In this document: positions 1 to 64,000 of the stretch, piece after piece | How the letters are laid out: every line of letters starts with the position of its first letter | Position numbering within the stretch: position 1 is the first letter of the stretch | Assembly: GCA_003054495.1 (NCBI GenBank) | Contig: CP028514.1 | Location: 546,501-610,500, forward strand | Length of the DNA stretch: 64,000 nucleotides | Direction of reading: 5' to 3' | Source: Carboxydocella thermautotrophica | Lineage (GTDB): Bacteria > Bacillota > GCA-003054495 > Carboxydocellales > Carboxydocellaceae | Translations under genes and position numbers: made by a program | The notes under the pieces: model-generated | Database searches by the model: none | What the model was told of the DNA's origin: nothing | The model's input: the letters and a program-made list of their open reading frames with translations, nothing else

Positions 1-1
1 G

Positions 2-1669
2 CCCCGTTTCCTCTATGCCATTGAGGACCTGTTGCTGGAGAAAATCGTCTTTATGATCCATGGTCAGAATACCACTGTTGTTCGCTATCGGGTCTGGAAT
101 GGGAGCGGGGAAAAGGTAGAAATACGGATAACCCCCTTAGTCAATTGCCGGGACTATCATGGGAATGTGCGGCGCTGTCCCTGGCCCTGGCAGCGGGAAG
201 ATGGGCCGGAACAGGTCAGGTTACAGGCCTGGCCGGAGGCTCCTGCCCTTTATCTGCGCGGACAAAACTGTCGCTGGCAAGCCGGTCCGGGCTACTGGTT
301 CGAGAATATGGTCTACCGCATAGAGCAGGAACGGGGGCTGGAATCTGTTGAAGACCACTACATGCCAGGGGAGTTTATAGCTCAGCTGGACGGAGATGGA
401 GAATTGGCCATTCTGGCTTCAGTCGAACCGATAGCTGAAATGCCTTCCGCCCGCCTGTTACAGGTTCGGGAAGAAAAGCGGCTTGCCGCCCTCCTGGAAC
501 AGGCAGGCTATCAGCATCCAATGCTTAATGCCCTTGTGCTGGCGGCAGACCAGTTTATTGTCCGCCGGGCCAGCACCGGCACGGCCACTGTGATTGCCGG
601 CTATCCCTGGTTTACCGACTGGGGCAGGGATACTATGATCGCCCTGCCGGGCTTGACCCTGGTCACCAGGCGCTTTGAAGTAGCCAGGGAATTGTTGCAG
701 ACATTTGCCCGCTATTTGGAGGAAGGGCTGATCCCCAATCGTTTTCCTGATGGCGGGGAACGGCCGGATTATAATACGGTGGATGCGTCTCTCTGGTATT
801 TCCAGGCAGTTTTTAAATATCTGGAATATACTGGTGACTATTCTTTTGTTTACAAGGAAATTTACCCCGTTTTACGGGAAATTCTGGCTTGGCATCAACG
901 AGGAACCAGGTATAATATTAAAATGGATGAGGACGGCTTGTTGACTGCCGGCAGTCGTGGCACCCAGTTAACCTGGATGGATGCCAAAGTCGGGGACTGG
1001 GTGGTAACCCCCCGGGAGGGCAAAGCGGTGGAAATCAATGCTCTCTGGTATAATGCCCTCAAGATTGCGGCGGAGCTGGCTCGCAGGCAAGGAGAAAGCG
1101 CCAGGGAGCTGGAGGAATTGGCCAGGTTAGCTGCCAGCAGTTTTAATGCGAAATTCTGGTATGCCGAGGGCGGCTATTTGTATGATGTGATTGATCCCGC
1201 AGGCAACCCTGATCCAGCCTTGCGGCCCAATCAGATCCTGGCGGTAAGTTTACCCCATCAATTGCTGGATCCTATTCGCCAGAAACTGGTGGTGCGGGCG
1301 GTTTGGCGGGCCTTGTATACCCCTTACGGGCTGCGCAGCCTGGCGGCAGATCATCCCCGGTATCAGAGTACATACATCGGTGACCGCTGGAAAAGGGATG
1401 GAGCCTATCACCAGGGAACGGCCTGGAGCTGGTTGATTGGCCCTTTTTTGACAGCGCTGCGAAAAGTGCACAACTATGATGCCAGCAGCCGGGAAATAGC
1501 TGAAAAATTGCTGGAGCCCTTCCGGGGCCATCTATTCGAAGCAGGTGTTGGTACCATTTCCGAAATTTTTGATGGTGACCATCCCCACACTCCCCGGGGT
1601 TGTTTTGCCCAGGCCTGGGGAGTAGCGGAAGTGCTGCGGGCATGGGTGGAAGAGATCATGCAGAGATAG
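2..1669 (+). CDS. Glycogen debranching enzyme, C-terminal part (cut by window edge)
   Basis: Amylo-alpha-1,6-glucosidase-type enzyme that removes alpha-1,6 branches from glycogen-like polymers in the cytoplasm. The reading frame is open from base 2, and the residues before the first possible start (TTG at 32) continue the same fold, so the true start lies upstream of the window. About 555 residues are visible. The diagnostic stretch WFTDWGRDTMIALPGL lies near residue 202 of the visible part, and the late motifs DGAYHQGTAWSWLIGPF and SEIFDGDHPHTPRGC are typical of the GDE C-terminal (alpha/alpha)6 barrel. It is followed after 18 bases by a PHP phosphoesterase and a glucokinase, which suggests a glycogen/glucose operon. 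Family call is secure; the full length is unknown. Confidence 0.93.
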   Translation, partial: PRFLYAIEDLLLEKIVFMIHGQNTTVVRYRVWNGSGEKVEIRITPLVNCRDYHGNVRRCPWPWQREDGPEQVRLQAWPEAPALYLRGQNCRWQAGPGYWFENMVYRIEQERGLESVEDHYMPGEFIAQLDGDGELAILASVEPIAEMPSARLLQVREEKRLAALLEQAGYQHPMLNALVLAADQFIVRRASTGTATVIAGYPWFTDWGRDTMIALPGLTLVTRRFEVARELLQTFARYLEEGLIPNRFPDGGERPDYNTVDASLWYFQAVFKYLEYTGDYSFVYKEIYPVLREILAWHQRGTRYNIKMDEDGLLTAGSRGTQLTWMDAKVGDWVVTPREGKAVEINALWYNALKIAAELARRQGESARELEELARLAASSFNAKFWYAEGGYLYDVIDPAGNPDPALRPNQILAVSLPHQLLDPIRQKLVVRAVWRALYTPYGLRSLAADHPRYQSTYIGDRWKRDGAYHQGTAWSWLIGPFLTALRKVHNYDASSREIAEKLLEPFRGHLFEAGVGTISEIFDGDHPHTPRGCFAQAWGVAEVLRAWVEEIMQR

Positions 1670-1687
1670 AAAGGGGAGATCCCGGCC

Positions 1688-2419
1688 ATGCGTTGGTTGG
1701 TGGATTTACATTGCCATAGTGTTGCCAGTGGCCATGCTTACAGCACCGTGCAGGAAATGGCCAGGGCAGCTGCTGACAAGGGGTTGAAAATGTTTGCTTT
1801 GACCGATCATGGTCCAGCCATGCCGGGGGGGCCCCATCTTTATCATTTCGGTAACCTGCGGGTATTGCCGGAAACCATTTACGGGGTGAGAGTATTAAAA
1901 GGTGTGGAGGCTAACATTATCGGGCTGGATGGGACCCTGGACCTGCCAGACCAGTATCTGGCCAAACTGGAGATTGTGCTGGCCGGTTTTCATACCTACT
2001 GTTTTCCTGCTGACCAGGGAATTGTGACCAATACTGACGCCATGCTGAAAGCTATGGCCCACCCCCTGGTGGATGTGATTGTTCATCCGGGCAATCCCGA
2101 ATTTCAGATCGACCCGGAAGTGATTGTCCAGGGGGCCAAACATTACGGGAAGGCGATTGAAATCAACAACAGCTCCCTGGGCGGCAGCCGCAAAGGCAGT
2201 GCTACCAATTGTGCCGCGATTGCCCGTCTGGCGGCGGAATACGGGGTGTTGATCAGTCTGGGCAGTGACAGCCACTATGCCGACTGGGTGGGTGAACTGA
2301 CCGCTGCCTGGGATTTGTGCCAGCGGCAGGGAGTAAAAGAGGAGCAAATCCTCAATCGCTCTCCGGAAACGGTGCTGGCTTATCTGGAACAAAGGAGGAG
2401 AACGGGGACATGCAAGTAA
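1688..2419 (+). CDS. PHP-domain phosphoesterase (YcdX-like), copy 1
   Basis: A 243-residue metal-dependent phosphoesterase of the PHP superfamily (YcdX/histidinol-phosphatase-like). Metal-binding motifs are visible in order: DLHCHS near residue 6, TDHG near 40, GVEANI near 75, HPGNPEF near 132, and GSDSHYADWVG near 195. Substrate cannot be told from sequence; YcdX-type enzymes are known phosphatases. The ATG at 1688 follows a GGGGAG ribosome site, and the stop overlaps the start of the glucokinase gene by ten bases, so the two are probably translationally coupled. A second member of the family lies at 3656-4390 and shares these motifs. Confidence 0.88.
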   Translation: MRWLVDLHCHSVASGHAYSTVQEMARAAADKGLKMFALTDHGPAMPGGPHLYHFGNLRVLPETIYGVRVLKGVEANIIGLDGTLDLPDQYLAKLEIVLAGFHTYCFPADQGIVTNTDAMLKAMAHPLVDVIVHPGNPEFQIDPEVIVQGAKHYGKAIEINNSSLGGSRKGSATNCAAIARLAAEYGVLISLGSDSHYADWVGELTAAWDLCQRQGVKEEQILNRSPETVLAYLEQRRRTGTCK

Positions 2420-3321
2420 TCGCAGGAATTGATCTGGGCGGGACCAACATTAAAGGCGGATTGTTTACCACCGCGGGGGAGTTGCTGGGAAAAAAGGAAA
2501 TCCCCACCCAGGCGGCAGCGGGGCCGAGGGCAGTGGTAGTGCGGATTGCTGACCTGGTGCGGGAATTGGTGACAGAGTTTGGCCAGGGGCATACTCTGGC
2601 CGGGGTAGGGGTAGGCGCTCCTGGCCTGCATGACTTCGCGCAGGGAGAATGCATTTTTTCCCCGAACTTGCCGGGCTGGCGGAATGTTCCCGTGACCACC
2701 TGGTTAACAGAGTTGCTGGGTGTACCGGTCAAATTGGACAATGATGCTAATCTGGCCACTCTGGGCGAGTTCTGGCAGGGAGCTGGCCAGGGGGCAAATA
2801 ACCTGCTGATGCTGACCCTGGGTACCGGTGTAGGGGGTGGCCTTATCTTGAACGGTCAGCTCTTCCGGGGCCCGGATGGCACTGCTGGCGAGCTGGGCCA
2901 TATGGTGATCTGGCTGGATGGCCCTGCCTGCAATTGTGGTAATCGCGGCTGTCTGGAGACTCTGGCTTCAGCCACGGCTCTGCTGCGGCTGGGCCGGGAG
3001 GCTGGCTTGCCGGTCAAGGAGGCCCGGGAAGTGATGCAACTGGCTACGGCAGCTGACCCCAGGGCAATAGAAGTAGTGGATCGATATATTTCTTACCTGG
3101 CAGTTGGAGTAGCCAGCCTGGTCAATATCTTTAACCCAGATCTGGTTCTAATCGGCGGGGGTGTAGTTAAGGCAGGGGAGCAGCTGCTTGCTCCCCTGCG
3201 GGAAAAAGTGGCCCGCCTGGCACTGGCTGTGCCGGCGCAGAGGGTGAAAATCAAAGCTGCGACCCTGGGCAATGATGCCGGCATTTATGGGGCGGCAGCA
3301 TTGTTTGGGGATAAAAGATAA
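2410..3321 (+). CDS. ROK-family glucokinase
   Basis: ATP-dependent sugar kinase of the ROK family, 303 residues, probably phosphorylating glucose in the cytoplasm. The ATP-binding DLGGTNIKGG motif starts near residue 7. LTLGTGVGGG lies in the middle, and the ROK zinc signature CNCGNRGCLE is near residue 175. A longer frame exists upstream, but ATG 2410 sits a normal distance after AGGAGG (about 2394) and matches the usual ROK N-terminus. It overlaps the preceding PHP gene. Glycogen debranching upstream yields free glucose, which this kinase could trap. Glucose preference is inferred. Confidence 0.9.
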   Translation: MQVIAGIDLGGTNIKGGLFTTAGELLGKKEIPTQAAAGPRAVVVRIADLVRELVTEFGQGHTLAGVGVGAPGLHDFAQGECIFSPNLPGWRNVPVTTWLTELLGVPVKLDNDANLATLGEFWQGAGQGANNLLMLTLGTGVGGGLILNGQLFRGPDGTAGELGHMVIWLDGPACNCGNRGCLETLASATALLRLGREAGLPVKEAREVMQLATAADPRAIEVVDRYISYLAVGVASLVNIFNPDLVLIGGGVVKAGEQLLAPLREKVARLALAVPAQRVKIKAATLGNDAGIYGAAALFGDKR

Positions 3322-3328
3322 TTTTTCC

Positions 3329-3357
3329 TTGACAAATACAGGAACTACCCGTATACT
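3329..3357 (+). promoter_or_regulatory. Sigma-A promoter before the Spo0E-like gene
   Basis: TTGACA at 3329-3334 and TATACT at 3352-3357 with a 17-base spacer: a near-perfect vegetative promoter. It starts a new transcription unit after the glucokinase gene and points at the small gene at 3430. Confidence 0.8.
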
Positions 3358-3429
3358 TTTACTTGTGATTTTTTGTTTGTAACAACTTTCTTTTCACAGA
3401 GACAGGAATAATCAGGTGGGGTGATAACG

Positions 3430-3591
3430 GTGTCCAAGGAGGAACTGCTGTCAGCGATCAGCCGACAGCAACGGCAACTGGCAGAGATACTGGCCCGAAA
3501 TGGTCAGAACTTTTTAGCTGCTGATGTCTATGCCCTTTCCCGTGAATTGGACAAGCTGATCGTTCAGTATCTCAGGGAATATGGTTACTAA
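3430..3591 (+). CDS. Small Spo0E-family aspartyl-phosphate phosphatase-like protein
   Basis: A 53-residue protein, short enough to be missed by gene callers. Its second half carries the Spo0E signature: an LSRELDKLIVQYLREY stretch matching the S-x-E-L-D motif of phosphatases that dephosphorylate Spo0A~P and so delay sporulation. GTG 3430 is chosen over GTG 3421 because AGGTGG at 3414-3419 is correctly spaced only for 3430. It has its own strong promoter just upstream and a hairpin terminator right after its stop, so it is probably monocistronic. Function is inferred from the motif and size. Confidence 0.75.
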   Translation: MSKEELLSAISRQQRQLAEILARNGQNFLAADVYALSRELDKLIVQYLREYGY

Positions 3592-3620
3592 TCCGGCTGG
3601 TAGGCCGGTTATTTTTTTGT
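3588..3620 (+). terminator. Intrinsic terminator after the Spo0E-like gene
   Basis: CCGGC and GCCGG arms around a short loop, followed by TTATTTTTTT, starting at the stop codon of the small gene. Confidence 0.65.
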
Positions 3621-3655
3621 TCCGGCGGATACACTGTTTGCCGGAGGTGATTTTG

Positions 3656-4390
3656 ATGGCTAAGTGGGCGGACTGGCACACTCATACCCGGTACAGTGAT
3701 GGTCGAGGTACGGTACGGGAAAATCTGGAGGCGGCCCGACAGCGGGGGCTGGCTTCCATTGCTATCACCGATCACGGACCGGCTAATATCGGGGTTGGGG
3801 TTGAAAACGGGCAAACCTACCTGGACATAAAAAAGGAAATTGCTGACCTGGCCCCTGCTTTTCCTGAACTGGAAATCAAGGTGGGAGCAGAAGCGGATAT
3901 TATCAATCCGGCAGGAACAATCGACCTGCCGGAAGAAGTAATAAAAGAGCTGGATTTGCTGATTGTCGGGCTACATCCCTATGTCTGGCCTGCTGATACT
4001 GATGGAGCGGGCTGGGTCATCGCTAACCAGCTGGCCCGTCTTTCCCGGGGATACAAGGAAAAAATCCGGACCGACAACACCAAAACGGTCAAGGAAGCAC
4101 TGCATCAATACCCGGTGGATATTCTCTCTCACCCTGATCTGGGCATGCCCCTGGATCGGCGGGAAATAGCCCTTTGCTGTGCTGAACAGGGAGTTGCTTA
4201 TGAAATCAATACCGGACATCATTACCAGAAGGTGGAGGATATCAGGGAACTGGTGCTTACCGGGGTTGAATTTGTCGTAAACAGTGATGCCCATTTTCCC
4301 GCCACGGTAGGGAGGCTGACCGATGGAATTGAACTGTTGCAGAAAGCCGGAGTGCCGGAGGAAAGAATCCGCAATTGCTGGCAGGAATAA
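3656..4390 (+). CDS. PHP-domain phosphoesterase, copy 2
   Basis: A 244-residue PHP-superfamily protein with motifs DWHTHT near residue 7, ITDHGPAN near 39, GAEADI near 75, a HPDLGMP segment near 157 and NSDAH near 212. It shares the metal-ligand pattern of the gene at 1688-2419, so the window carries two members of this family. The start ATG 3656 follows GGAGGTGA; an earlier in-frame start at 3581 would overlap the previous gene and terminator. Substrate unknown. It lies 43 bases before rapZ and may be read into the rapZ-yvcK-whiA cluster. Confidence 0.86.
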   Translation: MAKWADWHTHTRYSDGRGTVRENLEAARQRGLASIAITDHGPANIGVGVENGQTYLDIKKEIADLAPAFPELEIKVGAEADIINPAGTIDLPEEVIKELDLLIVGLHPYVWPADTDGAGWVIANQLARLSRGYKEKIRTDNTKTVKEALHQYPVDILSHPDLGMPLDRREIALCCAEQGVAYEINTGHHYQKVEDIRELVLTGVEFVVNSDAHFPATVGRLTDGIELLQKAGVPEERIRNCWQE

Positions 4391-4433
4391 GCCGGATGGA
4401 AAGCGAAGTTAGTTAGCGGAAAGGGTGAAGGGA

Positions 4434-5324
4434 ATGAAGGATATCAGTCTGATTATCATCACCGGCCTTTCCGGGGCCGGCAAAAGTACGGCGGTGAGGG
4501 CTTTTGAAGACATGGGCTTTTTCGTGGTGGACAATTTGCCTCCGGCCCTGGTCAGCAAATTTGTGGAATTGACCCGGCAGGTCAAAGGCCAGCCTTATCG
4601 CTATGCCCTGGTAATGGATATGCGGGGCGGCCGGTTTTTTGACCAGATGCAGGAAGCCCTGGATTATCTGCAACAACAGAAAGTAGATTACCGCATTCTG
4701 TTCCTGGAGGCGGCTGATGAGGTGCTGGTCCGCCGCTTTAAGGAAACCAGAAGGCGCCATCCTCTGGCTGGCGGGGGGACAGTGCTGGATGGCATCAGGC
4801 GGGAGCGGGCCAAGCTGGAAGAACTAAGGGGCCGGGCCCATCGCATTATCGATACCTCAAGTCTGAAGCCAGCTGAACTTAAAGAAGAAATTTTCCGGGC
4901 CTTCCAGCCGGAAGAGGAAGGGGCCCGGCTCAGCATTACAGTTATGTCTTTTGGCTACAAATACGGGATCCCGCTGGATGCGGATCTGGTAATAGATGTT
5001 CGTTTCCTGCCCAATCCCTTTTATATCAAGGAGCTCAGGCCTTTAACCGGCAATGACCCGGAGGTGCAGGAATACGTTGTCTCCCGGGAAGAAACTAAAA
5101 AGTTTCTGGACAAATTTCTGGATTTAATCACTTTCCTTATTCCCGAATATATTAAAGAAGGCAAAACCAGTTTAACTATTGCCATTGGTTGTACCGGGGG
5201 CCAGCACCGCTCTGTGACCCTGACCAATCGTCTGGCCGAATTGCTGGCTGACAGGGGGGATAAATCCTATCGGGTAGAGGTGCGCCACCGGGACATTCAA
5301 CGGGAAAAAGGGAGGGAAATTTAG
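4434..5324 (+). CDS. rapZ: RNase adapter / nucleotide-binding protein RapZ (YvcJ)
   Basis: A 296-residue P-loop protein of the RapZ/YvcJ family. The Walker A GLSGAGKST lies at about residues 10-18, and the conserved C-terminal GCTGGQHRSV motif near 255 is the family hallmark. In enterobacteria RapZ controls GlmS through small RNAs; in Bacillus YvcJ is a nucleotide-binding protein linked to competence. The order rapZ-yvcK-whiA is conserved in Gram-positive bacteria and supports the call. ATG 4434 is preferred to GTG 4425 because the AAAGGG site at 4420 is better spaced. Its stop overlaps the yvcK start by one base. Confidence 0.93.
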   Translation: MKDISLIIITGLSGAGKSTAVRAFEDMGFFVVDNLPPALVSKFVELTRQVKGQPYRYALVMDMRGGRFFDQMQEALDYLQQQKVDYRILFLEAADEVLVRRFKETRRRHPLAGGGTVLDGIRRERAKLEELRGRAHRIIDTSSLKPAELKEEIFRAFQPEEEGARLSITVMSFGYKYGIPLDADLVIDVRFLPNPFYIKELRPLTGNDPEVQEYVVSREETKKFLDKFLDLITFLIPEYIKEGKTSLTIAIGCTGGQHRSVTLTNRLAELLADRGDKSYRVEVRHRDIQREKGREI

Positions 5325-6619
5325 TGAGACGCCGGAGGCCTCGCCAGTGGAAATGGTTTTTGCCCGGCATGGGAGTAAAGCGCTGGTTCTTTCTGGCTCT
5401 AATTGGAGCCGGCTTCCTGGTTCTGGGCCTGACCTTTGTGCTTAACTGGGATATGCTGGTCTGGCTGGCCAATTTTTTTACCCGCTCCCGGCAGCTGCTG
5501 GGGGGTAAAGGGATAGCAGTGGTTGGAGCTGGTTTGCTGGTAACAGGGGCAGTATTGCTGGTTTACGGCCTGCTCAGTGCTATTACCTCTGTGGTGATGG
5601 CAGTTTTACCCTACCGCTCCTGGCGGCTGGTGGATAAAGTCTGGGAAAAACGCAACTTGCGCTTAGGGCCCAATATCGTGGTCATCGGGGGCGGCACCGG
5701 GCTATCGGTGCTTTTGCGCGGATTGAAGGAATATACCAGCAATTTGACTGCGGTTGTAACCATGGCCGATGATGGGGGCAGCTCCGGGCGGCTAAGGGAA
5801 CATTATGGTATGCTGCCTCCAGGGGATGTGCGCAACTGCCTGGCGGCTCTGGCTGAACCAGGCAGCCGGTTAGGAGAGCTGCTGCAGTATCGTTTTAATG
5901 AAGAAGCCGGTTTAAAAGGCCACACCATGGGTAACCTGATGTTAACGGCTATGACTCAGCTCAGTGGCAGTTTTGTCAGGGCCATCAATGAGCTGGGCTT
6001 ATTGCTGGCCGTGCGGGGCAGGGTGTTACCTTCTACCACCCAGCAGGTTACTCTGGTAGCGGAAATGAGTGATGGCCGGATTGTACGGGGGGAATCCCTC
6101 ATCCCCGGGGCCAAAGGGCGGATACGTCGGGTCTGGCTGGAGCCGGAAGAAGTGGAGGCTTACGGGGAGGTAATCAAGGCCATTCAGGAAGCGGATATCA
6201 TCGTTTTAGGGCCGGGGAGCCTGTATACTTCCGTGTTGCCCAATCTTTTGATTAAGCCCATTGCTGAGGCGCTGGCCCAGGCCCGTTGTCCCAAGGTTTA
6301 TGTATGCAATATCATGACTCAGCCTGGAGAGACTGATGATTATACCGTCAGTGACCATGTTGCCGCTATCCAAAAACATGCGGGTGATATTGTGGATGTA
6401 GTGATTGCCAACAAGACGCGGATCCCGGCGGATTTGCTGCGCAAATATGCGGCTCAGGGTCAGTACCCGGTCCGTTATGATGGGGACAGGGTTAAGAAGC
6501 TGAATGTGGTGGCCCTGGTGGAACCGGTGGCCGATTTATCCGAGGTGGTGCGTCACAATGCCGGACGGCTGGCCCGGATTATCCTGCGTTTGACCAAACA
6601 ATGGACTTATCCTTATTAA
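5324..6619 (+). CDS. yvcK: Gluconeogenesis/morphology factor YvcK with membrane-anchored N-terminus
   Basis: A CofD-like UDP-sugar-binding protein of 431 residues. The conserved core begins near residue 118 with GGGTGLSVLLRGLKEY, followed by DDGGSSGRLR and PPGDVRNCLAAL; LGPGSLYTSVLPNLL is a later signature. Bacillus YvcK is cytosolic and about 317 residues long. Here an extra stretch of about 100 residues contains two hydrophobic segments (about residues 19-40 and 63-90), so this version is probably membrane-anchored. GTG 5324 overlaps the rapZ stop. YvcK is required for growth on gluconeogenic carbon sources and for cell-wall maintenance. Confidence 0.93.
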   Translation: MRRRRPRQWKWFLPGMGVKRWFFLALIGAGFLVLGLTFVLNWDMLVWLANFFTRSRQLLGGKGIAVVGAGLLVTGAVLLVYGLLSAITSVVMAVLPYRSWRLVDKVWEKRNLRLGPNIVVIGGGTGLSVLLRGLKEYTSNLTAVVTMADDGGSSGRLREHYGMLPPGDVRNCLAALAEPGSRLGELLQYRFNEEAGLKGHTMGNLMLTAMTQLSGSFVRAINELGLLLAVRGRVLPSTTQQVTLVAEMSDGRIVRGESLIPGAKGRIRRVWLEPEEVEAYGEVIKAIQEADIIVLGPGSLYTSVLPNLLIKPIAEALAQARCPKVYVCNIMTQPGETDDYTVSDHVAAIQKHAGDIVDVVIANKTRIPADLLRKYAAQGQYPVRYDGDRVKKLNVVALVEPVADLSEVVRHNAGRLARIILRLTKQWTYPY

Positions 6620-6686
6620 TCTAACGTATAGATCCCTCCCGGACGGGCAAACTAAACTTGAGTTTGTGCCGAGGGAGGTGAAATTG

Positions 6687-7202
6687 ATGTCAAAGCGCAA
6701 AGAGATAGCTTGGTTAACTGCTGTCCTGGCCGCAACCCTGATCTGGTCCGGAGGATGTCCGGCCCGGAAACCGGCACCGCCAACGGCGCCAGCACCTACC
6801 CCGCCAGGGACTATTACTACTCCGGCGCCTACTCCCACACCGCCGCGGACAGAAGGGCCCCGTACCCAGGCGCAGGCCTGGGATGCAGCCGATGATATTG
6901 CTGATGCCGTTTCCCGGATCGACGGAGTGAACAAGGCTTCAGTAGTGGTGGTAGGCAATGTGGCCCTGATCGGTCTGGACTTGAAGGCCGGGATTGAAGG
7001 AACCAAAGTGGAAGCTATTCGCGAAAAAGCAGCGACTACTGCCAAACGGGACCCGCGGATAGTCAATGCCGTAGTGGAAACTGATCCAGATGCAGTAGGC
7101 AGGATCAAAAAAATTGCTGCCGGTGTGCGGCAGGGCCGGCCTATCAGCGAGTTTTTTGATCAAATCAGTGAATTTTTCAAACGGTTAAAACCCACTACCT
7201 AA
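6687..7202 (+). CDS. YhcN/YlaJ-like sporulation lipoprotein
   Basis: A 171-residue predicted lipoprotein. A short signal sequence ends at a lipobox-like SGGC near residue 24. A proline/threonine-rich linker (about residues 25-58) leads to a domain with AWDAADDIADAVSRIDGV and VVGNVALIGLDL, typical of YhcN/YlaJ spore-associated lipoproteins. ATG 6687 follows a strong GGGAGGTGA site; a GTG 6666 start would lie upstream of this site. The gene interrupts the usually tight yvcK-whiA pair. The terminator downstream closes this transcription unit. Confidence 0.75.
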   Translation: MSKRKEIAWLTAVLAATLIWSGGCPARKPAPPTAPAPTPPGTITTPAPTPTPPRTEGPRTQAQAWDAADDIADAVSRIDGVNKASVVVVGNVALIGLDLKAGIEGTKVEAIREKAATTAKRDPRIVNAVVETDPDAVGRIKKIAAGVRQGRPISEFFDQISEFFKRLKPTT

Positions 7203-7207
7203 AGGTC

Positions 7208-7232
7208 AGCGGCGGAATTTCCCGCCGCTTTT
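7208..7232 (+). terminator. Terminator after the YhcN-like gene
   Basis: AGCGGCGG and CCGCCGCT arms around a short AT loop, followed by a T-rich tail. Confidence 0.75.
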
Positions 7233-7280
7233 GCTTTTCCTGCTCTCCTGGCTGTGTTAAAATGGACTGGGGGTGGGAAA

Positions 7281-8231
7281 ATGTCTTTTTCACTGCAAAC
7301 TAAAGAAGAACTGGCCCGGCTGTTACCACCTCATGAAGGTTGCCTGAAGGCGGAGCTGGCCGCTTTAATCAAAATGGATGGTTCCCTGCAGCTCAGTGCC
7401 GGGACGGGCTGGGCCTTGTCTATACATACTGAAAGCGCCGCTATTGCCCGCAAGGTTTTTTCCTTGCTCAAGAAATTATTTGGTGTACAGGCGGATATTC
7501 TGGTCAGCAAACAGAATAGATTGAAAAAACATAACACATATATAGTAAAAGTGGCAGATAGTGATGAGGTAAAAAAAATCCTGCTCTTTGCCGGGGTACT
7601 TGATGAAAGGGGAGAGCTCTGGGATGGAATTGCTGACCCATTGCTGGCCCGGGATTGCTGTAAACGCTCTTATTTACGGGGAGCCTTTCTGGGGGGCGGT
7701 TCTGTCAATGACCCGGAACGGGACTATCACCTGGAAATTATCGTTGACAACCAGGAAGACGGGGAAGCTATCGTCAATCTCTTGCGCGATCTGGGGCTAA
7801 AAGGCAAGCTGACTGCCCGCAAAAACAATTTTGTAGTCTACCTCAAGGAGGCAGAACAGATTGCCGATTTTCTCAGCCTGATTGGAGCCAATCGGGCCCG
7901 GCTGGAACTGGAAAATGCCCGGGTCGTGAAGGAAATGCGCAATAATGTTAACCGGCTGGTCAATTGTGAAACTGCCAATCTATCCAAAACGGTGAATGCT
8001 GCAGTCCGGCAGCTGGAAAATATTCGCCTGCTGGCGGAGAGGGTGGGTTTGTCCAATTTGCCGGAGGGTTTACGGCAGGTGGCAGAAGCACGGCTTAATT
8101 ATCCCGATATCAGTTTGAAGGAACTGGGGGAACTGCTGGAACCGCCTTTGAGCAAATCCGGGGTGAACCATCGCCTGCGCAAGCTGGAGCAGCTGGCCAG
8201 TCGCCTGTTACAGGGGGAGAAAGGGGAATGA
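7281..8231 (+). CDS. whiA: Sporulation/cell-division regulator WhiA
   Basis: A 316-residue WhiA. The N-terminal half resembles LAGLIDADG homing endonucleases (LRGAFLGGGSVNDPERDYH near residue 131) without catalytic function. The C-terminal half has the DNA-binding helix-turn-helix, including LPEGLRQVAEARL and DISLKELGELL. ATG 7281 follows GGGGGTGG; the in-frame upstream start at 7254 lacks a ribosome site. WhiA controls sporulation septation in actinobacteria and division and nucleoid segregation in Bacillus. The stop overlaps the next ATG (ATGA), implying coupling to the hydrolase gene. Confidence 0.93.
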   Translation: MSFSLQTKEELARLLPPHEGCLKAELAALIKMDGSLQLSAGTGWALSIHTESAAIARKVFSLLKKLFGVQADILVSKQNRLKKHNTYIVKVADSDEVKKILLFAGVLDERGELWDGIADPLLARDCCKRSYLRGAFLGGGSVNDPERDYHLEIIVDNQEDGEAIVNLLRDLGLKGKLTARKNNFVVYLKEAEQIADFLSLIGANRARLELENARVVKEMRNNVNRLVNCETANLSKTVNAAVRQLENIRLLAERVGLSNLPEGLRQVAEARLNYPDISLKELGELLEPPLSKSGVNHRLRKLEQLASRLLQGEKGE

Positions 8232-9238
8232 AAAAAGAGGAACTGGATGCTTTTTTGCGGTACAAAACAGCGATGGCTGTAGAGGCCAGCCGCCGTTTCT
8301 ATAAACTGCGGGAAGGGCGGCAGGAGAAAGAGAAGAGCTGGACCCTGACTTTTCTTGGTACCGGCGGTAACCCGGAAGCGGTAATCAGCCAGCAACCGCG
8401 GACTGCTGGATTTTTTCTGCAGCTGGGGGATTTCTATTTCATGGTGGATCCAGGACCGGGGGCGTTATATGCTGCCCTGGAACTGGGGATTGATCTGGGT
8501 CAGCTGGATGCAGTCTATATCTCCCATGGCCATGTGGACCATTATGCCGGGGCGGAAAGCATTATCGAGGGCATGTGCTGGGCCATGTCCAGCCGCCGGG
8601 GAAAACTCTTGCTGCCCCGGGATATGGTGGAGGAAAATGCCCATATCAGCACCTTTCACCGGGGGGAGGCGGCCCATAGCGGCTATCTGGGCGGCCCGGA
8701 AGTGGTGTTTTTGCAGGCCTATCAGCCCATTGCCCTGGGAGAGCTGACTCTGATTCCTGTACCGGCATATCATGGTCCGGAAAACTATGGGTTTATTCTG
8801 AAAGCCCCGGGGTTAATCCTGGGCTACACCAGTGATACCAATTTTCTCCGCAGTTATCGCACTTTCAGTGGAATCAAGGAGGTTATCCCCTGGGGGCCGG
8901 TGCTGGATTTCCAGGAAGCGATCAGCTGGCGGGAGGAACTGGTAGAGGCCTACCGGAAAGTGGATCTCCTCATTGCCAATGTTACGGCCCATAATAGCTG
9001 GTTTCACCGGCATATTACCACCCTGGGCCTGCCTTATCTGTTGCGAGAAAGCAATATAAAACAGTGCTACATTACCCATTTTAATCACTGCTGTGTCTGG
9101 CCGGAAGATTTACGACCGGCCATGGCGGCCTACGTGGAAGCGGTCAGTGGGGTGCCGACCAGTGCCGCTTATGATGGCTTGCAGGTTGATTTACAGCGAT
9201 GGCTCAAGCGGGAGGGAGAAGATGAAGCGCAGAGTTGA
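8228..9238 (+). CDS. MBL-fold metallohydrolase
   Basis: A 336-residue metallo-beta-lactamase-fold protein, probably a cytoplasmic phosphodiesterase or hydrolase. The metal motif SHGHVDHYAG lies near residue 99, with further ligands suggested by the HGPENYG, YTSDTNF and THFNH segments. It has a charged N-terminal extension of about 35 residues before the fold starts at LTFLGTGGNPEA. It resembles RNase Z/lactonase-like enzymes, but substrate is not predictable. It overlaps whiA by four bases and the acyltransferase by 17 bases, so the three genes are one unit. Confidence 0.8.
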   Translation: MKKEELDAFLRYKTAMAVEASRRFYKLREGRQEKEKSWTLTFLGTGGNPEAVISQQPRTAGFFLQLGDFYFMVDPGPGALYAALELGIDLGQLDAVYISHGHVDHYAGAESIIEGMCWAMSSRRGKLLLPRDMVEENAHISTFHRGEAAHSGYLGGPEVVFLQAYQPIALGELTLIPVPAYHGPENYGFILKAPGLILGYTSDTNFLRSYRTFSGIKEVIPWGPVLDFQEAISWREELVEAYRKVDLLIANVTAHNSWFHRHITTLGLPYLLRESNIKQCYITHFNHCCVWPEDLRPAMAAYVEAVSGVPTSAAYDGLQVDLQRWLKREGEDEAQS

Positions 9239-9707
9239 GAGCTACCGGGTAGAGGGACCGAATAGTATGCAACACTGGACCCGAATTATTTCACCCTGGC
9301 GGGTGATGTTCAATTTTGCTATAATACAGCTGGGACGCTATTGTCCTTCTTTGCGCCTGAAAGCCTGGCTCTACCGCCATTTGCTGGGAATGCAGCTGGG
9401 GAAGAATGTTTCTCTGGGTCTGATGATGATGCCGGATATCTTTTTCCCTAACCGCATCAGCATTGGGGATAATACAGTGATCGGATATAACTGTACCATC
9501 CTGACCCATGAATATTTGGTGGAAGAATACCGGCTGGGAGAAGTAAAAATTGGCAAAAATGTCATGATTGGGGCCAACACCACTATTCTGCCGGGGGTGA
9601 CTATCGGTGATGGGGCCAAAATCTCAGCCATGTCACTGGTAACCGGGGATGTGGAAGCAGGAGCGGTAGTTGGAGGTATACCTGCCAGGCCCTTGCGAAT
9701 AAATTAG
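9222..9707 (+). CDS. Hexapeptide-repeat acyltransferase
   Basis: A 161-residue left-handed beta-helix protein of the maltose/galactoside O-acetyltransferase class. Hexapeptide turns are visible from about residue 68 (FPNRISIGDNTVIGYNC) to IGANTTILPGVTIGDGAKI and the closing VVGGIPARPLRIN. The N-terminus has a hydrophobic SPWRVMFNFAIIQLG segment that may touch the membrane. ATG 9222 follows GGAGGGAGA inside the end of the hydrolase gene; a longer frame exists upstream but would overlap much more. Acceptor unknown. Confidence 0.82.
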   Translation: MKRRVESYRVEGPNSMQHWTRIISPWRVMFNFAIIQLGRYCPSLRLKAWLYRHLLGMQLGKNVSLGLMMMPDIFFPNRISIGDNTVIGYNCTILTHEYLVEEYRLGEVKIGKNVMIGANTTILPGVTIGDGAKISAMSLVTGDVEAGAVVGGIPARPLRIN

Positions 9708-9779
9708 CAGTAAAAAGAGGATTTCCCCGGTAGAGAAGAGAAGTTATTAGTATTAGCCTGGGAAGGGAAGTAGGGAGCT

Positions 9780-11180
9780 ATGTCAATCCGCATAGGTTAT
9801 GGACTGAACCTGGAACAGAGCCAGAAATTGATAATGACTCCCGAATTGCGCCAGGCCATCACTGTCTTGCAGTTATCGGCCCTGGAACTGTCTGAGTACG
9901 TGCAACAGGAGCTACAGGAAAATCCTGTTCTGGAAATCAAGGAAGACAAGGAAGAGCTGCCGGAAACGGAAGTGGAAGCTAACGGGGGGAAGGATGATGG
10001 CCTGGATGTTGACTGGCAGGAGTATTTTGCTGACAAATCCGATCTGGGCATAGTCAGGCAGGGAGCCGAGGAAGAAAAGGAACAGGTACAGTGGGAAAAT
10101 TTCCTCACTCAGGGACCGACTCTGGTGGAACACCTGCTGTTCCAGCTTAATGTCAGCCCTTTGGACCCCGGGGAGAAGGAAATCGGCGAGTTTATTATCG
10201 GTAACCTGGATGATAATGGCTATTTGACCTGCAGTACGGAGGAAATTGCCCGTAGCTTGCAGGTTCCGGTCGAAAAGGTAGAGAAAGTTTTGCGTACCAT
10301 CCAGACTTTCGATCCGGCCGGAGTAGCTGCCCGCAATTTACAGGAATGTTTACTTCTGCAGGTAGAAGCTCTGGGCTGGAATGAACCCCTCTTGCCGGCT
10401 TTGATCCAGCATCATTTGACAGCTCTGGGGGAGGGGAAAGGGCCGAAAGTAGCCCGGGCCCTGGGGGTGCCGGTGGAGGAAATTCAGCGCCTCTATGACT
10501 TGATCAAACAACTGGATCCCAAACCGGGGCGGCGCTTTGGGGGCAACCAGGATGTGCGCTATGTAGTGCCAGATATTGTGGTGGAAAAAATCGATGGGGA
10601 ATATATCGTGCTGGTTAATGATTATGGTGTGCCGCAACTGACCATCAATTCCACCTATCGCTCCATTCTTTTGCAGGAAAAAGATTCGGAAGCCAGAAAA
10701 TATGTAGAGGCCAAACTCAATGCGGCCAGCTGGCTGATTCGAGCCATTGAACAGCGGCGTCTGACCCTGTACCGGGTGGCCAACTGTCTGGTGCAATTGC
10801 AAAAAGACTTTTTTGATTTCGGTTTGCGTTATTTAAAACCGCTGAACCTGAAACAGGTAGCCGAGCTGCTGGACTTACATGAATCTACCATCAGCCGGGC
10901 TACCGCCAACAAATATATCCAGACCCCCCATGGCGTATTTGAGGTAAAATATTTCTTCGCCAGCGGGCTGGAAAGCGGGGGCGGGCAGGAAGTTTCCTCC
11001 CGCAGTGTCAAATTGCTGCTGAAAGAATTGATCAGCAATGAGGATCCGAAACAGCCCCTGTCTGATCAAAAACTGGCGGAACTCTTAGGCCAGAAGGGAA
11101 TCCAGATTTCCCGGCGCACCGTGGCCAAATACCGGGATGAGCTGGGCATACCGGCAGCAGCAAGGCGCAAACGCTACTAG
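9780..11180 (+). CDS. rpoN: RNA polymerase sigma-54 factor RpoN
   Basis: The 466-residue sigma-54 factor. The Q- and L-rich activator-contact region I is at residues about 8-50 (QSQKLIMTPELRQAITVLQL), followed by an acidic linker, the core-binding domain, and the RpoN box SRRTVAKYRDELGIP at the C-terminus that reads the -24 element. Sigma-54 needs an AAA+ activator; two are encoded in this window (38036-39442 and 46289-48034), along with four strong -24/-12 promoters. It precedes cggR, an arrangement also seen in Bacillus-type genomes. Confidence 0.97.
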   Translation: MSIRIGYGLNLEQSQKLIMTPELRQAITVLQLSALELSEYVQQELQENPVLEIKEDKEELPETEVEANGGKDDGLDVDWQEYFADKSDLGIVRQGAEEEKEQVQWENFLTQGPTLVEHLLFQLNVSPLDPGEKEIGEFIIGNLDDNGYLTCSTEEIARSLQVPVEKVEKVLRTIQTFDPAGVAARNLQECLLLQVEALGWNEPLLPALIQHHLTALGEGKGPKVARALGVPVEEIQRLYDLIKQLDPKPGRRFGGNQDVRYVVPDIVVEKIDGEYIVLVNDYGVPQLTINSTYRSILLQEKDSEARKYVEAKLNAASWLIRAIEQRRLTLYRVANCLVQLQKDFFDFGLRYLKPLNLKQVAELLDLHESTISRATANKYIQTPHGVFEVKYFFASGLESGGGQEVSSRSVKLLLKELISNEDPKQPLSDQKLAELLGQKGIQISRRTVAKYRDELGIPAAARRKRY

Positions 11181-11202
11181 AATTGCATAGAATATTACAA
11201 CT

Positions 11203-11279
11203 TGGTGCATCCTATAAATGCCCCTCTTGACAAGGTGGAATTGCTTACCTTAGAATATGGATGTGGGGCAAATGCACCA
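11203..11279 (+). promoter_or_regulatory. cggR-glycolytic operon promoter framed by an inverted repeat
   Basis: A sigma-A promoter TTGACA (11227-11232), an 18-base spacer and TAGAAT (11251-11256). It is flanked by matching arms: TGGTGCAT (11203-11210) plus TGCCCC (11219-11224) upstream, and GGGGCA (11265-11270) plus ATGCACCA (11272-11279) downstream. The arms are exact reverse complements. They probably form the operator for CggR, encoded next, though Bacillus CggR uses direct repeats. Repression by bridging across the promoter is inferred. Confidence 0.6.
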
Positions 11280-11307
11280 TCTTTTTTTCGGAAAGGCGGG
11301 ACCATAA

Positions 11308-12390
11308 TTGAATGGGCGGGACAATAACGGGCCTAACAGCCAGGAACTGGCATTACAGGAGCTGGTTCACTACGGACAGAAAGTAGTGCCTGAGCTCATA
11401 CAGCAGCTGGAGAAAAGGTATACTATTCTTCGCAGCATCTATTTTGCCCAGCCGATTGGACGCCGGGTATTAGCCGCCAACCTGCGCATGGGGGAACGGA
11501 TTGTACGCAATGAAACCGACTTCCTGCGCACTCAGGGTCTGGTGGAGGCCCAGCCAGGCGGGATGGTCATTACTCCCGAAGGTGAAGAGGTCATTTTCGG
11601 TCTGGAGCAATTAATCCGCTTGCTGAAAGGACTCACTTCCCTGGAAGAGGAGCTGGCCAGTCGCCTCGGTTTACATAAAGTGATTGTAGTGTCCGGGGAT
11701 CTGGACCAGGACCGCCAGGTTCTGAAGGAAATGGGTCGGGCCGGGGCCAACTTCTTGCAGGAAATTATCCACAAGGATAAAATTGAAACCATTGCTGTTA
11801 CCGGCGGCACGTCCACTTTGAGTGTGGTGGAAAGCCTGCCAGAAATCAGTCCGGGGCGTTCCATTCTAGTGGTGCCGGCCCGGGGTGGTTTCGGAACAGA
11901 AATGCGCACTCAGGCCAACGCCATTGCTGCCTTACTGGCAGGCAAACTGGGCGGGGAGTATCGCCTGTTCCACGTTCCTGACGCTCTGTCGCCCCAGGCG
12001 CGCCTGGCCCTGCTGGAAGAGCCCCACATTCAGGAGATGTTGCGGCTGATGACCCAGGCTCAGCTGGTGATTCACGGGATCGGCGATGCGGTGGAAATGG
12101 CCAAACGCCGTCATCTGCCCCAGGTGGAAATCAGCTGGCTGATGCGCCATGGAGCCGTGGGAGAGGCCCTTGGCTCTTATGTAGACAAAGATGGTAAGGT
12201 AGTGCTTTCGGCGCGCAACATTGGCTTAAATCTTCAGGAATTACCCCCTGCTTCCACTCTGGCGGTGGCAGGTGGTAAACATAAAGCTCAAGCCATACTG
12301 GCGGTCGCTGCCACCGGTGTACTGAAATACCTGGTGACAGATGAAGGGGCCGCTCAGGCAATGCTGGAAACATTAAGGAAAAAGAATTAG
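11308..12390 (+). CDS. cggR: Central glycolytic genes regulator CggR
   Basis: A 360-residue SorC/DeoR-family repressor. An N-terminal winged-helix segment (KRYTILRSIYFAQPIGRRVLA near residue 37) is followed by a sugar-phosphate-binding domain with TGGTSTL near 170 and VPARGGFGTE near 190. In Bacillus, fructose-1,6-bisphosphate relieves CggR repression of gapA-pgk-tpi-pgm-eno, exactly the genes that follow here. The start TTG 11308 is the only suitable start near GAAAGGCGGG (11291). Likely autoregulated through the palindromic promoter region upstream. Confidence 0.92.
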   Translation: MNGRDNNGPNSQELALQELVHYGQKVVPELIQQLEKRYTILRSIYFAQPIGRRVLAANLRMGERIVRNETDFLRTQGLVEAQPGGMVITPEGEEVIFGLEQLIRLLKGLTSLEEELASRLGLHKVIVVSGDLDQDRQVLKEMGRAGANFLQEIIHKDKIETIAVTGGTSTLSVVESLPEISPGRSILVVPARGGFGTEMRTQANAIAALLAGKLGGEYRLFHVPDALSPQARLALLEEPHIQEMLRLMTQAQLVIHGIGDAVEMAKRRHLPQVEISWLMRHGAVGEALGSYVDKDGKVVLSARNIGLNLQELPPASTLAVAGGKHKAQAILAVAATGVLKYLVTDEGAAQAMLETLRKKN

Positions 12391-12407
12391 CAGTAAAGGA
12401 GAGATGA

Positions 12408-13418
<1,011 letters not shown>

Positions 13419-13462
13419 TGGTAAGATATAGAGTGGGTTAAAAAACAGGGAGGTGGGCCCGC

Positions 13463-14647
13463 GTGGAAAAAAAGACCATCCGCGATGTGGACGTTAAGGG
13501 CAAACGGGTTCTGGTTCGGGTGGATTTTAATGTCCCCACGGACGAAAACCGGCAAATTACCGATGATACCCGGATCAGGGCTGCACTGCCCACCATTAAA
13601 TACCTGCTGGAACAGGGAGCCAAAGTAATTCTGGCTTCCCACTTTGGCCGGCCGAAAGGCCAGGTTAATGAAAAATACCGTCTGGACCAGGTTGCCAAGC
13701 GTTTAAGTGAGCTGCTGGGCCAGGAAGTGGCCAAAACCAGTGACTGTGTTGGCCCGGAAGCCGAGGCTGCCGTTGCTGCGCTGGCACCCGGGCAGGCACT
13801 GCTGCTGGAGAATGTGCGCTTCCATGCTGAGGAAGAGAAAAACGATCCTGAATTCGCGAAAAAACTGGCGGCTTTAGCCGATCTATTCGTCAATGATGCC
13901 TTTGGCGCTGCTCACCGGGCCCATGCCAGCACCGCCGGTGTGGCCCAGTACCTGCCGGCTGTGGCCGGTTTCCTGATGGAAAAGGAAATCAGCATCATGG
14001 GCAAGGCCCTGGCCAATCCGGAGCGGCCCTTTGTGGCTATTATCGGTGGGGCCAAGGTGTCAGACAAAATCGGGGTTATCCAGAATCTGCTCACCAAAGT
14101 GGATACTCTGATCATCGGTGGCGGCATGGCCAACACCTTCCTCAAGGCTCAGGGGTATGAACTGGGTAAGTCCCTGGTGGAAGAGGATAAGGTCCAGCTG
14201 GCAAAAGAACTGCTGGCTACAGCCCAGCAACGAGGAATAGAACTGTTGCTGCCCCGGGATGTAGTAGTGGCAGCCGCCTTCGCTCCCGATGCTGAACATA
14301 AGACAGTAGCCGTAGGGGAAATTCCTGCTGACTGGCAGGCCCTGGACATTGGCCCGGCTACCGCTGAAAAGTACGCTGGAGTAATTCGCCAGGCCAAAAC
14401 TGTGGTCTGGAATGGACCTATGGGGGTCTTTGAAATGGATGCCTTTGCCAGAGGCACCGAAGCGGTGGCAAAGGCTATGGCCGAATGCCCTGGCACTACC
14501 ATCATCGGTGGTGGCGATTCGGTAGCAGCAGTAGAAAAAGTGGGCGTAGCCGAAAAAATGACCCACATTTCCACCGGGGGCGGCGCTTCCCTGGAGTTTC
14601 TGGAAGGCAAGACCCTGCCTGGCGTAGCAGTACTGCAGGATAAATAA
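13463..14647 (+). CDS. pgk: Phosphoglycerate kinase
   Basis: A 394-residue phosphoglycerate kinase making ATP from 1,3-bisphosphoglycerate. The N-terminal [12 protein letters not shown] motif, [17 protein letters not shown], and the nucleotide-domain motifs [12 protein letters not shown] and WNGPMGVFE are all present. The start is GTG 13463 behind GGAGGTGG. It is a single protein, not the pgk-tpi fusion known in some bacteria. Confidence 0.97.
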
Positions 14648-14676
14648 ATTTCATACGTGAATGGAGGTGGCCCGGT

Positions 14677-15426
14677 TTGCGGCAACCAATTATCGCCGGG
14701 AACTGGAAAATGCATAAAACGGTAGCTGAGGCCCTGGCTTTTGTGGAAGCTATTAAGCCTGAGCTGGCCGGTGCCACCGCCGCGGAAACGGTCATCTGTG
14801 CACCCTTCACCGCCCTGGCCTCCCTGGCCGAGGCGGTGAAGGGCACTCCTATTCGTATTGGGGCCCAGGACCTGTTCTGGGAAGAACAGGGTGCCTATAC
14901 CGGGGAAATTTCTCCCCTGATGTTAAAGGAACTGGGTGTCAGCTATGTGATAGTAGGCCATTCCGAGCGGCGGCAATATTTTGCTGAAACCGATGAGACA
15001 GTGAACAAGAAAGTCAAGGCAGCATTGAAACACGGCCTGGTTCCCATTGTCTGTGTGGGGGAAACCCTGGAACAGCGGGAAGCGGGCGAGACTTTTCAGG
15101 TGGTGGAACAACAGACCCGTCTGGGGCTGGCCGGTCTGACTGCAGAACAGGTTGCCGGTCTGGTTATTGCCTATGAACCGGTCTGGGCCATCGGCACTGG
15201 CCGCACTGCTACTGATGCTGATGCGGAGGAAGTGATCGCCTACATCCGCGGTGTGGTCAATGACATGTTTGGGGCTGAAGCCGCTGAACGAGTCCGGATT
15301 CAGTACGGGGGCAGTGTCAAGCCTGACAACATCGCTGGTCTCTTAGCCCAGCCCAATATAGACGGGGCTCTGGTAGGAGGAGCCAGCCTGGATCCAGTTT
15401 CCTTTATCGCCCTGGTCAGGAGGTAA
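14677..15426 (+). CDS. tpiA: Triosephosphate isomerase
   Basis: A 249-residue TIM barrel. The catalytic Lys lies in GNWKMHKT near residue 11, His in VGHSERR near 95, and Glu in [14 protein letters not shown] near 167; the phosphate loop YGGSVKPDN follows. The TTG 14677 start has GGAGGTGG upstream. The stop lies six bases before the gpmI ATG. Confidence 0.97.
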
Positions 15427-15431
15427 AAGCA

Positions 15432-18277
<2,846 letters not shown>

Positions 18278-18284
18278 GCAATTA

Positions 18285-18311
18285 GCCCCGTCCTTAGCGG
18301 ACGGGGTTTTT
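18285..18311. terminator. Bidirectional terminator between eno and the nitroreductase gene
   Basis: CCCCGTCC and GGACGGGG arms followed by TTTTTGC. The converging nitroreductase gene reads through one arm, and its stop codon (18294-18296) lies inside the hairpin. Confidence 0.85.
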
Positions 18312-18830
18312 GCTATACTGGTTATAGTGGATTTTGTCGTAAGCCAGCTGCTCCAGGCTGGCTGGTGACCTGGTTTCGGCTGGATAGCCGATGGCCAGCA
18401 AGGCCAGGACCCGGTAAGGGGCCGGGACCTGCAGAATCTCCTTGACATATTCCTCCGAGGACTGCCCTGCTGCCGTTTGCCGCAGGCGAATCTGAATCCA
18501 GCAGGAACCCAGGCCCAGGGAGGTGGCAGCCAATTGCATCAGGATGGTAGCGATGGAGGCATCTTCGATCCAGACATCGCATTTGTTTTCATCGGCGATA
18601 ACAGCGATACCCAGTGGTGCCTCAGCCAGAAAAGAAATACTGTGGGCCTTGGCTTTGGCCAGCTGTTGCAACAAACTTTTATCCTGGATGACAATGAATT
18701 CCCAGGGGCGCAGGCTGCGGGAGGAGGGCGCCAGCAGGGCCGCTTGCAGGATTTTTTCTATTTTTTCTTTCTCCACTGGCTGGTCGGTAAAACGGCGAAT
18801 ACTGCGGCGCTTTTGTAATAATTCCAGCAT
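18294..18830 (-). CDS. Nitroreductase-family flavoprotein
   Basis: A 178-residue FMN-dependent nitroreductase-like protein. The N-terminal LLQKRRSIRRFTDQPV motif and the LAPSSRSLRPWEFIVI segment bind FMN. A C-terminal LALLAIGYPAET segment is typical of the family. ATG 18830 follows AAAGGAG; the TTG at 18848 sits upstream of that site and is rejected. Natural substrate unknown; such enzymes often reduce quinones, nitro compounds or dehydropteridine-like molecules with NAD(P)H. Transcribed toward eno. Confidence 0.85.
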   Translation of the reverse strand: MLELLQKRRSIRRFTDQPVEKEKIEKILQAALLAPSSRSLRPWEFIVIQDKSLLQQLAKAKAHSISFLAEAPLGIAVIADENKCDVWIEDASIATILMQLAATSLGLGSCWIQIRLRQTAAGQSSEEYVKEILQVPAPYRVLALLAIGYPAETRSPASLEQLAYDKIHYNQYSKNPVR

Positions 18831-18871
18831 CTTACCCACTCCTTTCAAATTTTTATAACTATATTATAACA

Positions 18872-18901
18872 TTGCTTTTTACTGGTGGAATATGCTAAAA
18901 T
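18872..18901 (+). promoter_or_regulatory. Promoter of the esterase-thioesterase-HD operon
   Basis: TTGCTT (18872-18877), 18 bases, TAAAAT (18896-18901). A TATAAT on the other strand (18868-18863) probably serves the divergent nitroreductase gene. Confidence 0.55.
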
Positions 18902-18930
18902 GTCAGAAAAATGCCCTTGGAGGTGAAGGC

Positions 18931-19704
18931 ATGCAGATAACAGGACGCCCGGTCACCCCGCTTTTTTTTCCGGGCAACCGGACCGGCATAGTATTGATTC
19001 ATGGCTTCACCGGTTCACCGGGGGAAGTGGAGCCCCTGGGCCGGGCCCTGGCGGCTCAGGGCTGGACGGTACAGGTGCCCCTGTTACCCGGCCATGGCAC
19101 TGATGTGGAAGAGCTGGCCCGCACCTGCTGGCGGGACTGGGTGGCTGCTGCGGAAAAAGCGGTAGTAGAGCTCAGGCAAAAGTGCGACCGGGTCTACCTG
19201 GCCGGGTTATCGATGGGGGGGTTGATCAGCCTCTACCTGGCCCATTATCAGCCGGTAGTAGGAGTGATCAGCCTGGCGGCCCCGATTTATCTCAAAAACA
19301 AGAAAGCCTATCTGGCTCCTTATTTACGCTGGGTCAGACGCTATGCTCCCAAAGAGAGGCAAGAAGATGGGCATTACCTGTTAACTCATTTCAATTATGA
19401 TCACATACCGCTGGCCGCTCTGGTCAGTTTACTGGAATTTATTCGAACTGCCCGCAAGCAACTCCCCCTGGTACAAGTACCGGTCTTGCTTATCCAGGGT
19501 GATGCGGATGAGACTGTTGACCCGGCTAGTGCCGAATACATCTTTCACCAGCTGGGAAGCAGAGAAAAAAAGTTGTTGTCCCTTCCAGGAGGCAGACACC
19601 TTTTGCCTTTAGGGCCGCAGCGCCAGCAGGTGGCAGAAGCGGCCATCGCCTTTATTAACAGTTTGGAGGAACAGAGCAATGAAGGAGTTTCAAGGAGAAT
19701 ATGA
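18931..19704 (+). CDS. Carboxylesterase / monoacylglycerol lipase-like hydrolase
   Basis: A 257-residue alpha/beta hydrolase similar to Geobacillus Est30-type carboxylesterases. The oxyanion-hole segment VLIHGFTGSPGE is near residue 22, the nucleophile Ser lies in GLSMGG near 94, the acid in GDADETVD near 193, and His in GGRHLLPLG near 223. ATG 18931 follows TTGGAGGTGA. The 3' end overlaps the next gene by 26 bases. Confidence 0.85.
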   Translation: MQITGRPVTPLFFPGNRTGIVLIHGFTGSPGEVEPLGRALAAQGWTVQVPLLPGHGTDVEELARTCWRDWVAAAEKAVVELRQKCDRVYLAGLSMGGLISLYLAHYQPVVGVISLAAPIYLKNKKAYLAPYLRWVRRYAPKERQEDGHYLLTHFNYDHIPLAALVSLLEFIRTARKQLPLVQVPVLLIQGDADETVDPASAEYIFHQLGSREKKLLSLPGGRHLLPLGPQRQQVAEAAIAFINSLEEQSNEGVSRRI

Positions 19705-20110
19705 CCACTGGTGTTTTGCCTGTGGCAAGCAAAATCCCCGGGGTTTACATCTGGAATTTACGATAGAGGGGGAGGAGTATGTGACTACCTTCACTCCGGG
19801 CCCGGTCCATCAGGGCTATCCCGGTATCATGCACGGAGGGATTATCTGCACCCTGCTTGATGAAGTAATGGGCCGCTACCTCTGGAAGCAAGGCCTGACG
19901 GCACCTACGGCGGAGTTGACGGTGAGATTTCGGCGGCCTGTTCCCATCAATGAACCTTTACAGGTTCGGGGCCGGGTGGTCAACCGCCGGGGCCGGGTGA
20001 TTGAAATGGAAGCCAGTCTGATTTTGCTCAAGGACCAGCAAGTGGCGGCCACAGCCACTGGCAAATTCATTCAAATCAAAGAAGGAGGACTGACTGATGG
20101 ACAGAATTGA
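19679..20110 (+). CDS. PaaI/hotdog-fold thioesterase
   Basis: A 143-residue hotdog-fold acyl-CoA thioesterase-like protein. CFACGKQNPRGLHLEF at the start and GYPGIMHGGIICTLLDEVMGR in the middle match the 4HBT/PaaI helix that carries the active site. Substrate unknown. ATG 19679 with GGAGGAA upstream lies inside the esterase gene and its end overlaps the HD gene by 14 bases, so all three genes appear coupled. Confidence 0.82.
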   Translation: MKEFQGEYDHWCFACGKQNPRGLHLEFTIEGEEYVTTFTPGPVHQGYPGIMHGGIICTLLDEVMGRYLWKQGLTAPTAELTVRFRRPVPINEPLQVRGRVVNRRGRVIEMEASLILLKDQQVAATATGKFIQIKEGGLTDGQN

Positions 20111-20648
20111 AGCAGTACAGCTGATGGAGAAATATGTAACCAACACAAATTTGCGCAAGCACTGCCTGGCAGCGGAATTCGTCATGCGCCGCCTGGCCCG
20201 CCATTTTGGCGAAGATGAGAAAATCTGGGGCTTAGCTGGCCTCTTGCATGATATCGATTATGACCAGACCAAGGATGACCCGGCCCGCCACAGTCAGGTG
20301 GGAGCCGACCTGCTGGCTGAACTGGGGCTGCCGGAGGAAGTGGTCTATGCCGTGCGGGTACATAACGAATACCACGGCCTGCCCCGCCTGTCCCGCCTGG
20401 ATAAGGCCCTCTACAGCGTTGACCCCACCACCGGCCTGATTGTGGCCGGAGCCCTGATCCGTCCGGAAAAGAAGCTGGCGGCAGTGGATGTGCCTTTTCT
20501 GGTCAATCGTTTTCACGAAAAATCCTTTGCCCGCGGGGCCAACCGGGAGCAGATTCAAGCCTGTACGGAACTGGGTCTGAGCCTGGAGGAGTTCCTGGGG
20601 CTGGCGTTAGAGGCGATGCAGGAACATAGTGAGGAACTGGGATTGTAG
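20097..20648 (+). CDS. HD-domain phosphohydrolase
   Basis: A 183-residue HD-superfamily protein. The H...HD...D ligands are visible: RKHCLAAEFVMRR (His near residue 23), LLHDIDYD near 50, and a later VHNEYHG segment near 88. Similar uncharacterised proteins accompany metabolic genes in many Firmicutes. Substrate, probably a nucleotide or phosphoester, is unknown. Last gene of its operon. Confidence 0.8.
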   Translation: MDRIEAVQLMEKYVTNTNLRKHCLAAEFVMRRLARHFGEDEKIWGLAGLLHDIDYDQTKDDPARHSQVGADLLAELGLPEEVVYAVRVHNEYHGLPRLSRLDKALYSVDPTTGLIVAGALIRPEKKLAAVDVPFLVNRFHEKSFARGANREQIQACTELGLSLEEFLGLALEAMQEHSEELGL

Positions 20649-20653
20649 AGATA

Positions 20654-20681
20654 AGACACCCTGGCGAGGGTGTCTTTTTTT
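20654..20681 (+). terminator. Terminator after the HD gene
   Basis: AGACACCCT and AGGGTGTCT arms followed by a T-run. It marks the edge between GC-richer core sequence and the AT-rich accessory island. Confidence 0.85.
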
Positions 20682-20755
20682 ATGTGCTGTATTTAGGAGG
20701 CAGATTTTCATTGAGTAAATGCAAGAAAGCTTGGAAAGGTGACATTTTCACAAGG
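20680..20755 (-). pseudogene. Remnant of a LysR-regulator C-terminus
   Basis: Read on the minus strand, this piece encodes QAFLHLLNENLPPKYST followed by a stop, nearly the same as the end of the LysR regulator at 29111-30013 (QAFLRLVNENLVPKCST). The DNA also matches across TTTTTTTATGTGCTG and ATTTAGGA, right up to a terminator T-run in both places. Only about 25 codons remain recognisable. It is a decayed paralogue tail or the scar of a past duplication. Confidence 0.7.
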
Positions 20756-20780
20756 TAAACACATGATTAAAATTACATTA

Positions 20781-20810
20781 TTGACAAAATATTTACAGAA
20801 AAGGTAAAAT
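20781..20810 (+). promoter_or_regulatory. Promoter-like sequence before the unknown cassette
   Basis: TTGACA (20781-20786), 18 bases, TAAAAT (20805-20810). About 230 untranslated bases follow before the gene at 21044; no riboswitch is recognised in that leader. Confidence 0.5.
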
Positions 20811-21043
20811 AACATATATCAATGCGGGCGCTATCGCTGTCGACTTTTAGTCACTTGTTAAAGCAAATCAAAGATTCATCTTGCTGTAGACTGCAAAAGC
20901 GAAGTTACCAACTGCAATAGAAGTACACCAGATAACGTAAATGATGGGGAAATGGGTAGCACTTTAATTCAACTCTGCATTTTTATTTTATCTAGCCATA
21001 AATATATTACACAGAACTTTATTGGCTAGGGGGGTAACTTCAC

Positions 21044-21721
21044 ATGGCCTTAGTTGAGTTTCAGATATACTTTCCTATAGCGGATAGTGTAGTTTTAGAA
21101 TTTTGGGATTCGAGGACAAAACTGGCGCATATTCCCATGGATATTGATTCCGATGGATATTGGGAAAAAAGTATTAACTTGGATGATGGCTTGTATCACT
21201 ATTGTTTTTTCATTAATAACAGCTTTCGAGTCAATGACCCACAAACGTTTCCTGCTTATGTTCTAGAAAATGGTAAACCTATATCAAGTCTTGTAATCGA
21301 AAATTCCGAGGTTAGAAAATTAAATTATGATTCTGCTAATATAGAAGTTGAATACATAGACATGTATGCCGGAACGTCACGTTTGCCTAGACTCAACAGG
21401 GAATTCAGCAATTCTGATGGAGAAATAGGTATAAATATTGATTTCATTAAAGTTAAGGGCATACATCTAGTTAGTTTCGTATGGGTTAATCCTATGTTGG
21501 AAATAGCATACGTTTCTGATTGTATCGTATCAGGTAATCCTTCAGGCAAAGGACAAGCAGTTCAAGCTTCGGGTTGGATCACAACTGATCCCAATAATCA
21601 GCTAATCCCAGGCAAATGGCATCTTGTAGTTTTAGTAAATGGCAATGAAATTTGTTGTTTGCCATTCTATATACGAAGTTATTTCTACCGACTGCAACAG
21701 GGTAGAGTTATAGCCCTGTAA
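21044..21721 (+). CDS. Unknown protein with CBM48/AMPK-glycogen-binding-like N-terminus
   Basis: A 225-residue protein, AT-rich in codon use compared with the flanking core. The first 85 residues look like an E-set/CBM48 module: a strand-rich start, DIDSDGYWEKSINLDDGLYH near residue 36, FFINNSFRVNDPQ near 58. A second beta-rich half ends with a VWVNP...GWITTDPN...PGKWHLVVLVNG pattern typical of Ig-like folds. No signal peptide or membrane segment is seen. RBS AGGGGGG precedes ATG 21044. It heads a three-gene cassette with the next two genes. Function unknown. Confidence 0.65.
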   Translation: MALVEFQIYFPIADSVVLEFWDSRTKLAHIPMDIDSDGYWEKSINLDDGLYHYCFFINNSFRVNDPQTFPAYVLENGKPISSLVIENSEVRKLNYDSANIEVEYIDMYAGTSRLPRLNREFSNSDGEIGINIDFIKVKGIHLVSFVWVNPMLEIAYVSDCIVSGNPSGKGQAVQASGWITTDPNNQLIPGKWHLVVLVNGNEICCLPFYIRSYFYRLQQGRVIAL

Positions 21722-21739
21722 AAAATTAAAAATTATGGG

Positions 21740-22684
21740 ATGCATGGTAAAATGGGTATGGGGGACTTAAGGGTCGCCGAGAGAAAAGCAAGGTCAACAC
21801 AACAGTCGGCAGCAAACAAAACTTCTACTTCGACAGTTCAAAAAACTTCTACTTCAACTACTCAAAAATCTTCTACAACAACGAAACATACTCCAATAGT
21901 ACAACTAGCCAAATCCGGAGGCGCGGCTTCTACTAGTAGTATTTCATCTACACATAAATTCTCTGGGGCAGCAAAACAATTTTCATCTGGTATGGGAGGA
22001 TTAAGGGTAACCGAATCGAAAATATCGAGCAATTCTTCTTCCCCCACTAAATTCTTAGGAGCAGCGAAACAATCTTCACCTGGCATGGGAGGACTAAGGG
22101 TAGCCGAAGCCAAGAAGTTAGGCGAAAAAAATCTGGGGACAGGAAAATTTGTCGATGACAAAGCAACCTCAAAAACATTATTAGGAACTGATAACATGAA
22201 AAACGGTCCTAGTAACGCTAAGCTAAATTTGGGTAAGGCACAGGTATCTAGATTTAGTGGAGGACCTGGTGGAGTCAAAGGAGAAGCTTATACTGTGGAA
22301 ACAGGTGTAGAGATAATAAGCCTTGACAATCCTAAAAACTTCTTAGGATTTACTGCAGGTGTAGATGTAAATACAGGTGTTGTAAAAGGAGGACTTTATC
22401 TAGAAAGTGATAAAGGACTTGCACTGGGCAGTCTTGGAGGGGGTGCTTATGCTACATTAAAAGAAGGAAATCTTCATGCAAAGTTAAGGGTTGGCAATTT
22501 AAATGTGTATGCTAATGTAGGAGGAAATGTGGCGGGAATAGGTGCCATGGGTGAAGTCTCTATACTTGATAGACGGTCGGATGATTCATATCATATTTTT
22601 TCTGCAGACGGGTTACTAGAATTTTTAGTTGGGGCAAATGTCAATATTGACATTTATTTACAAGACAAAAAAAGCAAACACTAA
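21740..22684 (+). CDS. Unknown repeat protein with GMGGLRV motifs and glycine-rich beta domain
   Basis: A 314-residue protein of unknown function. The N-terminal half is rich in Ser, Thr and Lys and carries three copies of a short motif: MGMGDLRVAERK (residues 5-16), GMGGLRVTESK (84-94) and GMGGLRVAEAKK (115-126). The last two lie in a 31-residue repeat that also contains KF-x-GAAKQ. From about residue 180 the sequence becomes glycine-rich and beta-like (FTAGVDVNTGVVKGGLYLES, YANVGGNVAGIGAMGEV), resembling structural regions near the C-termini of some polymorphic toxins. The start codon is uncertain because no good RBS precedes ATG 21740. Confidence 0.6.
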   Translation: MHGKMGMGDLRVAERKARSTQQSAANKTSTSTVQKTSTSTTQKSSTTTKHTPIVQLAKSGGAASTSSISSTHKFSGAAKQFSSGMGGLRVTESKISSNSSSPTKFLGAAKQSSPGMGGLRVAEAKKLGEKNLGTGKFVDDKATSKTLLGTDNMKNGPSNAKLNLGKAQVSRFSGGPGGVKGEAYTVETGVEIISLDNPKNFLGFTAGVDVNTGVVKGGLYLESDKGLALGSLGGGAYATLKEGNLHAKLRVGNLNVYANVGGNVAGIGAMGEVSILDRRSDDSYHIFSADGLLEFLVGANVNIDIYLQDKKSKH

Positions 22685-22715
22685 AAAATACTTCAGCCAG
22701 AAAGGGATATAAACT

Positions 22716-23006
22716 ATGGCGTTTAAAACTTTAAAAAGTTTATTAAAAAAACTATTTATTTTTGATGAGTTTATGAGGATGTACTTAATAATGTTCTCTA
22801 TATTATACGTCATAGGGATATTCAAATTTATCTATCTCATAAACAGTATTATAGGATTCGTTCAATACGTGGGGTTAATGATTGGGCTGCTCATAGTTAT
22901 TGTACTTGGTCTTCACTTCTTTCAATTTCTATGTAGGTCGGTTGGTATGGACAAAATCTATACTAATATGAAGCAGATTATAATGAATAGAAATAAGAAA
23001 AACTAA
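22716..23006 (+). CDS. Small unknown membrane protein
   Basis: A 96-residue basic protein with two hydrophobic segments: IMFSILYVIGIFKFIYLI near residues 26-43 and a longer one, GFVQYVGLMIGLLIVIVLGL, near 48-67. It ends in a lysine- and asparagine-rich tail. An AAAGGG site precedes ATG 22716, and it follows the repeat protein by 31 bases, so it is probably co-transcribed. It could be an accessory or protective partner of the preceding protein, but nothing in the sequence proves this. Confidence 0.55.
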   Translation: MAFKTLKSLLKKLFIFDEFMRMYLIMFSILYVIGIFKFIYLINSIIGFVQYVGLMIGLLIVIVLGLHFFQFLCRSVGMDKIYTNMKQIIMNRNKKN

Positions 23007-23186
23007 TCATTAAAGATGCTTGAAGAGAGTACTACTCTATTAAGGTATGATTTATTGGGGTATGTAAATAGTTTTGTGTAAATGGTTTTTCCCTGGTAAT
23101 TGAGGGCATACTATAAACGGCTCTTACATTTCAGGAGGATAGGGCTCTGCTGGGGAGCAACCTGAGCGCCTGAAGTGGTTCTGCCA

Positions 23187-23207
23187 GGGGGGATTTCCCC
23201 CTTTTTT
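23187..23207 (+). terminator. Terminator-like hairpin inside the IS256 relic
   Basis: GGGGG and CCCCC arms with a short loop, then six Ts. It points along the + strand, opposite to the transposase, and no + strand gene follows. Confidence 0.6.
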
Positions 23208-23247
23208 CTTCCTCCTTGGGAGAACAAAAGCGTAAAACCCCGGGGAG

Positions 23248-23266
23248 TTGGGGGCAGAGCCCCCAA
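23248..23266. repeat. Perfect REP-like hairpin
   Basis: TTGGGGGC, AGA loop, GCCCCCAA. A compact perfect palindrome of the kind often seen as a dispersed GC-rich repeat; it lies just outside the transposase stop. Confidence 0.5.
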
Positions 23267-23272
23267 GCATCC

Positions 23273-24155
23273 TTATTGCAGTTTACTAGATAAGCGATCA
23301 CCAAAATATATTACTAATTGTGACATACATCTACCCCAGTCTCTGATTGGCATTGTCCATTTTTTGCTTATTTCCTGGGTTGCAAGATAAATTATCTTGC
23401 GCAAAGCATCATCCGTAGGATAAGCCGTTTTGGTTTTACATATTTTACGCAATTGTCTGTGGTAGCCCTCAACAATGTTTGTTGTATATATGAGCCGGCG
23501 GATTTCTTCAGGGTATCTAAAATATGCCGTAAGCTCAAGCCAGTTTCTTTCCCAGGATTTTATGACTAATGGATATTTACTTCCCCATTTTTCCCTTGAA
23601 TTTTTCAAAATTCAGCTCTGCTTCTTCAAGAGTTAATGCTTTATAGATTGTTTTAAGATCTGTTACCAAGGCTTTACTATCTTTGTAAGAAACATATTTT
23701 AAGGAATTTCTAATTTGATGGATTACACATAGTTGTATTTCTGTCTGTGGAAATACAGCCGCAATAGCCTCAGAAAAGCCGGATAAATTATCCTTTGCGT
23801 CTTGTACACCGTGGTTTTTAAGATCGTTCAAAACTCCCAACCAAAAACTAGCACTTTCATTTTCACCGATCCATATCCCGAGTACAACTTTAAAACCATT
23901 TAGGTTAATTCCTAAAACTGTATATGCAGCTTTATTAATAATACGTCCATCCTGACGTACTTTGAAATGGATGGCATCAAGAAATATGATTGGATAAACT
24001 GGCTCAAGAGGTCTGGATTGTCATTCCGTTATTTGAGGTAATATTTTATCCGTTATTTTGCTGATTAATGCAGGGGAAACTTCTATACCATAAATTTCTT
24101 TTAAATTGTCCTCAATATCACGATTGGATATTCATTTTGCGTACTTGGTATTATT
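23273..24155 (-). pseudogene. IS256-family transposase, inactivated
   Basis: Mutator-family transposase in pieces. From its N-terminal side: KITDKILPQITE is followed by TGA where a Trp codon is expected (about 24021-24023). Next come PVYPIIFLDAIHFKVRQDG with the first catalytic Asp, then AAVFPQTEIQLCVIHQIRNS. A frameshift near 23580-23605 follows, then YTTNIVEGYHRQLRK and the C-terminus ending at 23273. The N-terminal third is missing. With a stop, a frameshift and a truncation it cannot encode an active enzyme. Confidence 0.85.
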
Positions 24156-24212
24156 AACCATTTACACAAAACCCTAAACATTCTCATTTATTGCTTAAGC
24201 TTACCAACAAGT

Positions 24213-24234
24213 GCGCCGATAGGCGCTTTTTTTT
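24213..24234 (+). terminator. Intrinsic terminator used as intron target
   Basis: GCGCC, loop GATA, GGCGC, then eight Ts. It ends one base before the group II intron starts. Class C group II introns typically insert just after such terminators. Confidence 0.75.
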
Positions 24235-24235
24235 A

Positions 24236-25163
24236 GTGCGCCCGGCATGGGCGTTGTCTATAGGGTGGAATTCCCGAACGGCGAAGGTAGCAGTAGCCGT
24301 AGCTTAAGACAAGGGTGTCCACCGTGAGGTGGAATCTGAAGGAAGTCGGCGGCAAACCTCCGGCCCGACGAACAGAAACCACATAAGAGGCTAGCGGCAG
24401 TTGGATGAGCTTGCCAAACAAAGCGAAGTCCTTGCTACCGAAGGCTGCCGAGAGTAAATGTGGCGGGTAGATGGAGGGAAAGACAGCGCTTTTACCCGGG
24501 GAGGTCTGCCGGAGATGTTGGTAATGCCAATAACCCAGGTTGTAAGGCCTGGCTGAACCGGCAGAAGTCAGCAGAGGTCATAGTAGCCAGTATTGACGTC
24601 AAACTGGTGAAGGGCCGAACACGAAGCGAGGGATGGACTTGGCAATAGCATGTATAGAGGGAAAGACAGAGTAGGAATCAGATTAGCCCCGGAAACAGTT
24701 AAACGGGTAAAGAATAGACTTCGGGAAATGACTTCTCGAAGCAAGGCAGAGAAGATTTCGGACCGCATCAAGAGCATCAATGCCTACCTTGGAGGCTGGA
24801 TAGGATACTATGCGCTGGCGGAAACGCCGAGCGGATTCCAGGAAATCGAAGGGTGGCTAAGGCGAAGGCTACGGATGTGCGTCTGGAAACAATGGAAACG
24901 TGTCCGAACCCGATACCGTGAACTGCGGGCCCTGGGCCTACCGGAGCGAGTAGTCCACATAATGGCTAATGCCCGTAAAGGCTACTGGCGTATGTCTCGA
25001 CAATTAAATAACGCCCTGAACAATGCCTACTGGCAAAGTCAGGGCTTGAAGAGTTTAACTGAACGTTATCATCGCATTCGTCAAGCTTGGTGAACCGCCG
25101 TATACCGAACGGTACGTACGGTGGTGTGAGAGGACGGGGGTTAATCACCCCCTTCTACTCGAT
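24236..25163 (+). mobile_element. Group II intron, bacterial class C-like, reverse transcriptase deleted
   Basis: The intron begins GTGCGCCCGGCATGGGCG, the typical class C 5' end, directly after a terminator. It ends with a domain V-like hairpin (GAACCGCCGT ... ACGGTGG, about 25090-25128) and a domain VI-like hairpin around GGGGGTTAATCACCCCC before CTACTCGAT. Only 928 bases remain, while full class C introns are near 1.9 kb. The missing part is most of the reverse-transcriptase gene; both ribozyme ends look preserved. The 3' boundary is good to a few bases. Confidence 0.82.
24650..25093 (+). pseudogene. Group II intron maturase, only domain X remains
   Basis: A 147-codon frame holding the maturase-specific domain of the intron protein: RLAPETVKRVKNRLREMTSR near the start and YLGGWIGYYALAETPSGFQE near residue 46, then a basic RRRLRMCVWKQWKRVRTRYREL stretch. 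All RT blocks, including the YADD active site, are absent. The deletion joins the usual start region to domain X in frame. The remnant might still be translated, but cannot reverse transcribe. Confidence 0.85.
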
Positions 25164-25176
25164 TGTTTTGCGAGCT

Positions 25177-25559
25177 GGCTCCCTAATTTTGACACATACT
25201 CCTAATCTCAAGTTTTCATACCTGTTCAGAGTTCTGGCAGCATCTGTTTGATTTTCCTTATCACGAAGAATAGCTATTTCCCGTCTTTTTCACCAAGAAG
25301 TTTCTTTAGCTGCTCATTTTCCTTAGCAAGCTGCTTGTAATCAGGATAAATTTCATTAATAGTTGAATGACCCACTGACACAGATTGATGTTTGCCTTGT
25401 TTGTATTCTCTTGGCCAGCGGCTGACCATATTAGGATTCAGTTCATGCCTTCTTGCTACTATGGCATTATTTCCTGTTTCCAGCGCATCCTTAATGACTA
25501 ATATCGCCTCCTAACATTTTTTAAACTATTAGTCGCAGTGTCCAAATTAGTTAGGGAGA
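25177..25559 (-). mobile_element. IS3-like element relic with inverted-repeat ends
   Basis: A 383-base piece whose ends are imperfect inverted repeats: CTCCCTAATTTTGACACA at 25179-25196 and the complementary GTGTCCAAATTAGTTAGGGAG at 25538-25558. Inside on the minus strand, about 25276-25508, is an OrfA-like helix-turn-helix and coiled-coil fragment: IVARRHELNPNMVSRWPREY and KQLAKENEQLKKLLGEKDGK, then a stop and a one-base frameshift into EIAILRD. No OrfB integrase domain remains. It starts about 13 bases after the group II intron. Confidence 0.65.
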
Positions 25560-25586
25560 TAAAAAGGCAACCAGAAAAAATCCCGA

Positions 25587-25644
25587 TTTACAAACTGGAA
25601 AAATAGTGCTAATATATAGTTAGCTGTATTATGTGTATTAATAC
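25587..25644 (+). promoter_or_regulatory. GntR/ABC operon promoter with palindrome
   Basis: TTTACA (25587-25592), 17 bases, TAATAT (25610-25615). The perfect palindrome GTATTAATAC at 25635-25644 lies just after it and is a likely site for the YtrA-type repressor encoded next. Confidence 0.55.
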
Positions 25645-25677
25645 GGATAGTGGGCCTGAGAAAGGAAGGGAATAAGG

Positions 25678-26055
25678 ATGCTTCAACTGGATTTCAGGAG
25701 CAGGATGCCGGTTTATGAACAGCTTACGGAAAAAATCAAAGAGCTCATCGTCCATAACGTCCTGAAGAGCGATGAGCAGCTCCCTTCAGTCAGGGAACTG
25801 GCCCTTGAGCTTACTGTCAATCCCAACACCATTCAAAAAGCTTACCGGGAACTGGAACGCCAGGGTTATATCTATTCCATCCCGGGGAAAGGGAGTTTTG
25901 TTACGCCCAAAGAGAAAATTGACAACAGCCGGCGTCGAGAAGAACTTATGGAACAACTGAAAAAGGTAATTGCCGAATTGTTGTACCTGGGGGTTCCCGT
26001 CGAGGAAATCCGGGAGACTGTTGAAAAAACCAGAAAAGGGGGAAAGGGTACATGA
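25678..26055 (+). CDS. GntR-family transcriptional regulator, YtrA type
   Basis: A 125-residue regulator with an N-terminal winged helix: MPVYEQLTEKIKELIVHNVL, then LPSVRELALELTVNPNTIQKAYRELERQGYI near residues 37-68. The short C-terminal tail of about 45 residues, lacking a ligand domain, is typical of the YtrA subfamily, which represses neighbouring ABC transporter operons. The stop overlaps the ABC ATPase start by four bases. Confidence 0.9.
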   Translation: MLQLDFRSRMPVYEQLTEKIKELIVHNVLKSDEQLPSVRELALELTVNPNTIQKAYRELERQGYIYSIPGKGSFVTPKEKIDNSRRREELMEQLKKVIAELLYLGVPVEEIRETVEKTRKGGKGT

Positions 26056-26948
26056 TTGAAGTAAGACAGCTGGTCAAGAAGTTTGGCAAACTTGAGGTGC
26101 TCAAAGGCCTGGACCTGAATGTGCACAAAGGGTCGATCTACGGGCTGGTGGGAGCCAATGGAGCCGGAAAGACTACCTTGCTCAAGCTAATTGCTGGTAT
26201 TTACCGGCCGGACCAAGGAAGCATCCTGGTGGAGGGACAGCAGGTCTTCGAAAACAACCGGGTAAAGGAGAACATAATCTTTATCCCCGATGATCTCTTT
26301 TATTTTAGCCAGTATTCGATCAGGGAGACAGCGGATTTTTTCCGACAGGTTTATCCGACCTGGGATGAAGACAGGTTTACTGAACTGACGGAGGTTTTTG
26401 GCATTGATGTTAAACGCCGGGTAACCAGGCTGTCCAAAGGGATGAAGCGGCAGGTCGCTTTCTGGCTGGCTCTCTCTGTCAAGCCCCGGGTGCTTATCCT
26501 GGATGAGCCTCTGGATGGGCTGGACCCCATGATCCGCAGCAGGGTCAAAAAATTGCTGCTGGCCGATGTAGCTGAGCGTGAAATGAGCATACTCATTTCC
26601 TCCCATAACCTGCGGGAACTGGAGGATATCTGCGACTATATGGGGATTATTCACGACGGCAGAATAATCATAGAGAGTGAGCTAGACACCTTAAAACGAG
26701 GGATTAGTAAGGTTCAGATCGCTTTTTCGGAAGGGATACCGGAAGAATTGCTAAAGGCAGAAAACATTTTGTACCACGAAAAGAGAGGTAGTGTTCACCT
26801 GTTGATTATGCGGGGAGATGAGCAGGCCATTAAAACCCAGGTGCAAGCTTTTAATCCCCTGCTGCTGGATGTGTTGCCGTTAACTTTTGAAGAAATCTTC
26901 GTATACGAGATGGGAGGGGTTGGCTATGACATCCGGAATATCCTCTAG
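26052..26948 (+). CDS. ABC transporter ATP-binding protein (YtrB-like)
   Basis: A 298-residue ABC ATPase. The Walker A GANGAGKTTLL is near residue 36, the signature RLSKGMKRQ near 127, and Walker B VLILDEPLDGLDP near 146. It pairs with the large permease that follows and is probably repressed by the GntR protein upstream. Related YtrA-controlled transporters respond to cell-envelope stress and lipid II-binding antibiotics; that role here is inferred. Confidence 0.92.
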   Translation: MIEVRQLVKKFGKLEVLKGLDLNVHKGSIYGLVGANGAGKTTLLKLIAGIYRPDQGSILVEGQQVFENNRVKENIIFIPDDLFYFSQYSIRETADFFRQVYPTWDEDRFTELTEVFGIDVKRRVTRLSKGMKRQVAFWLALSVKPRVLILDEPLDGLDPMIRSRVKKLLLADVAEREMSILISSHNLRELEDICDYMGIIHDGRIIIESELDTLKRGISKVQIAFSEGIPEELLKAENILYHEKRGSVHLLIMRGDEQAIKTQVQAFNPLLLDVLPLTFEEIFVYEMGGVGYDIRNIL

Positions 26949-29031
26949 TAAATGGGTTGTGTTTAAAAGCGCGGTGAAGAGGTTCAAATGGCTGGGCATC
27001 CTCTATGCCGTGGCATTGTTTCTAGAACTGCCTCTGGTTTTATGGATGGAGCTCAACAGAGAAAAATCCATTCAGGGAAATCTCTGGGCCGAGGTTGCCG
27101 GTAAAAGTTTCCAGTCCCAAATCTTGTTCCACCCTGTTGCGCACCTTACCAGCATAGCCGTGGCGGTGATTTTCGGGTTGATACTGTTCTATTACCTGCA
27201 AAATGAACGGGCCAGCACCTTTTTCCATAGCCTGCCCATTAAACGGTGGTCCCTTTACTGGCAAAACCTCCTGGCGGGGTTGACCCTGATCTGGCTGCCG
27301 ATCTTGATTAACGGGCTGTTGCTATACGGAGTTATGGCTGTTTTTGGAGTGACGGAAGTCCAGTGGCCCAATCATTATGCATATGACCCGTTAATGGAGA
27401 CGGTTGATGCCAATCTTGCCAATGCCGTTTCCGTCGGTAAGCTTTTTGCTTTCTGGTTGTTCCTGAATTTATTGATGACCGGATTGTTCTATATATTTAC
27501 CGTGTTTGTTGGCATGCTCACCGGCAATGTGCTGCTCCAGGGAGCATTAACCTTTATTGGCCTGATCCTGCCTTTAGGACTGTATTTACTGATAAAATTC
27601 AACCTGTGGAAGTTGTTATACGGTTTTCCGAGAGACATTGATGAAAGCACCGTGCTGTGGCTGTCCCCTCTGGTCAGATACCTGGATTATCAGAATTACC
27701 AGCTCCTGTTTAAATCACAGGCAGGATATATATGGTATGTGGTAGCTGCCGTGTTGTTCTGTCTGATTAGCCTTTTCCTTTACAGGAAAAGGCATGTGGA
27801 GGCTGCCGGGGAAACCCTGGCTGCCGGGTGGATACGCCGGGTATTCATATACGGAGTGGCGACCTGCGCGACTCTGACCGGTGGCCTGTACTTTAGCGCA
27901 CTCAATGAAAGCAGCACCGGAGCATTATACCTGGGATATTTTATCGGCGGGGTGCTGGGTTATATCATCGCCGACATGATCGCCTATAAGTCCTTTCACT
28001 TTTATAGGAGATGGAAGGGGATGGTGGTTTTCGGCGCTGTCTTCATCGTGCTTCTCGCTTCAGTCAAACTGGACTTGTATGGCTATCAAAAATATGTCCC
28101 GGAACAGGATGAGGTAAAAGAAGTGTTCTTTAACGGCCTGAACAGGGATAGCGTACCGGCTGTCGAAAGTCTGAAAGGGCAGGACAACATCAGGCGGGTG
28201 CGTGAACTCCACCGGCAGATAATCAAGCTGGAAAAGGAGAACCGGAACCTGGAGAAATCTTTAAACAGGCCGATACCCGACGGTGCTTTCAGACCAGAAG
28301 AGCCTAGAAGGGTTATGACAGCTGATATAACTTATGTTCTGGACAGCGGCCGCAAGGTTAAGCGGACATACATGATTGACATGGACCGCTACCGTGAGTT
28401 TCTCTACCCCATATTCAATTCTGAGGAAACAAAGAGAAGTATCTACGGGCGCCTGTTCAAAACCGATGTGAAAAAGATAGACGAGCTAAATATAAGCAAC
28501 TATCATCTGGGTAAAAGTGTCCGCATCTATAAACGGGCGGAAATAGACGAAGCTCTGGCGGCCCTGAAAAAGGATGTGTTAAATGTCTCTTATGAAGCAG
28601 CCGTGGAAAACAAGCGGCCAACCCTGGCGATGCTTGAATTTATCGCAAAGACAAGCTGGGAGAGTAAGTACGTTTACTATAATTTGAATTATTATGAGGA
28701 CTTCAAAAACTTTACAGCTTTTCTGGAGAAACACGGTTATATGGAAGAACTGTTCCTGAACCCGGAGGATGTGTCCGAAATAATTGTGAAAAAAGCTGGT
28801 TCTGCTGAGACCGTGGCAGTGAAGGATAAGCAGAAGATAAAGGTACTCTTGAACTGGTGCAACCTGGAGGATGAGCGGGCCTACCTCATGAGGCAGCAGC
28901 AGCCGGTCAACAAAGGGATGGTTGAATATTACGGCAAAATAGTAACGAAAAAGGGCAGCCCCATCTTTGTTGTGTTTGATAGCAGCCCTTATGCTCAGCA
29001 GTTGATTTTTAAAATGATGCAAGAGAAGTAG
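26926..29031 (+). CDS. ABC transporter permease (YtrC/D-like)
   Basis: A 701-residue membrane protein. About ten hydrophobic segments lie between residues 20 and 390 (for example LGILYAVALFLELPLVLWM and VYLGYFIGGVLGYIIADMI-like runs). A large soluble C-terminal region of about 300 residues then includes a coiled segment RRVRELHRQIIKLEKENRNLEKSLN near residue 425. ATG 26926 follows GGGAGGGG, overlapping the ATPase gene by 23 bases. The transported substrate is unknown. Confidence 0.82.
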   Translation: MTSGISSSKWVVFKSAVKRFKWLGILYAVALFLELPLVLWMELNREKSIQGNLWAEVAGKSFQSQILFHPVAHLTSIAVAVIFGLILFYYLQNERASTFFHSLPIKRWSLYWQNLLAGLTLIWLPILINGLLLYGVMAVFGVTEVQWPNHYAYDPLMETVDANLANAVSVGKLFAFWLFLNLLMTGLFYIFTVFVGMLTGNVLLQGALTFIGLILPLGLYLLIKFNLWKLLYGFPRDIDESTVLWLSPLVRYLDYQNYQLLFKSQAGYIWYVVAAVLFCLISLFLYRKRHVEAAGETLAAGWIRRVFIYGVATCATLTGGLYFSALNESSTGALYLGYFIGGVLGYIIADMIAYKSFHFYRRWKGMVVFGAVFIVLLASVKLDLYGYQKYVPEQDEVKEVFFNGLNRDSVPAVESLKGQDNIRRVRELHRQIIKLEKENRNLEKSLNRPIPDGAFRPEEPRRVMTADITYVLDSGRKVKRTYMIDMDRYREFLYPIFNSEETKRSIYGRLFKTDVKKIDELNISNYHLGKSVRIYKRAEIDEALAALKKDVLNVSYEAAVENKRPTLAMLEFIAKTSWESKYVYYNLNYYEDFKNFTAFLEKHGYMEELFLNPEDVSEIIVKKAGSAETVAVKDKQKIKVLLNWCNLEDERAYLMRQQQPVNKGMVEYYGKIVTKKGSPIFVVFDSSPYAQQLIFKMMQEK

Positions 29032-29058
29032 AGGAACTGGGACAAATTAGTTTTCTTA

Positions 29059-29112
29059 GGCGATCTTTCTTCTCGTCGGTAACATTCCGCGAAGGGAAGA
29101 TCGTCTTTTTTT
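29059..29112. terminator. Terminator between the ABC operon and lysR
   Basis: GGCGATCTT and AAGATCGTC arms with an inner TTC...GAA stem, followed by seven Ts. The stop codon of the convergent lysR gene lies at the end of the T-run. Confidence 0.75.
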
Positions 29113-30013
29113 ATGTGCTGCATTTAGGAACCAGGTTTTCATTAACCAGGCGCAAAAAAGCCTGGACCGGAGCGGAGATTTTACTGTCCTTGTGCCGCAG
29201 TAGCTTGATTTCCCGGCGAATGGTGAGTTCGGGTATTTTGATCACCTGCAAACTGCCGGCACAGACTTCTTGATCAATTACAAACCGGGATAAGAGGGAA
29301 ATACCCAGGTTGGCAGCTACAGCCTGTTTAATCGCCTCCAGGCTGCCGAATTGCATGGCGACTTTGATTTTTTTGCCCAGCAGTTGCAAACGTTGCTCCA
29401 GGGCAATCCGCGTACTGGAACCCGGCTCCCGCAAAATAAAGGGTTCGGCCAGTACTTGTTCCAGGGCAACTGTAGTTTCCCTGGCCAGGGGATGGTCTAT
29501 AGCTGTAACTATTACCAGTTCGTCATAGGTGATGGTTTTAGCTTTGATTTGGGGATGAGCAATGACTTCGCCGCCACAGAAGGCGATTTCCAGCTCATGT
29601 TGCAGCAGTTTTTGCTCGATTTCCTGGGAGTTGCTAATTTCCAGCACTACTTCTATACCTGGATAGAGCTTGCGGTACTGGCCGAGAATCCGGGGCAGCA
29701 CATAAATGCCGGGGGTGGTGCTGGCTCCTACCAGCAAGCGCCCTTTGCCCAGGCCCTTTAAGTCCTTGAGGGCATTTTCAGCCTCTTCCAGCTGGTTGAA
29801 AATTTTACTGGTGTAATGAAATAGAGTTCGACCAGCCTCTGTCAAATAGACCTTACGGCCGAGTTTTTGGAATAATTCCAGGCCCAGCTCCTGTTCCAGA
29901 TTTTTTATTTGCACAGAGATGGTAGGTTGACTGATCAACAATTCTTCCGCTGCTTTAGTAAACCCCTGGTGTTTGGCTACGGTATGAAAAACTTTAAGAT
30001 AATTTAAATTCAT
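29111..30013 (-). CDS. LysR-family transcriptional regulator (CysL-like)
   Basis: A 300-residue LysR-type regulator. The N-terminal helix-turn-helix is at residues 1-60: LKVFHTVAKHQGFTKAAEEL and SQPTISVQIKNLEQELG. The effector domain begins near residue 90 (GRLLVGASTTPGIYVLP). The ATG at 30013 follows GGAGTGA; a longer reading from 30067 lacks support. It is divergent from an Fe-S membrane protein gene and separated by a palindrome, a usual LysR control layout. A decayed copy of its tail lies at 20680-20755. Confidence 0.9.
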   Translation of the reverse strand: MNLNYLKVFHTVAKHQGFTKAAEELLISQPTISVQIKNLEQELGLELFQKLGRKVYLTEAGRTLFHYTSKIFNQLEEAENALKDLKGLGKGRLLVGASTTPGIYVLPRILGQYRKLYPGIEVVLEISNSQEIEQKLLQHELEIAFCGGEVIAHPQIKAKTITYDELVIVTAIDHPLARETTVALEQVLAEPFILREPGSSTRIALEQRLQLLGKKIKVAMQFGSLEAIKQAVAANLGISLLSRFVIDQEVCAGSLQVIKIPELTIRREIKLLRHKDSKISAPVQAFLRLVNENLVPKCST

Positions 30014-30050
30014 GCTCTCACTCCTGACACATGACAAATAGTCATTGATA

Positions 30051-30064
30051 TTATCAATTGATAA
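30051..30064. promoter_or_regulatory. LysR-type operator palindrome
   Basis: The perfect 14-base palindrome TTATCAATTGATAA lies between the divergent lysR and Fe-S gene starts. LysR proteins usually bind T-N11-A dyads in such gaps; binding here is inferred. Confidence 0.55.
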
Positions 30065-30140
30065 CATTGAAAAGATATATTTTTATTATAGATGATTTTA
30101 CTTTAAAATGAAAGTAAGCAAAAGATGGGGAGATGAGAAC

Positions 30141-30833
30141 ATGAAAGAAAAAATCAAACAGATACTGGCGAAGCGAGCCAAAATACAGTGGTTTCTGGCC
30201 CTTGGTTTCATCGCCTTGAATGGAGTATTGTTTTTCGTAACACCCAGGGCAGCCTATATTCCTTTTTTTGTCTTACCATTGATGATCATTAGTGTTTTTT
30301 TCTGGTCCCGGGCCTTTTGCGGCTGGGCCTGTCCACGGGCGGCTTTTCTGGAAAGAATTTTGAGCAAGGTAAGTTTAAACAAACCTGTACCCAAATGGAT
30401 GAATTACTACTGGGTCAGTGTCCTGGTTTTCATTATTCTGATTTCCAGGGTAACTTATGTTGGCTTTACCAGGGGCTTGCTGGCTGCCGGCTTTCTACTC
30501 TGCCTAGTTCCTACCATTGGTGCTTTGGTAGTCGGCTGGTATAGTCCTAAATCCTGGTGTGCTATTTGTCCCACCGGTACTTTGCTGAAAACCCTTGATC
30601 GCTTGCAAATTGCCCGGTTTAAAATCGCAAAGGAGGGCAAATGTACCAGTTGTGGTGCGTGTGATCGGGTTTGCCCTATGGGAGTTGAACCTTCAAAAGT
30701 ACCATTGAATAGTGGCATTGAGCAGATGAACTGTACCCAGTGTGCCATCTGTACAGCCAGTTGCCCGTACAACAGCTTGCATTTACCGGAAAGGCTGAAC
30801 AATCATATTAAACAGGGGGTAGCGGTAAGATGA
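30141..30833 (+). CDS. NapH/NosR-like membrane ferredoxin
   Basis: A 230-residue membrane protein with about four transmembrane segments (first at about residues 16-33). Cys-rich FCGWACPRAAF near residue 55 and ICPTGTLL near 145 are typical of NapH/NosR/RdxA-like proteins. Two 4Fe-4S motifs near the C-terminus, CTSCGACDRVCP and CTQCAICTASCP, lie near residues 168 and 197. It probably passes electrons between quinol and a partner. ATG 30141 follows GGGGAGATGAG. It overlaps the CGGC gene (ATGA) and is divergent from lysR. Confidence 0.83.
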   Translation: MKEKIKQILAKRAKIQWFLALGFIALNGVLFFVTPRAAYIPFFVLPLMIISVFFWSRAFCGWACPRAAFLERILSKVSLNKPVPKWMNYYWVSVLVFIILISRVTYVGFTRGLLAAGFLLCLVPTIGALVVGWYSPKSWCAICPTGTLLKTLDRLQIARFKIAKEGKCTSCGACDRVCPMGVEPSKVPLNSGIEQMNCTQCAICTASCPYNSLHLPERLNNHIKQGVAVR

Positions 30834-31162
30834 AGGTGGGAATTATTCGTTGCCAGCAAACGGAAGATATGTGTCCCGGGACTACTGATTTTGCTGTTGC
30901 CAGAGAAAACAAAGGAGTTTTTAGTACCTGTAATGAACCCGTCGAAGTGATTGGTTTTGTCAGCTGTGGGGGTTGTCCGGGGAAAAAGAGTGTAACCCGG
31001 GCGGAAATGCTGGTTAAACGGGGGGCCGAGGCTATTGTACTGGCATCCTGTATTACCAGAGGTAATCCCATTGGCTTTGCCTGTCCACACCGGGAGAGCA
31101 TGATTGCGGCTATCCAAAAGAAGATTGGAAATCAGGCAGAACTCTGGGATTGGACCCACTAA
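30830..31162 (+). CDS. CGGC-domain protein
   Basis: A 110-residue protein of the CGGC family, a small metal- or cluster-binding domain of unknown function. Conserved cysteines occur in IIRCQQTEDMCPG near residue 5, the FVSCGGCPGKK signature near 43 and LASCITRG near 71. It overlaps the membrane ferredoxin gene by four bases, so the two are coupled and probably share the LysR regulator. Confidence 0.85.
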   Translation: MKVGIIRCQQTEDMCPGTTDFAVARENKGVFSTCNEPVEVIGFVSCGGCPGKKSVTRAEMLVKRGAEAIVLASCITRGNPIGFACPHRESMIAAIQKKIGNQAELWDWTH

Positions 31163-31198
31163 GGGAAAGAGACCTTCATAAAACTGAGGAGGATTAGC

Positions 31199-31728
31199 AT
31201 GTCAATAACTTTAGAGACTGCATTAGATGAATATAAACGACGCTACAGGCGGAAAAAAGAATATGACATACTTATCAATTTTTTTCAAAACAGGAATTTC
31301 GCTATTAATGCTGACATTATTACAAACTGGAAGACCAAATTCAGAAGGGACAATGGTCGTTACAGAATGTTAGGTGTCAATTTTGGCAAGGTGCGGATGT
31401 AATAATTGCACCAGAGCTCACAGATGAACTGCAGCAGTGGGTATCAGAAGACAACCTGGTTGTGGATTTGTCCGGCGTTAATAGTAAAACCAGAGTACTG
31501 GTAGTTTCAAGGCATGCACGAAAGATCAGTAAGCTGTTTTACGAGATACGTGAAATATTTGGTGATTATATCGATTATGGAAACAAGTATTACTTCTATA
31601 GACGGCTTGGTATGAGGGCCAACGAGTGTATTGAACAGGGCAATAATTTGCAAGCGATTTTACTTGGGATTGTTGATGAAGCGAAGAAACTAGCTTATGA
31701 ATTTGAAGGCCGGATGTATTTTGCCTAA
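31199..31728 (+). pseudogene. Hypothetical gene split by a one-base frameshift
   Basis: Two frames read as one protein of about 176 residues. The first (31199-31402) encodes 67 residues from an ATG with AGGAGGAT upstream. The second continues from about 31385 as QGADVIIAPELTDELQQW and ends EFEGRMYFA at 31728. Adding one T to the TTTT run at about 31380-31383 joins them in frame (NFWQGADVIIAP). The protein is charged, without membrane segments, and I do not recognise the family. It could be a real decay, an assembly error or a programmed shift. Confidence 0.6.
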
Positions 31729-31849
31729 TTTCTGGTAAGCCCCGTCCCGGCTACCTGGAGAAGATCCTGGTTGCTGGAAAGAGATTCAATTTCAGTCCTG
31801 AGTATATGATAGAACTGGAAGGGTGGGTCAAGAAATAATATTTTATCTA

Positions 31850-31877
31850 TTGACAATCGCAAGTTGTCTATTATAAA
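31850..31877 (+). promoter_or_regulatory. smpB promoter
   Basis: TTGACA (31850-31855), 16 bases, TATAAA (31872-31877), located 40 bases before the smpB start; it may also drive the adjoining tmRNA. Confidence 0.6.
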
Positions 31878-31916
31878 ATATACTGTACCCTGTAAATCAG
31901 GTTGGAGGGACCCGCA

Positions 31917-32387
31917 ATGGCAGACAAGCAACAGGAAAAGGTAGTGGCAGAAAACCGTCAGGCCCGCTTTGAATACGAAATCCTGGAGGTCTATGAGGCC
32001 GGTCTGGAGCTCAAAGGCACAGAAGTGAAAAGCCTGCGAGCTGGCAAGGCCAACCTCAGGGACAGCTTTTGCCTGATAAAAAATGGTGAAGCCTGGGTCC
32101 ACAACCTGCATATCTCTCCGTATGAACAGGGTAACCGTTTCAATCATGATCCGACCCGGGTGCGGAAATTGCTCCTGCACAAACATGAAATCATGAAACT
32201 GTTTGGGGCTATTTCCCAGAAGGGGCTGACTATCGTCCCCCTGAAAATCTATTTTACCCGGGGGAAAGCGAAAATGGCCATTGCCCTGGCCCGCGGCAAA
32301 AAGCTGTGGGACAAACGCCAGGACATGGCCGAGCGGGATGCCAAACGGGAAATTGAACGGGCTTTCCGCGACCGGCAACGTCAATAA
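31917..32387 (+). CDS. smpB: SsrA-binding protein SmpB
   Basis: A 156-residue SmpB, the partner of tmRNA in rescuing stalled ribosomes. The oligonucleotide-binding fold is recognised by [17 protein letters not shown] near residue 13, [20 protein letters not shown] near 33 and a basic C-terminal tail ([18 protein letters not shown]). ATG 31917 follows TTGGAGGG. Its stop codon is immediately followed by the tmRNA 5' end, so the two rescue components are adjacent. Confidence 0.96.
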
Positions 32388-32738
32388 GGGGGCGTACTGG
32401 TTTCGACGGGGGCTGAATGAGCGTCAGTAGCGAGCCGGGGTTCCATCTGCCCGTCAAGACGGTGGGAAAACAACGAATGCCAACGAAAATTACGCTTTAG
32501 CTGCTTAATTTCAGCTAACCTCCAACCCTCTGGGCTCCGGGTGAGGGCTTGGGGGTCACATTGACGGAGCTGGCCTGGCCCCAATTCTCGGAGGGGTGAG
32601 GCGAGATTAATCGAGATAGCTGCGGAAAAGCCTGTCGGTGGGCGTTTCGGCAGCGAAAGGTAAAACACCTGACTGCGCTCGGAGAAGCTGGCGTGGGTTC
32701 GCCTTCGGACAGGGGTTCGACTCCCCTCGCCTCCACCA
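32388..32738 (+). ncRNA. ssrA: Transfer-messenger RNA (tmRNA, ssrA)
   Basis: The 5' end GGGGGCGTACTGG pairs with the 3' end CGCCTCCACCA to form the tRNA-like acceptor stem, and GGGGTTCGACTCCCC is the T-arm. The CCA is encoded. The tag reading frame at 32479-32508 encodes ANENYALAA and a stop, a standard proteolysis tag. It begins directly after the smpB stop codon. Confidence 0.96.
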
Positions 32739-32756
32739 TAGAAAACCCTAACAGTA

Positions 32757-32795
32757 AGTTTTACGTCTAAGCCGTTATCCTTAGAGTGTAAAACT
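32757..32795. repeat. Inverted repeat after tmRNA
   Basis: AGTTTTAC and GTAAAACT ends with matching TCTAAG and CTTAGA inner parts, separated by a short loop. No T-run follows; it may be a processing or weak stop signal for the tmRNA. Confidence 0.45.
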
Positions 32796-32819
32796 ACTAC
32801 TGAATCAACATATTCCTGT

Positions 32820-32870
32820 AATACCTGCTTTTTATCTTCATCGTTATCGGAGAAAAGCAGGTATTTTTTA
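32820..32870 (+). terminator. Strong terminator downstream of tmRNA
   Basis: AATACCTGCTTTT (32820-32832) pairs with its complement ending at 32865 and is followed by TTTT-rich sequence. It probably ends smpB-ssrA transcription. Confidence 0.7.
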
Positions 32871-33342
32871 TTTTCCAGTACTTAATAATTATTGCCTCAT
32901 CAAAATGATGGTGGATAGCAAGATGGGCGCAGCAGCATAAAACAGCGGGTACGCGGTTCGTTATTGCTCATCCAAACCCTTACGGGTTTCACATACCCGC
33001 AAACCGTTATATGAAAGACTATGCCTTTTAAATATCAATCGTCAGGAAATATTTAAAGAGGATAAAAGAAAAAATTTGAGATAATTTTAGCAAAGTATTA
33101 TATGAGCATAATATCAATATTCTGCGTTTGAGAGAAGTGTTTTTTTCAGTTAAAAATTCCCCCTTTAGTTTAAAAAAAGATATTAATATTTATACTTTTC
33201 TTGAACCCATCGTTTGGTTTCTTTTAATCTTTTTCTAACAGCCTGTGAAGGTATTCTTCATAACTTAATTCGACTAATGCTGCCTCTTCTTCAAAATATT
33301 CTTTATTTCAGTTGTTTTTTAGTTGTGTAGGATGATGATTAA
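32871..33342. other. Gene-poor AT-rich spacer with structured block
   Basis: No intact gene is seen. At 32945-33006 there is a pseudoknot-capable block: GCGGGTA (32945-32951) pairs with TACCCGC (32994-33000), AAACCC pairs with GGGTTT inside it, and CGGTT (32954-32958) could pair with AACCG (33002-33006). On the minus strand about 33225-33305 a short frame reads EYFEEEAALVELSYEEYLHRLLE, faintly like a helper-ATPase or IstB fragment but too short to assign. Confidence 0.4.
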
Positions 33343-33372
33343 ATGTGGTATAATAATTCTGAGGTGAGATTT

Positions 33373-33570
33373 ATGAATACAGCTAAGAGTATTTTATTAA
33401 AATTAATTGATGAAATTCCAGAAAGTCAAATACGAGAAGTTATTGATTTTATTTTATTTTTAAAAAATAAGCAGGATAATCAGGTATTCAAGGATTTATT
33501 GTCTGCCAGTGAGAGCAGTATAGATTTTTGGAACAATGATATTGATGATGAGGTATGGAACAATGTATAG
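33373..33570 (+). CDS. DUF2281-type antitoxin-like protein
   Basis: A 65-residue protein with an N-terminal LLKLIDEIPESQIREVIDFILFLK helix pair typical of DUF2281 antitoxin-like proteins, followed by an acidic tail (SSIDFWNNDIDDEVWNNV). ATG 33373 follows GAGGTGAG; an extended -10 TGGTATAAT lies at 33346-33354, so the leader would be about 12 bases. It overlaps the broken toxin gene by eight bases in the usual toxin-antitoxin layout. Confidence 0.7.
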   Translation: MNTAKSILLKLIDEIPESQIREVIDFILFLKNKQDNQVFKDLLSASESSIDFWNNDIDDEVWNNV

Positions 33571-33740
33571 GCAGGGCGATATCTTATTAATTCCTATTCC
33601 TTTTAGTGATTTGACTTCCAACAAAAAACGCCCTGTCCTTGTTTTATCTAAATGATAATTATAATAGCAGAACAGAAGATATAGTGGTTGCGGCTATTAC
33701 TTCGAACCTGGTGGCAAAAGATTATATTAATCGAGCTTGA
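33563..33740 (+). pseudogene. MazF/PemK-like toxin, broken
   Basis: The frame starts MYRQGDILLIPIPFSDLTS and continues KKRPVLVLSK before a stop at 33653-33655, matching the start of PemK/MazF endoribonucleases. In a shifted frame the similarity continues (NYNSRTEDIVVAAITSNL, a typical second MazF strand) to a stop at 33740. A frameshift near 33650 and loss of the C-terminal half make it inactive. Its antitoxin is intact. Confidence 0.75.
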
Positions 33741-33754
33741 TGTATATCACCTTG

Positions 33755-33828
33755 GATACCTTCTTAGGATTAGCGATTGTGACTTTTCCTTGTACAGCCT
33801 AATCCTGAGAGAGGTATCTTCTTTTTTA
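33755..33828 (+). terminator. Long terminator after the toxin remnant
   Basis: GATACCT and AGGTATC outer arms plus TAGGATTAG and CTAATCCT inner arms, followed by TTCTTTTTT. Confidence 0.7.
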
Positions 33829-33941
33829 AAATCTTTAGTCTTTTAAATTATTCATATTTCTGCCATAATTCGGCCCTAGTTTTGTCACAACTTGGGGATA
33901 TACTAAAGACAAGAGGAAGATATGAAGGGAGTTGAATTAAA

Positions 33942-34208
33942 ATGATGATGGGAAATTGGTTTGGTGGCTGGGGATATAGTCCTTTTGATGGAGGAGGATG
34001 GTGGACGATGGGAATTGGCATGCTGTTTAATATCCTGTTCTGGGGTGCCCTGATTTACCTGGCTATCAGGTTTTTGAACAAAGGCGATTTTGAAGGATTT
34101 ACTGGTAAAAGGGGGGAACCGCCGGAAGAAATTCTACACAAGCGCTATGCCCGGGGCGAAATCACCCGGGAACAATACCAGCAAATGCTGGGAGACTTAA
34201 AAAAATAG
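33942..34208 (+). CDS. SHOCT-domain small membrane protein
   Basis: An 88-residue protein. The glycine/tryptophan-rich start (NWFGGWGYSPFDGGGWW) is followed by one transmembrane helix (about residues 25-45, MLFNILFWGALIYLAIRFL). A C-terminal SHOCT motif ends it: EEILHKRYARGEITREQYQQML. SHOCT domains are short oligomerisation motifs of unclear role. It directly precedes the DUF2680 gene with overlapping ribosome-site spacing, suggesting co-expression. Confidence 0.82.
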   Translation: MMMGNWFGGWGYSPFDGGGWWTMGIGMLFNILFWGALIYLAIRFLNKGDFEGFTGKRGEPPEEILHKRYARGEITREQYQQMLGDLKK

Positions 34209-34221
34209 GAGGATGATGGAC

Positions 34222-34583
34222 ATGAAAAAGAAATGGTTAGCTCCGTAGCAGCAGTACTTCTGGTAGCCTTTGCGGTCCCGGCCTTCGCGGCTATTACTGA
34301 TGCCCAGAAGAAGGAAATCCTGGATCTGCAAAAACAAATGGTCGAGCTGCGCAAGAAGATGATCGACAAATATGTGGAAGCCGGGCAACTGACACCTGAA
34401 CAGGGTAAACTGATGAAGGACCGCATGGACCAGATGGAAAAATACCGGGAACAAAATGGGATTCTGCCCGGACCTGGCATGATGCAAGGTGGCGGTTGTG
34501 GGGGATTTGGTTTTGGTGCTAATGGCGGTTTCGGCGGTCCCATGATGGGGGGCGGCTGGGGCGCTCAAACTCAGGGGTTGTAA
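34222..34583 (+). pseudogene. DUF2680-type exported protein with frameshift in the signal peptide
   Basis: The main frame (34233-34583, 116 residues) has a signal-like SSVAAVLLVAFAVPAFA, then a helical ITDAQKKEILDLQKQMVELRKK region typical of DUF2680, and a Gly/Met-rich tail. The well-placed AGGAGG (34207-34212) points to ATG 34222, which reads MKKKWLAP and stops. One extra A in the A-run at 34225-34229 would give MKKEMVSSVAAVLL in frame. Either a real frameshift or an error at a homopolymer. A start at ATG 34233 is possible but 20 bases from the ribosome site. Confidence 0.65.
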
Positions 34584-34586
34584 AAA

Positions 34587-34612
34587 GGAAAAGGGGGCTA
34601 TGATAGCCCCTT
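34587..34612 (+). terminator. Terminator after the DUF2680 gene
   Basis: AAGGGGGCT and AGCCCCTT arms, then a second hairpin AGGCTG ... CAGCCT (34614-34640) with a TTTTA tail. Confidence 0.6.
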
Positions 34613-34678
34613 CAGGCTGTCGACAAAGTCTCGGCAGCCTATTTTAGCTTTATTATCACATTTTGTGGGATATTGCGA

Positions 34679-37039
34679 TTATAGTACTTGATGTTCAGTC
34701 CTCTGGATAATCTCATTCTGCAAAGCTTCACTGAGGTCACAAAAATAGTCACTATAACCGGCCACCCGCACAATCAGATCCCGGTAGCGTTCCGGCTGGC
34801 GCTGCGCTTCTCGCAACGTGGCGGCACTGACCACATTAAACTGAATGTGATGCCCTTTGAGACGGAAATAGGCGCGAATCAGGGCCATCAGCTTATGAAT
34901 ACCTTCTTCTGTTTGCAACAGGCCAGGGGTGAATTTCTGGTTCAAGAGAGTACCACCGGTGCGAAGATGGTCCATTTTGGCGGCAGACTTGATCACAGCC
35001 GTGGGGCCAAAGCGGTCAGCCCCCTGCACAGGTGAAATCCCCTCGGATTGGGGTTCCCCTGCCCGCCGTCCATCGGGGGTAGCGCCGGTGACTGCCCCGA
35101 AGTAGACATGACAGGTAGTGGGCAGGAGATTGATGTGATAGGTTGCCCCCCGGACCGATTTACGTCCTTCGATAGCCTGGTAGTAGGCTTCAAATACTTC
35201 CTGCATTATAGAATCAGCAAAATCATCATCATTGCCGTATTTGGGAGTTTTGTTCTGCAAGAGCTGGCGCAAATCCTCCTGCCCCCGGAAATTTTGGCGG
35301 AGGGCGGTGAGCAATTGTTCCATCGTAATGGTACCATCGAGAAAAACATGTTTTTTAATAGCTGCCAGGCTGTCGGTAAGGGTAGCTATGCCTACTCCCT
35401 GGATATAGTTAGTATTATAGCGGGCTCCCCCGGCATTATAGTCTCTGGCATTGGCGATGCAATCATCTATTATAATGGACAGAAAGGGAGCGGGCATGTA
35501 TTCACCATAGAGTTTTTCGATGATCTGATTTCCTCGCAGTTTAATTTCCAGGAAATGCTGGAGCTGTTGTTTATAAGCCTGGAACAGTTCCTCATAACTG
35601 GTAAAGTTAGCAGGGTCGCCGGTTTTCGGCCCCAGCTGCTTGCCGGTGCGAGGATCGAGGCCGTTGTTGAGGGTGATTTCCAGTACCTTAACCAGGTTAA
35701 AGTAGCCCGTAAGCCAGTAGGCTTCTTTACCGAAAGCCCCGGCTTCCACACAGCCGCTGGTACCACCGCAGCGGGCATCTACCAGAGATTTGCCCTGGCG
35801 TATCAGCTCAGCGACGACGGCATCGGCATTAAAGACCGAGGGCTGGCCCCAGCCTTTGGCGATGATCTGACAGGCCCGTTTCAGGAAGTCATCGGGGTTT
35901 TTCTGGCTGAGCTGGATATTGGAGCTGGGCTGCAGCAGGCGCATTTCATCGATGACATCCAGGATAAGGTAGGTAACCTCATTGACTCCATCTTCGCCCT
36001 CAGCAGTCAAGCCGCCGCAATTGATATTGGCAAAATCGGTGTAGGTGGCACTTTCCTGCAAGGTAATACCTACTTTAGGGGGAGCAGGCTGGTTATTGAA
36101 TTTGACCCAGAAGCATTGCAGCAGTTCCTTGGCTCGTTCCGAAGTCAGGGTGCCTGCTGCTATTTCTTTTTGATAAAAAGGATAGAGATGCTGGTCCAGT
36201 CGCCCGGGATTAAAGGCATCCCAGATATTGAGTTCGGTGATGACACCGAGATGGACAAACCAGTAAGCCTGCAGGGCTTCCCAGAAGGTGGAGGGAGCTT
36301 GAGCCGGGACTTTGCGGCAGATGGCAGCGATTTGTTCCAGCTCCTGGCGGCGCCGGGGGTTGGGTTCACTGGTTGCCAGCTGCAGGGCTTTTTCTGCATG
36401 GCGTTCGGCGTAGCGGATAATAGCGCGGGCGCAAATGGCCATTGCCCTCAGTTCCTCCTGTTTCCGATAGGCTTCGGGGTCATGGAGGTAATCAATCTGT
36501 TGTAATTGCTGTTCAATCTCCCGCAGAAAATCAAGAAAGCCCTTGCGGAAGACTTTGTCATCCCCGGCGGTATGGCCGGGAGCCCGTTGCTCCATGAATT
36601 CCGTAAATATCCCGGCTTGATAGCAATCAAGCCATTCCTGGCTCATCCGGGCAAAAATGCGGTCCCGCATGGAGCGGCCCTGCCAGTAGGGGATGATTTT
36701 TTCCGCTTGAATACGTTTTTCTTTGTCACTGACCCGGAAGAAGATTTTTTCCCGGCTGTCAATGATGGTGAAATCCTCCAGAGTATGACAGCAGAGCTCG
36801 GGGTAGGTGGGGGTGGCTTTGGGGGCCGGGCCCCGTTCGCCCACAATTAGTTCATCTTCGCCAATGTAGATGGTTTTGCGCTCCATCAGGGCCTGAAAAA
36901 CCAGAGCCCGCAGGACCGGGATGGAAACCTTGCCGGAGTATTGCTGGTAAACCTCGGTTACGATTTCGGCCCGTTCAGTAGAAAGGGTAGGGATGGCTTC
37001 CAGGCTTCTCTGTCTTAATCTGGCTACACGCTCATTCAT
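34679..37039 (-). CDS. Glycyl radical enzyme, HypD-like dehydratase candidate
   Basis: A 786-residue glycyl radical enzyme. The radical loop RVAGYSDYF lies near the C-terminus. The active-site Cys and Glu are in GGTSGCVEAGAFGKEA near residue 425; the GCVE pattern belongs to the dehydratase/lyase branch, not to true pyruvate formate-lyase, which has adjacent cysteines. Overall features (FNNQPAPPKVGITL, TPKYGNDDD, GPTAVIKSAAKMDH) recall trans-4-hydroxyproline dehydratase, but no pyrroline-carboxylate reductase gene is nearby. ATG 37039 follows GGAGG. Follows its activase by four bases; read from a sigma-54 promoter at 37967-37952. Confidence 0.88.
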   Translation of the reverse strand: MNERVARLRQRSLEAIPTLSTERAEIVTEVYQQYSGKVSIPVLRALVFQALMERKTIYIGEDELIVGERGPAPKATPTYPELCCHTLEDFTIIDSREKIFFRVSDKEKRIQAEKIIPYWQGRSMRDRIFARMSQEWLDCYQAGIFTEFMEQRAPGHTAGDDKVFRKGFLDFLREIEQQLQQIDYLHDPEAYRKQEELRAMAICARAIIRYAERHAEKALQLATSEPNPRRRQELEQIAAICRKVPAQAPSTFWEALQAYWFVHLGVITELNIWDAFNPGRLDQHLYPFYQKEIAAGTLTSERAKELLQCFWVKFNNQPAPPKVGITLQESATYTDFANINCGGLTAEGEDGVNEVTYLILDVIDEMRLLQPSSNIQLSQKNPDDFLKRACQIIAKGWGQPSVFNADAVVAELIRQGKSLVDARCGGTSGCVEAGAFGKEAYWLTGYFNLVKVLEITLNNGLDPRTGKQLGPKTGDPANFTSYEELFQAYKQQLQHFLEIKLRGNQIIEKLYGEYMPAPFLSIIIDDCIANARDYNAGGARYNTNYIQGVGIATLTDSLAAIKKHVFLDGTITMEQLLTALRQNFRGQEDLRQLLQNKTPKYGNDDDFADSIMQEVFEAYYQAIEGRKSVRGATYHINLLPTTCHVYFGAVTGATPDGRRAGEPQSEGISPVQGADRFGPTAVIKSAAKMDHLRTGGTLLNQKFTPGLLQTEEGIHKLMALIRAYFRLKGHHIQFNVVSAATLREAQRQPERYRDLIVRVAGYSDYFCDLSEALQNEIIQRTEHQVL

Positions 37040-37043
37040 CTCT

Positions 37044-37925
37044 TCAACCTCCGATCTTGATTTTTTGACAGTAGGGGGCCAGCAAGGCGGCGATTTCCTC
37101 CAGCTGAGCGGCTGTGGGCTCAGGGGTATCTGCCAGGGGGTAGTCCTGCTGCAGGCGACGGTATTTGTCCCGGGCCAGGGCATGGTAGGGCAGCAGATTG
37201 ATTTGTTCCACCTCGCCCAGCTCTCGCAAAAAGACAATCAAGGCAGACAGGTGTTCCTCATCATCATTGATGTCAGGGATGATGGGCAAACGCAGAAAAA
37301 AACGCTTTTTCAGCCTGGTCAGCAACTGCAAGTTGTTCAAAATGAGGCGATTGGATACCCCTGTATAAAGAAGATGCTTCTCCTCGGCCATCAGTTTCAG
37401 ATCATAAAGAAAGAGATCTGTAAAAGGGGCGATGGTTTCGAGGATGGCAGGATGGGCATAACCGCTGGTATCCACAGCGGTTGGCAGGCCCTGTTCCTGA
37501 CAGGCCTGCAGCAAAGCCAGAAGAAAAGCGGGCTGGGCCAGGGGTTCACCACCGGAAAAAGTCACACCACCCCCGGATTCTTCGTAAAAGACCCGGTCCT
37601 GGGTTACTACCTGCAGCACTTCAGCCACTGTCACCCTGCGTCCCACCAGTTCCCGGGCCAGAGCCGGGCAGGCAGCAGCACACTGGCCGCAATGCCGGCA
37701 GCGGGACGGGTTGTTCAGGGCCTGCTGGTAACAGGCGGACTGACAGCGGCCACAGCCGATACAGCGCTGGGGAAAAAGCAGCAATCTGGGCTGAAAGCTC
37801 TGGCTTTCCGGGTTATGACACCACTGACAGTGCAGGGGGCATCCCTGCAAAAAAACAGTGGTTCTGATTCCTGGTCCATCCTGGATGGAAAATTTCTGGA
37901 TATTGAAGATCATACCGGTTTTCAT
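37044..37925 (-). CDS. Glycyl-radical-enzyme activating enzyme
   Basis: A 293-residue radical SAM protein that installs the glycyl radical in the enzyme encoded next. The SAM-cluster motif is GCPLHCQWCHNPE near residue 29. An inserted ferredoxin-like region carries two extra 4Fe-4S clusters (CIGCGRCQSACYQQAL and CRHCGQCAAACP, about residues 56-90), as in activases of the dehydratase type. FSGGEPLAQPAF is the SAM-binding GGE motif. ATG 37925 follows GAGGTGA. Confidence 0.93.
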   Translation of the reverse strand: MKTGMIFNIQKFSIQDGPGIRTTVFLQGCPLHCQWCHNPESQSFQPRLLLFPQRCIGCGRCQSACYQQALNNPSRCRHCGQCAAACPALARELVGRRVTVAEVLQVVTQDRVFYEESGGGVTFSGGEPLAQPAFLLALLQACQEQGLPTAVDTSGYAHPAILETIAPFTDLFLYDLKLMAEEKHLLYTGVSNRLILNNLQLLTRLKKRFFLRLPIIPDINDDEEHLSALIVFLRELGEVEQINLLPYHALARDKYRRLQQDYPLADTPEPTAAQLEEIAALLAPYCQKIKIGG

Positions 37926-37951
37926 TTCATCACCTCGATATCGGGATTATA

Positions 37952-37967
37952 AGCAAGAATGATGCCG
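37952..37967 (-). promoter_or_regulatory. Sigma-54 promoter of the glycyl radical enzyme operon
   Basis: Read on the minus strand: CGGCATCATTCTTGCT, which fits GG-N10-GC with -24 GGCA and -12 TTGCT. It lies 27 bases before the activase start, next to the sigma-54 activator gene. Confidence 0.75.
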
Positions 37968-37991
37968 CCTTCAAAACGGGCAAGAAAACAA

Positions 37992-38019
37992 GCCACTGTA
38001 CCATTTTTGGTACGGTGGC
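37992..38019 (-). terminator. Hairpin after the sigma-54 activator gene; possible operator
   Basis: GCCAC-GTACC and GGTAC-GTGGC arms with an A-rich loop, followed on the minus strand by TTGTTTTCTTG. It fits a terminator for the activator. It also lies 25-50 bases upstream of the sigma-54 promoter and could double as an activator site. Confidence 0.55.
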
Positions 38020-38035
38020 TGTCAAATTTATGGGA

Positions 38036-39442
38036 CTATGTCTCATTTTTGGGATGGAGCCCATATTTTTTTAATTTGTTATGCAGGGTCTGTTTGGGGA
38101 TACCCAGCAAGCGGGCAGCCTGAGTTAGCTGATTGCCCGCCTGTTGCAGGGCAGTTTGCAGCAGGCGAGTTTCCAGGTCTTGCAGGGCTTGTTTCAGGGG
38201 CAATAGCGGCTGGGCAGGTTGGGGAAGCGGAGCCGGGTCCAGCAGACCGGGGTGTTCCCGGGGTAAATCAGCCTGAGTGAGCAGGGGACCATCAGCCAGG
38301 TTGACTGCACTTTCAATGACATGCTCCAGCTCCCGTACATTACCGGGCCAGTTATGGCGGTAAAACAGTTCCAGCACCTCCGGGGCAAGGCCCTGGATAT
38401 CCTTTTTCAGCTGTTGCCGGTACTTATGGATAAAGTGTTCAGCCAGCAGTGGTATATCTTCCTTGCGTTCCCGCAGGGGCGGCAAATGAAAGAAAATCAC
38501 ATTCAGGCGGTAGTAGAGATCCTGGCGCAGCCGCTTTTCCTGCAATAGTTTGAGGGGATGTTCATTGCTGGCGGCAATCACCCGCACATTTACTGTTCGG
38601 GTCATAGTGTCACCAATACGGCGAATAACCCCATCCTGCAGCACCCGTAAGAGTTTGGCCTGCAGATCCCTGTCCAGGGAATTGATTTCATCCAGAAAGA
38701 GGGTACCGCCATCAGCCAGCTCAAACAGGCCGGGTCGGTCTTTGGCCCCGGTGAAACTGCCGGCAGCAGTGCCGAAGAGCAGGGATTCCAGCAGGGTAGG
38801 GGGCAGGGCAGCACAGTTCTGGGCAATAAAGGCGTGCTGGCGCCGTTCCGGGCAGGCATTATGGATGGCCTGAACCAGCAGTTCCTTGCCAGTACCTGTT
38901 TCGCCATAGATGAGGATAGGGGAGGGACTGGCGGCTACCTTGCGGGCCCGGTGCAGAATATCCTGCAATACCGGGTTATGGGTAAGAATATCGGCAAAGG
39001 TATAACGGGTTCCATTCCCCCGGGCTTTGCCAGGATTTTTGCGGCCAGCCAGTTCTTTTTGCAGGGCCAGGATTTTTTCGGACAGCTGTACTACCTGGGT
39101 CAGGTCCTTGAAGATTTCCACTGCTCCCACCAGCTGACCGTCTTCGAACATGGGGATGGTGGAGGTGACAGTGGCCACCTGTTTACCCTGATAGTTGGTA
39201 TAGTGCTGGACATGATTGAGCAGCGGCTGACGCTGCCGTAAAACATAGTAGAAGGTGCTGGTTTCTTCCGTCAAACCGGGAAAGACCTCCAGGATATTTT
39301 TGCCGATGGCGGCTGCCGGGTCGATGCCAGCAATATTGGTGGCCGGCTCGTTATAGAAGATGATATTGGCCTGAGTGTCGGTAACAATGATGCCTTCATC
39401 CAGATTGGACAGGATTATATCCAATAGATGTTTGTAATCCAC
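38036..39442 (-). CDS. Sigma-54-dependent activator with PAS domain
   Basis: A 468-residue enhancer-binding protein. A PAS domain is at residues about 1-115 (LDEGIIVTDTQANIIFYN), then the AAA+ core with Walker A IYGETGTGKELL near 180, the sigma-54 contact loop GSFTGAKDRPG (GAFTGA variant) near 250, and DEINSLDRDLQAKLLRV. A C-terminal Fis-type helix-turn-helix ends it (LTQAARLLGIPKQTLHNKL). GTG 39442 follows AAGGGGG; an open frame extends upstream to 39586 but lacks a ribosome site. It probably activates the downstream glycyl radical enzyme operon; its PAS ligand is unknown. Confidence 0.9.
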   Translation of the reverse strand: MDYKHLLDIILSNLDEGIIVTDTQANIIFYNEPATNIAGIDPAAAIGKNILEVFPGLTEETSTFYYVLRQRQPLLNHVQHYTNYQGKQVATVTSTIPMFEDGQLVGAVEIFKDLTQVVQLSEKILALQKELAGRKNPGKARGNGTRYTFADILTHNPVLQDILHRARKVAASPSPILIYGETGTGKELLVQAIHNACPERRQHAFIAQNCAALPPTLLESLLFGTAAGSFTGAKDRPGLFELADGGTLFLDEINSLDRDLQAKLLRVLQDGVIRRIGDTMTRTVNVRVIAASNEHPLKLLQEKRLRQDLYYRLNVIFFHLPPLRERKEDIPLLAEHFIHKYRQQLKKDIQGLAPEVLELFYRHNWPGNVRELEHVIESAVNLADGPLLTQADLPREHPGLLDPAPLPQPAQPLLPLKQALQDLETRLLQTALQQAGNQLTQAARLLGIPKQTLHNKLKKYGLHPKNET

Positions 39443-39565
39443 TTTGGTTGCCCCCTTGTTGCTGGCGATATACGTGAAGAATTCTCCACAGCCGGGGGAA
39501 GTCCTTTTTTTAACACATCTTTTCTGGACGCCAGAAATACCAGGAAACCTGTAACACAAAACCAA

Positions 39566-39592
39566 ACCACCTCGCCGGACAGGCAAGGTGGT
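39566..39592 (-). terminator. Terminator after the 39599-39928 gene
   Basis: CCACCT and AGGTGG arms with inner GCC/GGC pairing, followed on the minus strand by TTTGGTTTTG. Confidence 0.6.
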
Positions 39593-39598
39593 TTAGCT

Positions 39599-39928
39599 TT
39601 AGTCCTGGATTATCCGTATAGCCCCTGCTTCTTTCATCAAGGCCCGCACTTTGTCTCCTTCCCCTTTGGGAATCTCCACTGCTATCAGGATGCCGGCCTC
39701 TTCCTCCAGGCCATTAATTGAGCCGGCAAAGCTGCTCAAATCCGCCAGCCGCTCAGTTTCTGTTTGTACCCAGATTACATCCTGCACTGCCTTTTCCGGT
39801 GGCAGAGGCAGGGGTTTTTCCCCGATATTGCTGACGATCAGGTCCTGACGGTCCAGGCCGATCTGGTGCAAAGAATCAATGAGGGCACTGGCTTGCTGCT
39901 GGTCAGGCATTACTGCGATTATGCGCAT
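39599..39928 (-). CDS. Small protein, distantly YflT/general-stress-like
   Basis: A 109-residue protein starting MRIIAVMPDQQQASALIDSL. Its C-terminus (GILIAVEIPKGEGDKVRALM and EAGAIRI) recalls the end of YflT/GSP17M-type stress proteins, in which two-residue strands flank a helix. No catalytic motif is visible. ATG 39928 follows GGAGGTGA; the frame is open to 39991 without a better start. The hit is weak and I would list it as hypothetical. Confidence 0.55.
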   Translation of the reverse strand: MRIIAVMPDQQQASALIDSLHQIGLDRQDLIVSNIGEKPLPLPPEKAVQDVIWVQTETERLADLSSFAGSINGLEEEAGILIAVEIPKGEGDKVRALMKEAGAIRIIQD

Positions 39929-39978
39929 AGTCTCACCTCCGCCTTTATTATGCCCGCTTGTGATAGCTTTAACCCGGA

Positions 39979-40007
39979 TTGTTAACTTCACATAATTATG
40001 CTACAAT
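39979..40007 (+). promoter_or_regulatory. Promoter before the DUF362 gene
   Basis: TTGTTA (39979-39984), 17 bases, TACAAT (40002-40007), divergent from the minus-strand gene ending at 39928. Confidence 0.5.
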
Positions 40008-40043
40008 GATTTTGATAAACAATGATTAAGGGGCTGATTACTT

Positions 40044-40094
40044 ATGCCTGAGATTCGACCAATTAAGGACTTAAGAAACACAAATGAAATTTAA
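40044..40094 (+). pseudogene. Phd/YefM-type antitoxin N-terminal relic
   Basis: A 16-codon frame, MPEIRPIKDLRNTNEI then stop. This is the standard N-terminus of Phd/YefM-family antitoxins. The rest of the gene and any toxin are gone; the next gene's ribosome site begins right after the stop. It may now act only as a short upstream reading frame in the leader of the DUF362 gene. Confidence 0.6.
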
Positions 40095-40109
40095 CAGGAG
40101 GAAATAAAC

Positions 40110-41228
40110 TTGCGAATAGCAGCTGCTGCGGTTAACAGCTATGAATATAAAGAAGTGGAAAAGGGAATAGAAGAGGTATTGGCCTGCTTCGGAGGGATCG
40201 AGGCTCTGATCCGGTCAGGGGAGAGGGTGCTCATCAAACCCAATATGCTGGAAGGACTGCCTCCGGAGCGAGCAGTAACCACCCATCCGGAAGTAGTAAG
40301 AGCGGTAATTCGTCAGGTAAAGAGGGCCGGCGGCATACCTTTAGTCGGAGATAGTCCTGGAATTGGCAGTGGCATGAAGGCGGCGGAAAAAAACGGCATA
40401 GCCGGGGTATGCCGGGAAGAAGGAGCGGAATTGCTGGCATTTGCCGAATCAGCGGAGTATTCCTTTCCTGAGGGAAAAGTAATCCGCAAGTTCCATTTGA
40501 CCGGTGAACTGCAACAGGTGGATAAAGTTATCTCTCTGGCCAAAATGAAGACCCATTCCTTTATGGGCATCACCGGGGCCGTCAAGAATTTGTTTGGCTG
40601 CATAGTGGGTCCAGGCAAAGCTCAGTTTCACCTGCGCCTGAAGCGACGGGACGATTTTGCTGCTATGCTGGTTGACCTGGCCCTGCTGGTTAAGCCGGTT
40701 TTTTTCCTGGTAGACGGAATTGTTGGGATGGAAGGCAATGGCCCCCGTAATGGTTCGCCTATTCAAGCGGGAGTGATTTTGGGCGGCACTAATGGCTTTG
40801 CTGTTGACCTGGTCATGGGTCAGATGATGGGTTTCAACAGTGAGGAATTGCCGGTATCACGGCTGGCTCTGGCCCGGGGGCTGGTACCGGGGTTGAAGAG
40901 GATTGAAGTGGTAGGCAGTGGCCGGGAGTTACGCTGGGATTTTCAGCCCCCCTATAACCTGGAGTCTCTGGATGGGCGGGTCCCGCCTTTTCTGGTCCGC
41001 TTTTTCCAGAATCAGTTCACCTATCGGCCGGTTATGAATGAAAAGTGTACCGGTTGCAGCCGTTGTGCTCAGCATTGTCCACCGCAAGCCATAAAGATCG
41101 AAAATGGGAAAGCGATGGTAGACTATGAGCAATGTATTCGCTGCTATTGTTGCCAGGAACTCTGTCCCTTTGATGCTGTTATTCTGGAACAGGGATTATT
41201 GCTCAAACTGTTCGGTCGGAAAAAGTAA
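40110..41228 (+). CDS. DUF362 protein with C-terminal ferredoxin domain
   Basis: A 372-residue protein. The N-terminal DUF362 domain includes VLIKPNMLEGLPPERAVTTH near residue 44 and the SLAKMKTHSFMGITGAVKNLFG stretch near 142. Two 4Fe-4S motifs close the protein: CTGCSRCAQHCPPQAIKI near 312 and CIRCYCCQELCPFDAV near 340. DUF362 ferredoxins are linked to anaerobic redox reactions, but the partner is not known. The TTG 40110 start follows AGGAGG. Confidence 0.85.
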   Translation: MRIAAAAVNSYEYKEVEKGIEEVLACFGGIEALIRSGERVLIKPNMLEGLPPERAVTTHPEVVRAVIRQVKRAGGIPLVGDSPGIGSGMKAAEKNGIAGVCREEGAELLAFAESAEYSFPEGKVIRKFHLTGELQQVDKVISLAKMKTHSFMGITGAVKNLFGCIVGPGKAQFHLRLKRRDDFAAMLVDLALLVKPVFFLVDGIVGMEGNGPRNGSPIQAGVILGGTNGFAVDLVMGQMMGFNSEELPVSRLALARGLVPGLKRIEVVGSGRELRWDFQPPYNLESLDGRVPPFLVRFFQNQFTYRPVMNEKCTGCSRCAQHCPPQAIKIENGKAMVDYEQCIRCYCCQELCPFDAVILEQGLLLKLFGRKK

Positions 41229-41348
41229 CCAGATGCCAGTGGCAGGCATATACTAAGACAAGAAGCTTAATCAGAGCAGAAGGGATTATTGGGTCAGCTA
41301 CAGCTAGCGGTATTTATGGCCTGGCTAAAGCGGCTATTAAAGAACAAA

Positions 41349-41381
41349 CAACCCCGTGAGTACCAGGGCTCACGGGGTTTA
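41349..41381. terminator. Bidirectional terminator between DUF362 and methyltransferase genes
   Basis: ACCCCGTGAG and CTCACGGGGT arms, then TTTATTTTA on the + strand. The 41229-41348 stretch before it holds no convincing gene. Confidence 0.75.
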
Positions 41382-41981
41382 TTTTATGATCTGCACACGC
41401 TTTTGTTTACGCAGCACCAGGCGCCAGTAGATGCCTTCCCAGCCGGTGAGGGAGTGGTCATTAACAATTTGTTTGGACATTAACTCAAAAGGGCTGCGCG
41501 CTACCAGTTGTTCTACTTCTGCTTCGGTAAGGCAGCAAAGCTCGGGCAGGCCACAGCCGGGGATATCGGTCCAGAGGGCGGTAAAAACGGCAATTCCACC
41601 GGGTTTAAGCACTCTCCAGGCCTCATCTAATACCTGCTGCCGGTTTTCCTCGATGCTTTCTGTAAAAACATGAAGGAGCCCAAAGCTGTAAATGGCATCA
41701 AAGGAGAATTCCCGAAAGGGCAGATTAAGGGCATCAGCCACCAGGCACTCGAACTCTGCTTTTAAAGCCAGCCTACCGATAGCTTCAGCATCAATGTCTA
41801 CAGCTACCACTTGCAGGCCTTGTTCAAAAAAATACAAGCTATCCCGCCCATTGCCACACCCCAGGTCCAGAACTGGGCCTTTGGTAGCATGGAAAAGGGG
41901 AAGAACCCAGCGGGCAGTCTGGCTGGGTGGAGTATTTTGCGCTTTTTCACTGGCAAGCAGAGTATGAAAATCAAAGGCCAT
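41379..41981 (-). CDS. Class I SAM-dependent methyltransferase
   Basis: A 200-residue methyltransferase. Motif I VLDLGCGNGRDSLYFFEQG near residue 37 and acidic motif II VVAVDIDAEAIG near 59 bind S-adenosylmethionine. SFDAIYSFGLLHVF near 93 and the post-II motif RVLKPGGIAVFTALW near 123 complete the fold. Substrate unknown. ATG 41981 follows AGGAGGC. Transcribed toward the DUF362 gene. Confidence 0.88.
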   Translation of the reverse strand: MAFDFHTLLASEKAQNTPPSQTARWVLPLFHATKGPVLDLGCGNGRDSLYFFEQGLQVVAVDIDAEAIGRLALKAEFECLVADALNLPFREFSFDAIYSFGLLHVFTESIEENRQQVLDEAWRVLKPGGIAVFTALWTDIPGCGLPELCCLTEAEVEQLVARSPFELMSKQIVNDHSLTGWEGIYWRLVLRKQKRVQIIK

Positions 41982-42105
41982 GGGCTGGTTGCCTCCTGTA
42001 ATTAGACATATCCTTATACAATTTACCAGTTTTATGCTAGATAATCAACAGGAAATTTCACGAAAAAACAAAATATGTGTCTGTATTTTATGCAGGGCAA
42101 AAAAC

Positions 42106-42134
42106 TTGCATTTTTGCCTAAAATCAGGTATTAT
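42106..42134 (+). promoter_or_regulatory. groESL promoter
   Basis: TTGCAT (42106-42111), 17 bases, TATTAT (42129-42134), just before the CIRCE element. Confidence 0.65.
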
Positions 42135-42144
42135 AAGGAATGTG

Positions 42145-42171
42145 TTAGCACTCTATTTAATTGAGTGCTAA
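42145..42171 (+). promoter_or_regulatory. CIRCE operator
   Basis: TTAGCACTC, nine bases, GAGTGCTAA: an exact match to the HrcA repressor site. It predicts heat-shock control of groESL by HrcA, whose gene is not in this window. Confidence 0.95.
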
Positions 42172-42199
42172 TAGTACATAAAGAGGAGGTTTCTCAGTG

Positions 42200-42484
42200 A
42201 TGATTAAGCCGCTTGGAGACAGAATTGTCATTAAGCCCTTGGCATCGGAAGAAGTAACTGCCAGTGGGATTGTGTTACCCGATACAGCCAAGGAAAAGCC
42301 CCAGGAAGGGGAAGTAGTAGCTGTCGGCAATGGCCGTCTGCTGGAAAATGGTGAGCGGATAGCCCCGGAAGTCAAAGTAGGTGACCGGGTGGTCTACTCC
42401 AAATATGCCGGTACTGAAGTGAAATTTGAAGGCGAGGAATATCTCATCCTGAATGAACGGGATATCCTGGCTGTAATCGAATAA
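42200..42484 (+). CDS. groES: Co-chaperonin GroES
   Basis: A 94-residue GroES starting [15 protein letters not shown], with the mobile-loop region [26 protein letters not shown] and the closing [17 protein letters not shown] 42200 is used here; GTG 42197 adds one residue and is equally spaced from AGGAGG. It caps GroEL in protein folding and is co-transcribed with it under CIRCE control. Confidence 0.97.
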
Positions 42485-42497
42485 TAAGGGGGTTTAG

Positions 42498-44117
<1,620 letters not shown>

Positions 44118-44123
44118 GCCAAA

Positions 44124-44154
44124 AGAAGGCAGGGATAATTCCTGCCTTCTTTTT
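44124..44154. terminator. Terminator after groEL
   Basis: AGAAGGCAGG and CCTGCCTTCT arms followed by TTTTA. The convergent gene ends at its 3' edge. Confidence 0.85.
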
Positions 44155-44485
44155 ATGTGTCATCGTCAAGAAAGTTTTTGGCGAACTCAGCCTGGTCCAG
44201 CAAAACCAGGGTCTGATATTCATTGACCAGCAGTTTAAGCAATTTTAAAAGCTTATCAATAATTTCTCCCGTTTTCACTGTACGCTCTACAGCTTCATCG
44301 ATTTCGCTGCGATGGGAGAAGGCGTTGGCGCTGAGCTGATTGGCGGCACTGGCCATAGATGAATAGGCGGAGGCAAGGGTACCGAGAAAGCTGATGGTTT
44401 CCGAGAGCCGCTGTTTGACATACTGTAGAGCAGTTTCGGTTTCCGGGGGAAGCAGATTGCGAAATTGCTGCTCTTCCTGGCTCAT
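44153..44485 (-). CDS. Hypothetical helical protein
   Basis: A 110-residue protein without membrane segments. It is almost entirely helix-prone (FLGTLASAYSSMASAANQLS, DKLLKLLKLLVNEYQTL) and ends in acidic DDDT. ATG 44485 follows AGGAGG with nine-base spacing. Next to the CotE-like gene and divergent from it; a sporulation link is possible only from that neighbourhood. Family not recognised. Confidence 0.6.
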   Translation of the reverse strand: MSQEEQQFRNLLPPETETALQYVKQRLSETISFLGTLASAYSSMASAANQLSANAFSHRSEIDEAVERTVKTGEIIDKLLKLLKLLVNEYQTLVLLDQAEFAKNFLDDDT

Positions 44486-44571
44486 GCCGCCATTCCTCCT
44501 TTCACCCTCATTTTATGCATGGATGGGAAGAAAAAGAAATATATCTTATAGTAATGGAAGGAGGGATTGGT

Positions 44572-45042
44572 GTGGAATGTAGCAGATGGGAAGGTCAACT
44601 GCGGGAGGTGATGGTGCAGGCAGTCTGTGCCCGCGGTGAGAAAAATCATATCCTGGAGTTTCAGCTCAAGCCCCTGCATCCAGCCAGCAAAGTCCTGGGC
44701 TGCTGGGCGGCAGATCATAACTTTTCCGGTTCTATAATTGGCGATACTGTGATTATAAATGGTGATCTGGAGCTGACCGTCTGGTATGCCTATGAGCAAA
44801 ACCAGAAAACGGAGCTGCTGAGGGAGAGGCTCAACTATCTCTGTGAGATCGAACTGGAGAACCTTACTGGTCGGCTGGAACAGGGGGAAGAATTGCATTT
44901 AACTGAGGAAAAAGAACCCCAGGTCAGCTCTTATTATCTGGAGGAAGAAGAGATCAAGGGTGCGGTGGAGATAGGTTTTACCGCTGAAATCATGGGATTG
45001 ACCAAATTGCGGGTATTAGCTTATCCTGCCGAAGAAGATTAA
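44572..45042 (+). CDS. CotE-family outer spore coat morphogenetic protein
   Basis: A 156-residue protein matching the CotE pattern: LREVMVQAVCARGEK near residue 9, LGCWAADHNFSG near 38, INGDLELTVWYAYEQNQKTE near 59, and an acidic C-terminal segment. CotE directs outer coat assembly in Bacillus spores. GTG 44572 follows AAGGAGGG; upstream starts in the same frame lack a ribosome site. Its presence supports a spore-forming host. Confidence 0.75.
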   Translation: MECSRWEGQLREVMVQAVCARGEKNHILEFQLKPLHPASKVLGCWAADHNFSGSIIGDTVIINGDLELTVWYAYEQNQKTELLRERLNYLCEIELENLTGRLEQGEELHLTEEKEPQVSSYYLEEEEIKGAVEIGFTAEIMGLTKLRVLAYPAEED

Positions 45043-45125
45043 GAAAAAAGAAGGAAAAAGAAAAAAACTGTCGAAAATACAATTAAGAGAAAGAGAGAAA
45101 GTGCAAGTTGTTACGAGGAGGGAAT

Positions 45126-45662
45126 ATGATGGACTGGCGCCGGATTGCGCTGGCTGTAACCGTTGGGTTGGGGCTTGTCCTTTTTTTATTTGGTTGTAGT
45201 GGGGACAAGCCAAAAAAGGTAACTGAACGACAACCGGCGGCTGTCAGCCAGGAACAATTGAGAGCTTTTGTTACCACTCTCTCCGGGGTAATAAACAAGG
45301 AAGCAGAAGGGTATCAGAAGCTGACTGACAGTATCAAGGCCCTGGGATATGGGAAAACAACACCGGCCCAAACCAAACAGGAAGCCGAAAAACTTCTGGC
45401 TTTGAACCAGCAGTTGAGGCAGGAACTGGATGGCCTGCAAACCACTACCCGGGAAATGGAGGAAGCGGAAGGCAATATCGCTACCTGTATTTATTTGCGC
45501 AATCAGGTAGTAGAGAAATTTGTTCAGCGCCTGGCCAAATCTCCTGCGCCCAAAACCAGTGAACTAAATGGGGTTTTAAAAGAGTTACGGGAGTCAGAAA
45601 GTTTTGCTGAAGCTGCCTCCGGCAAGCTGGCTGTTTTGAAGCAACAGGCAGGCATGGAATAA
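45126..45662 (+). CDS. Putative lipoprotein
   Basis: A 178-residue predicted lipoprotein. The signal peptide VTVGLGLVLFLFGC ends in lipobox LFGC near residue 25, so the mature protein would be anchored on the outer face of the membrane. The rest is helical and charged with coiled-coil character (LALNQQLRQELDGLQTTTREMEEAEG). Family not recognised. ATG 45126 follows GGAGGGAAT. Confidence 0.65.
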   Translation: MMDWRRIALAVTVGLGLVLFLFGCSGDKPKKVTERQPAAVSQEQLRAFVTTLSGVINKEAEGYQKLTDSIKALGYGKTTPAQTKQEAEKLLALNQQLRQELDGLQTTTREMEEAEGNIATCIYLRNQVVEKFVQRLAKSPAPKTSELNGVLKELRESESFAEAASGKLAVLKQQAGME

Positions 45663-45669
45663 GGGTTTG

Positions 45670-45702
45670 CGAAAACCGGCTCAAGCTGGTTTTTTTTTCT
45701 TT
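45670..45702 (+). terminator. Terminator after the lipoprotein gene
   Basis: AACCGGC, loop TCAA, GCTGGTT with eight Ts. Confidence 0.65.
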
Positions 45703-45764
45703 CTTCATAGGCATAGACTTTTTTCACCGAATTAGGTTATATTTAAGGCAGGGAGGAATGAAAA

Positions 45765-46031
45765 ATGGCCAAAAATACCCGCAAACAAACCTTATTATCT
45801 TTTGCCAAGTTATTTGGGGCTGCGTTACTGGGAGCTATCGGACTGGATCAGGTCAAAGAAGGGCTGGTATTACTGGCAGCGGTGCCGGGGACATCCTGGC
45901 CGGAAGCTCTGGTGCGTTTGGGCCTGGGCTCGGCAGCATTGCTGTTTGGGCTTTATGTGATATTGCGTTTTGTTTACCACTATGACAAGGCACGGGGACG
46001 GGTCAAAAACAAAATCAAGTTTCTGGAGTAG
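45765..46031 (+). CDS. Small hypothetical membrane protein
   Basis: An 88-residue protein with a first hydrophobic stretch (LLSFAKLFGAALLGAIGL near residues 10-27), a possible second one around residue 35, and a strong C-terminal one (LGSAALLFGLYVILRFVYH near 55-73). It starts at an ATG after GGGAGG and lies six bases before the glutaredoxin-like gene, at the head of the nitrate-reductase activator operon. Family not recognised. Confidence 0.55.
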   Translation: MAKNTRKQTLLSFAKLFGAALLGAIGLDQVKEGLVLLAAVPGTSWPEALVRLGLGSAALLFGLYVILRFVYHYDKARGRVKNKIKFLE

Positions 46032-46037
46032 ATGAGA

Positions 46038-46292
46038 ATGGATAAAAAGTTTAAGATCACTATCTATTCCAAAGAAAATTGTTGCCTATGTGACAAGGCT
46101 AAAGCCATTATCGACAGGGTGAAGCGTTACTGGGAACTGGAAGTGGAAGAAGTGGACATCACCATGGATCCGCAGCTGTTTGAGCTGTATAAGGAGAAAA
46201 TTCCGGTAGTGGCCATTGATGGTGAACCGATATTTTTCGGTAAAATCAGCGAACTCTGGCTCAAGCGGGAACTGGCGAGGAGAGGAGAGTGA
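46038..46292 (+). CDS. Glutaredoxin-like thiol protein
   Basis: An 84-residue thioredoxin-fold protein. ITIYSKENCCLCDKAKAII carries the redox CxxC, and KIPVVAIDGEPI is the cis-proline loop. It resembles DUF836/glutaredoxin family members. ATG 46038 is nine bases from GGAG; ATG 46032 is also possible. Its stop overlaps the activator start (GTGA), so translation is coupled. A redox-signalling link to the activator is conceivable. Confidence 0.8.
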   Translation: MDKKFKITIYSKENCCLCDKAKAIIDRVKRYWELEVEEVDITMDPQLFELYKEKIPVVAIDGEPIFFGKISELWLKRELARRGE

Positions 46293-48034
46293 GAGCTTTG
46301 GAATTGAAACTGGACGAGCTGGCCGGTCTTTGTGAAGGGCTGGACTTGCCTGCCTACTGGGTGGACCGTTATGGTTTTATCCAATGGGCTACATCTGCTG
46401 CCCTGCAGCGTTTAGGCTGGCCGGAAGGGCTCTGGCAGGGACGGCGGATCAGTGAAATGATGCCCCAGAGCCGGATTTTTGAGGTCCTGGCCGGAGGGCA
46501 GTCTCTGCGCTGTCGGGAGCTGACCTATATTGGAGAAACAATCCAGATCTCCTATCAACCTTGCTGGCGCGATGGGGAACTGCTGGGAGTCTGGGCGGTG
46601 ATCGAACAACAGGAAAAAAGCTGTCTGGAACTGGAAGAAGAAGAAATAGGCGCTTCCCGACTCTTAATTCAAATGTATGAAACGCTGCTGGGTGACCTTC
46701 TATTAGGGCTGGCGGTAGTGGACAGCAATGGGGTCATCATTACCGTCAACCAGTACTGGGAAAAACTGTTCGGTGTCAATCTGGCTGAAATCCAGGGTAT
46801 GCCTCTTAAAACCCTTTTTCCCGAAAGTAACATGGGTCAGGTACTGGCTACCGGTCAGCCCCGGATCGGGGAAACCTGGACCAGGGATGATGAAGTCTAT
46901 TTCCTCTCTGAATTGCCTTTACGTTGCGGTGAATTGATTATTGGCGGCCTGGTCAAACTGGTGCCGGTGGAAAATGTCGAAACCCGGGATCTGGTGGCTC
47001 GCTATCAATTGCTGGAACGGAAGCTGCTTTTTTACCAGAGTGAGCTTTCAGCTTTAAAGCATGAGGAAGACCCCTTTGTGGCCATTATTGGCGAAAATCC
47101 GCACATGGTGAAAGTTAAGAATATGGCTCGCAAAGTGGCTCGCGGTGATGCTACGGTTCTGATTCTGGGAGAAAGCGGTACCGGAAAAGAGGTTTTCGCC
47201 CAGGCCATACATCGGGCCAGTCCCAGGGCTGATCAGCCTTTTATCAGTATCAACTGTGCTGCGATTCCGGAAAATCTGCTGGAAGCTGAGTTGTTTGGTT
47301 ATGAGGAAGGGGCTTTTACCGGGGCGGTAAAAGGCGGTAAGGCCGGCAAGTTTGAACTGGCTCATGGCGGAACCCTCTTTCTCGATGAAATCGGGGATAT
47401 GCCGCTGGCCATGCAGGCCAAAATCCTGCGAGCCTTGCAGGAGCGCCAGATTGTCCGCGTAGGCGGACACAAGCCCATTCCTGTGGACGTTCGGCTGATC
47501 GCCGCTACCAATCGGGATCTGGTAGCCATGATGCAGGCCGGGGAATTTCGCAGCGACCTTTATTATCGCTTGTCAGTAATAACTTTACAGTTGCCGCCAC
47601 TGCGGGAGCGGCGGGATGATATTCCGGCCCTGGTTAAGATGTTGATTGAGAAGTTTAACAAAAAGTATCTGACTTCAGTAGAGGGTTATGACAAGGAACT
47701 GGAACGATTTTTGCTAAGTTATAGTTGGCCGGGGAATGTGCGACAGCTGGAGAATGTGCTGGAATATGCTTTTAATATGCTGGAACCAGGGCAGAAACTG
47801 CTTACTTTGCAGGATTTGCCGGAACAGGTTACCGGGGGTGGACCGCTGGGAGAAAATGACCTGCGCCTGGAAACAGTAGTAGCGCGGGCGGAGAAAAAGG
47901 CGATTCTGCAGGCACTGCAGGCAACCAGAGGCAATCGGATGGAAGCGGCCCGGCTACTGGGGATCCAGCGTTCAGCCTTTTATCAGAAGTTGAAGAAATA
48001 TGGCTTGTCCGGCAAGGAGGAGGACCATGATTAA
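46289..48034 (+). CDS. Sigma-54-dependent activator of the nitrate/nitrite district
   Basis: A 581-residue enhancer-binding protein. Two PAS-like sensor regions cover about residues 10-110 and 125-230 (GLAVVDSNGVIITVNQYW). The AAA+ core has Walker A LGESGTGKEVFAQ near 285, GAFTGAVKGGKAGKFELA near 345, and FLDEIGDMPLAMQAKILRAL. The C-terminal Fis-like helix-turn-helix is NRMEAARLLGIQRSAFYQKL. GTG 46289 overlaps the glutaredoxin stop. It is the best candidate to bind the GTGTCC-N8-GGACAC sites downstream. Confidence 0.9.
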   Translation: MRALELKLDELAGLCEGLDLPAYWVDRYGFIQWATSAALQRLGWPEGLWQGRRISEMMPQSRIFEVLAGGQSLRCRELTYIGETIQISYQPCWRDGELLGVWAVIEQQEKSCLELEEEEIGASRLLIQMYETLLGDLLLGLAVVDSNGVIITVNQYWEKLFGVNLAEIQGMPLKTLFPESNMGQVLATGQPRIGETWTRDDEVYFLSELPLRCGELIIGGLVKLVPVENVETRDLVARYQLLERKLLFYQSELSALKHEEDPFVAIIGENPHMVKVKNMARKVARGDATVLILGESGTGKEVFAQAIHRASPRADQPFISINCAAIPENLLEAELFGYEEGAFTGAVKGGKAGKFELAHGGTLFLDEIGDMPLAMQAKILRALQERQIVRVGGHKPIPVDVRLIAATNRDLVAMMQAGEFRSDLYYRLSVITLQLPPLRERRDDIPALVKMLIEKFNKKYLTSVEGYDKELERFLLSYSWPGNVRQLENVLEYAFNMLEPGQKLLTLQDLPEQVTGGGPLGENDLRLETVVARAEKKAILQALQATRGNRMEAARLLGIQRSAFYQKLKKYGLSGKEEDHD

Positions 48035-50282
48035 GCGATTGATGGATGCGGCCAGACAATTGCATAAAAGTACCGGTACCGTGCCGCCCCCGTCAGCGCT
48101 GGAAGATATGATGCTGGATTTGACCCGGCGGGCTTTGCATCTGGCGCGCGGTAAAGCCGAGCGCTGGGTATCCACTACCTGCGGGTATTGCTCTACAGGC
48201 TGTGGGCTCTTGCTGGGACTGGAAGGGGATACCCCGGTGGCGATCCGTGGTGATGAGGCCTGTGCAACCAACCGGGGCCAGCTCTGCATAAAAGGAGCCT
48301 ATCAGTGGCGAACTCTCCGGCATCCGGAACGGGCTACCACGCCAATGGTCCGCAAAAACGGACAGCTGGTGCCGGTTTCCTGGGAGGAAGCTTTGCAGGT
48401 TGTTGCCGACAAAATACGGGAAGCTATAGCGGAACAAGGGCCGGAAGGAGTAGGTATTTATGGTTCCGGTCAGCTGACTCTGGAGGAGAATTATGCCCTG
48501 ACCAAACTGGCACGGGGGGTACTGAAAACACCTAATTTTGATTCCAATACCCGACTCTGTATGAGCGGGACAGTACAGGGGTTGATCAAAGTTTTTGGTG
48601 CTGATGGGCCACCGGGTTGTTATGAAGATCTGGACCTGGCGGATTGTTTGTTGATTTTCGGTTGTAATCCGGCGGAGATGCATCCACAGCTGTGGCGGCG
48701 TATGCTCAAGAACAAACTGGAACGAGGAGCCCGCTTGATAGTAGTTGATCCGCGCCGCACCATTCCAGCACGAGTAGCAGATTTACATTTGCAGCTACGG
48801 CCAGGTACTAACATCTATTTGCTAAACGCTATTTTGCATGTACTGTTCCGGGATAATTTAATTAACCGGGAAGAAGTAGCCCGGCTGGCGGTCGGCCTGG
48901 AACGGGTAGAAGAAATCGTGAAAAAATATTCTCCAGCAGAAGTGGCTCCCCTTTGCGGGGTGGCGGCAGTGGATATTGAGCAGGTGGCTCGCTGGATTGC
49001 TGAAGCCAAGGCAGCTACCACTGTTTTTGTCCAGGGGGTTACTCAAAGTGCTGCCGGGGTGGAGGCTGTTTCCACCATTTGTACTCTTCATTTGCTGACC
49101 GGACATATTGGACGCCCGGGAGCGGCGCCTTTTTCCCTGACGGGGCAGGCGGCGGCCATGAGTGCCCGGGAGGTGGGAGCCAGTGGTTTTCTGCCTGGTT
49201 ACCGCAACTGGCAGAATCCCCGGCATCGCCAGGAAGTGGCTGTTTACTGGGGGATTAAGCCGGAAGAATTACCCGCAGGTACCAATGACATTGGTACCAT
49301 GCTGGACATGGTAGCCGAGGGCAAACTGAAGGTAATGTGGAATATTGCCACTAACCCGGTGGTTTCCCTGCCCGAGCAGGCAAGGGTTCGGCCTTTGCTG
49401 GAAAAAGTATTTCTCATCGTGCAGGATATCTTTTATCCAGTAGAAACCGCGCAGTATGCTGATGTTTTCCTGCCTGCTGCTCAGTGGGGCGAGAAAACCG
49501 GTACTTATACCAACTCGGAACGGCGGGTGAACCTGGCGGAACGGGCGGTGAATCCGCCGGGAATGGCCAAAACGGATCTGGAAATCATTCAGCTGGTAGC
49601 AAAACGACTGGGAGCTGAAGAGGCTTTTGCCTGGCCGGATCCGGAAGCGGTTTTTGAGGAGTGGAAAGGACTGTCCCGCGGTCGGCCCTGTGATATGAGT
49701 GGTATTACCTATGGCTTGATCCGCCAGGAGCGGGGAGTACAATGGCCTTATCCGGCCGGGGGTGTTAGCCAGCAGCGGCTCTATACTGATGGACATTTCT
49801 GGACTGATCCGGAACAGAGCCAGAGTTACGGTGATTTTAATCAGGCTGCGGGCAAGGCCTGGCTTTTTGCTACGGATATACCAGGGGAAATTTTGCGTCC
49901 AACTGAGGAATATCCTTTTTATCTAAATACCGGCCGGATTATGGAACATTACCATAGCCGGACCAAAACCAAACGCATTCCCGAGATTCAGCAATTAGCG
50001 CCAGAACCCTTTCTGGAAATCAATCCGCTGAACGCTCAGTCCCTGGGCATCAAGGAAGGAGAAAAGGTACGGATTGTTTCTCCCTGGGGGACGGCCGTTG
50101 CCCGGGCACGCTTGTGTGACACCGTTGCTCCCGGCCAGGTTTTTCTGCCCTTTCACTTCGGAGATGCCGATTACCAGCAACCAACTGCGGGCAACAACCT
50201 GATCGGCAATGTAGTTAACCCTCTCAGCCGTCAGCCATTGTTCAAACTGGGAATCTGTCGCCTGGAAAAGTGTCCTGATTAA
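48027..50282 (+). CDS. Molybdopterin nitrate reductase, assimilatory/NasA-like
   Basis: A 751-residue bis-MGD molybdoenzyme without a Tat signal, so cytoplasmic. The 4Fe-4S motif CGYCSTGCG is near residue 50 with LCIKGAY completing it. The Mo-ligand Cys is in NTRLCMSGTVQGL near residue 175; together with FGADGPPGCYEDL this is the NasA/NarB pattern rather than formate dehydrogenase. GCNPAEMHP and the C-terminal LNTGRIMEHYHSRT MGD-binding region are intact. ATG 48027 overlaps the activator gene. It lacks the extra C-terminal Fe-S domain of some NasA enzymes. Confidence 0.82.
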   Translation: MIKRLMDAARQLHKSTGTVPPPSALEDMMLDLTRRALHLARGKAERWVSTTCGYCSTGCGLLLGLEGDTPVAIRGDEACATNRGQLCIKGAYQWRTLRHPERATTPMVRKNGQLVPVSWEEALQVVADKIREAIAEQGPEGVGIYGSGQLTLEENYALTKLARGVLKTPNFDSNTRLCMSGTVQGLIKVFGADGPPGCYEDLDLADCLLIFGCNPAEMHPQLWRRMLKNKLERGARLIVVDPRRTIPARVADLHLQLRPGTNIYLLNAILHVLFRDNLINREEVARLAVGLERVEEIVKKYSPAEVAPLCGVAAVDIEQVARWIAEAKAATTVFVQGVTQSAAGVEAVSTICTLHLLTGHIGRPGAAPFSLTGQAAAMSAREVGASGFLPGYRNWQNPRHRQEVAVYWGIKPEELPAGTNDIGTMLDMVAEGKLKVMWNIATNPVVSLPEQARVRPLLEKVFLIVQDIFYPVETAQYADVFLPAAQWGEKTGTYTNSERRVNLAERAVNPPGMAKTDLEIIQLVAKRLGAEEAFAWPDPEAVFEEWKGLSRGRPCDMSGITYGLIRQERGVQWPYPAGGVSQQRLYTDGHFWTDPEQSQSYGDFNQAAGKAWLFATDIPGEILRPTEEYPFYLNTGRIMEHYHSRTKTKRIPEIQQLAPEPFLEINPLNAQSLGIKEGEKVRIVSPWGTAVARARLCDTVAPGQVFLPFHFGDADYQQPTAGNNLIGNVVNPLSRQPLFKLGICRLEKCPD

Positions 50283-50309
50283 CGGACACTTTTCCGCATT
50301 TTTGGACAC
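50266..50309 (+). promoter_or_regulatory. Activator binding sites (UAS) before nrfHA
   Basis: AAAAGTGTCC (50266-50275), eight bases, GGACACTTTT (50284-50293): a perfect ten-base dyad overlapping the nitrate reductase stop. A second weaker site, TTTTCC-N8-GGACAC, follows at 50290-50309, one 20-base step away. The spacing of about 60-80 bases to the sigma-54 promoter suits enhancer-type activation. Confidence 0.7.
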
Positions 50310-50349
50310 TTTTTATTCAAGAGGCGGTAGCCAGGTTACAACCGGTAAG

Positions 50350-50365
50350 TGGCATAAAATTTGCT
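50350..50365 (+). promoter_or_regulatory. Sigma-54 promoter of nrfHA
   Basis: TGGCATAAAATTTGCT: -24 TGGCA and -12 TTGCT with exact GG-N10-GC spacing. Confidence 0.85.
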
Positions 50366-50443
50366 AACTCAATATTTGCCTGGAGTAATTCTATAACATA
50401 AAGTGAAGAGAAAAACTTTCTCAAAGCGAAGGAGGGAAAAAGG

Positions 50444-50878
50444 ATGTTCCAACAACAAGGCAAAGGGATTTTGCTGGGAGCCGTGCTGATGCTGGCTTTA
50501 GTAGTTTTGTTTACCGGCGGCATGGCTTATACTGACAGCGGTGCGTTTTGCAGCAGTTGTCACGTTATGGCAGAAGCCCATAAATCCTGGCAAAACTCGT
50601 CTCACCGGGAGCTCAAATGTAATGAGTGCCACGCCCCCCATAACCTGGCGGCAAAAATCCCCTTTAAGGCAAAAAGTGGCCTCAGAGACGTCTGGGCGGT
50701 AACTTTAGGGGATGTACCGGCCCAGATTAAAGTGACACCGGAATCGAAAGCAGTTATCCAGGCTAACTGTGTTGAATGCCATCGCACTACAGTGAGCCGG
50801 ACCCACGTGGAAAAACTTTCCGGCCAGGATTGTACCTTCTGTCACCGGGGTCTGCCCCACGGCAGAACGCAAAAATAG
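50444..50878 (+). CDS. nrfH: NrfH-type tetraheme cytochrome c
   Basis: A 144-residue membrane-anchored cytochrome c of the NapC/NrfH family. An N-terminal membrane helix (LGAVLMLALVVLFTGGMAY, residues about 10-28) precedes four heme motifs: CSSCH near 38, CNECH near 61, CVECH near 109 and CTFCH near 130. It oxidises menaquinol and passes electrons to NrfA. AAGGAGGG precedes ATG 50444. Confidence 0.92.
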   Translation: MFQQQGKGILLGAVLMLALVVLFTGGMAYTDSGAFCSSCHVMAEAHKSWQNSSHRELKCNECHAPHNLAAKIPFKAKSGLRDVWAVTLGDVPAQIKVTPESKAVIQANCVECHRTTVSRTHVEKLSGQDCTFCHRGLPHGRTQK

Positions 50879-50894
50879 CAGAGGAGGGATACAT

Positions 50895-52187
50895 ATGTGG
50901 CAAAAGGCGAAAAAATGGTTATTAATCGGTATGTCCATTACCAGCATTTTTGCTCTGGCTGCCTGTGGTTCTAATACCAGCAGTCAGCAGGGTGGGGTTG
51001 GCTTAAGTGAGGAAGAAGCTGTAGATTCATCTTTATGGAAGGATAAATATCCCCTGCAGTATGCCAGCTATCTGAAAAACAAAGAGGGCGGGATGACAGA
51101 ATTTGGTGGATCTGATAAGGTTCCCAAGGCGGATACAGAGCCGGAAATCAAGAAGCTGTTCGCTGGCTATGGCTTTTCCAAGGATTATAATGAAGACCGG
51201 GGTCATGTTTATGCCGTTGAAGATGTAACTTCCACCAAGCGCTTAAAACCCAATACCCCGGCAACCTGTATGACCTGTAAATCCACCCAGGTGCCCCTTT
51301 TCTACAAAAAACTGGGTGAAGATGGGTATTATAATACCTTGTTCAGCGATATCGCCAAACAGACTAAACATCCCATTGGCTGTTCTGATTGCCATGATCC
51401 CAAAACCAATGAACTGAGAGTTACCCGTCCTGCTTTCATCGAAGCGATGAAAAGAAGAGGTATTGATGTCACCAAGGCAACCCGCCAGGAAATGCGCAGC
51501 TACGTTTGTGGTCAATGTCACGTGGAATATTATTTTGATAAAGGGAAAGTATTAACTTTCCCCTGGGATAATGGTTTTGGTGTGGATGATATTGAAAAGT
51601 ACTATGATGCCAAGCAGGGCTTCAAGGATTGGGAACATCCTGATTCCAAGGCACCCATGCGGAAGGTACAGCACCCCGAATTCGAATGGTGGATTACCGG
51701 TACCCATGGTACTGCTGGTGTAGCCTGTGCTGATTGCCATATGCCCTACATGCGGGATGCTTCCGGGGAAAAATATTCTTCCCACTGGTGGACCAGTCCT
51801 TTGAAAACTCTGGAACAGTCTTGTACCAAGTGCCATACCCAGGGCACAGACTGGCTGAAACAGAAAGTACATGATATCCAGTCCCGGACCTGGGAATTGC
51901 AAACTATTGCTTCCAAAGAAATTGCCAAGGCTCATGACCAGATCAAACTGGCTCTGGCTACTCCCGGGGCAGATCAGAATCTGATTGCCCAGGCTCAGCG
52001 CAAGGTAGTGCAGGCCCAGTGGCGCTGGGACTGGATTGCAGCGGAAAACTCCCGCGGTTTCCACAACCCCGATATGGCTCTTAACACTTTAGGTAAAGCT
52101 ATCCTGATGGCCAAAGAAACTCAGGAACTGGCTCAGCAGGCGATGGCCAAAGGGCAAAAGGCACAACCGGTTAAACCGGCCCAATAA
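50895..52187 (+). CDS. nrfA: Cytochrome c nitrite reductase NrfA
   Basis: A 430-residue pentaheme enzyme reducing nitrite to ammonium with six electrons. The catalytic heme uses the special CMTCK motif near residue 124; the others are CSDCH, CGQCH, CADCH and CTKCH. The signal peptide ends in lipobox LAAC near residue 24, so it is a lipoprotein facing outside the membrane, as expected for a Gram-positive NrfA. Co-transcribed with nrfH from the sigma-54 promoter; a strong terminator follows. Confidence 0.95.
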   Translation: MWQKAKKWLLIGMSITSIFALAACGSNTSSQQGGVGLSEEEAVDSSLWKDKYPLQYASYLKNKEGGMTEFGGSDKVPKADTEPEIKKLFAGYGFSKDYNEDRGHVYAVEDVTSTKRLKPNTPATCMTCKSTQVPLFYKKLGEDGYYNTLFSDIAKQTKHPIGCSDCHDPKTNELRVTRPAFIEAMKRRGIDVTKATRQEMRSYVCGQCHVEYYFDKGKVLTFPWDNGFGVDDIEKYYDAKQGFKDWEHPDSKAPMRKVQHPEFEWWITGTHGTAGVACADCHMPYMRDASGEKYSSHWWTSPLKTLEQSCTKCHTQGTDWLKQKVHDIQSRTWELQTIASKEIAKAHDQIKLALATPGADQNLIAQAQRKVVQAQWRWDWIAAENSRGFHNPDMALNTLGKAILMAKETQELAQQAMAKGQKAQPVKPAQ

Positions 52188-52192
52188 AGAAG

Positions 52193-52224
52193 AGTTCCCG
52201 GCAGTTAATGCCGGGAACTTTTTT
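52193..52224 (+). terminator. Terminator after nrfA
   Basis: AGTTCCCGGC and GCCGGGAACT arms, loop AGTTAAT, then TTTTTT. Confidence 0.9.
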
Positions 52225-52250
52225 GCATTGGTATGATTTTTGCATATAAA
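52223..52250 (+). promoter_or_regulatory. Overlapping sigma-54 and sigma-A promoters before the HPP gene
   Basis: TGGTATGATTTTTGCA at 52229-52244 fits the sigma-54 -24/-12 pattern with exact GG-N10-GC spacing. On the same bases lies a sigma-A pair TTGCAT (52223-52228), 16 bases, TATAAA (52245-52250). Both point at the gene at 52281, and only one polymerase could bind at a time. Confidence 0.65.
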
Positions 52251-52280
52251 AAAGATTGAAAAGGAGGTGGCGGGAACAGG

Positions 52281-52748
52281 ATGGAGAGAAAACGGCAACT
52301 GGCCCATTTACTTGGGGGCGGCATAGCCATGTTTGTTCTCCTTTTTTTGACCAAAAACCAGGGTTTTTCACTGGCAGCCCCCTCGTTTGGTGCCTCGGCT
52401 ATGCTGATTTTTGCCCTGGGAAAGGGTCAGCCGGCTGAAGGGAAAAATGCTTTCTGGGGACAAGTCCTGTCTGCCTTGGCCGGAGTGACAACAGCCAAAA
52501 TCCTGGGCACTACCTGGTATGCAGTAGCGATAGCGGTTTTTCTGGCTTTTCTGGTAATGCTGGTCACCGACACCTTTCACCCTCCTGGGGGTGCTACTGC
52601 CTTCCTGGCCTGTGATACAGGCCAGGGCTGGTGGTTTGTGCTCCTGCCCGTAGCCAGCGGAATAGGTATCATGCTGCTTATCCGTTATATATCCTACCGG
52701 CTCACTGAATTAATTCCTGAATCCCGGGTTGAGGTGGAGGAAGGATAA
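52281..52748 (+). CDS. HPP-family membrane protein, possible nitrite transporter
   Basis: A 155-residue protein with four predicted membrane segments and the HPP signature TDTFHPPGGATAFLA near residue 95, plus APSFGASAMLIFALGKG near 36. HPP proteins in plants and cyanobacteria move nitrite across membranes. Its position right after nrfHA and next to a sigma-54 promoter suggests nitrite uptake or efflux, but this is inferred. AAGGAGGTGG precedes ATG 52281 with a slightly long spacing. Confidence 0.82.
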   Translation: MERKRQLAHLLGGGIAMFVLLFLTKNQGFSLAAPSFGASAMLIFALGKGQPAEGKNAFWGQVLSALAGVTTAKILGTTWYAVAIAVFLAFLVMLVTDTFHPPGGATAFLACDTGQGWWFVLLPVASGIGIMLLIRYISYRLTELIPESRVEVEEG

Positions 52749-52751
52749 CAG

Positions 52752-52771
52752 GTGTCCTGAAAGATGGACAG
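52752..52771 (+). promoter_or_regulatory. Activator site before the HD-GYP gene
   Basis: GTGTCC, eight bases, GGACAG: the same six-eight-six dyad as before nrfHA with one mismatch. No sigma-54 -24/-12 pair is found between it and the gene at 52847; it could act on the HPP promoter upstream. Confidence 0.5.
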
Positions 52772-52846
52772 TTTTCTTTCTGATTGCACAGTAGTGGAGC
52801 AAGCAAAGTTAGCTCATTTTCCTGAAAGGTGGTTTTTCTTAGTCCA

Positions 52847-54016
52847 ATGGAAGTCAAATTTCTCACACAAATTGGTACTGGGAGTTCTGCTACTCAGGTT
52901 AGAGAGGTTTTATTAGCTGCTGTGAAAGCGATTGTGCAGGCAGTGGGAGAGCGGGACCGTTATACCAGACATCATTCTCAGAATGTGGCTGAATATGCTA
53001 AAATCATTGCCCGTGAGCTGGATTTGCCGTCGGAACAGGTGGAGAGTATCTATCTTGCTGCCTTGTTTCACGATATAGGTAAAATTGGGGTTCCCGACCA
53101 GGTTTTAAATAAACCAGGCAAATTAGAGGAAAACGAACTGCTACTGATTAGAGAACATCCATTGATTGCTGGCCGCATTCTGGAAAGTTTCGGCGAGTTC
53201 AGGGATATTCTCCCTGCCATTACGCAACATCATGAACACTGGGATGGGAGCGGTTATCCTTTTGGTTTAATTGGGGAAGCTATTGATTTGGGTGCCAGGA
53301 TAATCGCTGTTGCTGATGCTTTTGATGCCATGACCAGCGATCGAATCTATCGTCCGGGAATGCCTCAGGCCCAGGCCATTGACATTTTGAGTAAAGGAGC
53401 GGGTCAACAGTGGGACTCCCGGGTGGTGAACGCTTTTATTAACTGGTGGGAAAAAACCTATAATCCCCGGGGTCGGCACGACTGGCAAATGAAACATATA
53501 CAGACTATTTATCAAAACTTTTTAAAGGATACGACTGGTGGAAAAGTATTACTCCTTGACGAAAAAGAGATCGAGCAATTTCTCAAACCTCTGCAGTGTT
53601 TTGCGGAGCTGCCCATCGAAAATGGTTTGCATTTAAGCTGGTCAAGGCAGTTATTCAGTGACTGGCTGGGGGAGCTGGGACTGGACCAGGTATATCAACA
53701 GACCTATCAACTGGTCTTCTCTGAGCTGGTTAGCAATATGCTCAAACACGCTGAGAAAGGGACAATCCAGTGGGGCCGAAATAGTGCCGGGGAAATTGTA
53801 CTCATTGCCAATGACCAGGGCCAGGGTTTTGTGCTGGAAAAATTGCCGCAGAGCATCATGGTCAGCGGTTTTTCCACCAAAAAGTCCCTGGGCTGGGGAC
53901 TTCCTTTTATACTGGAGCATTGCCGACAACTGGTAATTGCGAAAACGGAAAGCGGTACCTTTATTGCAATCAAACTTGGTTGTGAACAGATTGAAGACAT
54001 GGGCCAGACTATTTAG
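52847..54016 (+). CDS. HD-GYP phosphodiesterase fused to a GHKL ATPase domain
   Basis: A 389-residue protein joining two signalling domains. Residues about 30-190 are HD-GYP: RYTRHHSQNVAEYAKIIA, FHDIGKIGVPDQ, and the defining HHEHWDGSGYP near 133. This domain usually cleaves cyclic-di-GMP. Residues about 285-385 are a histidine-kinase/anti-sigma-like ATPase with the N-box FSELVSNMLKHA, G1 NDQGQGF and G2 GWGLPFI. No phosphoacceptor domain is visible. ATG 52847 is 15 bases from AGGTGG; GTG 52829 is the alternative. It sits between the nrf and nap units with an activator site upstream. Confidence 0.82.
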   Translation: MEVKFLTQIGTGSSATQVREVLLAAVKAIVQAVGERDRYTRHHSQNVAEYAKIIARELDLPSEQVESIYLAALFHDIGKIGVPDQVLNKPGKLEENELLLIREHPLIAGRILESFGEFRDILPAITQHHEHWDGSGYPFGLIGEAIDLGARIIAVADAFDAMTSDRIYRPGMPQAQAIDILSKGAGQQWDSRVVNAFINWWEKTYNPRGRHDWQMKHIQTIYQNFLKDTTGGKVLLLDEKEIEQFLKPLQCFAELPIENGLHLSWSRQLFSDWLGELGLDQVYQQTYQLVFSELVSNMLKHAEKGTIQWGRNSAGEIVLIANDQGQGFVLEKLPQSIMVSGFSTKKSLGWGLPFILEHCRQLVIAKTESGTFIAIKLGCEQIEDMGQTI

Positions 54017-54036
54017 GTGTCCATTTTGGTGGACTG
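54017..54036 (+). promoter_or_regulatory. Activator site before the bc-nap operon
   Basis: GTGTCC, eight bases, GGACTG, a third copy of the dyad (four of six right-half bases). It lies right after the HD-GYP stop and 61-80 bases before the sigma-54 promoter at 54097. Confidence 0.55.
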
Positions 54037-54068
54037 AGTTCCATTAATAAGCACAATTTTAATATGCA

Positions 54069-54112
54069 AAGCCGTGCTAAACCGCCTCGGGCTGGTTGGC
54101 ACGGCTTTTGCT
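54069..54112 (+). promoter_or_regulatory. Sigma-54 promoter of the bc-nap operon, inside a hairpin
   Basis: TGGCACGGCTTTTGCT at 54097-54112 matches the sigma-54 consensus at nearly every position. Its -24 part is also the right arm of a hairpin: AAGCCGTGC (54069-54077) pairs with GCACGGCTT (54099-54107), followed by TTG. The hairpin looks like the terminator of the HD-GYP gene, so stop signal and promoter share bases. Confidence 0.82.
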
Positions 54113-54168
54113 TTGTTGTTGGCCGCAAACAACAGCGTTTGCATACCTTTGTGAAGGGAGGGAACAAA

Positions 54169-54381
54169 GTGGAAAAAATGTGGCGTACTGCAACAAATCT
54201 GATGGTTTTTCTCACCTTACTGGCAGTTGCCACCATTGGCCTGATGGGCAAATACTGGCTAATCGGTGATAGCCGCGGAGTTTTCATCTATGGTGGCATC
54301 TTTTTTATGATTTCCGGTATTGCTCTCTATGTCTGGAAAAGTACAGTATTTCCCAATGAGGAGGTAGAATGGCGTGACTAA
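54169..54381 (+). CDS. Small membrane protein at the head of the bc-nap operon
   Basis: A 70-residue protein with two hydrophobic helices (LMVFLTLLAVATIGLMG, IYGGIFFMISGIALYVW) and charged ends. GTG 54169 follows GAAGGGAGGG. The stop overlaps the Rieske gene by eight bases. Unknown function; its position suggests an assembly or subunit role in the quinol-oxidising complex. Confidence 0.6.
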   Translation: MEKMWRTATNLMVFLTLLAVATIGLMGKYWLIGDSRGVFIYGGIFFMISGIALYVWKSTVFPNEEVEWRD

Positions 54382-54820
54382 ACAACAGGACATGTCCAGG
54401 CGCAAGTTTTTAACCCTCCTGGGGGGTATACCGCTGGCTGGTATTGTAGTATCATCCACCTCAGTCTTTACCCAGTATCTGTATCCCCCTGAATCCCTGC
54501 GGACTCCACCCAAGCCAATGGAGGTGGCAGCTGAAGGGGAGTTAAAGGTAGGGGAGCTGAAGGAATTTGAATACAATGATGCTCCGGCGGTACTGGTGCA
54601 GGTGAAAGAAGGGGAATACAAGGCCTTTTATCGCAAATGCACTCACCTGGGCTGTGTAGTGATTTTTAACCAGGAGCAAAAAGTTTTTGATTGCCCCTGC
54701 CATGGCGGCAAATTCGATTTGAACGGCAATGTGTTGGCCGGGCCACCGCCGGCTCCCCTGACCCAGCTGGCAGTTAAAGTCGATGGTGGCAAGATTATCG
54801 TCAGTGAGAGGAGTGCGTAA
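54374..54820 (+). CDS. qcrA: Rieske iron-sulfur protein (QcrA)
   Basis: A 148-residue Rieske 2Fe-2S protein. A Tat-type SRRKFLTLLGGIPLAG signal anchor at residues 8-23 is followed by cluster ligands CTHLGCVV near residue 94 and CPCHGGKFD near 112. It takes the first electron from menaquinol in the cytochrome bc complex. Starts at GTG 54374 overlapping the previous gene. Confidence 0.92.
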   Translation: MTKQQDMSRRKFLTLLGGIPLAGIVVSSTSVFTQYLYPPESLRTPPKPMEVAAEGELKVGELKEFEYNDAPAVLVQVKEGEYKAFYRKCTHLGCVVIFNQEQKVFDCPCHGGKFDLNGNVLAGPPPAPLTQLAVKVDGGKIIVSERSA

Positions 54821-54823
54821 CCG

Positions 54824-55471
54824 ATGAAAGCCTGGTTGATCGAACGTTTTGGCACCGGCTGGCTGGAAACCTGGAAGGAGATCAAGGAACATCCGGTTCC
54901 GCCTCATGCCTTGAATCCCATCTATTGTCTGGGTGGCTTAACCTTTCTCTCTTTTTTGATCCAGGCTGTGACCGGAATCATTCTAGCTCTTTATTATCGG
55001 CCCACACCGGAAGAGGCCTATGCTAGTATTCAGTTCATTATGGAGCAGGTTTCCTTTGGGGCCATGATTCGTTCTGTTCATCACTATGCGGCTAATATCA
55101 TGGTTTTGCTGGTCATGTTGCATATGCTGCGGGTCTTCTATACCGGTTCCTTTAAAAAACCGCGGGAACTGAACTGGGTAGTAGGGGTATTGCTCTATCT
55201 GCTCACTCTCGCCTTCGGTTTTACCGGCTATCTGTTGCCCTGGGACCAGGTAGCTTACTGGGCTTCAGTGGTTGGCACCGAAATCATGGGTGGAGTACCG
55301 GTAATTGGTAAATACCTGATGATTTTGGCCCGTGGTGGATTGAAAGTTACTGAATTCACCCTCACCCGTTTCTATGTCGCCCATGTCATTATCCTGCCCT
55401 TGCTGGCTATCCTCCTGATGGGTTTGCACTTCCTGATGGTAAGGCTGCAGGGTATATCGGAAGAACTGTAA
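54824..55471 (+). CDS. qcrB: Cytochrome b6-type subunit (QcrB)
   Basis: A 215-residue membrane cytochrome b6. Four helices with heme-ligand histidines appear in RSVHHYAANIMVLLVMLHMLR and RFYVAHVIILPLLAILLMGLHF. The GYLLPWDQVAYWA segment near residue 130 forms the quinol site. Length and the separate subunit IV gene show a b6f-like split arrangement, common in Firmicutes. Confidence 0.93.
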   Translation: MKAWLIERFGTGWLETWKEIKEHPVPPHALNPIYCLGGLTFLSFLIQAVTGIILALYYRPTPEEAYASIQFIMEQVSFGAMIRSVHHYAANIMVLLVMLHMLRVFYTGSFKKPRELNWVVGVLLYLLTLAFGFTGYLLPWDQVAYWASVVGTEIMGGVPVIGKYLMILARGGLKVTEFTLTRFYVAHVIILPLLAILLMGLHFLMVRLQGISEEL

Positions 55472-55483
55472 GGGGGATGGAAA

Positions 55484-55870
55484 ATGGCAAATAGCAAATA
55501 CAAAAAAGGCACTATTCCCTTTATACCAAACCATTTGCTGACTGAAGTTGCGGTTGCCCTCTTTTTTATCGGTATCATCCTCTTTTTATCCGGGCTTATT
55601 CCCCGGGAACTGGGCGAGCCGGCCAACAAGCTGGCTACCCCGGAACATATCAAGCCGGAATGGTATTATCTCTGGATGTTTGAAATGTTAAAACTGATCC
55701 CCTCCAAGATTTTAGGACTACTGGCTTCCGGGGCGGTATTCGTAGTTCTAGCTCTGATCCCCTGGTTGGATAAGAGCCCTTATCGCCGGCCCAGCCAGCG
55801 GCCAGTGGCTTCAGCAGTAATGGGCCTGGCAGTAGTAGCAGTCATTATCTTGACTATTATGGCCTGGTAA
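55484..55870 (+). CDS. Cytochrome b subunit IV-type protein
   Basis: A 128-residue membrane protein with three hydrophobic helices. KPEWYYLWMFEMLKLIPSK near residue 62 matches the PEWY motif of subunit IV/the C-terminal half of cytochrome b, part of the quinol-oxidation site. Unlike Bacillus QcrC, no cytochrome c domain is fused to it. Confidence 0.88.
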   Translation: MANSKYKKGTIPFIPNHLLTEVAVALFFIGIILFLSGLIPRELGEPANKLATPEHIKPEWYYLWMFEMLKLIPSKILGLLASGAVFVVLALIPWLDKSPYRRPSQRPVASAVMGLAVVAVIILTIMAW

Positions 55871-55892
55871 GAGAAAAAAGGAGGCGAGGCCC

Positions 55893-56465
55893 ATGCTGGA
55901 TAAAGCCTGGGCGCTGATTGGCGGGGCTCTCGGTTATGGCGTTTTACGCATGCTGAAAGATAAAAACGGGCTGGTGCGTCCGCCGGGAGCCCTGGAGGAA
56001 ACAGCATTTTTGGCTACTTGTGTACGTTGTGGGCAATGTGCCACCGCCTGTCCCTATCAAGCGATTAAGATTGCCGGTCCAGGCAGTGGTTTTGGAGTTG
56101 GCACTCCCTATCTTGCTGTCAGGGAAAATCCCTGTCGCCTCTGTGCTAATTTTCCTTGCATCAAGGCTTGCCCAAGTGGAGCTTTAAAGCCGGTCAAGGA
56201 ACGGAAAGCAGTACGCATGGGAGTAGCTCGCTTAAACCGTAAAACCTGTTTATCCTGGCAGGGGATGCGCTGTGAAATCTGCTATCGCAATTGTCCTTTC
56301 CTGGATGAAGCAATTTACCTGGATTTGCAGCCCAACAGGAAAACCGGCTATCATACCATTTTTCAAGTTTGGGTCAATGAAGAAAAATGTACCGGCTGTG
56401 GAATCTGTGAACACTCCTGTCCGGTGGAACAGGCGGCAATTGTCGTTGACCCGGAGGGGCGGTGA
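55893..56465 (+). CDS. NapG-like ferredoxin
   Basis: A 190-residue protein with four 4Fe-4S motifs: CVRCGQCATACP near residue 43, CRLCANFPCIKACP near 79, CEICYRNCP near 125 and CTGCGICEHSCP near 165. NapG proteins work with NapH to feed electrons to NapA. There is only a weak hydrophobic N-terminus (LIGGALGYGVL) and no twin-arginine motif, so it may remain in the cytoplasm or be membrane-associated. Overlaps napH by four bases. Confidence 0.85.
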   Translation: MLDKAWALIGGALGYGVLRMLKDKNGLVRPPGALEETAFLATCVRCGQCATACPYQAIKIAGPGSGFGVGTPYLAVRENPCRLCANFPCIKACPSGALKPVKERKAVRMGVARLNRKTCLSWQGMRCEICYRNCPFLDEAIYLDLQPNRKTGYHTIFQVWVNEEKCTGCGICEHSCPVEQAAIVVDPEGR

Positions 56466-57262
56466 ACAAGATGAGGAAATGGACCTGGTTACGGCGGCTG
56501 GTGCAGGTACTGGTGATCGGATTACTACTAAGTCAGTTATTTGGTTTCAAATTTTTCAGCGGTGACCTCAATGCTTCCAACCTGCTGGGTATTCCCCTGA
56601 CCGACCCCCTGACAGCGCTGCAGTATCTTTTACTGGGCCAGCTGGCAGGAAAAATCTTGCTGGGAGCACTGTTGATTACAGCCTTCTACTGGCTACTGGG
56701 GGGTAAGACTTTTTGTAGCTGGGTTTGTCCGGTGAATACCGCAGGAGAACTGCTGGATAAGTTGCGCCACTGGCTGGGGCTGCCGGAGCGAAAACTTGAC
56801 CATGGCTTAAAATACCTGGTGCTGGGGCTGGTGTTGCTTTTAACCCCCATCCTGGGCTATCCGGCCTTTGCTCCCTTTAATCCAGTGGGTCAAACCAGTA
56901 TGGCCCTGGCCTTTGGTCTGGCAGGAGCACTGGTGCCCCTGTTGCTGGTGCTTGCTTTTGAGTTACTGCTTTACCGGCGGGGCTGGTGTCGTAGTCTCTG
57001 TCCCATTGGAGCCTTTTATGCCTTGCTGGGGCGACTGAGTCCCTTCGTAGTCACCTACCGGCAGGACCAGTGTGTGAATTGCCGGGCCTGTGCCCGGGCC
57101 TGTCCCATGGGAGCTGATACTTTAAACGGCCCTCTGGTGCAGAAGGAAGCGCTGGTTACTGACTGGGACTGTACCCGTTGCGGCAGTTGTATTGATGTCT
57201 GTCCGCAACAAGCTCTGCAATATGGCTGGAAACTGAAGCGAAAGGGGAGAAAAGACCAATGA
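56462..57262 (+). CDS. NapH-like membrane ferredoxin
   Basis: A 266-residue membrane protein with about four helices, the CSWVCPVNTAGELLDKLR segment near residue 85 and SLCPIGAFY near 179, and two C-terminal 4Fe-4S motifs CVNCRACARACPMG and CTRCGSCIDVCP. It is thought to take electrons from menaquinol and pass them to NapG. ATG 56471 is an alternative start. Overlaps napA. Confidence 0.86.
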   Translation: MNKMRKWTWLRRLVQVLVIGLLLSQLFGFKFFSGDLNASNLLGIPLTDPLTALQYLLLGQLAGKILLGALLITAFYWLLGGKTFCSWVCPVNTAGELLDKLRHWLGLPERKLDHGLKYLVLGLVLLLTPILGYPAFAPFNPVGQTSMALAFGLAGALVPLLLVLAFELLLYRRGWCRSLCPIGAFYALLGRLSPFVVTYRQDQCVNCRACARACPMGADTLNGPLVQKEALVTDWDCTRCGSCIDVCPQQALQYGWKLKRKGRKDQ

Positions 57263-59619
57263 ATTTATCCCGTCGGGATTTTATCAAATCTATCGCTGCT
57301 GCTACGGCAATGGCAGCTGCCGGTTGTTCAGCACAAAAGCCAGGAGAAAAGGTGGGCCTGGATAAAGGCACGGTAGAAGTGGATGAATGGCGTAAAGCCA
57401 CTTGCCGCTTCTGTGGTACCGGTTGCGGCATTATGGTCGGGATCAAGGATGGCAAGGTTGTAGCTAACAAGGGAGACAAGGAGTCACCGGTTAACAAAGG
57501 GCTGAACTGCGTAAAAGGCTATTTTGTCCGCAAGATTTTGTATGCTGAAGACCGGCTGAAAAAGCCCTTGATCCGCAAAAACGGCAAGCTGGTGGAGGCC
57601 AGCTGGGAGGAGGCCCTGGATCTGGTGGCCCGGAAGTTCAAGGAAGCCATTGATCAGTACGGTCCAGACTCCGTAGGGATGCTGGCTTCCGGACAGATGT
57701 ATGTCTGGGAAGGATATGCGGCAGTCAAACTGTTTAAAGCTGGTATCGGCACTAACAATATTGACCCCAATGCCCGTTTCTGTATGGCCAGCGCTGTTGC
57801 CGGTTTCATGACCACCTTTGGCAAGGATGAGCCCATGGGCTGCTATGAGGATATTGAACATGCCAATGTCTTTATCACCTGGGGCAACAATATGGCGGAA
57901 ATGCATCCTGTGCTTTTCTCCCGGGTAACCGCGCGCAAGCTGGCTGACAAAAGCGTGATAATGATCGATATCGCGACCCGCCGTACCAGGACTACCGAGA
58001 TTGCTGATGAATATCTGCAATTTGTTCCCGGTACTGACCTGGCGGTAATGAACGGGATCGCTAATGTAATTATCAATGAAAAACTTTATGATGAAGAATT
58101 TGTCAGCAAGCATTGTGTCTTCAAACGGGGTAAAGAAAATATCGGCTATGGTCTGGAAGACGGGGCTAAATTCAAGGATGAGCCGCAGCCCATGACCTTT
58201 GATGAGTACAAGGCTTATGTGGCCAAATATACTCCTGAGTATGTCCAGCAATTAAGCGGCGTCCCGGCAGACAAAATTCGCTGGCTGGCTCATCTCTTTG
58301 CCGACAAGAGCAAACGCATTATGTCTTTCTGGACCATGGGCTTTAACCAGCATGTACGGGGTACCTGGGCCAACAACCTGGTCTATAACCTCCACCTGCT
58401 GACCGGACAAATCTGTAAACCGGGAGCCACCCCATTCTCCCTGACCGGCCAGCCCAGTGCCTGCGGTACAGCCCGGGAAGTCGGTACTTTTGCCCATCGC
58501 CTTCCGGCCGACATGGTGGTGGAAAATCCCGAACACCGGGCCATTGCTGCGAAAATCTGGAATGTGCCAGTGGAAAAGATTCCGGCTCAGGTGGGTTTCC
58601 ATGCTACGGAAATGCTGCGGGCAGTGGACTATGGCAAGATTAAGGTGCTGTGGGTGATGTGCAATAACCCCCTGGCTGCCGCTCCCAAAGCCGGTCGCTG
58701 GCGCAAGGCTTTTGAAGAAAACAAGGCGTTCCTGGTAGTATCTGATGTTTATCCCAACCAGACCACCAAATTTGCCGATGTCGTGTTGCCGGCAGCCATG
58801 TGGGTAGAGAAGGAAGGTATGTACGGCAATGCCGAGCGACGGACCCAGCATCTGGCCAAGTGTACTTTGCCTCCTGGCGAAGCCAAGGACGATCTGTGGC
58901 AAATCATCCAGATCGCCAAACGGCTGGGCTATGGTGACCTCTTCAACTATCCCGGGGTGGACAAATATGATGGCGCTCATCCGGAAGGGGAAAGCGAGTT
59001 GAAAAAAGCCCTCTGGGAAGAATATCGCCAGTTTACCATCGGCAAGGGCAAGGACCTGGCTCCTTATGAAGAGTATGTCAAGCACCGGGGCCTGCTCTGG
59101 CCGGTAGTGGACGGCAAAGAAACCAAACGGCGCTATGTGGAAGGGGAAGATCCCTATGTCAAGCCCGGGGAAGGCATTAAATTCTATGGTAACCACAAGG
59201 AAGGGGACCGGGCTGTTATCTGGGCCCGTCCTTATGAGCCCCCGGCAGAAGTGCCCGATGCCGAATATCCCTTCTGGCTCTGTACCGGCCGGGTGCTGGA
59301 GCACTGGCATACCGGCACCATGACCCGTCGGGTTCCGGAATTGAAAAAAGCGGTGCCCAATGCCTATGTGGAAATCAACCCGGCGGATGCGGAGCGGCTG
59401 GGTATAAAGAATGGCGATCTGGTCAAGTTGACAACCAGGCGCGGGTCCATTACCGCTCCCGCTATGATTGACGGGCGGGGCAAGCCGCCGAAAGGCTCTG
59501 TCTTCGTACCTTTCTTTGATGAGGAAATTCTTATTAACCTTCTAACTCTGGATGCTTTCTGTCCTATCTCAAAACAGCCTGACTATAAAAAATGTGCGGT
59601 GAAGGTGGAAAAAGCATGA
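57259..59619 (+). CDS. napA: Periplasmic-type nitrate reductase NapA
   Basis: A 786-residue bis-MGD nitrate reductase exported by Tat. The signal has SRRDFIKSIAAATAMAAAGC, so the protein ends up as a lipoprotein on the outer face. The 4Fe-4S motif CRFCGTGCGIMVG lies near residue 50. The Mo-ligand Cys is in NARFCMASAVAGFM near residue 175, followed by FGKDEPMGCYEDIEHA: the NapA signature. NapA is unusual in Firmicutes. ATG 57259 overlaps the napH stop. Confidence 0.95.
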   Translation: MNLSRRDFIKSIAAATAMAAAGCSAQKPGEKVGLDKGTVEVDEWRKATCRFCGTGCGIMVGIKDGKVVANKGDKESPVNKGLNCVKGYFVRKILYAEDRLKKPLIRKNGKLVEASWEEALDLVARKFKEAIDQYGPDSVGMLASGQMYVWEGYAAVKLFKAGIGTNNIDPNARFCMASAVAGFMTTFGKDEPMGCYEDIEHANVFITWGNNMAEMHPVLFSRVTARKLADKSVIMIDIATRRTRTTEIADEYLQFVPGTDLAVMNGIANVIINEKLYDEEFVSKHCVFKRGKENIGYGLEDGAKFKDEPQPMTFDEYKAYVAKYTPEYVQQLSGVPADKIRWLAHLFADKSKRIMSFWTMGFNQHVRGTWANNLVYNLHLLTGQICKPGATPFSLTGQPSACGTAREVGTFAHRLPADMVVENPEHRAIAAKIWNVPVEKIPAQVGFHATEMLRAVDYGKIKVLWVMCNNPLAAAPKAGRWRKAFEENKAFLVVSDVYPNQTTKFADVVLPAAMWVEKEGMYGNAERRTQHLAKCTLPPGEAKDDLWQIIQIAKRLGYGDLFNYPGVDKYDGAHPEGESELKKALWEEYRQFTIGKGKDLAPYEEYVKHRGLLWPVVDGKETKRRYVEGEDPYVKPGEGIKFYGNHKEGDRAVIWARPYEPPAEVPDAEYPFWLCTGRVLEHWHTGTMTRRVPELKKAVPNAYVEINPADAERLGIKNGDLVKLTTRRGSITAPAMIDGRGKPPKGSVFVPFFDEEILINLLTLDAFCPISKQPDYKKCAVKVEKA

Positions 59620-60173
59620 TCAACCGCCGGCAATTTTTCAGCTCCCTGGGTTTGAAAACTCTGGACTGGGCCAGACAAGCTCTGGTCCAGCTCCTCAGCC
59701 AGGAAGACCTGTGGCTGCGGCCTCCAGGTGCCTTACCGGAAGAAGCCTTTTTGTTAGCCTGCACCCGCTGTGGACAGTGTGTCAATGCCTGTCCCCGGGG
59801 GTGTCTGAGCCAGCTGGGGCCTGAAGCAGGGACAGCTGTGGGCACACCGATCCTGGCATTTATAGCTGGCAAGGCCTGTAATCTCTGCGGACAATGTGCA
59901 GCCAGCTGTCAAAACGGAGCCCTGGCTTCGAACCAGGTGGGAAAAACCCTGATAGCCAGGCTGGATGCAGAAAGATGTTTGGCCTGGCAGGGAGCAATGT
60001 GCCGTGTGTGTTATGAGAGTTGTCCTAAGTTGGGAAAAGCATTGATTTTAACAGATTTTCAATACCCCACGGTAATTCAGGAGGAATGTGACGGATGCGG
60101 GTGCTGTCAACTGGCCTGCATTCAGTCCGATCCGGCAATAGCCATAAGGAGGCGAGAAGATGGCCAGCAATAA
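59616..60173 (+). CDS. Second NapG/NapF-like ferredoxin
   Basis: A 185-residue Fe-S protein. It begins MINRRQFFSSLGL, a Tat-like RR motif but with a poorly hydrophobic core. Cluster motifs are CTRCGQCVNACP near residue 50, CNLCGQCAASCQ near 88, a partial CRVCYESCP near 128 and CDGCGCCQLACIQ near 156. It resembles the NapG-like protein at 55893 and may be a maturation or electron-transfer partner of NapA. ATG 59616 overlaps the napA stop (ATGA). Confidence 0.8.
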   Translation: MINRRQFFSSLGLKTLDWARQALVQLLSQEDLWLRPPGALPEEAFLLACTRCGQCVNACPRGCLSQLGPEAGTAVGTPILAFIAGKACNLCGQCAASCQNGALASNQVGKTLIARLDAERCLAWQGAMCRVCYESCPKLGKALILTDFQYPTVIQEECDGCGCCQLACIQSDPAIAIRRREDGQQ

Positions 60174-60420
60174 ATACTTGCTACCAATGATCTTTACCAT
60201 ACTGGTTACTATCCTGTTCGGCGCTACCTTCGCTCTCAGCTGGGAACCTTTTATCGCCGGCCCGCCGCCGGCGAAAGTAAATCCGCCCACTATCCCCCAT
60301 ACCCTGCAGGGACGGGAAGGGAAATGCATACTCTGTCATAAAGATGCCGCCGGGGTTAAAATCCCCCGCACTCCCCATCCCGACCGGGCGAACTGTCTCC
60401 AGTGCCATGTCCCCAATTAA
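60160..60420 (+). CDS. Miniature diheme cytochrome c, NapB-like
   Basis: An 86-residue protein with one N-terminal membrane helix (LPMIFTILVTILFGATFAL, residues about 8-26) and two hemes, CILCH near residue 56 and CLQCH near 80. The spacing and the IPHTLQGREGKC and TPHPDRANC contexts match the heme core of NapB, which is normally about 150 residues. It is probably a membrane-tethered electron donor to NapA. Confidence 0.78.
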   Translation: MASNKYLLPMIFTILVTILFGATFALSWEPFIAGPPPAKVNPPTIPHTLQGREGKCILCHKDAAGVKIPRTPHPDRANCLQCHVPN

Positions 60421-60438
60421 ATAAAGGTGGTGGACGCG

Positions 60439-60681
60439 ATGGTGATTTCCGGATTGTACATTCAAGTTAAGGAAGAGATGATGGAAGAGGTGGCAAAGCA
60501 GCTGGCTGCTCTGCCCGGGGTAGAGGTGCATGGCTGCTTTCCGCCGGGAAAAATTATTATTGTCCTGGAAAGCAAAAATGAAGATGATGCCCATGAAATG
60601 GTAAGCCAGACTATTGTCAACATTCCCGGTGTCCTGGGGGCTTACCTGGCCTATTGTAATTTTGAAGAACTGGTGAGCTGA
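60439..60681 (+). CDS. napD: NapD-like chaperone
   Basis: An 80-residue ferredoxin-fold protein starting MVISGLYIQVKEEMMEEV, with the KIIIVLESKNEDDAHE segment near residue 35 and IPGVLGAYLAYCNFEE near 62, the NapD pattern. NapD binds the NapA Tat signal until the cofactor is inserted. ATG 60439 follows AAAGGTGG. Confidence 0.85.
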   Translation: MVISGLYIQVKEEMMEEVAKQLAALPGVEVHGCFPPGKIIIVLESKNEDDAHEMVSQTIVNIPGVLGAYLAYCNFEELVS

Positions 60682-60706
60682 AAGAGGGCTCCTGCCCTCT
60701 TTCAGC
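60677..60706 (+). terminator. Perfect hairpin after napD
   Basis: GCTGAAAGAGGGC, loop TCCT, GCCCTCTTTCAGC. The stem begins inside the napD stop codon region. No T-run follows, so it may stabilise or process the mRNA rather than stop transcription. Confidence 0.5.
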
Positions 60707-60725
60707 TTGGAGAGGAGGTTAGAAG

Positions 60726-60899
60726 ATGATTACCTGCAAATGCGGTTATCAGCACCATGACACAAGCAAAATCATCAACAAACGCGATTTGCATGGCCGC
60801 CTGCGCCCTGAGTGTGCTATCTGCGGGCGACGGATTATCATCCGTTCCGTTTCTCCGCGGGAGTACAAAGACTTGCTCAGCCGGAATAGAGCCAGTTAA
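60726..60899 (+). CDS. Small zinc-ribbon-like protein
   Basis: A 57-residue protein, easily missed. Two cysteine pairs (CKC near residue 4 and CAIC near 30) and a basic CGRRIIIRS tail suggest a zinc ribbon of the kind that binds nucleic acid or protein. GAGGAGG precedes ATG 60726. It lies between napD and a terminator and is likely the last gene of the bc-nap operon. Function unknown. Confidence 0.65.
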   Translation: MITCKCGYQHHDTSKIINKRDLHGRLRPECAICGRRIIIRSVSPREYKDLLSRNRAS

Positions 60900-60900
60900 C

Positions 60901-60935
60901 AGGGACCCCTTGGAGCAAAGGGGTCCCTTGCTTTT
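60901..60935 (+). terminator. Terminator of the bc-nap operon
   Basis: AGGGACCCCTT and AAGGGGTCCCT arms followed by TGCTTTTGCTT. The mobA promoter (TTGCTT 60928-60933, 17 bases, TAGAAT 60951-60956) starts within this tail. Confidence 0.75.
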
Positions 60936-60989
60936 GCTTCCGTTTAAGGGTAGAATGAAAACAAAACAGGGGGAAGGTGGAACAGGACG

Positions 60990-61601
60990 ATGCAGGTTAA
61001 TGGGATTATTCTGGCTGGTGGCCGCAGCAGTCGTATGGGAAGAAACAAGGCGCTCCTGCCTCTCCAGGGGAAAGTTTTTCTGGAACGCATCCGGCAGGCG
61101 ATGTTGCCAGTAGTGAAAGATATTATTCTGGTCAGCAATGAACCGGAGTGTTATCCTGACTGGCAGGGCCTCCTGGTGACGGATATCATACCACGGCGAG
61201 GGCCTTTAAGTGGCATCCATGCCGGGTTGACTGTTTCAGACTGCCACTATAACCTGGTGGTGGCCTGTGATATGCCTTTTGTCAGCACGGAGCATTTGAA
61301 GCGGTTGCGCAAGGAAGCAGAGGGCTATGATGTGGTGGTGCCGCAACATGGTGATTATTTGCAGCCCCTGTTTGCTGTTTATAGTCGCAATTGTATTGCC
61401 GCCATTGAAGACTGTCTTCTGCGGGATATCCGGAAAATTATTGCCTTTTACCCCCAGGTTAGGGTCAAGTTCTTGCCGGTGGAACGCCTGGGCGACCCGG
61501 CTGAAATGGAGCAGGTCTTTTTCAATGTCAATACTCCTGCCGACTGGCAGCAGGCCCGGCAGCTGGCAGGAGAGATAGAGGAGGAAAAGCGGCATGAGTG
61601 A
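60990..61601 (+). CDS. mobA: Molybdenum cofactor guanylyltransferase MobA
   Basis: A 203-residue nucleotidyltransferase that links GMP to molybdopterin, making the MGD cofactor needed by both nitrate reductases here. The N-terminal GIILAGGRSSRMGRNKALL is the nucleotide-binding signature, with VVACDMPFVSTEHL near residue 85. ATG 60990 follows GGGGAAGGTGG. Overlaps fdhD by eight bases. Confidence 0.92.
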   Translation: MQVNGIILAGGRSSRMGRNKALLPLQGKVFLERIRQAMLPVVKDIILVSNEPECYPDWQGLLVTDIIPRRGPLSGIHAGLTVSDCHYNLVVACDMPFVSTEHLKRLRKEAEGYDVVVPQHGDYLQPLFAVYSRNCIAAIEDCLLRDIRKIIAFYPQVRVKFLPVERLGDPAEMEQVFFNVNTPADWQQARQLAGEIEEEKRHE

Positions 61602-62379
61602 ACGTTACTCTGTACATACTACTATCCGCTGGCAAAAACATGAACGGACAGAACTGGAGGATCCAATAATCAGGGAATCACCTCTGACCATTTACCTGAA
61701 TGGCAAGGAGATGGTTTCCCTGCTCTGCACGCCCGAATATCAGGAGGATCTGGCTCTTGGCTTTCTAACGGCAGAAGGGCTTCTGGAAAACCCTGATGAT
61801 CTGCTATCTGTTCGTCTGGATGAGGAACAGGGAGCAGTCTGGGTAGAAACCCTGCGCACTCCCATGATTGCAGAACAGCTTTTCCTGAAACGGTTTATCA
61901 CCACCGGCTGTGGCAAGGGAACCACCTTTTACAATGTTATGGATCACAGCCTGGCCCGGCAGGAGCGTATACCCCTGCAGGTCAAGGCTGAGGATCTGGT
62001 AGAGCTGATGCGGGAAGTGCAGCAAAAATCCGAGCTTTATCGCCTGACCGGCGGTGTACACAGTGCGGCTCTCTGTCAGGGCCGGGAAATTTTGCTTTTC
62101 CGTGAAGATGTGGGCCGGCACAATGCGGCTGACAAAATTATGGGCTATTGTTTCCGCCACCGCATTCCTATGGAGGATAAAGTCCTCCTGACCAGTGGCC
62201 GCATTTCCTCGGAAATCCTGCTGAAAGCGGCCAAAATGGGAATCGGGGCCATTGTCTCCCGCTCAGCACCTACTGACCTGGCCCTGCAGCTGGCAGAAGA
62301 ACTGGGTATAACGGTGATCGGATTTGTGCGCGGCAGCCGCATGAATATCTATACCAATGCAGAGCAGGTGATAGAATGA
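61594..62379 (+). CDS. fdhD: Sulfur carrier/transferase FdhD
   Basis: A 261-residue FdhD-like protein, which in other bacteria transfers sulfur to the molybdenum centre of formate dehydrogenases. The TTGCGKGTTFYNV segment near residue 108 holds the conserved Cys region; the DVGRHNAADKIMGY and LLTSGRISSEILLKAA motifs near 170-205 are typical. Only one Cys of the usual pair in the motif is visible. No formate dehydrogenase lies in the window. Confidence 0.9.
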   Translation: MSERYSVHTTIRWQKHERTELEDPIIRESPLTIYLNGKEMVSLLCTPEYQEDLALGFLTAEGLLENPDDLLSVRLDEEQGAVWVETLRTPMIAEQLFLKRFITTGCGKGTTFYNVMDHSLARQERIPLQVKAEDLVELMREVQQKSELYRLTGGVHSAALCQGREILLFREDVGRHNAADKIMGYCFRHRIPMEDKVLLTSGRISSEILLKAAKMGIGAIVSRSAPTDLALQLAEELGITVIGFVRGSRMNIYTNAEQVIE

Positions 62380-62870
62380 AAATACCGGTTCTGGCCTTTG
62401 TCGGTACTTCCAATTCCGGCAAAACTACATTGTTAACCAAGATAGTTTCCCTTCTCAGCCAGCAGGGTTACCGGGTGGCAGTGGTTAAGCATCATCACCA
62501 TCGTCCCCAGCTGGACCAGCCTGGGAAAGATACTTACCGCTACGCCGAGGCCGGGGCTCAGGTGGTGGTCAGTGCTTCCCCGGAAATGACGGCTTTTCTG
62601 GAATACCGGCCGGAACCGCCCCTGGCAGCCATTCTGGAGAGGATAACAGATGTGGATATTATCCTGCTGGAAGGGTTTAAATGGGAACCGGTGCCCAAGG
62701 TGGAAGTTATCCGCCGGGAGATAAGACAACATCTCATCTGTCAGCCTCAGGAATTAAAAGCAGTAGTGGGAGATATCATTTTTCCTGAACTGGATATACC
62801 TCAGTTTGATATCAATGATACGGAAGGAGTGGCTCGGTGGCTGGTCGCCAGTTATCTAACCGCCAGTTAA
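62376..62870 (+). CDS. mobB: Molybdopterin-guanine dinucleotide accessory protein MobB
   Basis: A 164-residue P-loop GTPase-like protein. Walker A FVGTSNSGKTTLLTKI is at residues 9-24, and KHHHHRPQLDQPGKDTYRY near 42 and LLEGFKWEPVPKVEVIRR near 100 are MobB signatures. It helps MobA attach or deliver the cofactor. ATG 62376 overlaps fdhD by four bases; its end overlaps the next gene. Confidence 0.9.
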   Translation: MKIPVLAFVGTSNSGKTTLLTKIVSLLSQQGYRVAVVKHHHHRPQLDQPGKDTYRYAEAGAQVVVSASPEMTAFLEYRPEPPLAAILERITDVDIILLEGFKWEPVPKVEVIRREIRQHLICQPQELKAVVGDIIFPELDIPQFDINDTEGVARWLVASYLTAS

Positions 62871-63508
62871 CAGTTTTGCTGGTCAGTGGAGTTATTTTGC
62901 TTGCTGCCATCTGGCTCTGGCCCTGGTTAAAAAACTTGACGGCGGCCCGTCTGGCCGCTACCGTCCTGGGTTGGGGCTGGGCGGGCAGGGTAGTAGTTTT
63001 TTTGCTGGCTTTATTACAGGGCTCGTTGCCTGTCATCCCCTTTTTTCTGCTCGCTTCCGGAGCCGGGCTGGCTTATGGATTCTGGCAGGGAGCTTTTCTG
63101 GTATGGAGCGGGGCCGTCCTGGGTTGCCTTTTGCCCTTTTATCTGGCGCGCTTCCTGGGCTACCAGTGGGCCCAGACCTATCTTGACAAAAAGGGCTGGC
63201 ACTTTCAGGCCAGACCAGCTTTTGGCTTCATGGCTGTTCTAACCGGCCGCCTGTTTCCCGTGGTACCTTCCTCGGTTATAAACATTCTGGCCGGTCTCAG
63301 CCCTCTTTCCGTCCCGGTGTTTCTGTCAGCTACCGCCCTGGGTAAATTGCCCTGGACCTTGATGTATGCTGGTCTGGGGCGACTGCTGACTAAAGGAGAG
63401 CTGCCTCTCGGTTATATCCTGGTAGTTGTCAGCTTTTTGCTTATCGGCTTTACTCTTGTCTACCTGAAGTATCAAAAAAACCGCTTACTCCGGGAAAAAC
63501 CGGAATAA
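62837..63508 (+). CDS. TVP38/TMEM64-family (VTT-domain) membrane protein
   Basis: A 223-residue protein with about six membrane helices. LLASGAGLAYGFWQGAFLVW near residue 73 and the FMAVLTGRLFPVVPSSVINILAGL re-entrant segment near 132 are the SNARE-associated/VTT hallmark. Function in bacteria is uncertain (lipid scrambling or transport). GTG 62837 follows GGAAGGA inside mobB. Last gene of the mob operon. Confidence 0.82.
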   Translation: MAGRQLSNRQLTVLLVSGVILLAAIWLWPWLKNLTAARLAATVLGWGWAGRVVVFLLALLQGSLPVIPFFLLASGAGLAYGFWQGAFLVWSGAVLGCLLPFYLARFLGYQWAQTYLDKKGWHFQARPAFGFMAVLTGRLFPVVPSSVINILAGLSPLSVPVFLSATALGKLPWTLMYAGLGRLLTKGELPLGYILVVVSFLLIGFTLVYLKYQKNRLLREKPE

Positions 63509-63517
63509 GCGGTTTTT
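63475..63517. terminator. Bidirectional terminator
   Basis: AAACCGCTTA and TAAGCGGTTT outer arms with inner TCCGG and CCGGA, followed by a T-run; serves the two convergent genes. Confidence 0.85.
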
Positions 63518-63949
63518 TTACTTGACGATCAGCACCGGACAGGGGGCCAGGTGGGCTACTTTACTGCTGATACTGCCCATAAACAGGCCTTTGACTGCTC
63601 CCAGCCCCCGGCTGCCCACTACAATCATATCATAGCCTTCATATTCTGCCACCTTGCAGATAACGGTAGCCGGGTGACCATATTTGCTCAGGGTTTGTAC
63701 TTCAAAGCCATCAATGCGGAAGAAATCCCGGGCCCGGGCCAGCACGGTTTCAGCATTGATGCGAGCCTGTTCCTCGAAGACAGCGGGGCTGATTTCCCCG
63801 GCCTGATGGGCCAGAACATTGTTGGGAATATCAATAACATAGAGAACTGTTATTGCCAGGCTATCATTGAGCCGCAATAAATCCTTGACGGCTTTCAGGG
63901 CTTTATCAGAGTGGCGCGACCCGTCCACTGCCACCAGGATTTTTTTCAT
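63518..63949 (-). CDS. Universal stress protein UspA family
   Basis: A 143-residue single-domain Usp protein: MKKILVAVDGSRHSDKALKA at the start and the ATP-binding motif VVGSRGLGAVKGLFMGSIS near residue 112, followed by the VAHLAPCPVLIVK end. It probably binds ATP and acts in stress adaptation. ATG 63949 follows GGAGGGA. Confidence 0.92.
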   Translation of the reverse strand: MKKILVAVDGSRHSDKALKAVKDLLRLNDSLAITVLYVIDIPNNVLAHQAGEISPAVFEEQARINAETVLARARDFFRIDGFEVQTLSKYGHPATVICKVAEYEGYDMIVVGSRGLGAVKGLFMGSISSKVAHLAPCPVLIVK

Positions 63950-64000
63950 AGGCTATCCCTCCGCTTCAGCTTATTAATATTATCTTAGCCGCTCAGGGAG

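Follow-up and report, generated by a model that had tools for sequence, protein, structure and literature searches.

A candidate effector cassette in Carboxydocella thermautotrophica organized around a CBM48-like and Ig-like protein

Layout and genomic setting of the cassette

The stretch of DNA analyzed here (hereafter the window) covers 64,000 nucleotides (positions 546501-610500) of contig 1 (2,690,058 bases) of the thermophile Carboxydocella thermautotrophica, whose genome comprises 2,743,125 bases in two contigs. It contains three consecutive genes, which we designate C, A, and B in their order of occurrence. An HD-domain gene and a terminator-like hairpin precede the promoter-like site of the cassette at 20781. 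The features of the cassette, together with two elements lying outside it that are given as context, are as follows:

20781-20810, plus strand: promoter-like site TTGACA-18-TAAAAT, with 11/12 consensus bases, by consensus only
21044-21721, plus strand: gene C, 225 aa, CBM48-like and Ig-like domains, proposed adaptor or chaperone
21740-22684, plus strand: gene A, 314 aa, polar low-complexity N-terminus and glycine-rich, predicted-beta C-terminus, proposed effector
22716-23006, plus strand: gene B, 96 aa, two hydrophobic helices, proposed protector
23186-23205, plus strand: terminator-like hairpin 3' of the cassette
23273-23840, minus strand: broken Mutator-family (IS256-type) transposase in two pieces (PF00872, E 4.9e-15 and 7.2e-20), context
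24318-25163, plus strand: group II intron remnant (RF02001, RF01998, RF00029; PF08388), context

The initial annotation had described these genes as a three-gene unit behind one promoter, distinct from its neighbors in base composition and followed by mobile-element debris, and most of this description is borne out. The three ORFs are separated by only 18 bp (C-A) and 31 bp (A-B), and in another C. thermautotrophica genome each of them is again intact. Synonymous and nonsynonymous differences between the two strains (C 0/1, A 2/1, B 1/1) are too few for a test of selection. GC content is 0.364 in C, 0.402 in A, and 0.278 in B, against 0.574 in the HD-domain gene directly upstream; per kilobase, it falls to 0.36-0.375 at the cassette versus mostly 0.49-0.59 upstream, in a setting of roughly 50-55%. 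Downstream, the broken transposase is accompanied by the intron remnant, which is recognized by three Rfam matches and retains a maturase fragment of just 147 aa. The single promoter fares less well: despite the 11/12 match at 20781, promoter-like sites across the region are no commoner than in shuffled sequence (6 observed versus a shuffle mean of 8.8), so a shared promoter is no more than plausible. A search for RNA families found none inside the cassette, and a weak lncRNA match at 23660-23752 fell below the gathering score and was ignored.

The encoded proteins and the C family

As a single sequence searched against Pfam, C yields CBM48/AMPK matches that remain below the cut-off (E 0.013), whereas a C-family profile built from eight members (profile A4) matches AMPK-beta at E 2.7e-5. 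This profile match identifies the first domain of C as CBM48-related, in keeping with the CBM48-like protein of the initial annotation. The tryptophans of the FNNW and DGQW motifs in AMPK-beta, which we take to be the glycogen-binding residues, align with a non-aromatic consensus in the C profile, and these positions are not conserved across the C family. The predicted structure of C is all beta (pLDDT 72.5, pTM 0.68). Residues from about 94 to 220 are Ig-like by fold (3n6y: Z 11.0, rmsd 2.9, 109 residues aligned), and a further match of this second domain is to the carbohydrate-binding domain of Wzt (6o14: Z 10.4, rmsd 2.6, 106 residues aligned). The matches of the Ig-like part (to Wzt, UNC119, RbmA, alpha-2-macroglobulin, and viral proteins) were taken as evidence of fold only. 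Hydropathy analysis revealed no hydrophobic segment in C, and the family carries no name above cut-off in the four protein libraries searched.

A search with C across 398 genomes of the phylum returned matches in 11 genomes, representing 7 of 266 genera. Full-length C is present in five genera, namely Carboxydocella itself and four other sampled Bacillota genera, the relatives in this sample being G053, G057, G115, G151, G178, and G203. G004, G196, and G301 contain part of C only, within ORFs of 564-638 aa, and were left out of the full-length count. Profile A4, run on 397 genomes, matched 30, many through the first domain alone inside ORFs of 532-983 aa, which, judged by their size, are probably glycogen or starch enzymes; a match in G170 involves the Ig-like part alone, inside another protein, and was left uncounted. 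Within one order, C matches occur in 8 of 13 genomes, six of them full-length or near-full-length and some carrying stops, as in G400 and G401; G322 and G276, of the same order, retain the second C domain only. Gene C marks a real homologous family that combines a CBM48-like with an Ig-like domain.

Protein A carries the repeats noted initially as GMGGLRV: three GMG[GD]LRV motifs at residues 6, 84, and 115, of which two read GMGGLRV and one GMGDLRV. At the DNA level, the degenerate GMGGLRV pattern, allowing at most one mismatch, occurs three times in the window against 0.04 expected. The gene may start 12 bases further downstream, as the start listed for the second strain is the later ATG. By hydropathy, A has no hydrophobic segment; it matches nothing above the curated cut-offs in Pfam or NCBIfam, has no PHROGs match, and contains no recognized toxin domain. 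Protein B shows hydrophobic segments at residues 24-42 and 45-63, consistent with the two-helix membrane protein first described. A single-sequence structure prediction for the C-terminal part of A (pLDDT 37.7) was unusable.

The two searched genomes of this species are the only ones in which the exact trio of the window was found. Apart from two weak matches, the 398 genomes contain no relative of window A outside the species; the first of these matches turned out to be an orphan motif fragment within the genomes of the same species. This short ORF (L029 7766-7960; G000:C1:143765-143959), located in both strains with a Fic-domain gene on one side and a purL-like gene on the other, carries one GMGGLRV with further similarity to A residues 112-147 and resembles a surviving 5' portion of a second A gene. 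This N-terminal fragment is the sole comparison for a variable C-terminus in window A. The second weak match, in G175 (E 0.006), overlaps a lipoprotein-type, solute-binding-protein-like ORF and was dropped as chance. Comparison of window A and B with their counterparts at the fetched loci of relatives, using phmmer and hhalign, gave nothing usable outside the species. A pattern scan of viral contigs, which finds close relatives only, detected none of A or C, and plasmid and phage collections likewise contained no relatives of either; cargo of a phage or plasmid was accordingly rejected.

Related cassettes and the exchange of A and B

We read 14 distinct loci, the window counted as one of them, where C is complete or nearly so: the window, G057, G053, G115, three in G178, two in G151, G203, G398, two in G400, and one of two in G401. 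These loci are not independent, as ten come from one genus. An A-type candidate lies inside the cassette in 13 of the 14, and a membrane-type B in 11, the exceptions being G053, G057, and G115. Several cassettes are eroded: A is split in G203, and in the first G151 copy its start is probably disrupted, while in G398 it is lost, with 43-46 C-terminal residues of a class II A (classes defined below) persisting beside a class II B. In G115, the candidate is just a 101 aa ORF at a distance of about 430 bp, with an N-terminus of unremarkable polarity. In G053 and G057, the A partner is long, amphipathic, and helical, and its apolipoprotein-like matches stay sub-threshold. Judged from these sequences, the organization of the cassette recurs in relatives, and only C is homologous to a gene of the window. 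The earlier question of whether the trio recurs as a unit therefore has a mixed answer: the organization does, and window A and B have no detected relatives outside the species.

Comparison of class I with class II cassettes of one genus revealed a partition of similarity. C is 71-85% identical between the classes and A residues 1-150 are 42-46% identical, whereas A from residue 151 to the end and B are unrelated (best E 0.049 and 2.3, respectively). Within a class, identity reaches 65-99% for A from residue 151 onward and 42-95% for B; two class I cassettes of a single genome are 99-100% identical in C and A, with B at 83%. In class III (G400b), C is 33-35% identical to the others, the start of A is distant, and its C-terminus is unrelated. 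The B of class III retains a distant relationship to that of class I (26%; E 4e-7 for one pair), and as the corresponding A C-termini have no match, the pairing of A with B is not strict. Within this one genus, from which all the swap evidence comes, a switch of the A C-terminus is accompanied by a switch of B, and C and the A N-terminus remain related. The A proteins of this genus accordingly show the conserved N-terminus and variable C-terminus expected of polymorphic toxins; a putative immunity gene changing with the C-terminus is seen for classes I and II and is less clear for class III. Over its first 75 residues, A is polar, with the number of ORFs (of 338) matching or exceeding it being only 6 for the window, 3 for class I, 0 for class II, 0 for class III, 7 for G057, and 9 for G053. 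Class II A also has a glycine-rich hydrophobic stretch.

Module exchange extends to other proteins near the cassettes. A 229 aa C-terminal module recurs behind N-termini of two kinds (69% identity). A 77 aa N-terminal stretch is shared (87%) by proteins that differ in their C-termini, and in one of these the C-terminus is a phage-type lysozyme (PF00959, E 2.6e-29). The proteins concerned lie at L056 3349-4221, L026 1297-2241, and L022 16289-17362; the non-lysozyme C-terminus behind the shared N-terminal stretch also occurs on a different N-terminus. Further variation was observed around the cassettes. A shorter version, comprising a 125 aa protein, an 83 aa membrane protein, and a protein of at most 118 aa consisting of the second C domain only, is present in G322, G151, and G398, and its last two genes recur in G276. 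A tandem duplication of about 5 kb in G151 (L023 3529-13591) takes in a hydrolase-like gene as well as the entire cassette. In three genomes (L024 6519-7931, L054 8198-9610, and L051 8005-9403), a protein gene lies downstream of C; the L024 product contains a Big_4 domain, a trypsin-like protease domain, and MORN repeats, and its L051 counterpart reads as split. A chemotaxis-receptor-like gene adjoins C in G057 (L020 9568-11706) and G053 (L021 9614-11332).

Searches for delivery machinery covered 20 genomes. WXG100 genes exceeded the cut-off in 0 of 20, hence in no C carrier, and type VII delivery was rejected. The contractile sheath family PF04984 exceeded its cut-off in one genome, G399, which has no C match, and reached a sub-threshold match in the carrier G203; with no C carrier above cut-off, contractile delivery was likewise rejected. 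No LXG or other Pfam domain passed its cut-off in the A proteins, and no toxin domain was recognized in any A, whether of the window or of its relatives. The three window proteins matched 0 PADLOC families at E 0.01, and the A relatives gave coiled-coil-type matches only. A literature search by titles and abstracts found no description of such a cassette.

Candidate functions and comparison with known systems

The trio is best read as one variant of a gene cassette with interchangeable partners around a constant, sugar-domain-like helper protein. Our leading interpretation, held tentatively and at somewhat less than an even chance, is that A is a polymorphic membrane-acting effector, B a membrane protector, and C a conserved CBM48-Ig adaptor. 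The polar, motif-bearing N-terminus of A would serve as a handling or export region, and its C-terminal part would attack rival cells at their membrane or envelope. The small membrane protein B would protect the producer cell, and the soluble C, with its degenerate CBM48-like and Ig-like domains, would serve the A family as its conserved chaperone or adaptor. On this reading, A would be toxic, bound by C, neutralized by B, and released from the cell. The window's A and B would presumably behave likewise; as they have no detected homologs outside the species, the model is carried over to them through C and gene order. What argues for it is the co-switching of the A C-terminus and B against a stable C and A N-terminus, which is the anatomy of polymorphic effector-immunity modules, along with the spread of the C family, the class II A remnant beside a class II B in G398, the polar A N-termini, the glycine-rich hydrophobic stretch of class II A, and the module swaps nearby. 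The toxin-like effector with a membrane protector suggested at the outset gains indirect support from the co-switching in the relatives. Arguments to the contrary are that no toxin domain is recognized in any A, that window A and B are not homologous to those of the relatives, that no carrier has WXG100 or sheath genes above cut-off, that G053, G057, and G115 lack B, that A in G053 and G057 is a long helical protein, that the pairing is loose in class III, and that a single genus supplies the swap evidence.

Four known groups of systems or domains share features with the cassette. In LXG/WXG type VII cassettes of Bacillota, helper, toxin, and immunity genes form three-gene modules, and the toxins have glycine-rich hydrophobic C-termini; the cassette resembles them in phylum, gene number, and such C-termini, but differs in that neither WXG100 genes (20 genomes) nor LXG domains in A proteins rose above cut-off. 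Contractile and type VI effector adaptors are soluble helpers conserved beside variable effectors, as C is, but the only PF04984 genome above cut-off among the 20 lacks a C match. The first domain of C resembles the CBM48/AMPK-beta glycogen-binding domain by profile; unlike it, the domain in C is not attached to an enzyme or a kinase subunit but stands free, paired with an Ig-like domain, and the AMPK-beta tryptophan positions are not conserved. Polymorphic toxin systems, as described in the accessible text of PMC3482391, include an architecture of swapped modules like that near the cassettes, and the relatives' A proteins share with them a conserved N-terminus, an exchangeable C-terminus, and a co-changing neighbor. 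Cassette A differs from the systems in that text in having no known trafficking domain or recognized toxin domain, as does the cassette as a whole in its conserved CBM48-Ig gene, the term CBM48 having 0 occurrences there.

A non-toxic assembly at the envelope or inner membrane is a less probable competitor. A would be a helical or beta scaffold on the membrane, B its anchor, and C a carbohydrate- or peptide-binding organizer, with the variation in A arising from fast structural evolution and not from conflict. Membership of C in a carbohydrate-binding fold family by profile and its Wzt-like second domain are in line with this, and for the G053/G057 branch the long amphipathic helical A, the missing B, and the chemotaxis-receptor-like neighbors favor a scaffold. 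Two observations are better explained by effectors: the joint switching of B and the A C-terminus, and the nearby exchange of modules that involves a lysozyme. The AMPK-beta tryptophan positions, which are not conserved in C, also count against this assembly. The glycan-associated surface assembly of the initial annotation is weakened by the absence of visible hydrophobic segments from A and C and the lack of conservation at the AMPK-beta tryptophans.

We consider it improbable that the cassette acts inside the cell in conflict or anti-phage defense, with C sensing a ligand, B silencing a membrane-damaging toxin A, and infection releasing A. The accessory distribution (any C match in 8 of 13 genomes of one order), the AT-rich setting adjoining mobile elements, and the lack of a visible export signal would suit such a role, but the PADLOC results speak against it, as does the fact that no defense genes were noticed beside the loci read. 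More doubtful still is a remnant of foreign genes in a mobile-element scar, decaying or open by chance. The window's A and B lack detected homologs outside the species, the genome holds the orphan A fragment, and relatives are broken (stops in C of G400 and G401, a split A in G203); against this, no frame is interrupted in either of two strains, and the cassette has a good match to the promoter consensus in front and a terminator-like hairpin behind.

The effector interpretation has an extension that we regard as rather unlikely: the cassettes would form a new class among thermophilic Bacillota and their relatives that have neither type VII nor contractile machinery, with a putative export route that is undescribed. 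The CBM48-Ig adaptor, which would load or export repeat-motif effectors, would have arisen by recruitment of a degenerate CBM48 domain. The exchange pattern is typical of bacterial weapons and their antidotes, and a toxic role here is putative. If it is true, CBM48-Ig would be a conserved marker gene for finding hidden effector-immunity modules, one usable in bacteria showing neither of the two delivery systems tested. It would also raise the question of how proteins without visible export signals leave the cell, and would present a glycogen-binding fold turned into a protein adaptor.
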